The notes: a model not told the origin generated them from the letters alone. A stretch of 46,808 bases of DNA from Rhizobium sp. Q54 (GCA_945907245.1 CAMDTB010000023.1:1-46808), one strand, 5' to 3'. Positions 1 to 46,808 are shown, counted from the first letter of the stretch. Translations and numbers: made by a program.

Positions 1-973
1 TCTTGTGCAGGGTCAGCAGCATGATGACGCCAACGACCAGGCCGAGTTGCTTCTGCTGCCGCTTGGCGCCCACGCCGAGGCCGACGGCCATGAACGGCAG
101 GATCAGGATAGTCAGCGAGCGCAGGATCCGGTCCCAGAACGCCGATATGTAGGTGCGGGCGTCGCGGGCGTTCGTGGTCGTGCCGGACTGGGACCAGAGT
201 TCGGTCAGTGTCAACTCGCGCTCTTTCTGGCCGCGGGTGCGGAATTCGGCGATCTGCGGCATCTCGAACGGATAGTCATGCTGGGTGAAGGTGAACACCC
301 GCGGCGCCGGCTTGCGCGGCTCCACGTCGACGATCACGCCTTCGCGCAGGCGCATCAGCACGGTGCGGCCGTCGGGCGTCGCGAGGAACGAGCCTTCCTT
401 GGCGGTGATGGTCGAGACGTGTCCGTCCGGGCGCTCCTTCTGGGCGAAGATGCCTTCCAGGCGCTGGCCGCCATCGAACGCCTTCTCGATGCGCAGGGTG
501 AAGCCGTCGCCGAGATAGCTGTACTCGCCGGGCCGGATGCTGGTGCCGAACGCGCCTGACGTCAGGTCGAACAGCAGGCTCTGATAGGTGTAGTATGCGC
601 GCGGCTGCACGAAACCCAGCAGCGCCAGGTTGATGATCATCAGCACGCCGGATAGCGCGATCGGGCCGCGCATCAGCCGGAACAGGCCGAGGCCGCCGCC
701 CTGCAGCGCCTCGAGTTCGCTGTTGTTGGTCAGCTTGCGGAAGGCGAGCAGCACGCCCAGCAGGAATCCGAGCGGCAACGCCAGCCCGATATATTGCGGG
801 ATCAAATTGCCCAGCATCCTGAAGACCACGCCGACCGGACCGCCCTGGTTGGCCACAAGGTCGAACAGGCGCAACATTTTCTCGAGCAGCAGCAGCATGG
901 CCGACACGCCGATGGTCATCAGCAGCGGCGTCATCACCTGGCGCAGGATGTAGATGTCGACCTTCTTGAACAC
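1..973 (-). CDS. LptF/LptG-family lipid export permease (partial, 3' end off window)
   Basis: The reverse strand is open from the start codon to the window edge, so the C-terminus is missing. The translation opens with the family's usual 'DIYILRQ' segment and membrane helices near residues 15-40, 50-75 and 95-120. A periplasmic beta-rich domain follows (roughly 130-260, with 'GEYSYLGDGFTLRIE'), and then the first helix of the C-terminal membrane pair ('LTILILPFMAVGLGVGAK'). LptF and LptG are the inner-membrane half of the LptB2FG transporter that extracts LPS. The GTG at 973 was chosen because AAAGGA lies about 10 bases upstream and the protein then starts like other LptF proteins. The ATG at 1003 has no visible ribosome site but is possible. 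It faces away from the DUF2141 gene at the edge of the sphingolipid locus, so it may be a paralog serving sphingolipids rather than the housekeeping LptF. The family is sure; that role is inference. Confidence 0.88.
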   Translation of the reverse strand, partial: MFKKVDIYILRQVMTPLLMTIGVSAMLLLLEKMLRLFDLVANQGGPVGVVFRMLGNLIPQYIGLALPLGFLLGVLLAFRKLTNNSELEALQGGGLGLFRLMRGPIALSGVLMIINLALLGFVQPRAYYTYQSLLFDLTSGAFGTSIRPGEYSYLGDGFTLRIEKAFDGGQRLEGIFAQKERPDGHVSTITAKEGSFLATPDGRTVLMRLREGVIVDVEPRKPAPRVFTFTQHDYPFEMPQIAEFRTRGQKERELTLTELWSQSGTTTNARDARTYISAFWDRILRSLTILILPFMAVGLGVGAKRQQKQLGLVVGVIMLLTLHK

Positions 974-1186
974 GGTCGGGCAGTCCTTTCGGCGGATGCG
1001 CATGGATCTACGACGGACGCGGGCGCCATGCGATCAGCGGTAGCGGTTCAAGTAAAGAGTGCCGCCCATTGATTGCAAACGAATTCTTCAGCGAACCATT
1101 CCCGTCTCCAGCCGTTCGGCCTAGGTTCATCCTCGCGACTTAGGATGGCGCACGCTATGACAACGCCTGCAGCAAGGAGACGAGAA

Positions 1187-1762
1187 TTGGCTTCAACGTC
1201 GCGACGGCACCAATGGTTCGCCACCATGGTGGCGGCATGCGCCGTTCTGACCGCCGGCGCCGCGCGCGCCGACGACGAGCGCCAGATGACGGTGCCCGAG
1301 CGCCTTCAGGGCCTGCATCTGTCCGGGAAGGCGCTGGACGCGGTTGCCGGGCGCATCGATCCGTCTAAACCACTCGGCTGGTGCGATCCCGCCGACGCCC
1401 AGCCACGGATCAAGGTGATCCTGCCGAACGTCCGCAGTTCGGATGGCAATATCCGTCTCAGCCTGCATGGGCCGGATCCCGAGCAATGGGTAGGCAAGAA
1501 GGGCGGCAAGCTGATCCGCTTCGACGTTCCCGCCCGGCAGGGCCGCATGGAAATCTGCATGCCGCTGCCTTACGGCAGCGGCGTCTACGCCGTCGGCCTG
1601 TACCATGACGAGAATGCCAATGGGAAATACGGCTTCACCAACGAAGGCTACGGTTTCTCAAACAACGCCAAGGCCGGTACGTTCGGCCCGGCATCGCATA
1701 ACGCCGCCGCCTTCACCGCCGGCGGCGCGACCACGGATATCACGATCAGCATCCGCTACTGA
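1187..1762 (+). CDS. Secreted DUF2141 protein
   Basis: The C-terminal part carries the DUF2141 signature: 'YHDENANGKYGF', then 'NEGYGFSNNA', then 'FGPASHNAAAF'. The TTG at 1187 was chosen as start because AAGGAG sits 7 bases upstream and the product then opens with a textbook signal peptide ending 'AGAARA' before 'DDERQ'. Upstream in-frame ATGs at 1145 and 1157 would put extra residues ahead of the signal peptide. The mature protein is about 160 residues, has no transmembrane segment, and contains two cysteines ('GWCDP', 'EICMPL') that could pair. The family has no established function. It sits between an LptF-like permease and a lipid kinase, which suggests an envelope role, but that is inference. 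Confidence 0.8.
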   Translation: MASTSRRHQWFATMVAACAVLTAGAARADDERQMTVPERLQGLHLSGKALDAVAGRIDPSKPLGWCDPADAQPRIKVILPNVRSSDGNIRLSLHGPDPEQWVGKKGGKLIRFDVPARQGRMEICMPLPYGSGVYAVGLYHDENANGKYGFTNEGYGFSNNAKAGTFGPASHNAAAFTAGGATTDITISIRY

Positions 1763-1840
1763 TGCTCCGTCGCTTGTCATTTGACCCGGACCCAATAGCT
1801 GCCTAAGTTCGCGCCTTTCCAGCCGCTTGGACAGGTCCCG

Positions 1841-2809
1841 GTGACACTCGAACAGATCGGCGTCATCAGCAATCCGGGAAGCACCCGGATGAACAAGATG
1901 TTGCAGGACTTCCGGCAGGTGGTTGGGGGTTACCACGGCATCGCGTACCGCGAGCTCTCCAACATCGACGACATGGAACACATCCTGCGCGATTTCGCGG
2001 CGCAGGGGATCAGGCTGCTCATTCTCAGCGGCGGTGACGGCACCCTGCAGTTGGGCGTTACCGCGCTGATGAACCATGACATCTTCGACGAGCCGCCAGT
2101 GATCTCGATCCTGCCGGGCGGCCGCACCAACATGGTGGCCGAGGCGCTGGGCATGTTCGGCTCGCCCAGCGAATGCCTGCGCGAGGTCGTCGACGGCGCG
2201 GTAAGCGGCGAGTTGAAGACCGTCGACCTGCCGTTCATCCGGCTGCAGGTGAGGCCGGACGCGACGCCGGTGTATGGCGCGTTCTTCGGAGCCGCGACCA
2301 TCGTCCGCGGCATGGAATTCACCCGCGAGGTGATCTATCCGCTGGGGCTGCCCAACTTCCTGTCCCACGCCATCGCCATCGTCTACCTGGTGGCGAACGC
2401 GGCGTGGCCGTTCAAGGGACCGAAGGCGCCGATGCGGGCCGAGCCCCTGTACGTCAATTTCGGCGACAGCACGCCCGAGGCGAAGTCATACATGATCGTG
2501 CTGGTGACCACGCTCAACCGGCTGATCCTGGGCCTTTCGGCGGCCTCGGCCGTCGGTGAGGGCGCGCTGCGCTACACCAGCATCGAATATACCTTCTCGG
2601 CGGCGGCGCGCGCGGCCTGGACCTTCCTGTTCGGCCGGCCGTCGACCAAGCTGGTGCGCGGTCTTGTCCGCCGGCGCATGTACGGGGTCGAGATCCGCAC
2701 CAGCAGCCCGGTGACCCTGGACGGCGAGTTCTTCGTGCCCGATCCCGCCCATCCGGTGAAGCTGGAGGCGACGCCGCCCTTCACCTTCGTCAGGCTGGAA
2801 GACGAATGA
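1841..2809 (+). CDS. cpgB: Diacylglycerol-kinase-family lipid kinase, likely ceramide kinase (CpgB-like)
   Basis: The N-terminal half has the catalytic-domain motif 'LSGGDGTLQLG' (residues about 65-75) and the nucleotide-loop segment 'LPGGRTNMVAEAL' (about 92-104), which define the DAG/sphingosine/ceramide kinase fold. The C-terminal half is the beta-rich domain with 'LDGEFF'. At 322 residues it has normal family length. In Caulobacter a homologous kinase, CpgB, phosphorylates ceramide as the first step to ceramide phosphoglycerate and lies beside spt. The same neighbourhood here favours ceramide over diacylglycerol as substrate. The start is GTG with a weak upstream AGG. The stop overlaps the next start as ATGA, so translation of the two is probably coupled. 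It could instead be a general lipid kinase such as YegS; location argues against that. Confidence 0.78.
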   Translation: MTLEQIGVISNPGSTRMNKMLQDFRQVVGGYHGIAYRELSNIDDMEHILRDFAAQGIRLLILSGGDGTLQLGVTALMNHDIFDEPPVISILPGGRTNMVAEALGMFGSPSECLREVVDGAVSGELKTVDLPFIRLQVRPDATPVYGAFFGAATIVRGMEFTREVIYPLGLPNFLSHAIAIVYLVANAAWPFKGPKAPMRAEPLYVNFGDSTPEAKSYMIVLVTTLNRLILGLSAASAVGEGALRYTSIEYTFSAAARAAWTFLFGRPSTKLVRGLVRRRMYGVEIRTSSPVTLDGEFFVPDPAHPVKLEATPPFTFVRLEDE

Positions 2810-3762
2810 CCAGCGAGGGCGAGGATTTCCGGACTGTCGTCGACCGGGTCCTAATCGAACTCTACCAGCCGCTCTTTCCCGCCGCGGAAGCCGCCGCGAA
2901 GGATCTGCTCGCCGCGCATCCAGGTGCATCGGCCATCCTGTTCTATGGCTCGTGCCTGCGCACGGGCTCAGACGACGAGAAGATCCTCGATTTCTACGTG
3001 CTGGCCGATGACCTCGCCGAGGCCAACGGCAGCACCGTGCTGGGCTTCTTCAACCGTGTCCTGCCGCCCAACGTGTTCTACCGGGAAACGCCGTTCGACG
3101 GCCGGATGGTGCGCACAAAATACGCGTTGATGTCCACCGGCGACTTCGTCGAGTCCATGAGCCTCGACTGCCTCAATCCCAGTTTCTGGGCCCGGTTTGC
3201 CCAACCGTGTGCACTGGCCTGGGTGCGTGACCCGCGCACGGCCGGCCAGGTGGCGGAAGCGGTCGCCCAGGCGGTGATTACGGCGGCATCGACGGTGGCG
3301 CCGGTGCATCCGTCGCCGTTCACCGCCGACGAGCTTTGGTCCCATGTGTTCCAGATGACCTATGCTGCCGAGCTCCGCTCCGAGAACGCGGCCACCAAGG
3401 GCGGCGAGATTTTCCGGGAATATCCCGAGCGTTACCGTTCGCTGGCGGTGCCGGCGATGCGCTCCAGCGGCATCCAGGTCGACGTCGACGAACATGGCTA
3501 CCTGCGCACCACTGTGCCTCCCGCGCGGGCACGGCAGGAGATGCGTCGGTGGCGCACCCGGCGGTTGCAGGGCAAGACGCTCAGCCTGCTGCGGCTGATC
3601 AAGGGCGCCTTCACCTTCACCGGCGGGCTCGACTACCTGGCGTGGAAGATGCGCCGCCATTCAGGCGTGGAGATCAGGGTTAAGCCGTGGCACCGCCGCC
3701 ATCCGATCATCGGCGGCCTAGTGCTGATCCGGAAGGCAAGGCGCAAGGGCGGGTTCCGCTAG
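2806..3762 (+). CDS. Nucleotidyltransferase-like protein of the sphingolipid head-group pathway
   Basis: This 318-residue protein starts inside the lipid kinase stop codon. Near residue 46 it has 'LFYGSCLRTG' followed by 'ILDFYVLAD'. This resembles the G-S...D-x-D core of polymerase-beta-type nucleotidyltransferases, but the second acidic residue of the D-h-D pair is Tyr ('DFY'), unless the nearby 'ADD' replaces it. The remainder is helical, and the C-terminus is very basic ('WHRRHP...KARRKGG'), which may bind the membrane surface. Genes next to the ceramide kinase in Caulobacter (cpgA and cpgC) are needed to turn ceramide phosphate into ceramide phosphoglycerates. I infer this gene belongs to that step, but cannot say which of the two it matches. 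Its stop shares a CTAG with the stop of the opposing gene. Confidence 0.62.
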   Translation: MTSEGEDFRTVVDRVLIELYQPLFPAAEAAAKDLLAAHPGASAILFYGSCLRTGSDDEKILDFYVLADDLAEANGSTVLGFFNRVLPPNVFYRETPFDGRMVRTKYALMSTGDFVESMSLDCLNPSFWARFAQPCALAWVRDPRTAGQVAEAVAQAVITAASTVAPVHPSPFTADELWSHVFQMTYAAELRSENAATKGGEIFREYPERYRSLAVPAMRSSGIQVDVDEHGYLRTTVPPARARQEMRRWRTRRLQGKTLSLLRLIKGAFTFTGGLDYLAWKMRRHSGVEIRVKPWHRRHPIIGGLVLIRKARRKGGFR

Positions 3763-4964
3763 GCCGCCGGCTGGCTCAGCACGCTGTTGGACCGGGCAAG
3801 GCGCTCGAACGTATCGACGATCGTCCTGACCTGTTCCTCGGTGTGCGCGGCGCTCAGGCTGCAGCGCAACAGGTTCAGGCCCTGTGGCGTCGCGGGCGGC
3901 ATCGCCAGGTTGACGTAGACACCGTTGTTGAGCAGCTGCTCCCACAGCCGCACCGCCATGTCGCGGTCGTCGATCTTCACGGCGACCACCGGGCTGGGCG
4001 CGGCGCCCAGGTTGAAGCCGGCGCTGGTAAGGCCTTCGTGAAGCTGCCTGGCGTTGCGCCACAGCTTCTCGCGGTGCTGCGGCTCCGAGCCCAGGATCTC
4101 GACCGCCTTCAGCGCCGAGGCGACAACCGATGGCGGCAGCGAGGCGGTGAACATGTAGGGGCGGGCGGCGAGGCGCAGGATCTCGAATTTCGGGTGGTTC
4201 GACACACAATAGCCGCCGATGGTGCCGACGCTCTTGCTGAAGGTGCCGACGACGAACTCGACGTCGTGCATGACGCCCGCTTCCTGCACGACGCCGCAGC
4301 CGGTCTCGCCGAACACGCCGAGGGAATGGGCCTCGTCGACCATCAGCGCCGCGCCGTGGCGGTTCTTGACCTCGACCAGTTCCTTCATGGGCGCCTTGTC
4401 GCCCAGCATGGAATAGAGGCCTTCGATCACGATCAGCACGTTGGCGTCGGTGCCCAGCCGCCTCAGCCGCTTGTCCAGGTCGTCGGGATCGTTGTGCTTG
4501 AAGCGTACGATGGTGGCATCCGACATCTTGCAGGCGTCGTAGATGCTGGCGTGGCTGTCGGCGTCGATGACGATGACGTCGTCCTTGCCGGCGATCGTAC
4601 CGATGCTCGCGATGTTGGCGAGGAACCCGGTGCTGAACACCATGCAGTGCTCGGCGCCATAGAGCCTGGCGATCGCCGCCTCCAGCGCCTTGTGGCCGGT
4701 ATAGGTGCCGTTGAGCACCCGCGAACCGGTGGTGCCGGTGCCGGCGGCATCCAGCGCCTCGTGCGCCGCCTTGATGCAGCGCGGGTCGAAGGTCAGGCCC
4801 AGATAGTTGTTGGTGCCGGCAAGGATCGTCCGCTTGCCCTTGATCACCGCCTCGGTGGGCGAGATGATCTGCTCCATGACCACGTCGATCGGGCTGGAGT
4901 CGACGAAGCCCAACGCTTCGCGGGCCCGGATCATCGGGTCGAACTTGTCGAACAGGTCAGCCAT
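3759..4964 (-). CDS. spt: Serine palmitoyltransferase
   Basis: This is an alpha-oxoamine synthase of 401 residues that condenses serine with a long-chain acyl thioester to give a 3-oxo sphingoid base, using PLP. The PLP lysine is K244 in 'GTFSKSVGTIGGY'. The stacking histidine is H138 in 'DADSHAS', and 'MVDEAHSLGVFG' carries D210 and H213. 'GTFSKSVGTIGGY', 'SNHPKF' and 'FTASLPPSVVA' are typical of bacterial Spt rather than of BioF, Kbl or HemA. It is the last gene of the operon aasR-cerR-acpR-spt and overlaps the acyl carrier protein gene by 8 bases, which suggests the acyl donor is acyl-ACP delivered by that partner. The enzyme should be soluble and cytoplasmic, as in Sphingomonas and Caulobacter. 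Confidence 0.93.
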   Translation of the reverse strand: MADLFDKFDPMIRAREALGFVDSSPIDVVMEQIISPTEAVIKGKRTILAGTNNYLGLTFDPRCIKAAHEALDAAGTGTTGSRVLNGTYTGHKALEAAIARLYGAEHCMVFSTGFLANIASIGTIAGKDDVIVIDADSHASIYDACKMSDATIVRFKHNDPDDLDKRLRRLGTDANVLIVIEGLYSMLGDKAPMKELVEVKNRHGAALMVDEAHSLGVFGETGCGVVQEAGVMHDVEFVVGTFSKSVGTIGGYCVSNHPKFEILRLAARPYMFTASLPPSVVASALKAVEILGSEPQHREKLWRNARQLHEGLTSAGFNLGAAPSPVVAVKIDDRDMAVRLWEQLLNNGVYVNLAMPPATPQGLNLLRCSLSAAHTEEQVRTIVDTFERLARSNSVLSQPAA

Positions 4965-5202
4965 TCTTCTTCTCGATCAGCTGGTTGACGGCGTCTGCGA
5001 CCTGGCCGACGGTCTCCAGGTCGGGCAGCAGGTTGAGCGGGATGATGATGTCGAAGTGATCTTCCATCTCGGCGACGAAATCCATCACGGTCAGGGAGTC
5101 CCACTCCAGGTCGGTGGCGAAGGTGCTCGACGCCGTCACCGCCACGCCCTTGCGGTTGTGGGGCGCGATCAGGGTGACGATCTCATCCAGCGCGTTGCTC
5201 AT
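4957..5202 (-). CDS. acpR: Acyl carrier protein dedicated to sphingolipid synthesis
   Basis: An 81-residue acidic helical protein with the phosphopantetheine attachment serine S36 in 'LEWDSLTVMDF'. The usual motif is D-S-L; the Trp before the Asp also occurs in the special Acp found beside Spt. The start is the ATG at 5202 ('MSNALDEI'). A longer reading from 5268 would add 22 residues unlike any ACP. Its last bases overlap the spt start, so the two are probably made together. In Caulobacter the equivalent AcpR is loaded by the acyl-ACP synthetase AasR and feeds Spt. Holo-ACP formation would need a phosphopantetheinyl transferase encoded elsewhere. Confidence 0.9.
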   Translation of the reverse strand: MSNALDEIVTLIAPHNRKGVAVTASSTFATDLEWDSLTVMDFVAEMEDHFDIIIPLNLLPDLETVGQVADAVNQLIEKKNG

Positions 5203-5280
5203 GAAGGGGCGGCCTGCCTGCTGTTGTCCGGAGCGCGGTATATAGCACCGCAAGGCATGCAAGCCCAACCGGCAATGGCG

Positions 5281-6213
5281 TCAGGGCAGATCGCCATGGG
5301 CTTCGTACCAGGAACGGGTTTCGGCCAGGCCGCGCGATGCCGGAATCGCGGCGCGCCAGCCGGCGTCGGCCAGCGTGGTATCGCGGCAGACCCAGTCGGC
5401 GTGGGTCAGTTCGCGCACCTTTTCCGGCGTCAGCATCGGCACGCGGCCGGAGGCCAGGCTGGCCAGCCAGATCGCGCCGCCCGCCAACCGCAGGACGCCG
5501 CCGGGGACGAACACCGGTCGGTGGAAGCCCGGCGCGCCATGGATCATCTCCAGCACCTCGGCAAACGCGTAGCCCTTGGGTTCGCCGTCATGGACTTCGG
5601 CGACCCTGCCGGACATGGCGGGCATGTCGATGGTAGCGACGATGGCGGCGGCCAGGTCCGCGACATGAACCAGCGACGTACGGTGTCCGGCGGAGCCGGG
5701 CAGGAATGGGCGCCGCAGCCGCGCGGCCTTGAAGAACGCCAGCGTCTCCCGGTCGCCGGGTCCGTAGACCGCCGGCGGGCGAAGGATGGTCCAGTCGAGC
5801 CCTGGCGCGGCCTTCACCAGCACTTCCGCCGCCGCCTTGCTGGCCGCATAGCTGGACAGCTCCGGTTCCCGGGCGGCGATGGACGACAGATGGATGAAAC
5901 GCGTGGGACGACCCGCCAGCGCCGCGATCAGCTTCGCGGTCCCGCCCTTGTTGATCTCGAAGAAGTCGGCGCGCCGGCGGGCCTTGATCAGCCCCGCCAC
6001 ATGGACCACGGCATCGGCGCCGGTGACGAGCGCCCTGAGCGCCAGTTCATCGGTCAGGTTGCCGGCGATCCAGGTCACGTCGTCGCGAAATGTCTGCTCG
6101 CTGCGGGCCAGCGCCGAGACCCGGAAACCCTGTTGCACAAGCGTGTCGAGAACCGCGCGGCCGACGAAGCCCGTCGCACCGGTCAGCGCGACGCGTCTTG
6201 CGGGTTCGGTCAT
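5281..6213 (-). CDS. cerR: NAD(P)-dependent epimerase-type reductase, ceramide reductase
   Basis: An extended short-chain dehydrogenase of 310 residues. The N-terminal Rossmann loop is 'TGATGFVG' (G12-G18), and the catalytic pair is Y122 and K126 in 'SSYAASKAAAE'. The preceding strand ends in 'IHLSSIAA', which supplies the active-site serine. 'RPPAVYGPGD' near residue 145 is typical of the epimerase branch. In Caulobacter the homolog CerR in the same gene order reduces the 3-oxo group after N-acylation, giving ceramide. It lies 4 bases from the acyl ligase stop and about 80 bases ahead of the ACP start, within one operon. The assignment rests mostly on context, since the fold alone does not fix the substrate. 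Confidence 0.82.
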   Translation of the reverse strand: MTEPARRVALTGATGFVGRAVLDTLVQQGFRVSALARSEQTFRDDVTWIAGNLTDELALRALVTGADAVVHVAGLIKARRRADFFEINKGGTAKLIAALAGRPTRFIHLSSIAAREPELSSYAASKAAAEVLVKAAPGLDWTILRPPAVYGPGDRETLAFFKAARLRRPFLPGSAGHRTSLVHVADLAAAIVATIDMPAMSGRVAEVHDGEPKGYAFAEVLEMIHGAPGFHRPVFVPGGVLRLAGGAIWLASLASGRVPMLTPEKVRELTHADWVCRDTTLADAGWRAAIPASRGLAETRSWYEAHGDLP

Positions 6214-6217
6214 GGGA

Positions 6218-7999
6218 TCACTCCCCAGCCGCGGCCTTCAGTGGCGCGGCGTCTTCCCAGGGATAGGGGTCGCTGCCGTCGAGCGGCTCGAGCAGGCCGG
6301 AAATATAGCTCGCCCGGGCCTTCACCCGGCTCAGCTTGCCCGAGGACGTGCGCGGCAGGCTGCGCGGCTTTACCAGCGCGACGCGGCAGGAGATGCCCAC
6401 GTCCTTCTGTACCCGCCGCTTGATCTCGTCGACCAGCTTGCGGCGCTCATCCAGCTCGCTGACGCGAGGCTGGACCAGGATCATGGCCACTTCCTCGTTG
6501 CCGCGTCCCGGCACCGAGATGGCGGCGCTATCGCCCGAGCGTAGGCCTTCGATCTGCTCGACGGTCCACTCGATGTCCTGCGGCCAGTGGTTGCGGCCGT
6601 TGAGGATGATCAGGTCCTTGGCGCGGCCGACGATATACAGCGCCTTGCCGAGCATGTAGCCCATGTCGCCGGTGTCGAGCCAGCCTTCGTCATCGAGCAC
6701 GCTGCGGGTGCCATCGGGATCGTTGAAGTAGCCGGACATGACCGACGGCCCGCGCACATAGATCTGACCCACGCCACGCTCGCCGACCGTGTCGCCGTTC
6801 TCGTCGCGGATGTCGATGTCGTATTCTGGCATCGGGATGCCGCAGTTGACGACTTCACGCGTCTTCGCGGTGTCGGCGGTCGCCGGCACCGCCCGGTGCT
6901 CGAGCGACAGCAGGCTCTCGTCGACCACGTCGACCTCGATGCCGCTGTTGATGGGCATGAAGCTCACTGCCAGCGTGCATTCCGCCAGGCCGTAGCTGGA
7001 CAGGAATGCCTTGTCGTTGAATCCGGCGGGCGCGAAGGTGCGGCTGAACTCGCGCATGGAATCGGCGCGGATCATCTCGGCGCCCAGGCCGGCAACGCGC
7101 CACGAGCTCAGATCAAGTTCGACGACCTGCTCGGGCTTGACCCGCCGCGCGCACAGCTCGTAGCCGAAGGTCGGGCTGTAGGTGACGGTCGCCTTGTGGC
7201 GGCTGATCAGCTCCAGCCAGAGCAGCGGGCGACGCGCGAAGAACTCGGTGGGCAGATAGTCGGCGGTGACCTGCACCGCGACCAGGGTCAGCATGGCGCC
7301 GACCAGGCCCATATCGTGATAGAATGGCAGCCACGACATCATCCGGTCGCCTTCGCGCACCTCGATGCCATGGGCCGCGTTGCCATGGCAGTTCGACATC
7401 ACCGAGGTCTGGGTGACCGCGACGCCATGCGGAAAGCGGGTGCTGCCCGACGAGTATTGCAGATAGCAGATGTCGCCGGGGCTCTGCGGCTGGAGATCTG
7501 GGGTGCCTTCCGGCAGCGCGAGCAGTTCCTCGCTGGTCATCACCAGCTTCATGCCCAGCCCATCGGCCGCTTGCAGCAGCAGTTCCGACATGCCGGTCGG
7601 CGCGATGGCGGCGGCGGCGTGGCAGCTGATCATCTGCTTGCCGAGCTGCTCGACATAGCCGTCCTTGCCGCCGAAAGAGGTCGGCAGCGGCAGCGGCACC
7701 GGCAACAGGCCGGCATACTGGCAGCCGAAGAAGGCGACGATGAAGTCCGGGGTCGTGTCGGCGATCAACGCCACGCGGCAGCCACGCTCGAGACCGGCGG
7801 TGATCAGCCGACGCGCTGTGGCCAGCGCCCGCTCCCGCAGGTCGGCGAAGCTGAGGACCTCGACAAGGTCGCCGCGCGCCGAATAGAAATTGAAACCACG
7901 GACGCCCTGCGCCGCATAGTCCAGCGCATCGACCAAAGTGGCAAAGTCAGCCATGCGCCGCGGCAGGCCGGGATCATCCGTCGGTAATGGTGTCAGCAT
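6218..7999 (-). CDS. aasR: Fatty acyl-AMP ligase / acyl-ACP synthetase
   Basis: An adenylate-forming enzyme of 593 residues. The phosphate-binding loop is 'YSSGSTRFPHG' (residues 182-192), where 'SGST' is kept but the common 'GxPKG' reads 'RFPHG'. 'SYGLAECTLAVSF' and 'EGWLDTGDMGYM' are the A5 and A7 regions. 'LPRTSSGKLSRVKAR' near the end holds the catalytic lysine. The closest family is the FAAL type, which transfers acyl-AMP to a carrier protein rather than to CoA. With acpR two genes downstream, the likely job is loading fatty acid onto that ACP for Spt, as AasR does in Caulobacter. As first gene of the operon it has a possible promoter at 8062-8090. No transmembrane segment is visible. 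Confidence 0.87.
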   Translation of the reverse strand: MLTPLPTDDPGLPRRMADFATLVDALDYAAQGVRGFNFYSARGDLVEVLSFADLRERALATARRLITAGLERGCRVALIADTTPDFIVAFFGCQYAGLLPVPLPLPTSFGGKDGYVEQLGKQMISCHAAAAIAPTGMSELLLQAADGLGMKLVMTSEELLALPEGTPDLQPQSPGDICYLQYSSGSTRFPHGVAVTQTSVMSNCHGNAAHGIEVREGDRMMSWLPFYHDMGLVGAMLTLVAVQVTADYLPTEFFARRPLLWLELISRHKATVTYSPTFGYELCARRVKPEQVVELDLSSWRVAGLGAEMIRADSMREFSRTFAPAGFNDKAFLSSYGLAECTLAVSFMPINSGIEVDVVDESLLSLEHRAVPATADTAKTREVVNCGIPMPEYDIDIRDENGDTVGERGVGQIYVRGPSVMSGYFNDPDGTRSVLDDEGWLDTGDMGYMLGKALYIVGRAKDLIILNGRNHWPQDIEWTVEQIEGLRSGDSAAISVPGRGNEEVAMILVQPRVSELDERRKLVDEIKRRVQKDVGISCRVALVKPRSLPRTSSGKLSRVKARASYISGLLEPLDGSDPYPWEDAAPLKAAAGE

Positions 8000-8341
8000 A
8001 TTCGGCTGTATCGGTCTTCCTAGTGGTTAGGTCGCAACAAATGAGTCCGTCGAAGACCCCTTCAATAGCGCGTATTTCTGCCGTTCCCAAGGGGAACCAT
8101 CCGTCTGAATCAATCCACTAGATCCGTCGTGTCAGTCATAACGGAACGCTTTCTTCCGAAAGCCCAACTCGTTCCCACCGTTTCGCGTCCGTCTCCAAGC
8201 GGCGAGAGCCTAGCTCATTTTCGGGCGCAGCGGGTTCAAAAATTTGCCATACTCGGTCCCTGATGGGCGAGGGCGCCGGTTCTTAAGGGGAAACCACTGG
8301 AAAGGCAAGAGTCGAGGAAGCAGGCCCGTCCTGCGCCGGGC
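8000..8341. other. Divergent intergenic region between the sphingolipid operon and recX
   Basis: About 340 bases without a supportable gene. It contains the candidate minus-strand promoter described separately and a small perfect hairpin at 8148-8163 (GCTTTC, four-base loop, GAAAGC) with no T tract. I see no clear promoter for recX. Short reading frames here lack ribosome sites and have no recognisable product. Confidence 0.5.
8062..8090 (-). promoter_or_regulatory. Possible promoter of the aasR-cerR-acpR-spt operon
   Basis: Read on the minus strand, TTGGGA and TATTGA are separated by exactly 17 bases, about 60 bases ahead of the aasR start. The match to the vegetative consensus is partial, so this is a candidate only. 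Confidence 0.35.
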
Positions 8342-8872
8342 GTGAAAAACCGCGCCGCGCCGCGCCGGCCCGCCAACGAGGCCTATCTCGAGCGCGCCGC
8401 CGCACACTACCTGGCCCGTTTCGCGTCAAGCGTCGGAAATTTCAAGGACGTGCTCTGGCGCAAGGTCGACCGGCGCGGCCTCGCTGACGGCGTCGACCGG
8501 GCGACGGCCCAGCAATGGATCGACGCCATCGCCGGAAGGTTCATCGCCCTCGGCCTGTTGAACGACGAGGTCTTCGCCCAGGCCCGAGCCGGCTCGCTGC
8601 TGCGACGGGGCAAGCCGCGACGCATGATCCAGTCGGCCCTGCTGGCGAAGGGCGTGGCCGCCGATGTCGCCGCCGACGCCGTCGCATCGCTGTCCGAACA
8701 CTCCGGCGATCCGGACTTCGACGCGGCGGTCGGCTTCGCCCGGCGCAAACGGCTCGGACCGTACGGCCTCCCCGCCGCGAGCGACGACCGTCGTCGCAAG
8801 GACCTTGCTGCCTTCGCGAGGGCTGGCTTTTCCTACCAAATGGCGCGTCGTGTGCTCGACGGCTTGGAATGA
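8342..8872 (+). CDS. recX: Regulatory protein RecX
   Basis: A 176-residue, arginine-rich, mostly helical protein with the RecX pattern of repeated three-helix units. Examples are 'YLERAAAHYLARFASSVGNFKDVLWRKV', read in two parts, then 'GLLNDEVFAQ' and 'RRGKPRRMIQSALLAKGV', and a final 'GFSYQMARRVLDG'. RecX binds within the RecA filament and inhibits its recombinase and ATPase activity. Here it lies about 19 kb from recA, unlike in many bacteria where the two are adjacent. The start is GTG at 8342; no strong ribosome site is visible, and a slightly earlier start is possible. Its stop is closely followed by the DUF192 gene. Confidence 0.85.
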   Translation: MKNRAAPRRPANEAYLERAAAHYLARFASSVGNFKDVLWRKVDRRGLADGVDRATAQQWIDAIAGRFIALGLLNDEVFAQARAGSLLRRGKPRRMIQSALLAKGVAADVAADAVASLSEHSGDPDFDAAVGFARRKRLGPYGLPAASDDRRRKDLAAFARAGFSYQMARRVLDGLE

Positions 8873-8880
8873 GGAACCTC

Positions 8881-9369
8881 ATGCGTCTACCGCTCGCCGG
8901 ACTGTATGTCTTCCTGCTGCTCTCCGGCGGTGTCGCCTCGGCTTTCTCGTCGGACCCGCCGGACGCGGGTGTCGCCCAGTCGCTGCCGCTTGCGCCGCTG
9001 ACCGTCGAGACACGGGGCGGCCGCGTGTCGCTTCAGCTGCAGGTCGCCGATACCGATGCCCGCCGCCAGACCGGGCTGATGTACCGCGCCTCCCTGCCGG
9101 AAAAGGAGGGCATGTTGTTTCTCTTCGAGGAAGTCCGGCCCGTGGCTTTCTGGATGAAGAACACGGTCTTGTCCCTCGACATCATCTTCATCGACGACGC
9201 GGGCAGGGTGATAAACATCGCGCGGGGCACCACGCCTCATTCGCTGCAGCGGATCCCGGCGGACGGCCCGACGCGGGCCGTTCTCGAGCTCAACGCGGGC
9301 GCCAGCGCGCGGCTGGGTATCGACGTGGGCGACCGCGTACTTTACGACGCACTTGAAGGCCCCCGGTAA
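8881..9369 (+). CDS. Secreted DUF192 protein
   Basis: The family signature is clear: 'RQTGLMYRASLPEKEGMLF', then 'FWMKNTVLSLDIIFID' and 'GRVINIA', ending with a short 'GDRVLYD' strand. DUF192 proteins are small beta-sandwich proteins of unknown function, often exported. The start at 8881 was chosen because GAGGA lies 5 bases upstream. An ATG at 8869 overlaps the recX stop but has no ribosome site. From 8881 the protein begins with a signal peptide (hydrophobic core 'LYVFLLLSGGVA', cleavage after 'ASA'). The mature domain is about 140 residues. Close spacing to recX suggests co-transcription, but no functional link is known. Confidence 0.87.
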   Translation: MRLPLAGLYVFLLLSGGVASAFSSDPPDAGVAQSLPLAPLTVETRGGRVSLQLQVADTDARRQTGLMYRASLPEKEGMLFLFEEVRPVAFWMKNTVLSLDIIFIDDAGRVINIARGTTPHSLQRIPADGPTRAVLELNAGASARLGIDVGDRVLYDALEGPR

Positions 9370-9396
9370 CCGCGCTGAGTCGTTCCCGGAGGTTTT

Positions 9397-9429
9397 CTCG
9401 CAGTTGACTGCGAGTCCGCTAACGGACTC
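9397..9429 (+). repeat. Two overlapping inverted repeats (alternative hairpins)
   Basis: Hairpin one pairs CTCGCAG (9397-9403) with CTGCGAG (9408-9414) around TTGA. Hairpin two pairs GAGTCCG (9412-9418) with CGGACTC (9423-9429) around CTAA. They share the three bases GAG at 9412-9414, so the full stems cannot both form. No T tract follows either. They lie just after the DUF192 stop and about 150 bases ahead of the CphA-like gene. Confidence 0.6.
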
Positions 9430-9454
9430 CGAGCCGCGGCGGGCGTCGTGGCGC

Positions 9455-9484
9455 TTGACGCTGGGAATCATTGGCCTGTTTACT
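9455..9484 (+). promoter_or_regulatory. Weak candidate promoter for the CphA-like/sulfotransferase operon
   Basis: TTGACG at 9455-9460 is a good -35 match. The best -10 candidates are TTTACT after 18 bases and TACTAG after 20, both poor. It lies about 100 bases ahead of the CphA-like start. Confidence 0.22.
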
Positions 9485-9582
9485 AGCGCGCAATATCGGG
9501 CCAACACGCGAGCAACTCGCCTATCGTTTCGTCACCGTCGCCAGGCTTCGGGACTGAAACGGAAATCAGGATATGACTCCTC

Positions 9583-11712
9583 ATGCCTCTCCTTGAACTC
9601 AAGGAAATCAAGCGACTGGGCTATGGCTTCGGCACCAGGCAACAGGCGTTGGTCGCGACCGCCTATCAGGCCGCCGCGGCGGATCTTCCTGCGCACCAGG
9701 ATGCATCGGCACTGGTGGACAAGCTGCGCGCGTGCCTGCCGGATGGCAATGGCGCGAGCCTGTCCGCCGCCGGCGACGGTCTTTCCCTGGTCGACCTTGC
9801 GAACTGGGCCGGAGCGCTCCAGCGCCGGGCGCGCATTCCGGTGTTCGCGCCGCCGATCCTGCTGTCGCGTGGCCCCACGGAGCGCGGTGGGGAAGCCATC
9901 AGCTTTCTGCTTCCCTATGCCGATATGGATGCGGCCCGAATGGCGCTCGTTTTCATGGTCGAACTGGTCAACGGCTTTTGCGATGCCGCTGCGAAAGGCG
10001 AGACCGGGCCAGCATTGGACAGCGTGGCGACGAGGATCGACGAGGTCGTCGGCAAGCTCTCCGCCCGCGCGCCAAACGGGGTCAACAACTACCGGATCTG
10101 CGAAGCGGCTTACAATGAACGCATCCCGTTCGCCATGTTCTTTCGCGACATGCTGTTGCTCGGCGAGGGTGTCAGGCTGAGGCGCATGCTCAGCACGATC
10201 ACCGACGAGGTCAGCGCCATCGGCGTCGCCATTGCGCGCAACAAGATGCAGACGGCCACGTCGCTGCGGCAGGCGGGCTTTCCGACCGTGAGGCATGCCG
10301 TGGCCACATCAGAGGACCACGCCGTCACCCTTGCGGGCCAGACCGGATTTCCCACGGTCGTAAAGCCGGCGGACGCCGATGGCGGTGCCGGGGTATCGGC
10401 AGGCGTGATGACCGAGGCGGGGGTCAGGACAGCCTACAAGGCGGCGCGGGAGGTCTCGAAGAACGTCATCGTCGAGGCGTTCGTCCCGGGGAACAACTAC
10501 CGGGTCCATGTCTGCAACGGCAGGATCGTCAAGACCACCTTGCGTCGTCCCGGCGGCGTGGAGGGCGATGGTGTCAGCAGCATCCGAGACCTGGTCGAGG
10601 GGCTGAAGGACAGCGCCCAGTCCAAAAGGCGCCGGCTGGAGCGCGGGCGCTATCTGCTGGAACTTGACGACGAGGCAAAAGAGCTGCTCGCCGAGGCTGG
10701 ACTGGGCGAGGCATCGGTTCCTGCCGCGGGAGAGTTCATAGCGCTGCGTCGCCGGTCAAACGTCTCGACCGGCGGCACCACGATGGATGTTAAAGGCACG
10801 CTGCATCCTGACAACGAGGACCTGTTCCGGCGAGCCGCCAATCTGCTCGGGCTCGATTTCGCGGGGATCGACTACATCTCGCCGGACATCTCGAAGTCCT
10901 GGTGCGAGGTTCCATCGGCGATCTGCGAGATCAATGCCCAGCCGCAGCTCGGCAACGACCTGAACCCGACGCTCTACAACGAATTGCTGCGCGAGTACGT
11001 AGGCCCGGCGCGCGTGCCGTGGGTTCTCGTGCTGGGAGCCGATGGCGCCGCCGTGCGGACGCGGTCGCTGGGCGAGCGCATACGAAAAAGCGTTGACCAG
11101 CGCGCATCACCGGCGGTGGTCGCCTCCGCCAGCGGCGTCTGGTCCGGTGCGTCCCGCATCTCCGGGGTGCAAGGGACGCTGGCGGCTGCTTGCGAGAGCG
11201 TCGTGCTGGGCCGCTTTGCCGCCGCCGCGGTCGTGGTCGCCGACCCGGCGATGGTCGTCGGTTGCGGGCTGCCAACGGAAGACCTGGAATTCGTCGTGCT
11301 GACCAACGAGCCTCGGGCGTCTGCGAGCGATTTCGAGCTCTGCCGGAAGCTCGTCGGGCCGCATATCCGCAAGGGGCTGCTGCTGGAGCCTCGGGATCCG
11401 GCGCTCCCTGTGCTCAGGGCGGAGCTGCCGGCGCAGAAATTGTTCCTGGTCTGTCCGGGACCAGCGGATCAGTCCATTATCGCGCACCTGTCCGAAGGTG
11501 GTCGTGCGGTGTGGCTCGAGAGCAAGGACGGATCAGCCGACTACCGAATCGTCATGGGCGCGGGCGACACGCGGGTTTCGCTCGGCTCGGTCGGCGGCGC
11601 TGGAGCTGATCCTCGGATCGTCTGGGATGCCCTGGTCGCCCGCGTGATCCAGGTCCATTTCCCGGCCCCCGGTAAGCCCGCCGATCTTCAGCAAGGAAGC
11701 ATGAGCAAATGA
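9583..11712 (+). CDS. Cyanophycin-synthetase-like ATP-grasp ligase with degenerate Mur-ligase domain
   Basis: This 709-residue protein follows the CphA layout. The N-terminal domain ends in 'LLLGEGVRLRRMLSTITDE' and 'SAIGVAIARNK' (about 191-221), the usual junction to the ATP-grasp domain. That domain (about 222-470) keeps 'FPTVVKP' with K261, 'RSNVSTGGTTMDV' (391-403), and the metal-binding 'CEINAQP' with E449 and N451. It should therefore activate a carboxylate and form an amide bond. The C-terminal part (about 476-709) aligns by eye with the Mur-ligase domain of CphA, but the P-loop 'GTNGKTT' reads 'GADGAAV' (485-491) and the domain is much shorter than the usual 400 residues. Cyanobacterial CphA2 also has an inactive, shortened second half. 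The gene overlaps a sulfotransferase by ATGA. Substrate is unknown; no cyanophycinase or isoaspartyl dipeptidase is nearby. Confidence 0.82.
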   Translation: MPLLELKEIKRLGYGFGTRQQALVATAYQAAAADLPAHQDASALVDKLRACLPDGNGASLSAAGDGLSLVDLANWAGALQRRARIPVFAPPILLSRGPTERGGEAISFLLPYADMDAARMALVFMVELVNGFCDAAAKGETGPALDSVATRIDEVVGKLSARAPNGVNNYRICEAAYNERIPFAMFFRDMLLLGEGVRLRRMLSTITDEVSAIGVAIARNKMQTATSLRQAGFPTVRHAVATSEDHAVTLAGQTGFPTVVKPADADGGAGVSAGVMTEAGVRTAYKAAREVSKNVIVEAFVPGNNYRVHVCNGRIVKTTLRRPGGVEGDGVSSIRDLVEGLKDSAQSKRRRLERGRYLLELDDEAKELLAEAGLGEASVPAAGEFIALRRRSNVSTGGTTMDVKGTLHPDNEDLFRRAANLLGLDFAGIDYISPDISKSWCEVPSAICEINAQPQLGNDLNPTLYNELLREYVGPARVPWVLVLGADGAAVRTRSLGERIRKSVDQRASPAVVASASGVWSGASRISGVQGTLAAACESVVLGRFAAAAVVVADPAMVVGCGLPTEDLEFVVLTNEPRASASDFELCRKLVGPHIRKGLLLEPRDPALPVLRAELPAQKLFLVCPGPADQSIIAHLSEGGRAVWLESKDGSADYRIVMGAGDTRVSLGSVGGAGADPRIVWDALVARVIQVHFPAPGKPADLQQGSMSK

Positions 11713-13085
11713 CGCTGGAGATGCAGGCGGTCGGACAGGGCTTTGAGTTTTCCGCAGCGGCGGCGCGCATCGCGGCGCTGCGCGAGTCGGTGTACAATTG
11801 GCCGGTGGAAGCGGGGTTTCTCGGCGCGGTCGGCGAAATCGTCATGGTGCTGAGCAGTCCACGCTCCGGGTCGAGCCTGCTGGCGTCGGTGCTGCGGCGC
11901 ACCGACCAGGTGATGAACTTCCAGGGGGCGATCACACCGTTCCTCGGCATGGCCGACCTGCGCTATCCGGTCAGCGGTGACACCGATGCGCTCGAGGCCC
12001 GGCACGCGTCGCTCGCTCCCTGGCTCGAGCCCTACCTGGCGCAGGAGTGCGGCTATCCGCTCGACCGGCTGGAGAGCCAGGCGGACCGCGATCAGTTCGC
12101 CATCGACCTGGCGATCCGGCTGTGCATGCAATGGCCCGACATCGCTTTCGGGATCGAGGAGGTGCGCTCCGCCACCAACCATGCGCTCGACGAGACCGTG
12201 CGGGACTTCGGCTGGAGCGACGGGGAATTCCGCGATCCCAAGCTGTTCCATGCGCTGCTGATCCGGCGTCTGCGCCCCATCTATCCGGAACTGAACCCGT
12301 ATCTCTACGATATCGACGCCGCGATGATTCGCGACCTGATGCCCGATGCCCCGGTGGTCGTCACCCTGCCGTCGGGCCGGTTCGTCGAGATGCCGCCGCT
12401 GATCACCATCCGGCCGTGGCGCCGGGCAACCACCGCCGACCTGCGGAGCAAGCCGCTGGTGATGAAGACCGTCGCCAACACCTTCCGCATGCCGTTCCTG
12501 TCGGCGCTGTTTCCATCGGCGCGGATGCGGGTGATGCACCTGACCCGAAGCGTCGCCGGCAGCGCCAACGGCATGTATGACGGCTGGATGCATGCGGGCT
12601 TCTGGGCCGCGCACATCGTTGACGGCGACCTTGCCATTCCCGGCTATTCGGACAGATTTCCCGATTGGGGCAGGCACTGGTGGAAGTTCGGCCTGTTTCC
12701 CGGCTGGCAGGCCCACCGCGCCAGCAGTCCCGTGGACATCGCCGCGGCGCACTGGCGCACCTGCCACGAAACCATCCTGGAATGGCTCGCCGCCCATCCC
12801 GGGCAGGCGGCGGACTCGATCCGGGTGCATGGCGAGGATTTCCTCGACAACCCGCACAAGAAGGCCGGGACGCTCGCACGGATCGCCGACTGGCTGGGCG
12901 TCGGCATGGACGAAGGCCTGTCCTACGCCGCCGAGAACGACCTGCCGCTGCAGCTCGCCACCGTCAAGCCGGCGCCGCAGCGCTGGCGCAAGCGCTATGA
13001 CGAGCTGGCCCACATCCTGAAGGATCCGCGCAACGGTGACCTCATGGTGCGGCTGGGATACGATCCGGACCCGGAGACCTGGTAA
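11709..13085 (+). CDS. Sulfotransferase-family protein
   Basis: The 458-residue product has the 5'-phosphosulfate loop 'LSSPRSGSSLLASVL' (P51-S56 core) of PAPS-dependent sulfotransferases. Further on, 'RVMHLTRSVAGSANGMYDGW' near residue 280 is a candidate 3'-phosphate-binding segment. A later 'SIRVHGEDFLDNPHKK' matches the end of many family members. No signal peptide or membrane helix is visible, so it should act in the cytoplasm. Its start lies inside the stop codon of the CphA-like ligase, so the two are almost certainly translated together. The obvious inference is sulfation of the ligase product or of a shared precursor. The family has many acceptors, so the substrate cannot be read from sequence. 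It is longer than typical 300-residue members because of an insert around residues 70-250. Confidence 0.8.
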   Translation: MTLEMQAVGQGFEFSAAAARIAALRESVYNWPVEAGFLGAVGEIVMVLSSPRSGSSLLASVLRRTDQVMNFQGAITPFLGMADLRYPVSGDTDALEARHASLAPWLEPYLAQECGYPLDRLESQADRDQFAIDLAIRLCMQWPDIAFGIEEVRSATNHALDETVRDFGWSDGEFRDPKLFHALLIRRLRPIYPELNPYLYDIDAAMIRDLMPDAPVVVTLPSGRFVEMPPLITIRPWRRATTADLRSKPLVMKTVANTFRMPFLSALFPSARMRVMHLTRSVAGSANGMYDGWMHAGFWAAHIVDGDLAIPGYSDRFPDWGRHWWKFGLFPGWQAHRASSPVDIAAAHWRTCHETILEWLAAHPGQAADSIRVHGEDFLDNPHKKAGTLARIADWLGVGMDEGLSYAAENDLPLQLATVKPAPQRWRKRYDELAHILKDPRNGDLMVRLGYDPDPETW

Positions 13086-13153
13086 GACGACGGGCCGAAC
13101 GACCCGGCCTTGAGACCGCACGGTACTTCGTGTATCTCCTCGCCTGAGTTTCT

Positions 13154-13230
<77 letters not shown>

Positions 13231-13251
13231 GACAAACGCAGGACGACCAAC

Positions 13252-13554
13252 ATGCAGGCAACGATCTTCAAGCCGGCCAAGAACGCCATGCAGTCGGGAT
13301 GGGCGAACACCCGCAAATGGCTGCTGGTCTACGATGCGCAGCGCGCCAAGCGCATCGACGACCTGATGGGCTATACCAGCTCGGACGATACGTCGCGCCA
13401 GGTTCGCCTCGCCTTCGATACCCAGGAGGAGGCAGTGGCCTACGCCGAGAAGCACGGCCTGTCGTATCAGGTGCATGAGCCGCATGCGCGGCAGCTGAGA
13501 ATCAAGGCCTACGCCGACAACTTCAAGTACACCCGGCAGACCCGGTCTGCCTGA
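13252..13554 (+). CDS. NADH dehydrogenase accessory subunit, NDUFS4 family
   Basis: A 100-residue protein with the ETC complex I conserved region: 'WLLVYDAQRAKRIDDLMGYTSS', read in two parts, then 'VRLAFDTQEEAVAYAEKHGL' and 'YADNFKYTR'. This family is the alphaproteobacterial counterpart of the mitochondrial 18-kDa complex I subunit NDUFS4, a peripheral-arm assembly and stability factor. The ATG at 13252 has an AGGACG ribosome site; an upstream ATG at 13198 lies inside the tRNA and is rejected. It is isolated from any nuo operon and sits between two tRNA genes. The N-terminal 'MQATIFKPAKNAMQSG' is normal for bacterial members. Confidence 0.92.
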   Translation: MQATIFKPAKNAMQSGWANTRKWLLVYDAQRAKRIDDLMGYTSSDDTSRQVRLAFDTQEEAVAYAEKHGLSYQVHEPHARQLRIKAYADNFKYTRQTRSA

Positions 13555-13564
13555 GTACATCACG

Positions 13565-13641
13565 GGCCCCGTAGCTCAACAGGATAGAGCACCTGCCTTC
13601 TAAGCAGGATGTTGCGTGTTCGAGTCACGCCGGGGTCGCCA
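13565..13641 (+). tRNA. tRNA-Arg(TCT)
   Basis: The acceptor arms GGCCCCG and CGGGGTC pair over seven positions with one G-U, followed by G and an encoded CCA. The anticodon stem CCTGC/GCAGG has loop CTTCTAA, giving anticodon TCT, which reads AGA. Its anticodon stem sequence equals that of the tRNA-Pro 400 bases upstream. Confidence 0.95.
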
Positions 13642-13659
13642 TGATCGCAGGGGAGAGCG

Positions 13660-14190
13660 ATGCCCGAGAGCCAGCTTGCCTATGTCTCCATGACCGGCCC
13701 GGACCGGGTCGGGCTGATCTCGGCGGTCACCGCCCGGCTGTTCGATCTGGGCGCCAACCTGGCCGATACCAACTTCGCGGTTCTCGGCACCGGCTTTGAG
13801 TTCAACGCGGTTTGCGACCTGCCGGCCGACCTGCGTCTCGACGACGTCGCCGGGGAACTCCGGGCGTTGCCGCAGCTTGTGGGCGCCGAGGTCTCGGTAA
13901 CGCCGTTCACCCACGCGGCCGCCCAGGCCGAGAATGCGCGCATTACCCACATCATCGACGTGGTCGGCGGCGACCGCCCCGGGCTGGTCGCCCGTCTGGC
14001 CGAGGCGTTCCAGGACTACGATGCCAACATCGTCCGCATGAACTCCACGCGGTTGCCCGGCAGCGGCGACGATGCGGATTATGTCACCCGGTTCGAGGTC
14101 TACATCCCGGAGCGGGCCGATTCCTGCCTGGCGGCCATCGACAATACCGCCCAGCAGCTCTTCTGCACCTGCCGCTGGCAGGTCGTCTGA
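13660..14190 (+). CDS. Double-ACT-domain protein, GcvR-like
   Basis: The 176-residue protein consists of two ACT domains. The first begins 'YVSMTGPDRVGLISAVTARL' (residues about 7-26) and the second 'IIDVVGGDRPGLVARLAEAF' (about 100-119). Both carry the G-x-D-R-x-G-L turn that binds small ligands at domain interfaces. E. coli GcvR, a glycine-sensing partner of GcvA, has the same layout and size. No GcvA or glycine cleavage gene is nearby, so the regulatory partner is unknown. The start has a strong GGGGAG ribosome site 5 bases upstream. It follows the tRNA-Arg by 18 bases and may be co-transcribed with it. Confidence 0.82.
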   Translation: MPESQLAYVSMTGPDRVGLISAVTARLFDLGANLADTNFAVLGTGFEFNAVCDLPADLRLDDVAGELRALPQLVGAEVSVTPFTHAAAQAENARITHIIDVVGGDRPGLVARLAEAFQDYDANIVRMNSTRLPGSGDDADYVTRFEVYIPERADSCLAAIDNTAQQLFCTCRWQVV

Positions 14191-14254
14191 GCCTCTTTCC
14201 ACCGCTTGCGCTTCGTTCTCATCGCCGCTGATTTGCGGCGGTTATAGCCGCGAC

Positions 14255-14269
14255 TGCAAATCGTTCGCA
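14255..14269 (+). promoter_or_regulatory. Likely Fur box ahead of the siderophore receptor
   Basis: TGCAAAT-C-GTTCGCA is a 7-1-7 near-palindrome that fits the Fur-type pattern TGCNAAT-N-ATTNGCA with one mismatch. It lies about 140 bases before the receptor start, close to TTGACA at 14276-14281, so a bound repressor could block transcription when iron is plentiful. The TTGACA has no convincing -10 partner. Confidence 0.5.
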
Positions 14270-14405
14270 ATTTTCTTGACAGGAAATCCGGGTGCTGTGC
14301 ATGGTGCCCGACGCCATTCGACTCATTCGCAGTTGCATCTGCAGCCGCGGGCGGCTTCCCGGCCGGATGGTAACGACCACCACGCAAGCCAAGAAAGGCA
14401 CAGGA

Positions 14406-16574
14406 ATGAGGAAGCGTTTCGAACCTGAAGGGATCGGGCTCATCTCTCGCCATGCGATTACCGCCACGGCCTTCGTCCTGACGGTCGCCGCCGTGCCGGC
14501 GCAGGCGCAGGAGACCCAGCCGGCCGCCGGGCCGCAGGTGCTCGGGCCGGTCCGTGTCGAGGGTATCCCGTTCGGCATTCAGCCGCCGGCCGATAGTGGC
14601 TACAAGGCCGAGCGGACCACCACGGCCACCAAGACCGACACGCCGTTGCTCGACGTCCCGCAATCCGTGTCGGTGGTCAATCAGGATCAGATCAAGGATC
14701 AGGCCATGACAAGCATGGCCGATGCGGTCCGCTACACGCCCGGCCTGGGTTTCGCCCAGGGCGAGGGCAACCGCGATACGCCGGTGTTCCGCGGCAACAG
14801 CTCCACGGCGGACTTCTTCGTCGACGGCATCCGCGACGACGTCCAGTATTTCCGCGACCTGTACAACATCGAGCGGGTGGAGATATTCCGCGGCCCCAAC
14901 GCCATGATCTTCGGACGCGGCGGCGTCGGCGGCGTGATCAATCGGGTGACCAAGCAGGCCAATTGGGATTCCGGCCGCGAATTGCGCGTCCAGGCCGGCA
15001 GCCACGAGCTGTGGCGCGGCGCCCTCGACCTGAATCAGCCGGTGAACGATGCGGTGTCGCTGCGCCTGACCGGCCTGTATCACAACGCCGAGAGCTTCCG
15101 GGATGACGTTCAGTATGAGCGTTGGGGCCTCAATCCTACCGTGTCGTTCAAGCTGGGCGATCACACGCTCGTACAGATCGGTTACGAACACTTCGACGAC
15201 GAGAGGACCGCCGACCGTGGCATCCCGTCCTATCAGGGGCTGCCGTACGAGACGAAGCGCTCCACCTTCTTCGGTGATCCCGGGGACAGCATATCCACCG
15301 CCGACGTCGACGCGGTGAACCTTGCCATCGAACACCAGTTCAGCGATGCGGTCACGGTGCGCAACCGGTTCCGCTATTCGAGCGTGGCCAAGTTCTACCA
15401 GAACGTGTTCCCGGGCGCGGTCAACGGGGCAGGCACGTCGGTCTCGATCTCGGCCTACAACCAGGGGACCGAACGAGAAAGCGTGATCAACCAGACCGAC
15501 CTGATCTGGAAGTTCGACACCGGCGCCATCGCGCACACCGTGCTGGCGGGCGTCGAACTGGGCCGCCAGGAGACCGACAATCTGCGGCTTACCGGCTTCT
15601 TCGGCTCGCCTGCTTCGACGACAGCGGCGATTTCGGTCCCGGCCGCCGATCCCAACGTTGATGCCCAGGTCTTCTTCCGCCCCAACGCCACCGACGCCGA
15701 TAATCACAGCGTCGCCAGGTTCGTCGGCGTCTACCTGCAGGATCAAATCGAGTTCTCTTCCATGTTCGAGGCGGTCGTCGGCATCCGCTACGACAACTTC
15801 GATTCTTTCCTCCTCGACAATCGCAACGGCCAGGAACTGGACACCACCGACAGCCTCTGGTCACCGAGGGCCAGCCTGATATTCAAGCCGATCGACCGCA
15901 TGTCGCTCTATGCCAGCTACAGCCGAACCTACCTGCCGCGCTCCGGCGAGCAACTGGCGTCGCTGACGGCCACCAACGCTACGCTGGCGCCGGAGAAGTT
16001 CGACAACTACGAGATCGGCGTGAAGTGGGATGTGGTGCCCGACCTGCAGGTCACCGCTGCAATCTATCAACTCGACCGCACCAACGTCGTGATCCCCGAT
16101 CCCGCCGATCCCACGCGGTCGATCCTGGCCGGCGCCCAGCGCAGCAAGGGCTTCGAGCTTGGCGCGTCCGGCAATATCACGCCGGACTGGAGTATGGTGA
16201 TTGCGTATGCCTACACCGACGGCAAGTTCACCAAGCCGATCTCGGCGACCGTGCCGGCCGGCGCCTGGCTCGCCAACCTGCCCAAGCACAGCCTTTCGGT
16301 CTGGAACCGGTACGATATCCTGGATTGGCTCGGCGTCGGCGTTGGCATCATCCACCAGACCAAGCGGTTCGCGGCCACGGACAATCTTGTCACGTTACCG
16401 GGTTTCACCCGCGTTGACGCGGCGCTGTTCTTCGACATAACCGACAGTGTCACGGCCCAGGTGAATATTGAGAACCTGATGGGCGAGCGCTACTACGTGA
16501 ACGCGCACAACAACAACAATATCAGCCCCGGCGCCCCGTTCGGCGTCACGGTTTCTGTCGGTGCAAGCTTCTAG
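14406..16574 (+). CDS. TonB-dependent siderophore receptor
   Basis: An outer-membrane receptor of 722 residues. The signal peptide ends 'VPAQAQ' near residue 32. The plug domain follows with 'TPLLDVPQSVSVVNQDQI', 'VRYTPGL', 'FFVDGIRDD' and 'IERVEIFRGPNAMIFGRG', the standard signature of siderophore-type receptors. A 22-strand barrel follows, ending in 'GERYYVNAHNNNNISPGAP' and a final aromatic 'GASF'. The ATG at 14406 was chosen for the signal peptide and the AGGA just upstream; a longer reading from 14292 adds 38 residues ahead of the signal. There is no N-terminal secretin/TonB signalling extension, so it does not look like a FecA-type transducer. The ligand is probably a catecholate or other ferric siderophore, unproven. 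An upstream Fur box predicts iron control. Confidence 0.93.
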   Translation: MRKRFEPEGIGLISRHAITATAFVLTVAAVPAQAQETQPAAGPQVLGPVRVEGIPFGIQPPADSGYKAERTTTATKTDTPLLDVPQSVSVVNQDQIKDQAMTSMADAVRYTPGLGFAQGEGNRDTPVFRGNSSTADFFVDGIRDDVQYFRDLYNIERVEIFRGPNAMIFGRGGVGGVINRVTKQANWDSGRELRVQAGSHELWRGALDLNQPVNDAVSLRLTGLYHNAESFRDDVQYERWGLNPTVSFKLGDHTLVQIGYEHFDDERTADRGIPSYQGLPYETKRSTFFGDPGDSISTADVDAVNLAIEHQFSDAVTVRNRFRYSSVAKFYQNVFPGAVNGAGTSVSISAYNQGTERESVINQTDLIWKFDTGAIAHTVLAGVELGRQETDNLRLTGFFGSPASTTAAISVPAADPNVDAQVFFRPNATDADNHSVARFVGVYLQDQIEFSSMFEAVVGIRYDNFDSFLLDNRNGQELDTTDSLWSPRASLIFKPIDRMSLYASYSRTYLPRSGEQLASLTATNATLAPEKFDNYEIGVKWDVVPDLQVTAAIYQLDRTNVVIPDPADPTRSILAGAQRSKGFELGASGNITPDWSMVIAYAYTDGKFTKPISATVPAGAWLANLPKHSLSVWNRYDILDWLGVGVGIIHQTKRFAATDNLVTLPGFTRVDAALFFDITDSVTAQVNIENLMGERYYVNAHNNNNISPGAPFGVTVSVGASF

Positions 16575-16605
16575 CGCCAGGCTCCTGCGGTAGCGGGTTG
16601 CGACG

Positions 16606-16636
16606 CCGTCCCTTCAGGCATTGCCTGGAGGGACGG
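16606..16636. terminator. Strong hairpin between convergent genes
   Basis: A 14-bp stem (one G-U pair) with a three-base loop, between the receptor and mlaC stops, which face each other. There is no clear T tract on either side. It may end transcription from both directions, or act as an RNA 3'-end barrier. Confidence 0.6.
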
Positions 16637-16705
16637 TCCAGTGCGCCGGCGCACGGCTTTGCGAGCGACGAGCCCACAGCAACCCAGACGCTGCGACAGC
16701 GCCCG

Positions 16706-17326
16706 TCACTTGTACGCTGCGGCCGACTGCGCCTTCATGACCTCGATCTTGCCCTTCATGGCGTCGAGCAGGCCGCTCATGCCCTTCTGGGAGACGATCC
16801 CGCCGAATTCCTCGCGGGTGGTGATCAGCATGCTGATGCCCTCGATCTTCACATCGATGATCTTCAGGCCGCCATCCATCCGGCGCACCTGCCAGTCCAT
16901 CTGGATCGGCTCGCCCTTGCCGATCACCTGGCTGGCGACGATGGTGTCGTCCTTGGGCCCCTTGGTGGCGCCGGTGACTTTCACCGTCTCCTGCTCGAAG
17001 CGGGCGAGGCGGGAGGTGATCGTGCGCAGCATGTAGTCCTGGAAGATCGTCAGGTACTGCTGCCGCTCGGCCTCGGTCGCGGTGCGCCAATAGCGGGCGA
17101 GCGCCTGCTTGCCCAGGAACTCCACGTCGATGCCTTCGGCCATGAGGTCGCGGAAGGCCTTGTCGCGCGCCGCGCCCTTCGTCTGCGATTTCAGCAGGTT
17201 GATCGTGTCGTCGGCGAGCTTCTGCACGAAGACGCCTGCCGGATCCGTCGTCTGGGCGGCGGCGGGCACAGCCGGCAGCGCGAACGCCGCCACGAACACG
17301 AGGATCAGGCCTCTGAGCATCTTCAT
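16706..17326 (-). CDS. MlaC-family periplasmic phospholipid carrier
   Basis: The start at 17326 gives a signal peptide 'MKMLRGLILVFVAAFALPAVPAAAQ' (shown here in pieces: basic 'MKMLRG', hydrophobic 'LILVFVAAFAL', cleavage after 'AAA'). The mature part has the MlaC/Ttg2D pattern: 'FRDLMAEGIDVEFLGKQALA', 'RQQYLTIFQDYM', 'GLKIIDVKIEGISMLITTRE'. MlaC shuttles phospholipids between MlaFEDB in the inner membrane and MlaA in the outer membrane. Here it stands alone with no mlaD, mlaE or mlaF gene beside it. An upstream ATG at 17392 would add 22 residues and spoil the signal peptide. The GGAGAAA before 17326 is an acceptable ribosome site. Confidence 0.88.
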   Translation of the reverse strand: MKMLRGLILVFVAAFALPAVPAAAQTTDPAGVFVQKLADDTINLLKSQTKGAARDKAFRDLMAEGIDVEFLGKQALARYWRTATEAERQQYLTIFQDYMLRTITSRLARFEQETVKVTGATKGPKDDTIVASQVIGKGEPIQMDWQVRRMDGGLKIIDVKIEGISMLITTREEFGGIVSQKGMSGLLDAMKGKIEVMKAQSAAAYK

Positions 17327-17552
17327 CTCGTCGTTTCTCCGCAAAGTTGGCGTCTTGTGAGTACTGATAACAGTTAGGATAGCGGACCGCATCGTCCAAT
17401 CGAACCGGTCGCATTGTCACAGCAACGCCTCTCCAGGACGGCATGTTTCGACGATCCCTGCCGCGCGATTCTCGCTTTTCCTGCGTCTATCCGGTACATC
17501 ATCGACAGGGTCCGCGACGACGGGCCGTCCGGATTGGGGTCATTGCGAGCCA

Positions 17553-18860
17553 ATGCTGTATTTCGAACTTCTCTTCGTGCTTCTGCTCACGCTGATCAAT
17601 GGCGTGTTGTCCATGTCGGAGCTGGCTGTCGTATCCTCGCGCAGCGCCCGATTGAAGGATCTGTCGAACCGGGGTAGCAGGGGCGCACGTGCCGCGCTCA
17701 AGCTGATCGAGGAGCCGAGCCGGTTTCTGTCCAGCGTGCAGATCGGCATCACGCTGGTCGGCATCCTGGCCGGTACGGTGTCGGGCGCGACACTCGCGGG
17801 ACGCCTCGGCGTCTGGTTGAACGAGTACACCATCATCGACGAGCATGGCGAGACCATCGCCATGATCATCGTCGTGTCGTGCATCACCTACGTCACCCTG
17901 GTGCTTGGCGAGTTGGTGCCCAAGCGCATCGCCATGGCCAACGCCGAGCGGATCGCGGTCGTGGTGTCGCGGCCCATGCAGCTGGTGGCGCGCGTCGCCG
18001 CACCGGTCGTCTGGCTGCTCAAGGGCTCGACGGATTTCATCCTGCGGGTTATCGGACTGGCGCACGAGAAGCAGTCGGCCATCACCGAGGACGAGGTGAA
18101 GACGCTGATCGCCGAGGGCACCCGAGAAGGCATCTTCGTGCCGCGCGAGAAGGAGATGATCGAAGGCGTCCTGCGTCTCGCCGACCGTTCGGTCATGGCG
18201 ATCATGACGCCGCGGGTCGACGTGGCCTGGATCGATGTGGACGCCGGCCATGAGGGACTGCTGGAAGCTATCGAGGAACACCGCCATTCGCGCCTGCTGG
18301 TCTGCGAGGGCGTGGTCGACAAGCCTGTCGGCTTCCTGCAGACCAAGGACATCCTGCCGCTGGCGCTGCGCGGCCAGCCGTTTTCGCTGCGTGACATCAT
18401 GACTCCGCCGCTGGTGGTACCGGACCGCACGCCCGTGCTGGCGCTGCTCGAGCGCTTCCAGCGCGAGGGCGTGCATATCGGCGTGGTGATCGACGAATAT
18501 TCCAGCCTGGAGGGCGTGGTCAGCGTCACCGATGTGCTCGAAGCCATCGCCGGCGAGTTGCCCGAGCGCGGCCAGGAAGGCTCGCCCATGCTGGTGCAGC
18601 GCGAGGATGGCTCGTGGCTGGTCGACGGCACGATGCCGGTCGACGAATTCGAGGACCGGACCAACATCCGCAAGCTGCGCGGCAAGGGCGACTTCCATAC
18701 CATTGCCGGCTTCGCCATCAATGAACTGGGTCACCTGCCGGCCGCCGGTGAACACTTCACCTTCGGCCGCCACCGCTTCGAGGTCATCGACATGGACGGC
18801 CTGCGGATCGACAAGCTGCTGGTCTCGCCGCTGATGCCGGATGAGCCGGAGGTTGGATAA
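17553..18860 (+). CDS. CNNM/CBS-domain membrane protein (HlyC/CorC family)
   Basis: A 435-residue protein with an N-terminal CNNM membrane domain of about four helices (residues 1-25, 60-90, 100-125, 130-160). It is followed by two CBS domains (about 205-330, starting 'IMTPRVDVAWID' and 'IMTPPLVVPD') and a C-terminal CorC/HlyC domain (about 350-430). 'VLGELVPKRIA' is the conserved membrane-domain signature. Family members are linked to magnesium or cobalt efflux and sodium-coupled transport; the CBS pair likely senses adenine nucleotide. It is divergent from mlaC and converges with a large coiled-coil gene two bases away. The old name 'hemolysin' should not be taken as function. Confidence 0.9.
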   Translation: MLYFELLFVLLLTLINGVLSMSELAVVSSRSARLKDLSNRGSRGARAALKLIEEPSRFLSSVQIGITLVGILAGTVSGATLAGRLGVWLNEYTIIDEHGETIAMIIVVSCITYVTLVLGELVPKRIAMANAERIAVVVSRPMQLVARVAAPVVWLLKGSTDFILRVIGLAHEKQSAITEDEVKTLIAEGTREGIFVPREKEMIEGVLRLADRSVMAIMTPRVDVAWIDVDAGHEGLLEAIEEHRHSRLLVCEGVVDKPVGFLQTKDILPLALRGQPFSLRDIMTPPLVVPDRTPVLALLERFQREGVHIGVVIDEYSSLEGVVSVTDVLEAIAGELPERGQEGSPMLVQREDGSWLVDGTMPVDEFEDRTNIRKLRGKGDFHTIAGFAINELGHLPAAGEHFTFGRHRFEVIDMDGLRIDKLLVSPLMPDEPEVG

Positions 18861-18862
18861 AG

Positions 18863-21802
18863 CTAGTTCAGCCGGTTGATGGCGCGCGCCAGCACCACGT
18901 AGAGCTTGCCCATGTCCGATGACAGCAACGACGCCGATAGTGTGTCGGTGTGCTCGCTGTCCATCGCCTGGTGCATCAGGCCCTCGAAGTGGGCGATGAA
19001 CTTCATCACGTTCTCGCGGAATCCCGCATCGCTCTCGAACCGGCCCGAAATCTGGCGACTCCAGCCTAGGCTGCTCGACTTGACGATATGCCGGGCGAAG
19101 GCCTGGGTGTCGCCGGCGCGGTACTGGCGCCACACCTTCTCGGGGATGTCGGCGTTGGCGACCCGGTTGAGGTCGATGGACAGGGTTCCCAGCGTTTCCA
19201 TGACCTGGCTGGCGGTCCGGGCGAACGCGGCGCCGGTCGTCTTGCGTTCCAGGTCTTCCATGGACGACAGCCGCTGGCCCAGGCTTTCGGCGAGGGCGAC
19301 CAGCCGGTCGGCGCGATCGCGGACCACCTCGTCGGTCTGGCCGACACGCTCCTGTGCTTGACCCGCGGCGCTCGCCAGTTCCCTCGCGCCCTCGATCAGC
19401 GCGTCGGCACGGGCGCGGAATTGCTCGGCCTCGCGGGCGAAGTCGGCAATTCGGGCCGCGTTGGCTTCCAGTGCGTCGCCTGTACGGGCGACGCTCCCTG
19501 CCGCGGCTTCCGCGGTTTGCCGAACCTGTTGGCTCCGCGCGTCGAGCGCATCGGCGGAACGGGCGATCTGCCCGGCGGCGTCGCCCGCCGCCGCTGTCAG
19601 CCGCTGTCCCGCTGCGTCGATCGCCTGACCTGCCGTCGCCATGCGCGCGATCGCATTGCCGCTCGCCGCCTGCGCGTCGCTGTCATGCTGCTTCAGCGCC
19701 TCCTGGAGATTTTCGAGCCGCTGGGCGGTGGCTTCGCTGGTCTCGCCCAGGGCCGCCGCGCTCTGTCCGATGCCGGCCGACGTCGCAGCCAGCTCCCGCA
19801 GTCCATCGGCCGACGCGGCCTGCAGCTGCCTGATCTGCTCCAGCATGTCGGTGGTGGCGTCGTTGATGCGCGCGCGGGTGCCCTCGGTCGCCTCCGTGAG
19901 CCCGGCCGCGGCCTTGCCGAGTGCCGCTTCGACCTGCCTGGCCTCGGCGAGCGCGTCCTGCATGACCTTCGAGATGGCGCCCGAGCCGCTGGTGACCGAC
20001 TCGTCCAGCGTACGTGACTTCTCCGCGATCTCGTCGGCGATGCTCCGCAGCATGTTGACGGTACCGTCCACTGTCTGGCGTAGCGACGAAATGCTCGACT
20101 CGGTCTGGCCGATGGTGCCGGCGAATCGTTCGGTCTCCGCGGCGAACTCGTCGCCGAGGGATTTCGTGCGCGCGCTGGCCGTATCGGCGGCGGCCTCCAG
20201 CCGGCCGATCTGCACCGCCAGCAGTTCCCGGGCCTTGTCGAGCGACCCCGCCGCTGAAGCCGACGCGACGTCGACCTCGCCGGACGCCTGTTGCAACGCC
20301 TGCCGCAGCGCCTCGGCACGGATCATGGCGGAATCGACGGCCTGATTCATGGCGGCGGTATCGCCGCTGACCTTTTCACCCATGGTTCGCGATGCCTGGG
20401 TGATGCGTTCGGCGGCGCTGCCGGCCGACTTCTCCAGTTCGGCGGCGCGCTCGCGCAAGCCGTTCACCGACTGGCTCGCCAGTTCCGCGGCGGCGGCCGC
20501 GGCTGTCTGCCATTCGGCGGTGATCTGCTGTGCGTTATGGCGGAGCCTTTCGCCCGACTGGTCCATGAAGCTGGTGGCCTCGCCGCTGCGCGCCTGCAGC
20601 GCCGAGGTCAGCGACATGAACCGGCGGCCGGCGTCGTCGACCTTGCTGACGGCGTCACCGATGCCGTTGTTCAGACCCTGCAGCGCCTCGGCCGACAGGT
20701 TCTTCATGAATTCGGCCTGCAGGGTGAAGTGATCGGCGGTTTGGGCGATCCAGGCCTTGGTCTCGGCGGCAAGGCCGTTGAGCCGCTTGCCATGGGCCGC
20801 GACGGTCTGCTCCATCCGGTCCGCCCGGTCCCGGGTGCGCTCACCGGCTTCCTCGATGGCGGCGACTTCCTTGCGCGCCAGTTCGGTGATGTCGCGCATC
20901 TTCGCCGCCAGCGCGTCGCCGGCCGACAGCATGGCCTGGGCCTGGCTCTCATATCCCAGGTTGATCTCGTCGATCTGCCGTGCCGCCGTGCCTGTCGCCT
21001 CGTCGAGCTTGCCGATGATGCCCGCATAGGTCTCGCTGATCGCCTCGGTGCGCTGGGAGGCGCGCTCGGCGGCGCCGAGCAGCTCGTCGGTCCGGTTGGC
21101 AAGCGCCGACTGTGCCGACCGGGTGTTCTCCAGTGACTGGCTGGAGATGCGCGACAGCGTCTCCGCGGCCCCGGCGATGGCGGTCTCGATGCCGCTGGCG
21201 CGCTGGCGCAGCGCCTCGAGCGCGCCGTCGAGCGCCGTCGCCTGTGCCGTCAGCGTGGCACTGGCCTCGTCGCTGCCCTTGCCGACATTGGCGGACGCCT
21301 GCGCCAGTGCCTCCATCTGGCGCTGCAGCGTCCGTTCCATGGCCTCGGTCCGGTCACGCGCCATATCGCTGGCCTTGGCCAGCTCGGCGGCCTGGGATTT
21401 CAACGTGCGGACCAGCCCGGCGACCCGCTGTTGGGCGTCGTCGCCCGGATAGGTCATGGCGAGCAGGCTTTCGTTGATCAGCCGGCTGGTATGACTCAGC
21501 GCCCGCATCTGGACGAAGCCGACGGCCAGCAGCCACACCGCCATGACCGGCAGCACCGCCGCCATGCCGTACAGGATGCCCTGCTCGAGGGTCAGGTAGG
21601 CCGACGCGTCGCGCATGCCGAGGAGGTAGACGGCACACAGGATCAGCCACACCGCGGTGATCGCGCCGGCGCCAATCAGCGGCGGGCGTGCCGAGACAGG
21701 CCGTGATGGAGGAGGGGGCACGTTGGGGCGCGCCGCGCCGGCTGCAGCCAGTTGATCCTGAACGATCCTTGCGTTCGCCGCGTCGCTGTCGACCTGCGCC
21801 AC
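18863..21802 (-). CDS. Large coiled-coil inner-membrane protein, TipN-like
   Basis: A 979-residue protein. A proline-rich cytoplasmic head (1-40) is followed by two membrane helices (about 42-63 and 75-97), then nearly 800 residues of Ala/Glu/Gln/Ser-rich heptad coiled coil (about 125-880). A short globular end has 'DIPEKVWRQYRAGDTQAFAR'. Two N-terminal helices plus a giant coiled coil is the layout of Caulobacter TipN, the new-pole marker that guides flagellum placement and chromosome segregation. The C-terminal block is the part most likely to be conserved. Composition resembles methyl-accepting chemotaxis proteins, but there is no MCP hairpin signature, HAMP or ligand domain. The TipN link is inference from layout; a generic scaffold is the alternative. 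Confidence 0.6.
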   Translation of the reverse strand: MAQVDSDAANARIVQDQLAAAGAARPNVPPPPSRPVSARPPLIGAGAITAVWLILCAVYLLGMRDASAYLTLEQGILYGMAAVLPVMAVWLLAVGFVQMRALSHTSRLINESLLAMTYPGDDAQQRVAGLVRTLKSQAAELAKASDMARDRTEAMERTLQRQMEALAQASANVGKGSDEASATLTAQATALDGALEALRQRASGIETAIAGAAETLSRISSQSLENTRSAQSALANRTDELLGAAERASQRTEAISETYAGIIGKLDEATGTAARQIDEINLGYESQAQAMLSAGDALAAKMRDITELARKEVAAIEEAGERTRDRADRMEQTVAAHGKRLNGLAAETKAWIAQTADHFTLQAEFMKNLSAEALQGLNNGIGDAVSKVDDAGRRFMSLTSALQARSGEATSFMDQSGERLRHNAQQITAEWQTAAAAAAELASQSVNGLRERAAELEKSAGSAAERITQASRTMGEKVSGDTAAMNQAVDSAMIRAEALRQALQQASGEVDVASASAAGSLDKARELLAVQIGRLEAAADTASARTKSLGDEFAAETERFAGTIGQTESSISSLRQTVDGTVNMLRSIADEIAEKSRTLDESVTSGSGAISKVMQDALAEARQVEAALGKAAAGLTEATEGTRARINDATTDMLEQIRQLQAASADGLRELAATSAGIGQSAAALGETSEATAQRLENLQEALKQHDSDAQAASGNAIARMATAGQAIDAAGQRLTAAAGDAAGQIARSADALDARSQQVRQTAEAAAGSVARTGDALEANAARIADFAREAEQFRARADALIEGARELASAAGQAQERVGQTDEVVRDRADRLVALAESLGQRLSSMEDLERKTTGAAFARTASQVMETLGTLSIDLNRVANADIPEKVWRQYRAGDTQAFARHIVKSSSLGWSRQISGRFESDAGFRENVMKFIAHFEGLMHQAMDSEHTDTLSASLLSSDMGKLYVVLARAINRLN

Positions 21803-21927
21803 TCACCCTCCATCGCGTCCGAGCCGCGATTTTCCTCCAACCCCGGCTGCCGGTCAATCGGCGAAGTCTAATGATTTCCGATAGTCAGCGGGATTTTCGG
21901 CGATACGTTGTTAGCTCGTGCCAAGGC

Positions 21928-21957
21928 CGTATCCTGCTACCTAGTTGGCAGGATACG
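21928..21957. promoter_or_regulatory. Perfect 10-bp inverted repeat upstream of the NnrU-family gene
   Basis: CGTATCCTGC at 21928-21937 and GCAGGATACG at 21948-21957 are exact complements around a 10-base loop. Both the symmetry and the spacing suit either a dimeric regulator site or an RNA hairpin. A TATATT at 21959-21964 directly follows. It lies about 105 bases before the gene. Confidence 0.5.
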
Positions 21958-22063
21958 CTATATTGGGTTGGACCGGGGAACAGCCAGGGCAATAGTGGTA
22001 CTTTGGTAGCGCCGGACAATTTTCGCCGCGCCCCGGATGCGCGGCCCATACGGGGAGACAGCC

Positions 22064-22756
22064 ATGACCAGCCTGATCGCCGCCTGCGCCTTGTTCTTTC
22101 TGATTCATTCGCTGATATCGGGCACCGGCCTTCGGGGCGCCATCGCCGGCGCCATCGGCGAGAAGGCGTATCGCGCGCTGTTCACGGTGCTGTCGCTGGT
22201 CGGGATCGTCTGGATGGCGATGAGTTACAATCATGTCTCGGAAGTCGGTTCCAGATATCTGTGGAACCTGGGGAGTGCCGGTCACGGCATCGCCCTGCTG
22301 CTGGTCTTCCTGGCGCTGATTTACGTCGTCGTCGGCGTCGCCACGAAGAATCCGACCGCCATGCAGCAGGAAGGCCTGCTTGCCCAGGAAGAGCCCGCGC
22401 AGGGCATCGTCCGCGTCACCCGGCATCCGTTCCTGGTGGGCGTGACCCTGTGGGCATTGGCGCACCTGCTGGCCAATGGCGATCTGCACTCGCTGATCTT
22501 CTTCGGTACGTTCCTGCTGGTGTCGGTGATCGGCATGGCCAACATCGACGCCAAGCGGCAAAAGCGCGACCCGGAAGGCTGGGCCAGGTTCGCCGCGAAG
22601 ACCTCGCGCACGCCGTTCGTCGCGATCATCCAGGGCCGCAACAGCCTGAAGATCGGCGAGATCGGCTGGGGCAAGATCGCGGCGGGCGTCGCGGTATTCG
22701 CCCTGATCCTGTACTTCCATGGCTGGATCTTCGGCGTCGACGTGATGCGGCCCTGA
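22064..22756 (+). CDS. NnrU-family membrane protein
   Basis: A 230-residue integral membrane protein with about six helices, among them 'LIAACALFFLIHSLIS', 'AYRALFTVLSLVGIVWMAM' and 'GIALLLVFLALIYVVVGVA', and a last one near residue 210. 'RVTRHPFLVGVTLWALAHLL' carries the conserved R-H-P of the NnrU/isoprenylcysteine methyltransferase-like fold. The family was first noticed beside denitrification genes in Rhodobacter, and members also resemble 15-cis-zeta-carotene isomerase. No denitrification or carotenoid gene is nearby, so function stays open. The ATG at 22064 has GGGGAG 6 bases upstream; an earlier GTG/ATG reading lacks this. Confidence 0.85.
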   Translation: MTSLIAACALFFLIHSLISGTGLRGAIAGAIGEKAYRALFTVLSLVGIVWMAMSYNHVSEVGSRYLWNLGSAGHGIALLLVFLALIYVVVGVATKNPTAMQQEGLLAQEEPAQGIVRVTRHPFLVGVTLWALAHLLANGDLHSLIFFGTFLLVSVIGMANIDAKRQKRDPEGWARFAAKTSRTPFVAIIQGRNSLKIGEIGWGKIAAGVAVFALILYFHGWIFGVDVMRP

Positions 22757-22770
22757 TCAGGAAGGGCCGA

Positions 22771-24240
22771 TCACGCCGCCCATGTCCGATAGGTGCGGTT
22801 CTCCGGATGATAGACCAGCACCCGGTGGTTGTTGGTGTCGACGAGGAAGATGCGGCCGTCCTCGGCCACGGTGACGCCAGCCGGCTCGGCGGCGGGGATG
22901 CATAGCGGATCGGTGCAGGTAAAGGCACCGTTGTCCAGGTCGGCGGCCTCGCCCGAGGCCAGATCGAGCACGCGGATCGCGCCATTATAGCTGTCGGCGA
23001 CGACGGGGCTGCCGTCGCCCAGCAGGTCGACGCCCATCGCGTGCTGCAGCCTGGCTTCGGCGAACGGTCCGTTGACGTGGCCGAACTCGAACAGGCCGGC
23101 GCCCACGATAGTGGAGACCATGCGCGGCTCGAGCAGGCCAAGCGCCCGTACCGATGATGTCTCGCTGTCGGCGAAATAGAGCGTGCCGTGATCGGGGCTG
23201 AGAACGAGACCGCTCGGCTGGGCGAGGGCGGCCTCCAGCGCCGGTCCGTCGACGATGTCCTCGGCGCCGCTGCCGGCGAGGGGATAGACGGTCGACGCGA
23301 ACGCATCGAGCACCCCGATCTGGTGGGTGCCCGCATTGGCGAAATAGACGGCCTCGCCCGCCACCGCCAGATCCCAGGGCGAGGCGAGGGCGGTGGTGCC
23401 GGCGCCGTGCACGCCCTCAAGGATCGTGCCGCGCACGCCGGTGCCGGCCAGCGTCTCGACGGTCCCGGCATCGAGGTCTATGCGGCGGATGGCATGGTTG
23501 CCGGTGTCGGCTACGTAGATGACGCCCTCGCCGCAGGCCAGGCCCTGCGGCGCGCTGAATTGGGCGTCCTCGGCGGTGCCGTCGTCGAAGCCTTCCTTGC
23601 CAGAGCCGATGCGCCGGACGGTCTCGCCGTCCTCGTCGAGCAGTGCGATCTGGTTGTGGCCCGCGTCTGCCAGCGCCCATAGCGCGGTGCCCGGCAGGCG
23701 GCGCATCTTTCCCGGGAATGAAAACGCACGCTTCGGGTGCGGCTCCGGCGCGAGCGCCAGCAGCGAGGGGCGGAGTTGCTCGGCATCGGCGGCCTGTTGC
23801 AGGAGGTCCGCGACGAAACGCAGCAGCTTGTCCCGCGACGGCTCGCCCGAGGTCTGGCCCAGCACCGTGCCATCCGGCGCCAGGAAAACGATGGTCGGCC
23901 ACGCCCGGACGGCGTATTGCCGCCACAGTTCGTGTTCCGTGTCCTGGATCACCGGGTGGGTGATGCCATAGCGGGCGATGGCGTTGCGCAGATTGTCGGA
24001 ATTCTTCTCGGCCTCGAACTTGGGCGAGTGCACGCCGATGACCACGACCTCTTCCGGAAACGCCTCTTCCAGGATCGCCAGTGTCGGCAGCACATGGATG
24101 CAGTTGATGCAGCAGAACGTCCAGAAGTCGAGCAGGACGATCTTGCCCTCCAGGTCCTTGAGCGACAGCGGTCGCTCGACGTTGAACCATTGCAGACCGG
24201 GACGGTCGATCTCCGGCGCGCGCACCTTGCCCTTGAGCAT
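22771..24240 (-). CDS. NHLRC2-like thioredoxin plus NHL beta-propeller protein
   Basis: The N-terminal thioredoxin-like domain (about 1-150) has 'DFWTFCCINCIHVLP' with the redox pair C44 and C47, the CCINC form also found in animal NHLRC2. A cis-proline lies in 'RAWPTIVFLAPDG'. Residues about 170-489 form an NHL-repeat beta-propeller, seen in 'GLACGEGVIYVADTGNHAIR', 'PSGLVLSPDHGTLYFADSET' and 'PAGVTVAEDGRIFLVDTNNH'. There is no signal peptide, so it should be cytoplasmic. It is the last gene of a probable operon behind the MoxR and VWA genes, 34 bases after the VWA stop. Bacterial members are poorly studied. A thiol-dependent chaperone or assembly partner for the MoxR/VWA pair is a reasonable guess. 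Confidence 0.87.
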   Translation of the reverse strand: MLKGKVRAPEIDRPGLQWFNVERPLSLKDLEGKIVLLDFWTFCCINCIHVLPTLAILEEAFPEEVVVIGVHSPKFEAEKNSDNLRNAIARYGITHPVIQDTEHELWRQYAVRAWPTIVFLAPDGTVLGQTSGEPSRDKLLRFVADLLQQAADAEQLRPSLLALAPEPHPKRAFSFPGKMRRLPGTALWALADAGHNQIALLDEDGETVRRIGSGKEGFDDGTAEDAQFSAPQGLACGEGVIYVADTGNHAIRRIDLDAGTVETLAGTGVRGTILEGVHGAGTTALASPWDLAVAGEAVYFANAGTHQIGVLDAFASTVYPLAGSGAEDIVDGPALEAALAQPSGLVLSPDHGTLYFADSETSSVRALGLLEPRMVSTIVGAGLFEFGHVNGPFAEARLQHAMGVDLLGDGSPVVADSYNGAIRVLDLASGEAADLDNGAFTCTDPLCIPAAEPAGVTVAEDGRIFLVDTNNHRVLVYHPENRTYRTWAA

Positions 24241-24274
24241 CTCGAGGCTCTCCTTCCTGACGGAGAACGTCAGC

Positions 24275-25450
24275 TTAGCGGCTTAGGGCCTTCATCGCGT
24301 TCTCGAGGCCCGCAAGGGTCATCGGGAACATGCGGTGGCCCATGATCTGCTTCATTAGGCGCACGGACGGCGAGGTTTCCCAGTAGCCCTCGGGCACCGG
24401 ATTGAGCCAGACCGCCTTGTGATAGACGTTGAGGATGCGGTGCATCCACACCTCGCCGGACTCCTCGTTCCAGTGCTCCACCGAGCCGCCCGGATGGACG
24501 ATCTCATAGGGGCTCATGGTGGCGTCGCCGACGAAGATGACCTTGTAGTCGTGCGGGTAGGTGTGCAGCACCTGGAAGGTGTTGAGCTTGTCGGCACGGC
24601 GGCGGACATTGTCCTGCCAGACTTCCTCGTACACGCAGTTGTGGAAGTAGAAATACTCCATGTTCTTGAACTCGGACCGGGCGGCCGAGAACAGTTCCTG
24701 GCAGACGCGGATATGCGGGTCCATGGAGCCGCCCACGTCGAAGAACAGCAGCACTTTCACGTTGTTGTGCCGCTCGGGCACCATCTTCAGGTCCAGGTAG
24801 CCGGCGTTCTTGGCGGTGGCTCGGATGGTGTCCGGCAGGTCGAGCTCGTCGGCGTTGCCCTCGCGCGCCCAGCGGCGCAGGCGGCGCAGCGCCACCTTGA
24901 TGTTGCGGGTGCCGAGCTCGACATTGTCGTCGAGATTCTTGAATTCGCGCTTGTCCCAGACCTTGACGGCCTTCTGGTTGCGGCTTTCCTTCTGGCCGAT
25001 GCGCACGCCGGCCGGGTTGTAGCCATAGGCGCCATAGGGCGAGGTGCCGGACGTGCCGATCCACTTGTTGCCGCCCTCGTGCCGCGCCTTCTGCTCTTCC
25101 ATGCGCTTCTTGAGGGTTTCCATGAGCTCGTCCCAGTCCATGGCCTCGAGCGCGGCCTTCTCCTCCTCGGTGAAGAATTTTTCCACCAGCTGCTTCAGCC
25201 AGTCCTCCGGGATATCGATCTTCTCGGCGTCGCCGGAGAACTCGATGCCCTCGAAGCACTTGCCGAACACCCGGTCGAACTTGTCCAGGTTCTTCTCGTC
25301 CTTCACCAGGACGGCGCGGGACAGGTAATAGAAGTCCTCGACCTTGTAGTCGGCGACGCCTTTGTCGAGCGCCTCCAGCAGGGTGAGGTATTCCCGCAGG
25401 GTTACGGGAACCTTCGCTTCCTTCAGCTCGTAGAAGAAGTTCGTGAACAT
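24275..25450 (-). CDS. VWA-domain CoxE-like protein
   Basis: A 391-residue protein with an N-terminal helical region and a C-terminal von Willebrand A domain. The MIDAS metal site is intact in 'FFDVGGSMDPHIR' (D238, G240, S242). 'GDATMSPYEI' near residue 315 provides the later acidic/threonine residues. A flexible charged linker with 'GGNKWIGTSGTSPYGAYG' lies around residues 127-143. CoxE-type proteins pair with MoxR AAA+ ATPases and are thought to help insert metal cofactors or mature large complexes. The gene is 47 bases downstream of the MoxR gene, which fits such a pair. No target complex is encoded nearby, so the client is unknown. Confidence 0.9.
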   Translation of the reverse strand: MFTNFFYELKEAKVPVTLREYLTLLEALDKGVADYKVEDFYYLSRAVLVKDEKNLDKFDRVFGKCFEGIEFSGDAEKIDIPEDWLKQLVEKFFTEEEKAALEAMDWDELMETLKKRMEEQKARHEGGNKWIGTSGTSPYGAYGYNPAGVRIGQKESRNQKAVKVWDKREFKNLDDNVELGTRNIKVALRRLRRWAREGNADELDLPDTIRATAKNAGYLDLKMVPERHNNVKVLLFFDVGGSMDPHIRVCQELFSAARSEFKNMEYFYFHNCVYEEVWQDNVRRRADKLNTFQVLHTYPHDYKVIFVGDATMSPYEIVHPGGSVEHWNEESGEVWMHRILNVYHKAVWLNPVPEGYWETSPSVRLMKQIMGHRMFPMTLAGLENAMKALSR

Positions 25451-25497
25451 GGTCGGCGTCCCGGTAAGCCCCGCGCCGCGGGGCCGCTTGTATTAAC

Positions 25498-26340
25498 TTA
25501 GCTCTGCCGCCGGCTGAGGAAAGCCAGCCGTTCGAACAGGTGAACGTCCTGCTCGTTCTTCAGCAGCGCGCCGTGCAGCGGCGGGATCAGCTTGTTGGGA
25601 TCGCGCTCGCGCAGCATCTCCGGCGTCATGTCCTCGGCCATCAGCAGCTTCAGCCAGTCGAGCAGCTCGGACGTGGACGGCTTCTTCTTCAGGCCCGGCA
25701 CGTCGCGGATCTCGTAGAAGATGCGCAGCGCCTCGCTGACCAGCTTCTTCTGGATGTCCGGGAAATGGACGTCGATGATTTCCTTCATCGTGTCCGGATC
25801 GGGGAACTGGATGTAGTGGAAGAAGCAGCGGCGCAGGAACGCGTCCGGCAACTCCTTCTCGTTGTTCGAGGTGATGATCACGATCGGCCGGTTGATGGCG
25901 ATGACCCGCTCCTGGGTCTCGTAAACGAAGAACTCCATGCGGTCGAGCTCGAGCAGCAGATCGTTCGGGAACTCGATGTCGGCCTTGTCGATCTCGTCGA
26001 TCAGCAGCACCGGGGATTCATCGCCGGTGAAGGCGTCCCACAGCTTGCCCTTGATGATGTAGTTGGAGATGTCGTGCACCTTGGCATCGCCCAGCTGGCT
26101 GTCGCGCAGGCGCGACACGGCGTCGTATTCGTACAGGCCCTGCTGCGCCTTGGTGGTCGACTTGATGTGCCACTGGATCAACGGCTTGTTCAGCGCCTTC
26201 GCCACCTCGATGGCCAGCACGGTCTTGCCGGTGCCCGGCTCGCCCTTGATCAGCAGCGGCCGCTGCAGGGTGATCGCCGCGTTCACCGCCACCTTCAGGT
26301 CCTGGGTGGCGATGTAGCTGTCGGTGCCTTTGAATTTCAT
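25498..26340 (-). CDS. MoxR-family AAA+ ATPase
   Basis: A 280-residue AAA+ protein. Walker A is 'GEPGTGKT' (33-40), Walker B is 'VLLIDEIDKAD' (111-121), sensor 1 is 'IVIITSNNEKELP', and the arginine finger region is 'FLRRCFFHYIQFPD'. 'STTKAQQGLYEYDAVSRLRD' is typical of the CoxD/MoxR branch that works with CoxE-like VWA proteins. The C-terminal lid ends around residue 275. It is the first gene of the probable operon MoxR-VWA-NHLRC2-like. Such ATPases remodel or mature other protein complexes using ATP. The start ATG at 26340 has GGAAACGAGCCC upstream, a modest ribosome site. Confidence 0.93.
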   Translation of the reverse strand: MKFKGTDSYIATQDLKVAVNAAITLQRPLLIKGEPGTGKTVLAIEVAKALNKPLIQWHIKSTTKAQQGLYEYDAVSRLRDSQLGDAKVHDISNYIIKGKLWDAFTGDESPVLLIDEIDKADIEFPNDLLLELDRMEFFVYETQERVIAINRPIVIITSNNEKELPDAFLRRCFFHYIQFPDPDTMKEIIDVHFPDIQKKLVSEALRIFYEIRDVPGLKKKPSTSELLDWLKLLMAEDMTPEMLRERDPNKLIPPLHGALLKNEQDVHLFERLAFLSRRQS

Positions 26341-26532
26341 GGGCTCGTTTCCGGATGAATGCTGTTGTTGCCCCGCAAATTAGGCGTGCGTGCAGGGGGG
26401 ATCAAGAAATAAGGCTCGGCCTCTACTGAATGGAGGCGGGCGGGCGCGCAATCGGCCCGTGCGGTTTCGCGTCGAGGCTGCCCGATGTCCTGGCAATCAC
26501 TGTCTGGATTTTCGTCAGCCGGCGCAGAGACA

Positions 26533-26663
26533 GCCTACCCTTGCGGTAACATTGCGGGAATATCACCCGGTAGCGCTTGGTTTTCACCCGCGCGACGGCA
26601 GGCGCGCATCGCTTCCTCGTGTGCCCCTTGTCAAGGTGTGAAATTTGCATGCCTACCCTTGCG
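26533..26663 (+). repeat. 13-base direct repeat pair upstream of dksA
   Basis: GCCTACCCTTGCG occurs exactly at 26533-26545 and 26651-26663, 118 bases apart start to start. The second copy ends 16 bases before the candidate -35 box of dksA, a suitable place for a regulator. Confidence 0.5.
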
Positions 26664-26679
26664 AAGTGCGTAAAAGCGG

Positions 26680-26708
26680 TTGCAGCGCATTTTCACGTTG
26701 AGTATATG
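26680..26708 (+). promoter_or_regulatory. dksA promoter candidate
   Basis: TTGCAG at 26680-26685 and TATATG at 26703-26708 are separated by exactly 17 bases, a good vegetative-type match. The gene start lies 50 bases downstream. Confidence 0.6.
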
Positions 26709-26758
26709 TCGGCCCGCGAAATAGGCCTCCATCAACTGTATGAGCGGGGTTAGACCAC

Positions 26759-27226
26759 GTGGACAAGATTGTGGATCAAAAAGACTCTCCGGTCTCTGGT
26801 CACAAGGCCAATGGCATAAAACTCCCCGAGGGCTACGAGCCATCCCCCGACGAAGAATTCATGAATCCCACCCAGCTGGCGTACTTCAAGAAGAAGCTGC
26901 TGGACTGGAAGACCGAGATCCTGCGCGAAAGCCGCGAGACGCTGGACCAGCTCCAGGAAGGCGGCATCCAGGAACCCGACCTCGCCGACCGCGCCTCCAC
27001 CGAGACCGACTGGTCGCTGGAGCTGCGCACCCGCGACCGCCAGCGCAAGCTGATCTCCAAGATCGACGCGGCGCTGCGGCGGATCGAGACCGGCGAATCC
27101 GGCGATTGCGAAGTCACCGGCGAACCGATCGGCCTGAAGCGGCTGGAGGCCCGTCCGGTCGCGACCATGACGCTCGAGGCGCAGGAAGCGCACGAGCGCA
27201 AGGAGCGCGTGCACCGAGACGACTGA
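26759..27226 (+). CDS. dksA: RNA polymerase-binding transcription factor DksA (single-cysteine type)
   Basis: A 155-residue protein with the DksA coiled coil (about 40-115, 'YFKKKLLDWKTEILRESRET'). The tip is 'DLADRASTETDW', holding the D-x-x-D-x-A sequence needed to act in the polymerase secondary channel. The globular end 'GDCEVTGEPIGLKRLEARP' keeps only the first of the four zinc-binding cysteines of E. coli DksA; the others are Thr and non-cysteine residues. Zinc binding is thus unlikely. DksA works with ppGpp to adjust rRNA and amino-acid promoters in starvation. The start is GTG at 26759; another GTG follows at 26771. A strong terminator follows the stop. Confidence 0.9.
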   Translation: MDKIVDQKDSPVSGHKANGIKLPEGYEPSPDEEFMNPTQLAYFKKKLLDWKTEILRESRETLDQLQEGGIQEPDLADRASTETDWSLELRTRDRQRKLISKIDAALRRIETGESGDCEVTGEPIGLKRLEARPVATMTLEAQEAHERKERVHRDD

Positions 27227-27251
27227 CACCTTGGGGAGAGGTAAAGGTCAG

Positions 27252-27283
27252 AAAGGCCGGTCCCAGGACCGGCCTTTTCTTTT
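27252..27283 (+). terminator. Intrinsic terminator of dksA
   Basis: The arms AAAGGCCGGTC and GACCGGCCTTT form an 11-bp stem around a four-base loop, followed by TTCTTTT. This is a standard rho-independent terminator just after the dksA stop. Confidence 0.92.
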
Positions 27284-27379
27284 GCGCCGCGACGTGCCGG
27301 CGGAACTCATCACCTCCGTCGGAGCCATAAAGTGAACATTAACGGGAAAGTTTATAATTATCAGTGAGTTGAAAAGGGC

Positions 27380-27408
27380 TTGCGTAAATGGAACAAAACA
27401 GGTACATA
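27380..27408 (+). promoter_or_regulatory. recA promoter with overlapping SOS (LexA) box
   Basis: TTGCGT at 27380-27385 and TACATA at 27403-27408 are 17 bases apart. Within the spacer, GAAC at 27391-27394 and GTAC at 27402-27405 are separated by seven bases. This fits the alphaproteobacterial LexA direct repeat GAAC-N7-GAAC with one mismatch. A bound LexA would cover the promoter, so damage induction is expected. Confidence 0.6.
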
Positions 27409-27458
27409 TCCCTCGTTGAATCGATCGTAGGCGTGTGGAATAACAGAGGGATCAAGCC

Positions 27459-28541
<1,083 letters not shown>

Positions 28542-28564
28542 CGCCGCACCAACCTATCTTCCCG

Positions 28565-28593
28565 ATGACCGGCGCGGGCCTCGCGCCGGTCAT
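28565..28593 (+). terminator. Hairpin downstream of recA
   Basis: A perfect 12-bp stem (ATGACCGGCGCG with its complement) around the five-base loop GGCCT, 24 bases past the recA stop. The T tract is weak (CATTCGATTC), so termination may be partial. Confidence 0.7.
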
Positions 28594-28698
28594 TCGATTC
28601 ATGACGCATGGATGCGGTCGCGCGGGTGCGCTGGACAGGGTTAAGGCCAGACGCTAAAAGCGAAACGCCCGGCATGCACCGGTTCTGGGTAAGGGGAC

Positions 28699-31368
28699 GT
28701 GACCGACGTGAAGAGCGCCAACGAGATCAGGCGGGCATTTCTGGATTTCTTCGTGCGCAACGGCCACACCGCCGTGGCGTCGGCGCCGCTAGTGCCGCAC
28801 AACGATCCCACCCTGATGTTCACAAATGCCGGCATGGTGCCGTTCAAGAACGTGTTCACCGGCAACGAGACGCGCGACTACGTCCGCGCGGCGTCCAGCC
28901 AGAAATGCGTCCGCGCCGGCGGCAAGCACAACGACCTGGACAATGTGGGCTACACGGCGCGCCACCACACCTTTTTCGAGATGCTCGGCAACTTCTCGTT
29001 CGGTGACTATTTCAAGCCCGACGCCATCGAGTTCGCCTGGAACCTGCTGACGAAGGACTTCGCCATCGACCCGAGGCGGCTGACCGTCACCGTCTATCAC
29101 GAGGACGAGGAAGCCGCCGGTCTGTGGCGCAGGATCGCCGGCCTGTCCGACGACCGCATCATCCGCATCGCCACCTCGGACAATTTCTGGTCCATGGGCG
29201 ACACCGGTCCCTGCGGCCCGTGTTCGGAGATCTTCTACGACCACGGCGACCACATCTTTGGCGGCCCACCGGGCTCGCCCGACGAGAATGGCGACCGCTT
29301 CGTCGAGATCTGGAACCTGGTGTTCATGCAGTTCGAGCAGGTGACGCCCGACCAGCGGATCAGCCTGCCCAAGCCCAGCATCGACACCGGCGCCGGCCTG
29401 GAGCGGGTCACCGCCGTCCTGCAGGGCGTGCACGACAATTACGATACCGACCTGCTGCGCGTGCTGATCGAGGCGTCGGCCGAGGCGACCGGCGTCGATC
29501 CCGATGGTCCGCAGAAAGTGTCCCACCGGGTAATCGCCGATCACCTGCGCGCCTGTTCGTTCCTGGTGGCCGATGGCGTGCTGCCGTCCAACGAGGGCCG
29601 CGGCTACGTGCTGCGCCGGATCATGCGCCGCGCCATGCGCCACGCCCACATGCTGGGCGCGCAGGACCCGCTGATGTACCGGCTGGTGCCGGCGCTGGTC
29701 ACCGAGATGGGCCAGGCCTATCCGGAGCTGAACCGGGCCCAGGCGCTGATCAGCGAGACCTTCAGGCTGGAGGAGACCCGCTTCCGCGTGACCCTGGAGC
29801 GCGGCCTGCGGCTGCTGGACGAGGAACTGCAGAAGCTGCCGTCGGGTGCCAAGCTGCCGGGCGAGGTGGCGTTCAAGCTCTACGATACCTATGGCTTCCC
29901 GCTCGACCTGACCGAGGACGCGCTGCGCGCCCAGAACCTGTCGGTCGAGCACGAGGGCTTCGTCGCCGCCATGGCTCGCCAGCGCGCCGAGGCGCGCAAG
30001 GCCTGGGCCGGATCCGGCGAAACAGCCACCGAATCCCTGTGGTTCGAGATCCGCGAGGAACACGGCGCCACCGAGTTCCTCGGCTACGACGCCACGGATG
30101 CGGAAGGCAAGATCGTCGCCATCGTCCGCGACGGCAAGCAGGTCGACGTCGCCGAACCCGGCCAGGAAGTCTCCATCGTCGTCAACCAGACGCCGTTCTA
30201 CGGCGAGTCCGGTGGCCAGATGGGCGACACCGGCTCGCTCGCGGCCGAGACCGGCACGGTCGACGTGACGGATACCCGCAAGGTGCTGGGCGCGCTGCAC
30301 GTGCATGTGGGCACGGTTCATGCCGGGCCGGTGCGCGTCGGCGACGTGGTCCAGATGCATGTGGACGCCGACCGCCGCGACAGGCTGCGCGCCAATCATT
30401 CGGCCACGCACCTGGCGCATGAGGCGCTCAGGCAAGTGCTGGGCCAGCATGTCACCCAAAAGGGTTCGCTGGTCGCGCCCGAACGGCTGCGCTTCGACAT
30501 CTCGCATCAGGCGCCGCTGACGCCGGAGCAGATCACGCTGGTCGAGGAAAAGGTCAACCGGCAGGTCCGCCGCAATGTGGAAGTCACCACGAGGCTGATG
30601 ACGCCCGACGACGCCGTAAAAGCCGGCGCGCTCGCGCTGTTTGGCGAGAAATACGGCGACGAGGTTCGTGTCGTCGGCATGGGCCTTGGCGAGGAGCCGT
30701 CACGCCAGAACTACTCCGTCGAACTGTGCGGCGGCACCCATGTGCGGCGCACCGGCGACATCGGCCTGTTCAAGATCGTCGGCCAGGGCGCCGTCTCGGC
30801 CGGCGTCCGCCGTATCGAGGCGATGACCGGCGAAGGCGCTGTCGACTACGTCAACGAACAGGAGCGCCTGCTCGGGCAGGCCGCGGCGGCGGTGAAAGCC
30901 TCGCCTGCGGAACTGCCGGAGCGCATCACCGCGCTGATGGCGGAGCGCCGCCGGCTGGAGAAGGAACTCGCCGACGCCAAGAAGGCGCTGGCCATGGGCG
31001 GCGGCGCCGCGCGGAGCGCTGACGACGGCGTGCGCGCGGTGGGCTCGGTCAGGATGATCGCCCGCAAGCTCGATGGCGTCTCGGCCAAGGACCTGCGCGG
31101 CCTGATCGACGACGCGAAGAAGTCCCTCGGCTCGGGCATCGCCGCGTTCGTCGCCGTGGCCGATGGCAAGGCGTCGGTCGCCGTCGGCGTCACTGACGAT
31201 CTCACCGGCCGTATCAACGCGGTCGACCTGGTCCGCGCCGGCGCCGAGGCGCTGGGCGGCAAGGGCGGCGGCGGACGGCCCGACATGGCCCAGGCCGGCG
31301 GGCCCGACGTTGCAAAGGCGCAGGATGCGCTCGCCGCCATCGAAGCGGCCGTGGCCGCGGCGGCCTGA
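28699..31368 (+). CDS. alaS: Alanyl-tRNA synthetase
   Basis: An 889-residue class II synthetase of normal length. The catalytic domain opens '[20 protein letters not shown]' and includes '[15 protein letters not shown]' and '[18 protein letters not shown]'. The editing domain has the zinc/deacylase residues in '[12 protein letters not shown]' (about 565-576) and '[13 protein letters not shown]' (about 676-688). The C-terminal DHHA1 domain contains '[16 protein letters not shown]', as expected. The enzyme attaches alanine to tRNA-Ala and hydrolyses mischarged Ser or Gly. The start is GTG at 28699 with AAGGGGA upstream. The potassium-channel gene begins 5 bases after the stop, suggesting some shared transcription. 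Confidence 0.99.
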
Positions 31369-31373
31369 CAGCC

Positions 31374-32615
31374 ATGGCCAGCGGGTCGGAAGCAAAGAAG
31401 TTCCGGCGCCGACTGTACGAGATACTCGAGATCAGCGCCATCGACGACAAGGTATCGTCGCTCTTCGATGGCTTCATCATCACCATGATCCTGCTCAACG
31501 TCGCCATGGTGGTGTTGGAGACGTCAGAGCTGCTGCACAGCGACTACAGGCCGCTGTTCCACTGGTTCGACATCTTCACCATCGCGGTATTCACAGTGGA
31601 ATATCTGGCCCGCGTCTGGGTCAGCGACATGCAGTCGCACTATCCCCGCAACAAGCCGTGGCGCGCGCGGCTACACTACATGATGTCGCCCTATGCGCTC
31701 ATCGACCTGATCGCCATCCTGCCGTTCTACCTGGGGCTCTACTGGGACCTGCGCATCCTGCGGGTATTCCGGCTCGTGCGGCTGCTGAAGCTGTTCCGGT
31801 ACTCGCCCGCGCTGGCCACCCTGGGCCGTGTGTTCTACGCCGAACGACGCGCGCTGCTGGCGGCCGGGGTCATCGTCATGGGACTGATGGTGTTCTCGGC
31901 AAGCATCATCTACTACCTCGAGCACGAGGCGCAGCCCGAGGTGTTCGCCAGCATCCCCCATTCCATGTGGTGGGCCATGGCGACGCTGACCACTGTCGGT
32001 TATGGCGATATGGCGCCTGTCACCACCGCGGGCCGGGCCTTCGGCGGTGTCGTGATGGTCTGCGGATTAGGCGTGTTTGCACTGCCGGTCGGTATCCTTG
32101 CCTCGGGCTTTGCCGCCGAAATCCGCGACCGGGAATTCATCGTCAACAAGGACCTCCTCGGACAGGTTCCGATCTTCGCCGATCTCGGGCCGCTGCCGCT
32201 GTCGCGCGTCGCCGGGCTGTTGAAGGCGCGCATCTTCGGCCCCAGCGACGTGATCGCGCGGCGCGGCGACGAAGCCGACGGCATGTTCATCATCCTGTCG
32301 GGAGAGGTGGAGATTGCGACCGATGGCCGGAAGCTGCGCATGGCGTCGGGCGAGTTTTTCGGCGAATTGGGCCTGCTGGCGGAACGGCGGCGAAACTTTA
32401 CCGCGACAGCGCGGTCCCGGTGTCAGCTGATGATGCTGCAGAAGGCCGACTTTCTGCACCTGATCACTGAAAACCCGGACATCGGGCGCACCATCCTGCA
32501 GATCGCGCTCGATCGCCTGGGTGCCTTTGGCGCGGACGGCGAGGTGCTGATCGACGAGCGTGAAATGGCCCGCTCCCGCCGCACCATCGAAAGAGCGCTG
32601 CAGCAACTCGGCTAG
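31374..32615 (+). CDS. Voltage-sensor potassium channel with cyclic-nucleotide-binding domain
   Basis: A six-helix channel of 413 residues. S1 is near 30-50 and S2 near 62-82. S4 carries a basic residue at every third position: R127, R130, R133, R136, K139, R142. The pore helix leads to the filter 'TLTTVGYGDMAP' (filter 206-212), followed by S6 'MVCGLGVFALPVGILASGF'. A C-terminal CNBD (about 265-385) contains 'GEFFGELGLLAERRRNFTAT', with the phosphate-binding-cassette Glu and an Arg aligned with that of MloK1. It should therefore be potassium-selective and perhaps gated by voltage and cAMP or cGMP. MloK1-like channels usually lack the strongly charged S4 seen here. It begins 5 bases after alaS. 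Confidence 0.92.
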   Translation: MASGSEAKKFRRRLYEILEISAIDDKVSSLFDGFIITMILLNVAMVVLETSELLHSDYRPLFHWFDIFTIAVFTVEYLARVWVSDMQSHYPRNKPWRARLHYMMSPYALIDLIAILPFYLGLYWDLRILRVFRLVRLLKLFRYSPALATLGRVFYAERRALLAAGVIVMGLMVFSASIIYYLEHEAQPEVFASIPHSMWWAMATLTTVGYGDMAPVTTAGRAFGGVVMVCGLGVFALPVGILASGFAAEIRDREFIVNKDLLGQVPIFADLGPLPLSRVAGLLKARIFGPSDVIARRGDEADGMFIILSGEVEIATDGRKLRMASGEFFGELGLLAERRRNFTATARSRCQLMMLQKADFLHLITENPDIGRTILQIALDRLGAFGADGEVLIDEREMARSRRTIERALQQLG

Positions 32616-32638
32616 CGGCCGGATCGCATGGGACGAAA

Positions 32639-32668
32639 AAGGGCGGCCCGGTTGCCCGCGCCGCCCTT
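32639..32668 (-). terminator. Terminator of icd, between convergent genes
   Basis: AAGGGCGGC and GCCGCCCTT form a 9-bp stem. On the minus strand it is followed by a run of five or more T, so it mainly ends transcription from icd; it also stands just past the channel gene stop. Confidence 0.82.
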
Positions 32669-32688
32669 CCGAAAACCCGGCGTGACGC

Positions 32689-33903
32689 TTACGCCAGCGC
32701 CTTCTGCATGTCCGCATCCAGCTTGGCGAGGAAGTCCTCGGTGGTCAGCCACGCCTGGTCGGGGCTGACCAGGATGGCAAGATCCTTGGTCATGTAGCCG
32801 GCCTCGATGGCGTCGACGCAAACCTTCTCCAGCGTCTCGGCGAAGCGGATCACCTCGGGCGTGCCGTCCAGCTTGCCGCGATGGGCGAGGCCGCGGGTCC
32901 AGGCGAAGATCGACGCGACCGGGTTGGTCGAGGTCTTCTCGCCGCGCTGGTGCTGGCGGTAATGACGGGTGACGGTGCCGTGCGCGGCCTCGGCCTCGCA
33001 GGTCTTGCCGTCGGGCGTCATCAGCACCGAACTCATCATGCCCAGCGAGCCGAAGCCCTGCGCCACCGTGTCCGACTGGACGTCGCCGTCATAGTTCTTG
33101 CAGGCCCAGACGAACGCGCCATCCCACTTCAGCGCCGACGCGACCATGTCGTCGATCAGGCGGTGCTCGTAGGTGATGCCGGCGTCCTTGAACTTGCCGG
33201 CGAACTCCTCGTCGAACACGGCCTGGAACAGGTCCTTGAAGCGGCCGTCATAGGCCTTGAGGATGGTGTTCTTGGTCGACAGGTACACCGGCCACTTGCG
33301 GTCCAGGCCATAGTTCAGGCAGGCACGGGCGAAGTCCATGATGCTGTCGTCGAGGTTGTACATGCCCATCGCCACACCGGCGCTCGGGAACTGGAACACC
33401 TCGTACTCGATCGGCGCGCCGCCGCCCTCGGGCTCGAACTTCATGGTCAGCTTGCCGGCGCCGGGCACCTTGAAGTCGGTGGCGCGGTACTGGTCGCCGA
33501 ACGCGTGACGGCCGATGACGATCGGCTTGGTCCAGCCCGGCACCAGGCGCGGAATGTTGGTGCACACGATCGGCTCGCGGAACACGGTGCCGCCCAGGAT
33601 GTTGCGGATCGTGCCGTTGGGCGACTTCCACATCTTCTTCAGCTTGAATTCCTCGACGCGCGCCTCGTCCGGGGTGATGGTCGCGCACTTCACGCCCACG
33701 CCGTACTGCTTGATCGCGTTGGCGGCATCGATCGTCACCTGGTCGTCGGTGGCGTCGCGGTTTTCCATGCCCAGGTCGTAGTATTTCAGGTCGATGTCGA
33801 GATAGGGGAGGATCAGGCGCTCCTTGATGAAGCTCCAGATGATCCGCGTCATTTCGTCGCCGTCCAGGTCGACAACCGGATTCTTGACTTTGATCTTCGC
33901 CAT
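32689..33903 (-). CDS. icd: NADP-dependent isocitrate dehydrogenase (eukaryote-like homodimer type)
   Basis: A 404-residue enzyme starting '[20 protein letters not shown]'. Substrate-binding motifs include '[20 protein letters not shown]' and '[20 protein letters not shown]'. '[20 protein letters not shown]' holds metal-site aspartates, and '[20 protein letters not shown]' the NADP-specificity region. This subfamily is the mitochondrial/cytosolic IDH1-IDH2 type, common in alphaproteobacteria, not the E. coli type. It oxidises isocitrate to 2-oxoglutarate in the TCA cycle, giving NADPH. The ATG at 33903 has AAAGGATCAAC upstream. The open frame extends further to 34122, but those extra residues do not resemble the family. 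Confidence 0.98.
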
Positions 33904-34033
33904 TCTTGTTGATCCTTTCCAAGCGCGCGTGAACGGGACGCAAAAGTCGCGGCACCATAGCACTGGTGTCCGGGCCGGAAAAGCATGGTCCCGGCCTATT
34001 TCGGGATGGCTGGAATGCAGGCGGCGCGCCCGG

Positions 34034-34618
34034 TCAGGTCCAGTCGGTAAAGCTGGGAATCGTTGGCGGCCTCGCCGCGTCCAGCGCCGCCAGGAGCTGG
34101 TCGACCCGGTCGACGATTTCATACAGTTCCAGGTCCGAAGGCGCGCAGAATCCCGCGGTCACCCGGTCGCGCATCAGCGCCTCGAAATGGTCCCACGCGC
34201 CGCCCGCGTTGAGCAGCACGATCGGCTTGTCGTGAATGCCGATCTGGCGCCAGCTGAGGATCTCCACCGTCTCCTCCAGCGTCCCGATTCCGCCGGGCAG
34301 CGCCACGAACGCGCCGGACAGGTCGAACATCACCCGCTTGCGGTCGTGCATGGTGTCGACGATGTGCAGTTCCGTGAGTCCTTCCTTGAGCAGTTCCTTG
34401 CGCGCCAGATGCCGGGGCATCACGCCGGTCACCCTGCCACCCGCGTCCAGCGCCGCCTGGGCGACGACGTCCATCAGGCCGACGCCGCCGGCGCCGTACA
34501 CCAGGGTGATGCCGTTCCCGGCGAGCGTGCGCCCCAGATCGGCGGCAACCTCCGCCAGTGTCGGGTCCGAGCCGCGGCGGGAGCCGCAGAACACGCATAT
34601 GGCATGGGGCAGGGTCAT
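34034..34618 (-). CDS. LOG-family nucleoside monophosphate phosphoribohydrolase
   Basis: A 194-residue Rossmann-like protein. It opens '[14 protein letters not shown]' and has '[16 protein letters not shown]' and the catalytic '[18 protein letters not shown]' (P-G-G-x-G-T-x-x-E). These define the TIGR00730/LOG family. Members cut the N-glycosidic bond of nucleoside 5'-monophosphates; plant and some bacterial ones release cytokinins, others act in nucleotide salvage. The ATG at 34618 is preferred because GAGGAG precedes it; starting at 34669 would add 17 unlike residues. It is divergent from the membrane-anchored Ig-like gene at 34786. Which nucleotide it uses cannot be told from sequence. Confidence 0.93.
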
Positions 34619-34785
34619 CGAACTCCTCACGGCTGGTGCCGCGCGATATTCCTTATAGGAGGAATCCATTGCGGCGTACCAGCGGCTGCCGCATAAGGTG
34701 CGGCGGATTTGATCCCGCCCGCATTGTGCCTAAGTCAATTGCAGGCGCCTATCCGCCGCCCCGAGCAACCCCTGGAAGCAGTCCC

Positions 34786-35769
34786 GTGCGTAACCGTGTC
34801 GTCCTTATCCTCTTTGCCGTTGCCATCGTGGCCGGCCTCGGTTTCGTCCTGTTCGGCTCGAACACCCCGGAGCCGCCGTCGGCCGCGCCTCTGACCGCGG
34901 ATGGGCAGACCGCTCCGGTTCCGGTGGAGTTCGAACTGGTGCGGCTGAACCGGGAAGGGATGGGCGTCATCGCTGGCAGCGCCGCGCCCGGCGGTTTTGT
35001 CGATGTGATGGCCGAAGGCCGGTCGATCGGCAAGTCGCGCGCCTCTGCCGCCGGCGCCTGGGAGATCGTCGTCGGTACGGCGCTGCCGCCCGGCACCCAC
35101 ATCCTCAGCCTCGCCGCGACGGATGGCATCGGCAATGAAATCCGGTCCTCCGACGTTGCCGTCGTGTTCGTGCCGCAGCCGCCGGACAAAGGGCCGGACC
35201 TCAAGACCGCCAAGGGCGAGAAGAAGCCGGCGGCGGACGATGGTGTGCTTGCGGTGATGCTGCCACGAAAGGGCGGTGTCGCCGGCCGGGTGCTGCAGCG
35301 GCCGGGTCAGCTCAAGCCCGCCCTGTCCCTTGGTGTCGAGTTGGCCGAATTCGACGCTGCCGGACGGACCGTTCTCGGCGGCCGGGCGACCGCCGGCGAC
35401 ACCGTGAACGTGTACCTGGATGGTCGTCCAGTCGCCACTGTCACGGTCGGCGACGACGGTGGCTGGACCGCGACCATTCCAACTGTGACCGCTGCCCCGC
35501 ACAATATCCGCCTGGAGGAGATCGATCCCGGCAACGCCGTCGTGCAGAACGTCAACCAGGTGTTCAACCCTGCCATCACCCTGGCGGTCGATGCCGGCCC
35601 CGATGCCACTGTGCTGGCCGACAGGACCGTCTGGCATGTGGTGCGGCGGATGCCCGGCGGTGCGGCGCGCTATCTCCAGGTGTTCCGACCCGATCAGGGC
35701 GTCGCCGAGCCTAAGGACGGCGACGACGTCAAGATGCCCGGCATCCTCAAGCCCGGCTCCGACATCTGA
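34786..35769 (+). CDS. Membrane-anchored Ig-like repeat protein with degenerate LysM-like end
   Basis: A 327-residue protein from a GTG start with GGAAG upstream. One N-terminal helix ('VVLILFAVAIVAGLGFVLFG') anchors it, and the rest should be periplasmic. Two bacterial Ig-like domains are visible: about 45-130 with 'GSAAPGGFVDVMAEG' and 'AGAWEIVVGTALPPGTHIL', and about 185-270 with 'GRATAGDTVNVYLDGRPVAT' and 'DGGWTATIP'. They are joined by a lysine-rich linker. The end ('TVWHVVRRMPGGAARYLQVF', then 'DDVKMPG') looks like a LysM domain that lost part of its middle. In related genomes similar proteins end with an intact LysM, so peptidoglycan binding may be lost here. A strong terminator follows. 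Confidence 0.75.
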   Translation: MRNRVVLILFAVAIVAGLGFVLFGSNTPEPPSAAPLTADGQTAPVPVEFELVRLNREGMGVIAGSAAPGGFVDVMAEGRSIGKSRASAAGAWEIVVGTALPPGTHILSLAATDGIGNEIRSSDVAVVFVPQPPDKGPDLKTAKGEKKPAADDGVLAVMLPRKGGVAGRVLQRPGQLKPALSLGVELAEFDAAGRTVLGGRATAGDTVNVYLDGRPVATVTVGDDGGWTATIPTVTAAPHNIRLEEIDPGNAVVQNVNQVFNPAITLAVDAGPDATVLADRTVWHVVRRMPGGAARYLQVFRPDQGVAEPKDGDDVKMPGILKPGSDI

Positions 35770-35777
35770 CAAAGCAA

Positions 35778-35804
35778 CGAGGCCCCGGGTGGACCGGGGC
35801 CTCG
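35778..35804 (+). terminator. Hairpin terminator after the Ig-like gene
   Basis: A perfect 11-bp stem (CGAGGCCCCGG and its complement) with loop GTGGA, 8 bases past the stop. It is followed by GCATATTCTC, a weak T tract. Confidence 0.8.
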
Positions 35805-35829
35805 CATATTCTCATCGATGCATTGACGA

Positions 35830-36837
35830 TTACCGGCCGGGACGCTTGTCTTCGTCCGGCTCCGCGGCCCGGTTCTTGCGCGGCTCGCGGTCCTCGCGCT
35901 GCTTCGACGGGCTCTCCCGCGGCCGTTCGGGACGACCAGCCGCCTTCGACGCATCAGGCCGTTCCGGGCGCTCCATGGCGCTACGATTGGGACGCTCGGC
36001 CCCACCGCGATCCGGCCGGTCATTCTTTACGGCCGCCGGCGCGCTCCGGGTGGGCGTCGCTGCCTGGGGAGTCGGGCGCGGCGTGGTCGTGGCGTTGGGC
36101 GTCGACCTGTCGCGGTTGGACGTCCGGTCGTTGTCACGGCGGTTGTTGTCGCGGCGGTCGTTGTTCCGCTCGGTCAGGCCTGGCCGCGGCTGCGGCGTAG
36201 GCGTGGTCACGGCCGGATTGTTCGGTGCGCCCTTGTAGCCGATGCGGTTGTCGTTGTCGCGTCGGTCGTTGTCGCTGCGATCGCGCCCATCGCGGTCGTT
36301 GCGGTCGCGCCCGTCGCGATCTTTCCTGTCGCTGCCATCGTGGCGGTCCCGGTCATTCCAGTCGCGGTCGCGGCGGTTGCGGTCGTTCCAGTCGCGGTCG
36401 CGGCGCGGCCCCCAACTGGTCCGATATTTGTCATGGTAATGGCGCTCCCAGCGGCCACGTTCGCGATAGAACGGGCGGCCGCGATAATAGTTGTCCCAAT
36501 AATTGCCGAAGCTGAACGACAGGAAACCGATGCCGACATAGGGGCCGGCGTCGATCAGTCTGGTACGCCGGCTGCGATAATCGACCGCAACATCGCGGGC
36601 GTCCACCCAGCCGCGATCCGAGCGGTAGCCGACGTCACAAAAGCTCCAGTCGTTGAGACAGCCGAAGATCTCCACGCGGCGGTCGGGGTTGATCATCCGG
36701 ATGGTGGGATAGTCGTAGTCCGGCCCGGCGCGCAGCTGGGTCGGCTGGGTCGTGAAGCCCGTCGCAGCCTGGGCTGGGGCCGGGACGAGTGCCGCGCCGG
36801 CGACAAGCACCGCGGCGGCGATTGACTTGCGAAACAT
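35830..36837 (-). CDS. Secreted SH3b-domain protein with long Arg/Asp-rich tail (paralog 1)
   Basis: From the ATG at 36837 the protein has a signal peptide ending 'PAPAQA'. A bacterial SH3 domain follows ('TQLRAGPDYDYPTIRMINPD' to 'DRGWVDARDVAVDY'; cysteines in 'GCLNDWSFCDVGY'). Next comes the aromatic block 'FSFGNYWDNYYRGRPFYRER'. Residues about 150-335 are low-complexity repeats of Arg, Asp and Asn ('RDRDWNDRNRRDRDWNDRD'), then a Pro/Thr/Arg-rich tail. The first half matches two neighbours at 36979-37530 and 37895-38383; the long tail is unique to this copy. SH3b domains in exported proteins often bind peptidoglycan. The open frame upstream of 36837 lacks a plausible start. Confidence 0.85.
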   Translation of the reverse strand: MFRKSIAAAVLVAGAALVPAPAQAATGFTTQPTQLRAGPDYDYPTIRMINPDRRVEIFGCLNDWSFCDVGYRSDRGWVDARDVAVDYRSRRTRLIDAGPYVGIGFLSFSFGNYWDNYYRGRPFYRERGRWERHYHDKYRTSWGPRRDRDWNDRNRRDRDWNDRDRHDGSDRKDRDGRDRNDRDGRDRSDNDRRDNDNRIGYKGAPNNPAVTTPTPQPRPGLTERNNDRRDNNRRDNDRTSNRDRSTPNATTTPRPTPQAATPTRSAPAAVKNDRPDRGGAERPNRSAMERPERPDASKAAGRPERPRESPSKQREDREPRKNRAAEPDEDKRPGR

Positions 36838-36978
36838 GGTTCTCTCCAAGAGCTTTGTTGTTTCCCGTGCGGCTGGCAATGCGCTCCGCACTTGGTGTGC
36901 GAACGTCGCGATCTCGCGATCGGTTCCGTCCTTGCGAGAGCCCCGGGATCACCGGGGCCCTCCGACTGGTGCGACCGA

Positions 36979-37530
36979 TCAGTTGCGGCGGTCGCGCCAG
37001 TCGCCGTCACCACGGCGATCATTGTCGTGGCCTCGATGATCGCGGCGGTCATTGTCCCGGCCACGGTGATCGTTGTCGCGTCCGAGGTGGTCGTTGCCAA
37101 GCCCGCGATGCTCGCCGCGGCGGTCGTGATCGTGCCAGTGGCGTTCCCAGCGAACCCGCTCCCGGTAGAACGGGCGCCCACGGTAGTGATTGTTCCAATA
37201 CGAGCCGAAGCTGAACTGGAAGGTCGGAACATTCCATGCCGTGCCGTACATCAGCCGGCGACCGCGATGCTCGGCCTGCACGTCACGGGCAGGCACCCAG
37301 CCGCGGTCGCGCCTGGTGGTCACGTCGCACCAGCTCCAGTCCGGCAGGCAGCCATTGATTTCCAGGCGGGTGCCCGGACGGGCAAAGCCCACGCTCGGAT
37401 AGTCGTAGTCGGGGCCGGCGCGCACCTCCAGTCTTCCGGTTGCATAGCCTGGTGATGCGTTCGCCGGCATGGACGCCACGACGGACGCGCCCAGGGCGAT
37501 GGCTGCGACGGCGAGTGTCTTCTTGAGCAT
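36979..37530 (-). CDS. Secreted SH3b-domain protein (paralog 2)
   Basis: A 183-residue protein with a signal peptide ('TLAVAAIALGASVVA', cleavage after 'ANA') and an SH3b domain ('GRLEVRAGPDYDYPSVGFAR' to 'DRGWVPARDV'; cysteines in 'NGCLPDWSWCDVT'). The family block 'FSFGSYWNNHYRGRPFYRER' follows. The tail is rich in His, Arg, Asp and Asn ('GRDNDHRGRDNDRRDHRGHD'), a likely disordered and possibly metal-binding stretch. GGAGG lies 8 bases ahead of the ATG, a strong ribosome site. It reads away from paralog 3 across an AT-rich control region and is followed on the same strand by paralog 1. Confidence 0.87.
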   Translation of the reverse strand: MLKKTLAVAAIALGASVVASMPANASPGYATGRLEVRAGPDYDYPSVGFARPGTRLEINGCLPDWSWCDVTTRRDRGWVPARDVQAEHRGRRLMYGTAWNVPTFQFSFGSYWNNHYRGRPFYRERVRWERHWHDHDRRGEHRGLGNDHLGRDNDHRGRDNDRRDHRGHDNDRRGDGDWRDRRN

Positions 37531-37894
37531 CAGAGCCTCCTTCAGGTGTTGTACCCATTGAACGACGATGCTTCGGAAATCCTTCGCCCAGACATCGCTC
37601 GTGGATAGATAAATTCCAAGTAAAACTATTGGTTCCGGCGAAAACATCTTTATAAGGCCCATTAAAGTGTCTTGTAATTCAAGATTATTTATAATCTATT
37701 CATCCTACATTCATGTATTAGATGAACGATAGATGAATTGTGCAACGATAAGTATTTTGCAATCCAAGATCAGCGGGAAGCGAAAAAAGGATGGTGGCGG
37801 CCGGAACAACTCGGTCGAGCTGACGTTCGTCAGACCGGTTCGGGCGTGCGGCAGAGCCGCCTCCGGCCGTAAAAACCGGTGAGAGGAGACCGAA
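37531..37894. other. AT-rich divergent control region between SH3b paralogs 2 and 3
   Basis: About 360 bases with no gene. The stretch 37605-37760 is clearly richer in A and T than the rest of the window. It includes a palindrome AGATTA-TTTA-TAATCT at 37682-37697 and four GATGAA-type half-sites described separately. Promoters for both directions are expected here, but no confident -35/-10 pair was found. Confidence 0.6.
37698..37738. promoter_or_regulatory. Four symmetric ATTCAT/ATGAAT half-sites
   Basis: ATTCATC (37698-37704) and ATTCAT (37709-37714) are followed by the inverted copies GATGAA (37721-37726) and GATGAAT (37732-37738). Half-sites repeat every 11 bases, about one helix turn, on each side of a centre near 37718. 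This is the layout of a paired operator, or of a branched RNA hairpin. Confidence 0.5.
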
Positions 37895-38383
37895 ATGATC
37901 AGGAAAACCGTCACTGCCGCCGCCATCGCCCTTGGCGCGGCGGTTCTCGGCTCGGCCCCGGCCAATGCCGTGCCGGGCTATGCGACCGACCGGCTCGAGG
38001 TTAAGGCCGGCCCCGACTATGACTACCCGACCGTCGCCTATGCCCGATCGGGCATGCGGCTGGAGATCAATGGCTGTCTGCGCGACTGGTCCTGGTGCGA
38101 CGTTTCCACGCCGCGCGGTCGCGGCTGGGTGATCGGCGACGACATCGTCGCCGAACGCAATGGCCGGCGGGTGGTCTATGGCATGCCCTGGGGCGTTCCC
38201 ACCCTGTCGTTCAGCGTCGGCAGCTACTGGGACAACCACTACCGTGGACGCGGCTTCTACCGCGACCGCTACAACTGGGACCGCCGATGGAACGACTACG
38301 GTCCGAAGCGCAACTGGTGGCGCGATCATGACGGCCGCGACCGTGACGGCGATGGCCGCGACCGCGACCGTCCGCCGCGGTAA
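37895..38383 (+). CDS. Secreted SH3b-domain protein (paralog 3)
   Basis: A 162-residue protein very close to paralog 2. It has a signal peptide ('TAAAIALGAAVLG', cleavage after 'ANA') and an SH3b domain ('DRLEVKAGPDYDYPTVAYAR' to 'GRGWVIGDDIVAE'; cysteines in 'NGCLRDWSWCDVS'). The block 'FSVGSYWDNHYRGRGFYRDR' follows, and then a short Arg/Asp-rich tail ('DGRDRDGDGRDRDRPPR'). GAGAGGAG lies 6 bases upstream of the ATG. It reads in the opposite direction to paralogs 1 and 2 and is followed by a strong hairpin. Confidence 0.87.
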   Translation: MIRKTVTAAAIALGAAVLGSAPANAVPGYATDRLEVKAGPDYDYPTVAYARSGMRLEINGCLRDWSWCDVSTPRGRGWVIGDDIVAERNGRRVVYGMPWGVPTLSFSVGSYWDNHYRGRGFYRDRYNWDRRWNDYGPKRNWWRDHDGRDRDGDGRDRDRPPR

Positions 38384-38407
38384 CTTCTGGCGCCAAAGCC
38401 GATGAGG

Positions 38408-38435
38408 AGAGGCCCCGGTTCAGGCCGGGGCCTCT
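38408..38435 (+). terminator. Hairpin terminator after SH3b paralog 3
   Basis: AGAGGCCCCGG pairs with its complement (11 bp) around TTCAGG, ahead of TGCCTTTG. It separates the SH3b gene from the Atm1-type exporter. Confidence 0.8.
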
Positions 38436-38490
38436 TGCCTTTGCCCCAACCGATCGCTTCAACCGGCCCGCGCTGTGCTATACAGCCGCC

Positions 38491-40341
38491 ATGGATTCCG
38501 AAATCGACGAGCGCGCGCCGAAGCGTGAGCGCCATCACCTGAAGACCGTCAAGACCCTGCTGCCATATCTCTGGCCCGCGGGCGAACCGGACATGAAGGC
38601 GCGCGTCGTCGCCGCGCTGGTCTTGCTCGCCGCATCGAAGGGCCTGACCGTGGTGATCCCGCTGGTCTACAAGGAAGTCGTCGCCAGCCTGACGCAGCAG
38701 GGCGGCATCGTCGGATCTCCCGCCTTCGCCATTCCCGTCTTTCTGATCCTCGGCTATGGCATTGCCAGGATGCTGGCGCCGTCGCTGGGCGAGTTGCGCG
38801 ACATGATCTTCGCCAAGGTCGGCCAGCAGGCACTGCGCCGGGTGGCGCTCAGGGTGTTCCGCCACATCCACGCGCTGTCGCTGCGCTTCCACCTGGACCG
38901 GCGCACCGGCGGTCTCAGCCGGGTCATCGAGCGCGGCACCCAGGGCATCGACTTCGCCCTGCGCTTCATGATCTTCAACATCATCCCGACCATCCTGGAG
39001 ATCGGCTTCGTCGCGGCCATGATGTGGGGCGTGCTCGACTGGCGCTATGCGGCGGCGACCGTCGCCACCATCGTCCTCTACGTGATCTTCACGTTCGGCA
39101 TCACCGAGCGCCGGCTCAAGCTCCGCCGCGAGATGAACCGGCAGGATACCGAGGCCAACACCAAGGCCATCGACAGCATGCTGAACTACGAGACGGTCAA
39201 GTACTTCAACAACGAGGAGCACGAGGCCCGCCGCTTCGACAAGGCCATGCAGCGTTACGAACGCGCCGCCGTGCTGAACCAGAGCAGCCTGTCGCTGCTG
39301 AACACCGGCCAGGTTACGATCATTTCGGTCGGCCTGGCCGTGGTGATGCTGATGTCGGCTTACGACATGGCGTCCGGGCGCCACGGCATCGACGACTTCG
39401 TGTTCGTCAACATGCTTCTGGTGCAGCTTTTCCTGCCGCTCAACTTCCTCGGCTTCGTCTACCGCGAGATGCGTCAGTCGCTGATCGACATGGAAGCCAT
39501 GTTCGACCTTCTGGGCGAACCGCGCGAGGTCGAGGACAAGCCGGACGCGGAGGCGCTGATCACCGTCGGCGGCGAAATCGTGTTCGACACAGTGTCGTTC
39601 CACTACAAGCCCGACCGCCAGATTCTGCACGACGTCAGCTTCACGGTGCCGGCAGGGCACACCGTCGCCATCGTCGGCCACAGCGGCGCGGGCAAGTCCA
39701 CGATCTCGCGGCTGCTCTATCGCTTCTACGAGGTGACCGGCGGCGCCATTCGCATCGACGGCCAGAACATCGCCGACGTCACCCAGACCAGTCTCCGCAA
39801 GGCAATCGGCATCGTTCCACAGGACACGGTGCTGTTCAATGACACCATCGGTTACAACATCGGCTATGGCCGGCCCGACGCGCCGTTCGAAGAGGTCCGC
39901 GAGGCGGCTCGGATGGCGGCCATCGACGATTTCATCACGTCCTTGCCGATGGGCTACGAGACCAATGTGGGCGAGCGCGGGCTGAAGGTGTCGGGTGGCG
40001 AGAAGCAGCGCATCGCTATCGCCCGAACCATCATGAAGAACCCGCCGATCCTGATTCTCGACGAGGCGACGTCGGCGCTCGATACCAATACCGAGAAGGA
40101 AATCCAGGGCGCGCTGAAGACCATATCCCGGGACCGCACTACCCTGGTGATCGCGCACCGGCTGTCGACCGTGGTCGACGCCAACGAAATCATCGTGCTG
40201 GAGCACGGCCGGATCGTCGAGCGCGGAACGCATGCGGGGCTTCTCGCGTTGCCGGGCGGACTCTACGCGACCATGTGGCAACGCCAGCAGGAAGCCGTCG
40301 CGGCCGCCGAGAAGCTGGAAACGCTGGCAGCCGACTATTAA
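38491..40341 (+). CDS. Atm1/HMT-type ABC exporter
   Basis: A 616-residue half-transporter: a six-helix membrane domain (about 35-330) followed by an ATPase. Walker A is 'GHSGAGKSTISRLLYRFYE', the signature is 'VSGGEKQRIAIARTIM', and Walker B is 'ILILDEATSALDT'. 'FNNEEHEARRFDKAM' and 'LNTGQVTIISVGLAVVML' in the membrane domain mark the Atm1/ABCB7 group. That group exports glutathione-linked sulfur or metal compounds and is tied to Fe-S cluster supply and metal tolerance. It functions as a homodimer in the inner membrane. Psd begins 31 bases downstream, so the exporter may be transcribed with the phospholipid genes. Confidence 0.93.
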   Translation: MDSEIDERAPKRERHHLKTVKTLLPYLWPAGEPDMKARVVAALVLLAASKGLTVVIPLVYKEVVASLTQQGGIVGSPAFAIPVFLILGYGIARMLAPSLGELRDMIFAKVGQQALRRVALRVFRHIHALSLRFHLDRRTGGLSRVIERGTQGIDFALRFMIFNIIPTILEIGFVAAMMWGVLDWRYAAATVATIVLYVIFTFGITERRLKLRREMNRQDTEANTKAIDSMLNYETVKYFNNEEHEARRFDKAMQRYERAAVLNQSSLSLLNTGQVTIISVGLAVVMLMSAYDMASGRHGIDDFVFVNMLLVQLFLPLNFLGFVYREMRQSLIDMEAMFDLLGEPREVEDKPDAEALITVGGEIVFDTVSFHYKPDRQILHDVSFTVPAGHTVAIVGHSGAGKSTISRLLYRFYEVTGGAIRIDGQNIADVTQTSLRKAIGIVPQDTVLFNDTIGYNIGYGRPDAPFEEVREAARMAAIDDFITSLPMGYETNVGERGLKVSGGEKQRIAIARTIMKNPPILILDEATSALDTNTEKEIQGALKTISRDRTTLVIAHRLSTVVDANEIIVLEHGRIVERGTHAGLLALPGGLYATMWQRQQEAVAAAEKLETLAADY

Positions 40342-40372
40342 TTGCCGGACAATGACCGGAAAAGGCGAGGCA

Positions 40373-41083
40373 ATGGAAAACCACAACATCATTGACAGCA
40401 TCAAATCGGTGTTCGTCCCGATCCATCGGGAGGGATACCCGTTCATCGCCATCTTCGCGGTGGTGACCTTGCTGCTGATGTGGGCCTGGGCGCCGCTCGG
40501 CCTGGTCGCTTTCGTGCTGACCGTGTGGTGCGTCTACTTCTTCCGCGACCCAGACCGGACGACTCCGGTGCGCGAGGGCCTGGTGATCAGCCCGGCCGAC
40601 GGGCTGGTCGTGTCGATCCGGCCAGCGCCGCCGCCGCCGGAGCTGGAGATGGGCACCGATCCGCGCATCCGCATCGCCATCTTCATGAACGTGTTCGACT
40701 GCCACGTGAACCGGTCGCCCTGCGAGGGCACGATCACCCACAAGGTCTACAGCCCGGGCCTGTTTCTCAACGCCACCCTGGACAAGGCCAGCGAGGACAA
40801 CGAGCGCATGGCGCTGCGCATGACGACGGTGACGGGCAAGGATGTGGCGTTCGTCCAGATTGCCGGGCTGGTAGCGCGGCGGATCGTCTGCAAGGTCGCG
40901 GCCGGTGACATGCTCAAGACCGGCGAGCGCATCGGCATCATCCGTTTCGGCAGCCGGGTCGATGTCTATCTGGACGCGGGCATGTCGCCCATGGTCGTCG
41001 TCGGCCAGAAGGCGGTGGCCGGCGAAACCATCCTAGCCGACGAGAAGGCCGTTGATCCACCGCAGCTTGGCGAGGTCCGCTGA
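40373..41083 (+). CDS. psd: Phosphatidylserine decarboxylase proenzyme
   Basis: A 236-residue Psd of the short type. Autocatalytic cleavage should occur at G193-S194 in 'GIIRFGSRVDVYL', leaving a pyruvoyl group. 'ISPADG' (D76) and 'FDCHVNRSP' (H111) supply the other catalytic residues. One or two N-terminal helices ('FIAIFAVVTLLLMWAWAPLG') hold it in the membrane. It turns phosphatidylserine into phosphatidylethanolamine. The ATG at 40373 was chosen for the AGGCGAGG just upstream; ATG 40352 is in frame 7 codons earlier. PssA starts 3 bases after its stop, so the two consecutive pathway enzymes are one operon. Confidence 0.96.
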   Translation: MENHNIIDSIKSVFVPIHREGYPFIAIFAVVTLLLMWAWAPLGLVAFVLTVWCVYFFRDPDRTTPVREGLVISPADGLVVSIRPAPPPPELEMGTDPRIRIAIFMNVFDCHVNRSPCEGTITHKVYSPGLFLNATLDKASEDNERMALRMTTVTGKDVAFVQIAGLVARRIVCKVAAGDMLKTGERIGIIRFGSRVDVYLDAGMSPMVVVGQKAVAGETILADEKAVDPPQLGEVR

Positions 41084-41085
41084 CC

Positions 41086-41871
41086 ATGAACGCTCCGCTC
41101 CATCGGCGATTGCCGCCGGTCGTGCCGGTGAGGGCGCTCGCGCCCACCGTACTCACGGTGCTGGCGCTCTGCTCGGGCGTCAGCTCGATCCGCTTCGCCT
41201 TCCAGGAGCGGTGGGAGGCGGCGGTGATCGCGATTCTGCTCGCCAGCCTGTTCGACCTGCTGGACGGCCGGGTGGCGCGGATGATCAAGGGCACCTCCAA
41301 GTTCGGCGCCGAGCTCGATTCGCTCTCGGACGTGATCTGCTTCGGCGTCGCGCCCGCGATCATCCTGTATTTCTGGACCCTGCACGACGTCCCTCGCTTC
41401 GGCTGGGCTGTCTCGCTGCTGTACTGCGTCTGCTGTGCCCTCAGGCTCGCGCGATTCAACATCATGGACCAGAGTGCGGCCGAAGATGGCACGGTGCACA
41501 AGCATTTCATGGGAATGCCCGCGCCCGCGGCGGCGGGCCTCGCCCTGGTGCCTTTCGCCATCTCCTTCCATACCGAATCGGATTTCTTCCGCGAGCCGGA
41601 AGCGTGCGCGATCTATATGGCCGTGCTGGCGCTGATGATGGTCAGCAAGGTGCCGACCCTGTCGACCAAGCACGTCCGCATCAGTCGCAAGCTCGTCCTG
41701 CCGTTGCTGGTCGGCGCCGTGATCCTCGCCGCGCTGCTGGCGTCGTCTTTCTGGGCGACCTATGTGGGGCTTGCGGCGATCTACGCCATCCTGTTGCCGG
41801 TCGTCGCGGTGCAGGCCATGCGCGAGAACCGCAAGGAGCCGCCGGAGGAGCCGGCCGGCCCTCTCGAATAG
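41086..41871 (+). CDS. pssA: CDP-diacylglycerol-serine O-phosphatidyltransferase
   Basis: A 261-residue membrane protein with the full CDP-alcohol phosphotransferase motif: D60, G61, A64, R65, G74, D78, D82 ('DLLDGRVARM' followed by 'FGAELDSLSD'). About eight helices are visible. It makes phosphatidylserine from CDP-diacylglycerol and serine, the substrate of the neighbouring Psd. Gene order psd-pssA is usual in alphaproteobacteria. The acidic tail 'RKEPPEEPAGPLE' is cytoplasmic. The alpha/alpha-toroid gene begins 19 bases downstream and is probably co-transcribed. Confidence 0.95.
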   Translation: MNAPLHRRLPPVVPVRALAPTVLTVLALCSGVSSIRFAFQERWEAAVIAILLASLFDLLDGRVARMIKGTSKFGAELDSLSDVICFGVAPAIILYFWTLHDVPRFGWAVSLLYCVCCALRLARFNIMDQSAAEDGTVHKHFMGMPAPAAAGLALVPFAISFHTESDFFREPEACAIYMAVLALMMVSKVPTLSTKHVRISRKLVLPLLVGAVILAALLASSFWATYVGLAAIYAILLPVVAVQAMRENRKEPPEEPAGPLE

Positions 41872-41890
41872 CAATCCCCGCGATGATTCC

Positions 41891-43021
41891 ATGCGCGCAG
41901 GGTTGAGCCGGACCTGGGAGTTGCTGACCCTGCCGGCTCCGGCGCGGTGGCTGCGCCGTGCCGACAGGCGGGGCTTGACCGGTCCTGATCCGGGCGCCGG
42001 ACCGGCGGTCAACGCCATGCTGGCCTGGCTGGTGCGCGCGCAGGAGCGTTCGACGTCGGGCGCGGGCGGATTTGCCGCGCATTTCGATCTGATCAGGGGC
42101 TGGGGCGCCTCCTGTCCCGGCACGACCGGACTGGCGGCGGCTACCCTGTTGCGCGCGGCAGATCGCTGGAACGATCACGCGCTCCGGCAACGCGCATCCT
42201 GGGCGCTCGAATGGCTGTGCGCCGTCCAGCACGCCGATGGCGGTTTTGCCGGGGCAGGCAAGACGGAGTCTGCGCCTTTCGCCACCGGACAGGCGCTGCT
42301 CGGGCTGCTTGCGGGCAGCGACGCCGTTCCGGGCGCGGAGGCCGCTGCGGCGCGGGCAGCCCGGTATCTGGTCTCGATGCAGAACCCGGACGGCAGTTGG
42401 CCCGGCGAATGCGCCCACGACACGCAAATCGCCTGGGCGCTGCTCGAGGCCGATGCGTCGCTGTCCGACCAGGGTTTCGGCGACGTTGCCCAGGCCAATC
42501 TGCGCTGGGCGCTGGGTCAGCAGCATCGCAACGGCTGGTTGGCCAATTGCTGCATCGACGACGCGACGCGGCCCTTCACCGTCACGATCGCCACAGCGAT
42601 CAGGGGATTTCTCGAGTCCCACCGCCTTGGCCACGTGCTGCGGCATTTGGATGCGGCCGTGATGGCCGGCTGGGCGCTGGTGGCCGTTCAGCGGCGTGAG
42701 GACGGGTCCCTGCCGGGACGCCTCAACGACAAATGGGAGCCCGCGGTCCTGTGGAGCGGCCTCTCGGGCGACGCGCAGGCCGCCATCTGCTGGATGGCGC
42801 TGTACGATGCCACGAAGGACCCGGCGTTCCTGGCGGCGGCCAAGGCGGCCAACCGTTTCATTCGCCGCACCCTGCCGGTCACCGACGACGCCGAACAGGC
42901 GGGCGGCGTGCGCGGCTCGTTCCCGATCGACGGCGACTATAACCGCTTCCGCTACGTGACCCTGGGCGCGGTGTACGCGATCGACAGCAACATGATGGAA
43001 CTGGCGCTGGATCCGGCCTAG
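41891..43021 (+). CDS. Alpha/alpha-toroid (prenyltransferase/squalene-cyclase-like) protein of unknown role
   Basis: The 376-residue product is built of helical pairs with QW-type repeats: 'QHADGGF' (113-119), 'QNPDGSW' (164-170), 'QQHRNGW' and 'QRREDGSLPG'. This is the fold of terpene cyclases and protein prenyltransferases. The D-x-D-D acid motif of squalene-hopene cyclases is absent, and length is about half that of such cyclases. So it is probably a single toroid domain with another activity, or a binding protein. A possible metal-type cluster of Cys is 'LANCCIDDAT' near residue 216. No signal peptide or membrane helix is seen. It follows pssA closely and ends in a CTAG shared with the opposing stop. 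I do not recognise a specific function. Confidence 0.7.
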   Translation: MRAGLSRTWELLTLPAPARWLRRADRRGLTGPDPGAGPAVNAMLAWLVRAQERSTSGAGGFAAHFDLIRGWGASCPGTTGLAAATLLRAADRWNDHALRQRASWALEWLCAVQHADGGFAGAGKTESAPFATGQALLGLLAGSDAVPGAEAAAARAARYLVSMQNPDGSWPGECAHDTQIAWALLEADASLSDQGFGDVAQANLRWALGQQHRNGWLANCCIDDATRPFTVTIATAIRGFLESHRLGHVLRHLDAAVMAGWALVAVQRREDGSLPGRLNDKWEPAVLWSGLSGDAQAAICWMALYDATKDPAFLAAAKAANRFIRRTLPVTDDAEQAGGVRGSFPIDGDYNRFRYVTLGAVYAIDSNMMELALDPA

Positions 43022-43842
43022 CCGAAGAGATCCCAGAACATCCGTGCCGACGTCAGGGCGAGGAAGCCGGCGAACGCCCAGCGCAGCGGCTGGGGCTTGA
43101 GCCAGTGGGCGAGCGCCACGCCCCAGGGCACCGCCAGCAGCGTGGCCGGCACCAGCACGACGAAGCCCAGCAGGCTCACATACCCCAGATACCAGGGCAG
43201 CGGCAGCAGCGGGTTGCCCCAGCCGGCGGCGATGAAGCCGATGGTGCCGGGAACGGAGATGATCAGGCCGAAGCCCGACGCCGTCGCCACCGCCCGGTGG
43301 ATCGGCACCCCGAAGATCGATAGCGTCGGCACCGCCAGGGTGCCGCCGCCGATGCCCATCATCGCCGAGAAGGCGCCGATGCCCAGGGGCGGCAGGGCGC
43401 CGGGCACGCCCCTCGGCACCGTGTCGCGCAGCTTCCAGTCATGGCGCACAAAGGTCATGTGCACCGCGACGACCAGCGCCACCGTCGCGAACACCATGGT
43501 GAGTTCCCGGCTGCGTGCGACGACCGCGAGCGCTGTGCCGACCAGCACGCCGATGGCCAGCGGCAGAGCCCATTGGCGCATCAGCTGCATGTCGACCGCG
43601 CCGCGCCGGTGATGACCGCGCACCGACCGGATCGAGGTGGGGATGATGGTGGCGAGCGAGGTGCCCACCGCCAGGTGCATGCGAATCGACGGATCAATCT
43701 CCAGGTACGAGAACACGTGGTAGAGCGCCGGCACGATGACGATGCCGCCGCCGACGCCCAGCAGGCCCGACAGCACGCCGCCGAACAGGCCGACGCCGAC
43801 GAGCATGACGCCAAGCAGGATCAGGTCGGGTTGTGCGGGCAT
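43018..43842 (-). CDS. TauE/SafE-family sulfite/organic anion permease
   Basis: A 274-residue membrane protein with about eight helices. 'GLLGVGGGIVIVPALYHVF' near the N-terminus and 'AMMGIGGGTLAVPTLSIFG' in the middle are the paired family signatures. The start at 43842 ('MPAQPDLILLGVMLVG') is preferred; the open frame extends to 43965 but without a plausible protein start. Family members export or import sulfite, sulfoacetate, taurine breakdown products or other small anions. No sulfur-metabolism gene is directly beside it, so the substrate is open. Its stop overlaps the toroid gene stop on the other strand. Confidence 0.9.
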   Translation of the reverse strand: MPAQPDLILLGVMLVGVGLFGGVLSGLLGVGGGIVIVPALYHVFSYLEIDPSIRMHLAVGTSLATIIPTSIRSVRGHHRRGAVDMQLMRQWALPLAIGVLVGTALAVVARSRELTMVFATVALVVAVHMTFVRHDWKLRDTVPRGVPGALPPLGIGAFSAMMGIGGGTLAVPTLSIFGVPIHRAVATASGFGLIISVPGTIGFIAAGWGNPLLPLPWYLGYVSLLGFVVLVPATLLAVPWGVALAHWLKPQPLRWAFAGFLALTSARMFWDLFG

Positions 43843-43909
43843 GGCGAATTTCCGGTCAGGTTGAGCGCCGCATATAGTTGACCGGCGTCGCCATGCCGTG
43901 CTGCAATTT

Positions 43910-44698
43910 TCAGGTGCCGGTGAAGCGGGGGGCGCGCTTCTCCAGGAACGACCGGACGCCTTCATGGTGGTCGTTGGAGCCGAAGCAGTCCTTCAGCGCC
44001 ACGGTGTGCGCCGCCATGTGGTCGGCCGCCGACTTCTCCAGCCCTTCATAGACCAGCTGCTTGATGCGGGTGACGGCGAAGGGCGAGCCCCTGAGATATT
44101 TCGCCGCCTCGGCATAGGCAACGGCCATCAGGTTCTCCGGTTCGACCAGCTCGGAGACGTAGCCGATGGCGTAAGCCTCCTCGGCCGACAGGAAATCGCC
44201 GGAATAGAGCAGTTGCAGCGCCTTCTGCGGGCCCAGTAGCCGCGGCAGCAGCCAGGTGCCGGCGCCGGTGTCGGGCACCAGCCCGCGATGGACGAAGTTC
44301 CAGGCGAACCGGGCGCGTGACGTGGCGATGCGCACGTCACACTGGCTGGTGTATTCGGCGCCCATGCCCACGGCTGGGCCGTCGATGGCGCCGATCACCG
44401 GCTTGGGGCATTTCAGCAGCGGCCACCATTTGCCGCTCTCCTGCGCCGTGCCGCGCAGGCCGCGATCCTTGCCGGGCACCGAATCCAGGTCCGACAGGTC
44501 GGTGCCGGCGCAGAACGAGCCCTGGTCGCCGCCGGTGACCACCAGCACCCGTACCGACGGGTCGGCGCCGAGCCGGCCGACGGCATCGATGAAGGCCCGA
44601 AGCATGTCGAACGACATGGCGTTGCGCCGGTCGTTGCGGTCGATCAGCACCGTGGCGATGCCACGCTCGTCGACGCTGGTCTTGATGAACTCGCTCAT
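43910..44698 (-). CDS. Enoyl-CoA hydratase/isomerase (crotonase family)
   Basis: A 262-residue crotonase-fold protein. The oxyanion hole residues lie in 'SFCAGTDLSDLD' and 'VIGAIDGPAVGMGAEYTSQC', and 'VPDTGAGTWLLPRLLGPQKA' is the usual third block. The typical catalytic glutamate before the third block reads Asp-Thr ('PDTG'), so it may not be a classic hydratase. The C-terminal 'HHEGVRSFLEKRAPRFTG' is the normal end of the family. No beta-oxidation partner gene is nearby. It may share transcription with the SnoaL-like gene upstream, although the palindromic repeat lies between them. Confidence 0.88.
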   Translation of the reverse strand: MSEFIKTSVDERGIATVLIDRNDRRNAMSFDMLRAFIDAVGRLGADPSVRVLVVTGGDQGSFCAGTDLSDLDSVPGKDRGLRGTAQESGKWWPLLKCPKPVIGAIDGPAVGMGAEYTSQCDVRIATSRARFAWNFVHRGLVPDTGAGTWLLPRLLGPQKALQLLYSGDFLSAEEAYAIGYVSELVEPENLMAVAYAEAAKYLRGSPFAVTRIKQLVYEGLEKSAADHMAAHTVALKDCFGSNDHHEGVRSFLEKRAPRFTGT

Positions 44699-44726
44699 GT
44701 GAAAGCTCCCCGATCCCTGACTTTCA

Positions 44727-44810
44727 CTGTCATCCCGGCGAAGGCCGGGACCCAGTCTTGCGGCGCCGGTACCCTGTGATTCTGTGTCCCGGCCTTCGCC
44801 GGGATGACAG
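44727..44810. repeat. Long inverted repeat, interspersed palindrome
   Basis: Two perfect 25-base arms (44727-44751 and 44786-44810) flank a 34-base centre. Each arm is itself nearly self-complementary (CCCGGCGAAGGCCGGG). This type, with 'TCATCCCGGCGAAGGCCGGGA', is a common interspersed intergenic repeat in alphaproteobacteria. It lies between two genes on the same strand, so its transcript would fold strongly and could stop or protect the mRNA. Confidence 0.85.
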
Positions 44811-44831
44811 CACAGGGAGCGTGCGCGGAAC

Positions 44832-45371
44832 CTACTTCCCCTTCGGCTTGCGCATGTTCTCGCGGTGATACAGCGGATCGGCGGGCTTGCGGGCGCCCAG
44901 GATCATCTTGCTGTCCTTGAAGAAGGCGTCGGCCGCCTCGTCCTTGCGGACCCAGTCCACCAGTTCGCTGCGATAGGCGATCTTCCACACGCCGAAGCGG
45001 TTCTCGTAGCGGTCCACATAGCGCCCGCTGACGAAGTAATCATATTCCTTGCCATCCTCGACGATGCGGTGATGGGCCTGGTAGTACACCTCGCCGAACG
45101 CCTCGAGGTCATGGACCTCGATCTGTACCTGGCCGATGAAATGGTGGTTGGCCTTGTGCGGACGCAGCGCGTTCTGCGCGAAATCCACGAAGCCGTCCGG
45201 TCCGCCCTCGTAGATGCCGTAGGACAGCCATGCGTCGTCGAAGAACACCGAGCGGTGCAGCTTCGGGTCGAGCCGGTCCTGCGCCCGCATGTAGTTCTGG
45301 ACAAGCTGCATGATCTCGTCGCGTGCGATGATCTCGTGCAGGCGCTTTTCTTCGGACCACTTCAGATACAT
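44832..45371 (-). CDS. SnoaL-like (NTF2-fold) protein
   Basis: A 179-residue protein. The N-terminal 'EIIARDEIMQLVQNYMRAQD' and 'LDPKLHRSVFFDDAWLSYG' and the later 'YYQAHHRIVEDGKEYDYFVS' and 'GRYVDRYENRFGVWKIAYRS' match the SnoaL-like cone-shaped alpha+beta barrel. Several members act on polycyclic or aromatic substrates or as isomerases and dehydratases; many have no known reaction. Residues 'RDE', His in 'HHRI' and Asp/Arg in 'GRYVDRYE' line the pocket in similar proteins. The basic tail 'RKPKGK' is normal. Upstream of the enoyl-CoA hydratase on the same strand. Confidence 0.82.
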   Translation of the reverse strand: MYLKWSEEKRLHEIIARDEIMQLVQNYMRAQDRLDPKLHRSVFFDDAWLSYGIYEGGPDGFVDFAQNALRPHKANHHFIGQVQIEVHDLEAFGEVYYQAHHRIVEDGKEYDYFVSGRYVDRYENRFGVWKIAYRSELVDWVRKDEAADAFFKDSKMILGARKPADPLYHRENMRKPKGK

Positions 45372-45456
45372 GGCGATCGTCTCCCTGGTGTCGTTCCCGA
45401 CGACACAATGGCCGGATCGGTCAGCGTGGTCAAACGTCTGTTACCTATCGCGACAG

Positions 45457-45485
45457 TTGACCGGGACACGCGTGCCCCGTAACCA
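45457..45485 (+). promoter_or_regulatory. Possible promoter of the small membrane protein gene
   Basis: TTGACC at 45457-45462 and TAACCA at 45480-45485 are 17 bases apart, about 38 bases before the start codon. The -10 match is weak. Confidence 0.3.
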
Positions 45486-45522
45486 TGCGCATCTACGGCG
45501 GACGGGCTGAGAGGACAGAGAT

Positions 45523-45933
45523 ATGGCGGTCGAGGGCGAGACGGCGCGGGGCGGCGTTGCGGCCCTGTGGGGCGACGCGCGGGCCGTTGGCGGTCTGCTG
45601 GCATGCGCGCTGAGCTTCGTCGCCGGCTATGTCATCCGCTATCAGTTCGTCGAGCCGGAAGCCATGGGCGCCGCCTGCGAGCGCGGCAATCCGTGGTGGT
45701 GCCCGCTCCGTACCGGCTTCATCATGTTCACCGAGATGAACGGTTTCGGCTGGCTGTCGCTGCTGCTGGCGGTGGTGGCGGCGGTCGTGCTTGCCAGGGG
45801 CAGTGCCAGGACGGCGCGCTGGATGGCAGTCATCGCACTGATCGCGGCTGGATTGGGCATGATCCTCTACAACAACACCATGTCCGTGCCGGCAGCGATC
45901 CTGGCGCTGATCTGCCTGATCCGCGCCCGTTAG
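45523..45933 (+). CDS. Small membrane protein of unknown function
   Basis: A 136-residue protein with about four membrane helices ('AVGGLLACALSFVAGYVIRY', 'WLSLLLAVVAAVVLARG', 'WMAVIALIAAGLGMILYN', 'SVPAAILALICLI'). A cysteine pair sits in the first outside loop ('AACERGNPWWCPLRTGF'), which could form a disulfide. No family is recognised with confidence. It carries the ribosome-like GAGAGGACAGAG upstream of the ATG. It converges with the GH17 gene, whose stop overlaps its own (TTAG). Confidence 0.72.
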   Translation: MAVEGETARGGVAALWGDARAVGGLLACALSFVAGYVIRYQFVEPEAMGAACERGNPWWCPLRTGFIMFTEMNGFGWLSLLLAVVAAVVLARGSARTARWMAVIALIAAGLGMILYNNTMSVPAAILALICLIRAR

Positions 45934-46808
45934 GTGCCGCCGCTCAACGGGCGCCGGAACGCATCCCGGACTCGCGCCCCTTCGCGCAGCACGAATTCCA
46001 GCCACGGCGCCGCCAGCACCACGCAGGTCGCAGCCCATACGCAGGCTTCCAGGTTGATGAACTGGTCGATGGCGAACGGCCCGGCGATCAGGATCAACAG
46101 CGCGATCCAGGCTTCTTCTGGCTGGGCCTTGTCGGTGCGCTCGCGGGTCGAGGGCTGGATATAGAGCAGCAGGAAGGCGGCGGCGGGCAGCCAGAACGCC
46201 AACTGCAGGAAGTCCCGGTGGCGGCCGTCGATGGCCATGGAAACGGCGAGCACGGCCGCCGGCAGCATCACCGCCCAGTGATAGGCGCCGATGATCTGCG
46301 AGCCGCTGAAGCGGCGCGTGCGGATCGCCTCCAGCACGCCGTCGAAGCCGGCGGGCTTCGGCACGTTCCGGCCGCCGGCCACGGCATAGATCAGCAGGCC
46401 GCCGCCGATCACCGCGATCAGCATCAGCAGGCTGATCCACGCCCAGCCCCACCAGTTGTTGAGCACGATCGCGAGCAGCTGGTCGCCAAGCGCCCAGCAG
46501 GTCGCGCCGACGGCCGGCGCGGCGATGCCGAGTCCGAACCATCGAACGGGCGTGATCGGCTTGTCCCACAGCAGCGCCCAGGCGAAGGCGATGAGCGTGA
46601 CAATGGCGGTGAACGCGGCGGCCAGCCGCCATTGCGGCCATTCGCTCACCGGCCCGGTCAGCGGGAATTTCAGTTCGCGGTCCTTGTCCAGGATACCCCA
46701 GTAGCCGCCGACCGTGCCTTCCGGCATGCGCTTCCAGGGCTGGTCGATGGCCTCGATCAGGTTGTAGGGCACGCCGATGGCCTCGGCCTGGGCGGCGAAT
46801 TCGCGCAC
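45930..46808 (-). CDS. GH17-type beta-glucan enzyme with membrane domain (partial, 5' end off window)
   Basis: The reverse strand is open to the window edge, so the catalytic N-terminus is missing. The first visible residues 'YNLIEAIDQPWKRMPEGTVG' and 'YWGILDKDRELKFP' are the end of a glycoside-hydrolase family 17-like domain with its conserved E-A-x-D-Q-P-W-K segment. About seven membrane helices follow, ending in a basic cytoplasmic tail ('REGARVRDAFRRP'). Bacterial proteins of this layout act in beta-1,3-glucan synthesis or remodelling, often near a glycosyltransferase. The partner would lie beyond the window. The apparent GTG at the edge is internal, not a start. Confidence 0.82.
   Translation of the reverse strand: MREFAAQAEAIGVPYNLIEAIDQPWKRMPEGTVGGYWGILDKDRELKFPLTGPVSEWPQWRLAAAFTAIVTLIAFAWALLWDKPITPVRWFGLGIAAPAVGATCWALGDQLLAIVLNNWWGWAWISLLMLIAVIGGGLLIYAVAGGRNVPKPAGFDGVLEAIRTRRFSGSQIIGAYHWAVMLPAAVLAVSMAIDGRHRDFLQLAFWLPAAAFLLLYIQPSTRERTDKAQPEEAWIALLILIAGPFAIDQFINLEACVWAATCVVLAAPWLEFVLREGARVRDAFRRPLSGGT

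Follow-up and report, generated by a model that had tools for sequence, protein, structure and literature searches.

A predicted single-site relative of cyanophycin synthetase adjoining a predicted sulfotransferase in one alphaproteobacterial genus

The gene pair described here, from a stretch of 46,808 nucleotides of Rhizobium sp. Q54 DNA (GCA_945907245.1 CAMDTB010000023.1:1-46808; analysed whole and referred to as the window), joins a ligase of the CphA family (LIG) to a protein of a sulfotransferase family (ST). On balance, we favour the reading that the pair makes a small sulfated amino-acid amide or peptide, with the amide bond formed by LIG and the sulfate added by ST; that the two proteins act in one pathway is probable. 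CphA-type enzymes are usually taken for storage-polymer synthetases. LIG contrasts with this picture, as its second catalytic site appears to be dead, the residues that bind cyanophycin are gone and its gene is locked to that of a sulfotransferase. In our judgement, the pair would operate as an amide ligase with one site, independent of NRPS, that supplies a sulfotransferase. Among the papers searched, none names both cyanophycin synthetase and sulfotransferase.

Table 1. Position of the gene pair, its domains and motifs, and the boundaries of the insert in the window.
Feature	Position	Strand	Description
DUF192 gene	8887..9369	+	Left neighbour and insert boundary, outside the system; PF02643, E 5e-33; adjoins tRNA-Pro in genomes without the pair
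Promoter-like block TTGACG ... TTTACT	9455..9484	+	5' of LIG; in all four carrier genomes, absent from two empty sites
LIG	9583..11712	+	709 aa; predicted single-site CphA-derived ATP-grasp ligase
LIG N domain	9583..10062	+	Residues ~1-160; divergent; boundary by homology
LIG ATP-grasp domain	10063..11007	+	Residues ~161-475; K221, K261, R307, R321, N393, S395, E449, N451 kept; A216, G457 changed
LIG degenerate Mur-ligase domain	11008..11709	+	Residues ~476-709; fold match and loop alignment
ST	11709..13085	+	458 aa; Sulfotransfer_3-family sulfotransferase (predicted); PF13469 31.5 bits, cut-off 27
ST 5'-phosphosulfate loop LSSPRSGSSLL	11850..11882	+	Residues 48-58; core SSxRxGSS conserved in six homologues
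ST 3'-phosphate motif region HLTRxxxxSxNGxxDGW	12534..12587	+	Residues 276-293; also in deltaproteobacterial and haloarchaeal homologues
tRNA-Pro(TGG)	13154..13230	+	Right neighbour and insert boundary; ARAGORN

Both reading frames are complete and lie exactly where an earlier note on this DNA had placed them. The ATGA overlap that it described is found in two of the four genomes that carry the pair, whereas in the other two ST begins 4 nt past the LIG stop. A Shine-Dalgarno-like stretch (AAGGAA) lies 9-10 nt upstream of ST and is kept in all four. From synonymous and non-synonymous counts among these genomes, dN/dS is 0.19-0.27 for LIG and 0.06-0.17 for ST. Purifying selection acts on both genes and, with ratios this low, the pair does not consist of chance reading frames.

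Although the earlier note rightly assigned LIG to the CphA family, it overlooked a third, degenerate domain, which sequence and structural model alike place in the CphA Mur-ligase fold with its ATP loop destroyed. LIG thereby shares the N, ATP-grasp and Mur-ligase-fold architecture of CphA1 (7lgn, 7lg5, 7wac), and a profile of 12 LIG relatives aligns across the ATP-grasp and Mur-ligase parts of the solved CphA1 structures. The AlphaFold model of LIG is well predicted only at residues ~477-695, the C-terminal domain, and poor elsewhere; this C-terminal model matches the CphA1 Mur-ligase domain with a Z of 16.9 (3.8 A over 213 residues) and MurE with a Z of about 14. In its ATP loop (~11029-11052), the GTNGKTT of CphA1 has become GADGAAV, and the motif is likewise lost in three orthologues. 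The arginine-adding Mur site of LIG is therefore predicted to be dead, leaving at most one working site. The distance from CphA1 is also seen in the curated profiles: LIG reaches 257.1 bits against PRK14016 (E 3e-76, over the N and ATP-grasp part), far under the cut-off of 877, and 234 bits against TIGR02068, where the cut-off is 850.

The ATP-grasp site has fared differently from the Mur site. The equivalents of K220, K261, R309, R323, N394 and S396 of SuCphA1 are kept in LIG as K221, K261, R307, R321, N393 and S395, respectively, and all of the catalytic residues checked (K221, K261 and R307) are intact, with the role of R309 taken from the structure paper (PMC9427784). When dN/dS is resolved by domain, ATP-grasp is under the strongest constraint (0.10-0.17), while the N and Mur-like domains both fall at 0.29-0.39. 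LIG is thus very likely, as a prediction from its sequence, a working single-site amide ligase. With one of its two catalytic domains already dead, LIG might instead have ceased to be an enzyme and serve ST as a scaffold or regulator, but the intact catalytic residues and the constraint on the domain that holds them make this very improbable.

The pocket around this site is only partly that of CphA1. In SuCphA1, R323, N394 and S396 line the aspartate pocket together with R458, which contacts the alpha-carboxylate of the incoming aspartate, and E215 contacts the C-terminal arginine of cyanophycin (PMC9427784). Most of the aspartate-binding residues are kept in LIG, but E215 and R458 are lost, replaced by A216 and G457. 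Another difference from CphA1 is that the LIG N domain lacks the HxxEH motif found in N domains that make primers (PMC9262961). These changes suggest that the substrate of LIG differs from that of CphA. Searches for Peptidase_S51, the cyanophycinase family, gave no match in any of the seven genomes of the genus; control genomes did match. The earlier note had seen no cyanophycinase nearby and had argued against ordinary storage cyanophycin, and both points hold, the latter on the dead Mur site and the missing cyanophycinase family. Because the Mur loop, E215 and R458 are lost and the genus has no cyanophycinase, LIG does not appear to be a cyanophycin synthetase (CphA1); its scores under the curated cut-offs also set it apart from CphA1.

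Known CphA2 enzymes are cyanobacterial and repolymerise beta-Asp-Arg. LIG is CphA2-like by architecture, since it has one ATP-grasp site, predicted to work, and an inactive Mur-ligase part, and the CphA2 structures (7ta5, 8fxh, 8fxi) match the profile of LIG relatives with a shortened C-terminal part. As CphA2 too has one working site (PMC10206079), LIG could in theory polymerise ready-made beta-linked dipeptide-like units at its single site, with ST decorating the chain. By sequence, however, LIG is not CphA2-like: it matches CphA1 with 184.6 bits and the two CphA2s with 123.2 and 114.7 bits. Moreover, LIG has an alanine in place of E215, the residue that binds the arginine of the chain, and the seven genomes yielded no cyanophycinase partner as a source or recycler of dipeptides, so we regard such a polymerase as unlikely. 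Only one of the two ligase sites of CphA is intact and the residues that grip cyanophycin are gone; for this reason the sulfated polymer suggested in the earlier note is unsupported, whereas the sulfated peptide or amide that it also named is the most economical reading. A related ATP-grasp domain is found in N-acetylglutaminylglutamine synthetase (TIGR03103), an enzyme that makes one amide bond. LIG scores 137 bits against this family, under the cut-off of 569, and unlike that enzyme gives no GNAT domain match.

The second protein of the pair is a Sulfotransfer_3-family member and a predicted sulfotransferase. The PAPS-binding loop seen in the earlier note is confirmed, as ST passes the family cut-off and keeps both PAPS phosphate-binding motifs (SSPRSGSSLL and HLTRxxxxSxNG). 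It differs from the family (PF13469) by a long insert that separates the two motifs, and belongs to a small subgroup marked by HLTRxxxxSxNGxxDGW. The serine found at R+8 in other family members is a glycine in ST, and the serine at R+5 is kept. The AlphaFold model of ST is poor throughout (mean pLDDT 48.5) and was set aside. A gene for APS kinase, which makes PAPS, is present in all seven genomes of the genus.

Close relatives of ST (89-98%) were found in the genus only. Next come 39% relatives in two Deltaproteobacteria MAGs, and then homologues at 27-32% on plasmids of haloarchaea and Streptomyces, which share all or part of the HLTRxxxxSxNGxxDGW region. Eight annotated records of haloarchaeal plasmids were examined, and in each the ST homologue adjoins cysC (APS kinase) and a YqcI/YcgG gene, often with a small hypothetical protein, forming a recurrent cassette (L148, L149, L154-L159). 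The YqcI/YcgG family is described as one of heme-dependent guanidine N-hydroxylases (PMC12866846), and the cassette has the appearance of a pathway dedicated to making a sulfated guanidine compound. Guanidine N-hydroxylation was considered as a substrate chemistry common to all of these proteins; suggestive as it is in haloarchaea, it is not directly transferable, because the window's genome has no YqcI/YcgG gene, and the distribution of this family does not follow the pair. The deltaproteobacterial homologues have a second sulfotransferase, methyltransferases and an arginine-deiminase-family gene among their neighbours, and an NRPS-like frame, judged by eye, lies near the Streptomyces homologue. 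Together, these neighbourhoods may indicate that small compounds derived from amino acids are sulfated. At L061 6829-8838 and L060 2062-4077, DNA gyrase B ATPase domains are fused in one frame to a SAM methyltransferase; the surrounding cluster also encodes B12-radical-SAM and arginine-deiminase-family proteins as well as sulfotransferases.

The pair occurs in four of the seven genomes of the genus, with LIG directly upstream of ST in each. The three genomes that lack ST also lack a LIG orthologue, and no genome has one alone. All three retain the order recX - DUF192 - tRNA-Pro - NDUFS4-like - tRNA-Arg. The site between DUF192 and tRNA-Pro is empty in G002 and G005. G006 holds a different gene there (G006:C111, L126 7423-8505), acyltransferase-like by eye, and the spot may therefore be a small insertion hot spot. 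The conserved portion of the 213 nt gap between DUF192 and LIG looks promoter-like, and its block is a putative promoter of LIG; a sigma-70 consensus scan upstream of LIG found no site. We rejected the block as a displaced tRNA promoter, since tRNA-Pro retains an upstream element of its own whether or not the insert is present. A RiPP-type precursor peptide 5' of LIG was also dismissed, with no conserved small reading frame in the gap. Given a separate block for LIG and a tRNA that keeps its own element, the insert would be a two-gene piece with its own start signals, gained or lost as a whole. The earlier note expected the two genes to be made together, and joint gain and loss, tight spacing and a conserved upstream block of their own indeed make them one unit.

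The pairing is one evolutionary event inherited within one genus. Because the event is single and the flanking genes also keep their order, adjacency alone is weak and co-inheritance does not count as repeated independent evidence. LIG and ST might thus be accidental neighbours, brought together by insertion and acting on unrelated substrates, and their differing rates of evolution (identity among the carriers is 89-98% for ST and 67-91% for LIG) would fit such an origin. However, four species keep both genes at a spacing of -4 to +4 nt with the Shine-Dalgarno-like stretch conserved, neither gene occurs without the other, and the genus has a second ligase-sulfotransferase operon, so that we give chance proximity little credence. 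This operon (G001:C1, L129 238-6717) runs LIG paralogue - AlkP-like - GT1 - Sulfotransfer_4 - Sulfotransfer_2, its genes spaced by -4 to +38 nt, and is an independent link between the two activities, with sulfotransferases unrelated to ST. It sits at a contig start and may continue further.

A sphingolipid cluster lies divergent to the pair (window 1841-7999) and encodes a DAG-kinase-like protein, an unknown 318-aa protein, serine palmitoyltransferase, ACP, SDR and fatty acyl-AMP ligase. With the serine palmitoyltransferase and acyl-AMP ligase genes 1.6-6 kb from the pair, the cluster could make a ceramide to which, or to whose head group, LIG would add an amino acid and ST a sulfate. The cluster is conserved across the genus, however, and is present in all five relatives with a readable locus, three of which lack the pair; it is therefore not specific to the pair. 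In addition, recX and DUF192 intervene, and the conserved block 5' of LIG belongs to the pair itself. The tie to sphingolipids was considered and found unsupported, and we judge it improbable.

How widespread is the pair? When 385 sampled genomes from the class and 398 from the phylum were searched with the ST profile, no further full-length relative emerged. The weaker matches examined were mostly fusions of an aspartyl/asparaginyl beta-hydroxylase domain to Sulfotransfer_3, as in L062 and L063, which place hydroxylation and sulfation in one protein. The adjacency across alphaproteobacteria on which the earlier note had staked its proposal thus extends past this genome to four species of one genus, but not beyond the genus among the genomes sampled, and is far short of widespread. 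The LIG profile, in turn, detected CphA-like ligases that lack the Mur ATP loop in many alphaproteobacteria outside the genus, where their gene neighbourhoods vary. Neither the other single-site ligases surveyed in alphaproteobacteria nor the paralogues of the genus were seen to have an ST of this type beside them.

Within the genus, each genome has two to eight CphA-like genes, most of whose products also lack the Mur ATP loop. An exception with an intact loop, GSMGKTT (L045 7126-10125), is perhaps the only two-site CphA relative of the window's genome. The neighbours of these paralogues include methyltransferases and a chorismate-binding enzyme, glycosyltransferases and a phosphodiesterase-like protein, and contractile-injection-like genes; one ligase (L139 6185-8275) immediately adjoins tail-sheath-like genes of the latter kind. 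The paralogue at G000:C17 (35007-36596; L043 7026-8576) is broken by stops and frame, apparently either through sequencing error or as a decaying gene, and intact copies stand in the same operon in G001 and G003.

We propose that the pair is a self-contained two-step module leading to a small sulfated amide or short peptide. LIG, as a descendant of CphA that keeps the ATP-grasp site only, would convert a carboxylate into an acyl phosphate and couple this to an amine on a second substrate, forming one amide bond. Its substrate probably bears a carboxylate or similar acid in place of the beta-carboxylate of aspartate, and the old Mur-ligase domain would be structural only. With PAPS as the donor, ST would then sulfate a hydroxyl or N-hydroxyl group on the LIG product or, alternatively, on one of the LIG substrates beforehand. 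In this scheme, we infer the single amide bond, the order of the steps and the chemical class of the product.

It is a tentative thought, and a doubtful one, that CphA has diversified in this genus into a toolkit of amide ligases with a single site, many of them in small operons with differing tailoring enzymes, which would give small amides and peptides independently of NRPS; sulfation would have been recruited at least twice, through unrelated sulfotransferases. If the pair does make a defined sulfated amide, the single-site CphA relatives of alphaproteobacteria would be an unexplored, NRPS-free source of natural products.
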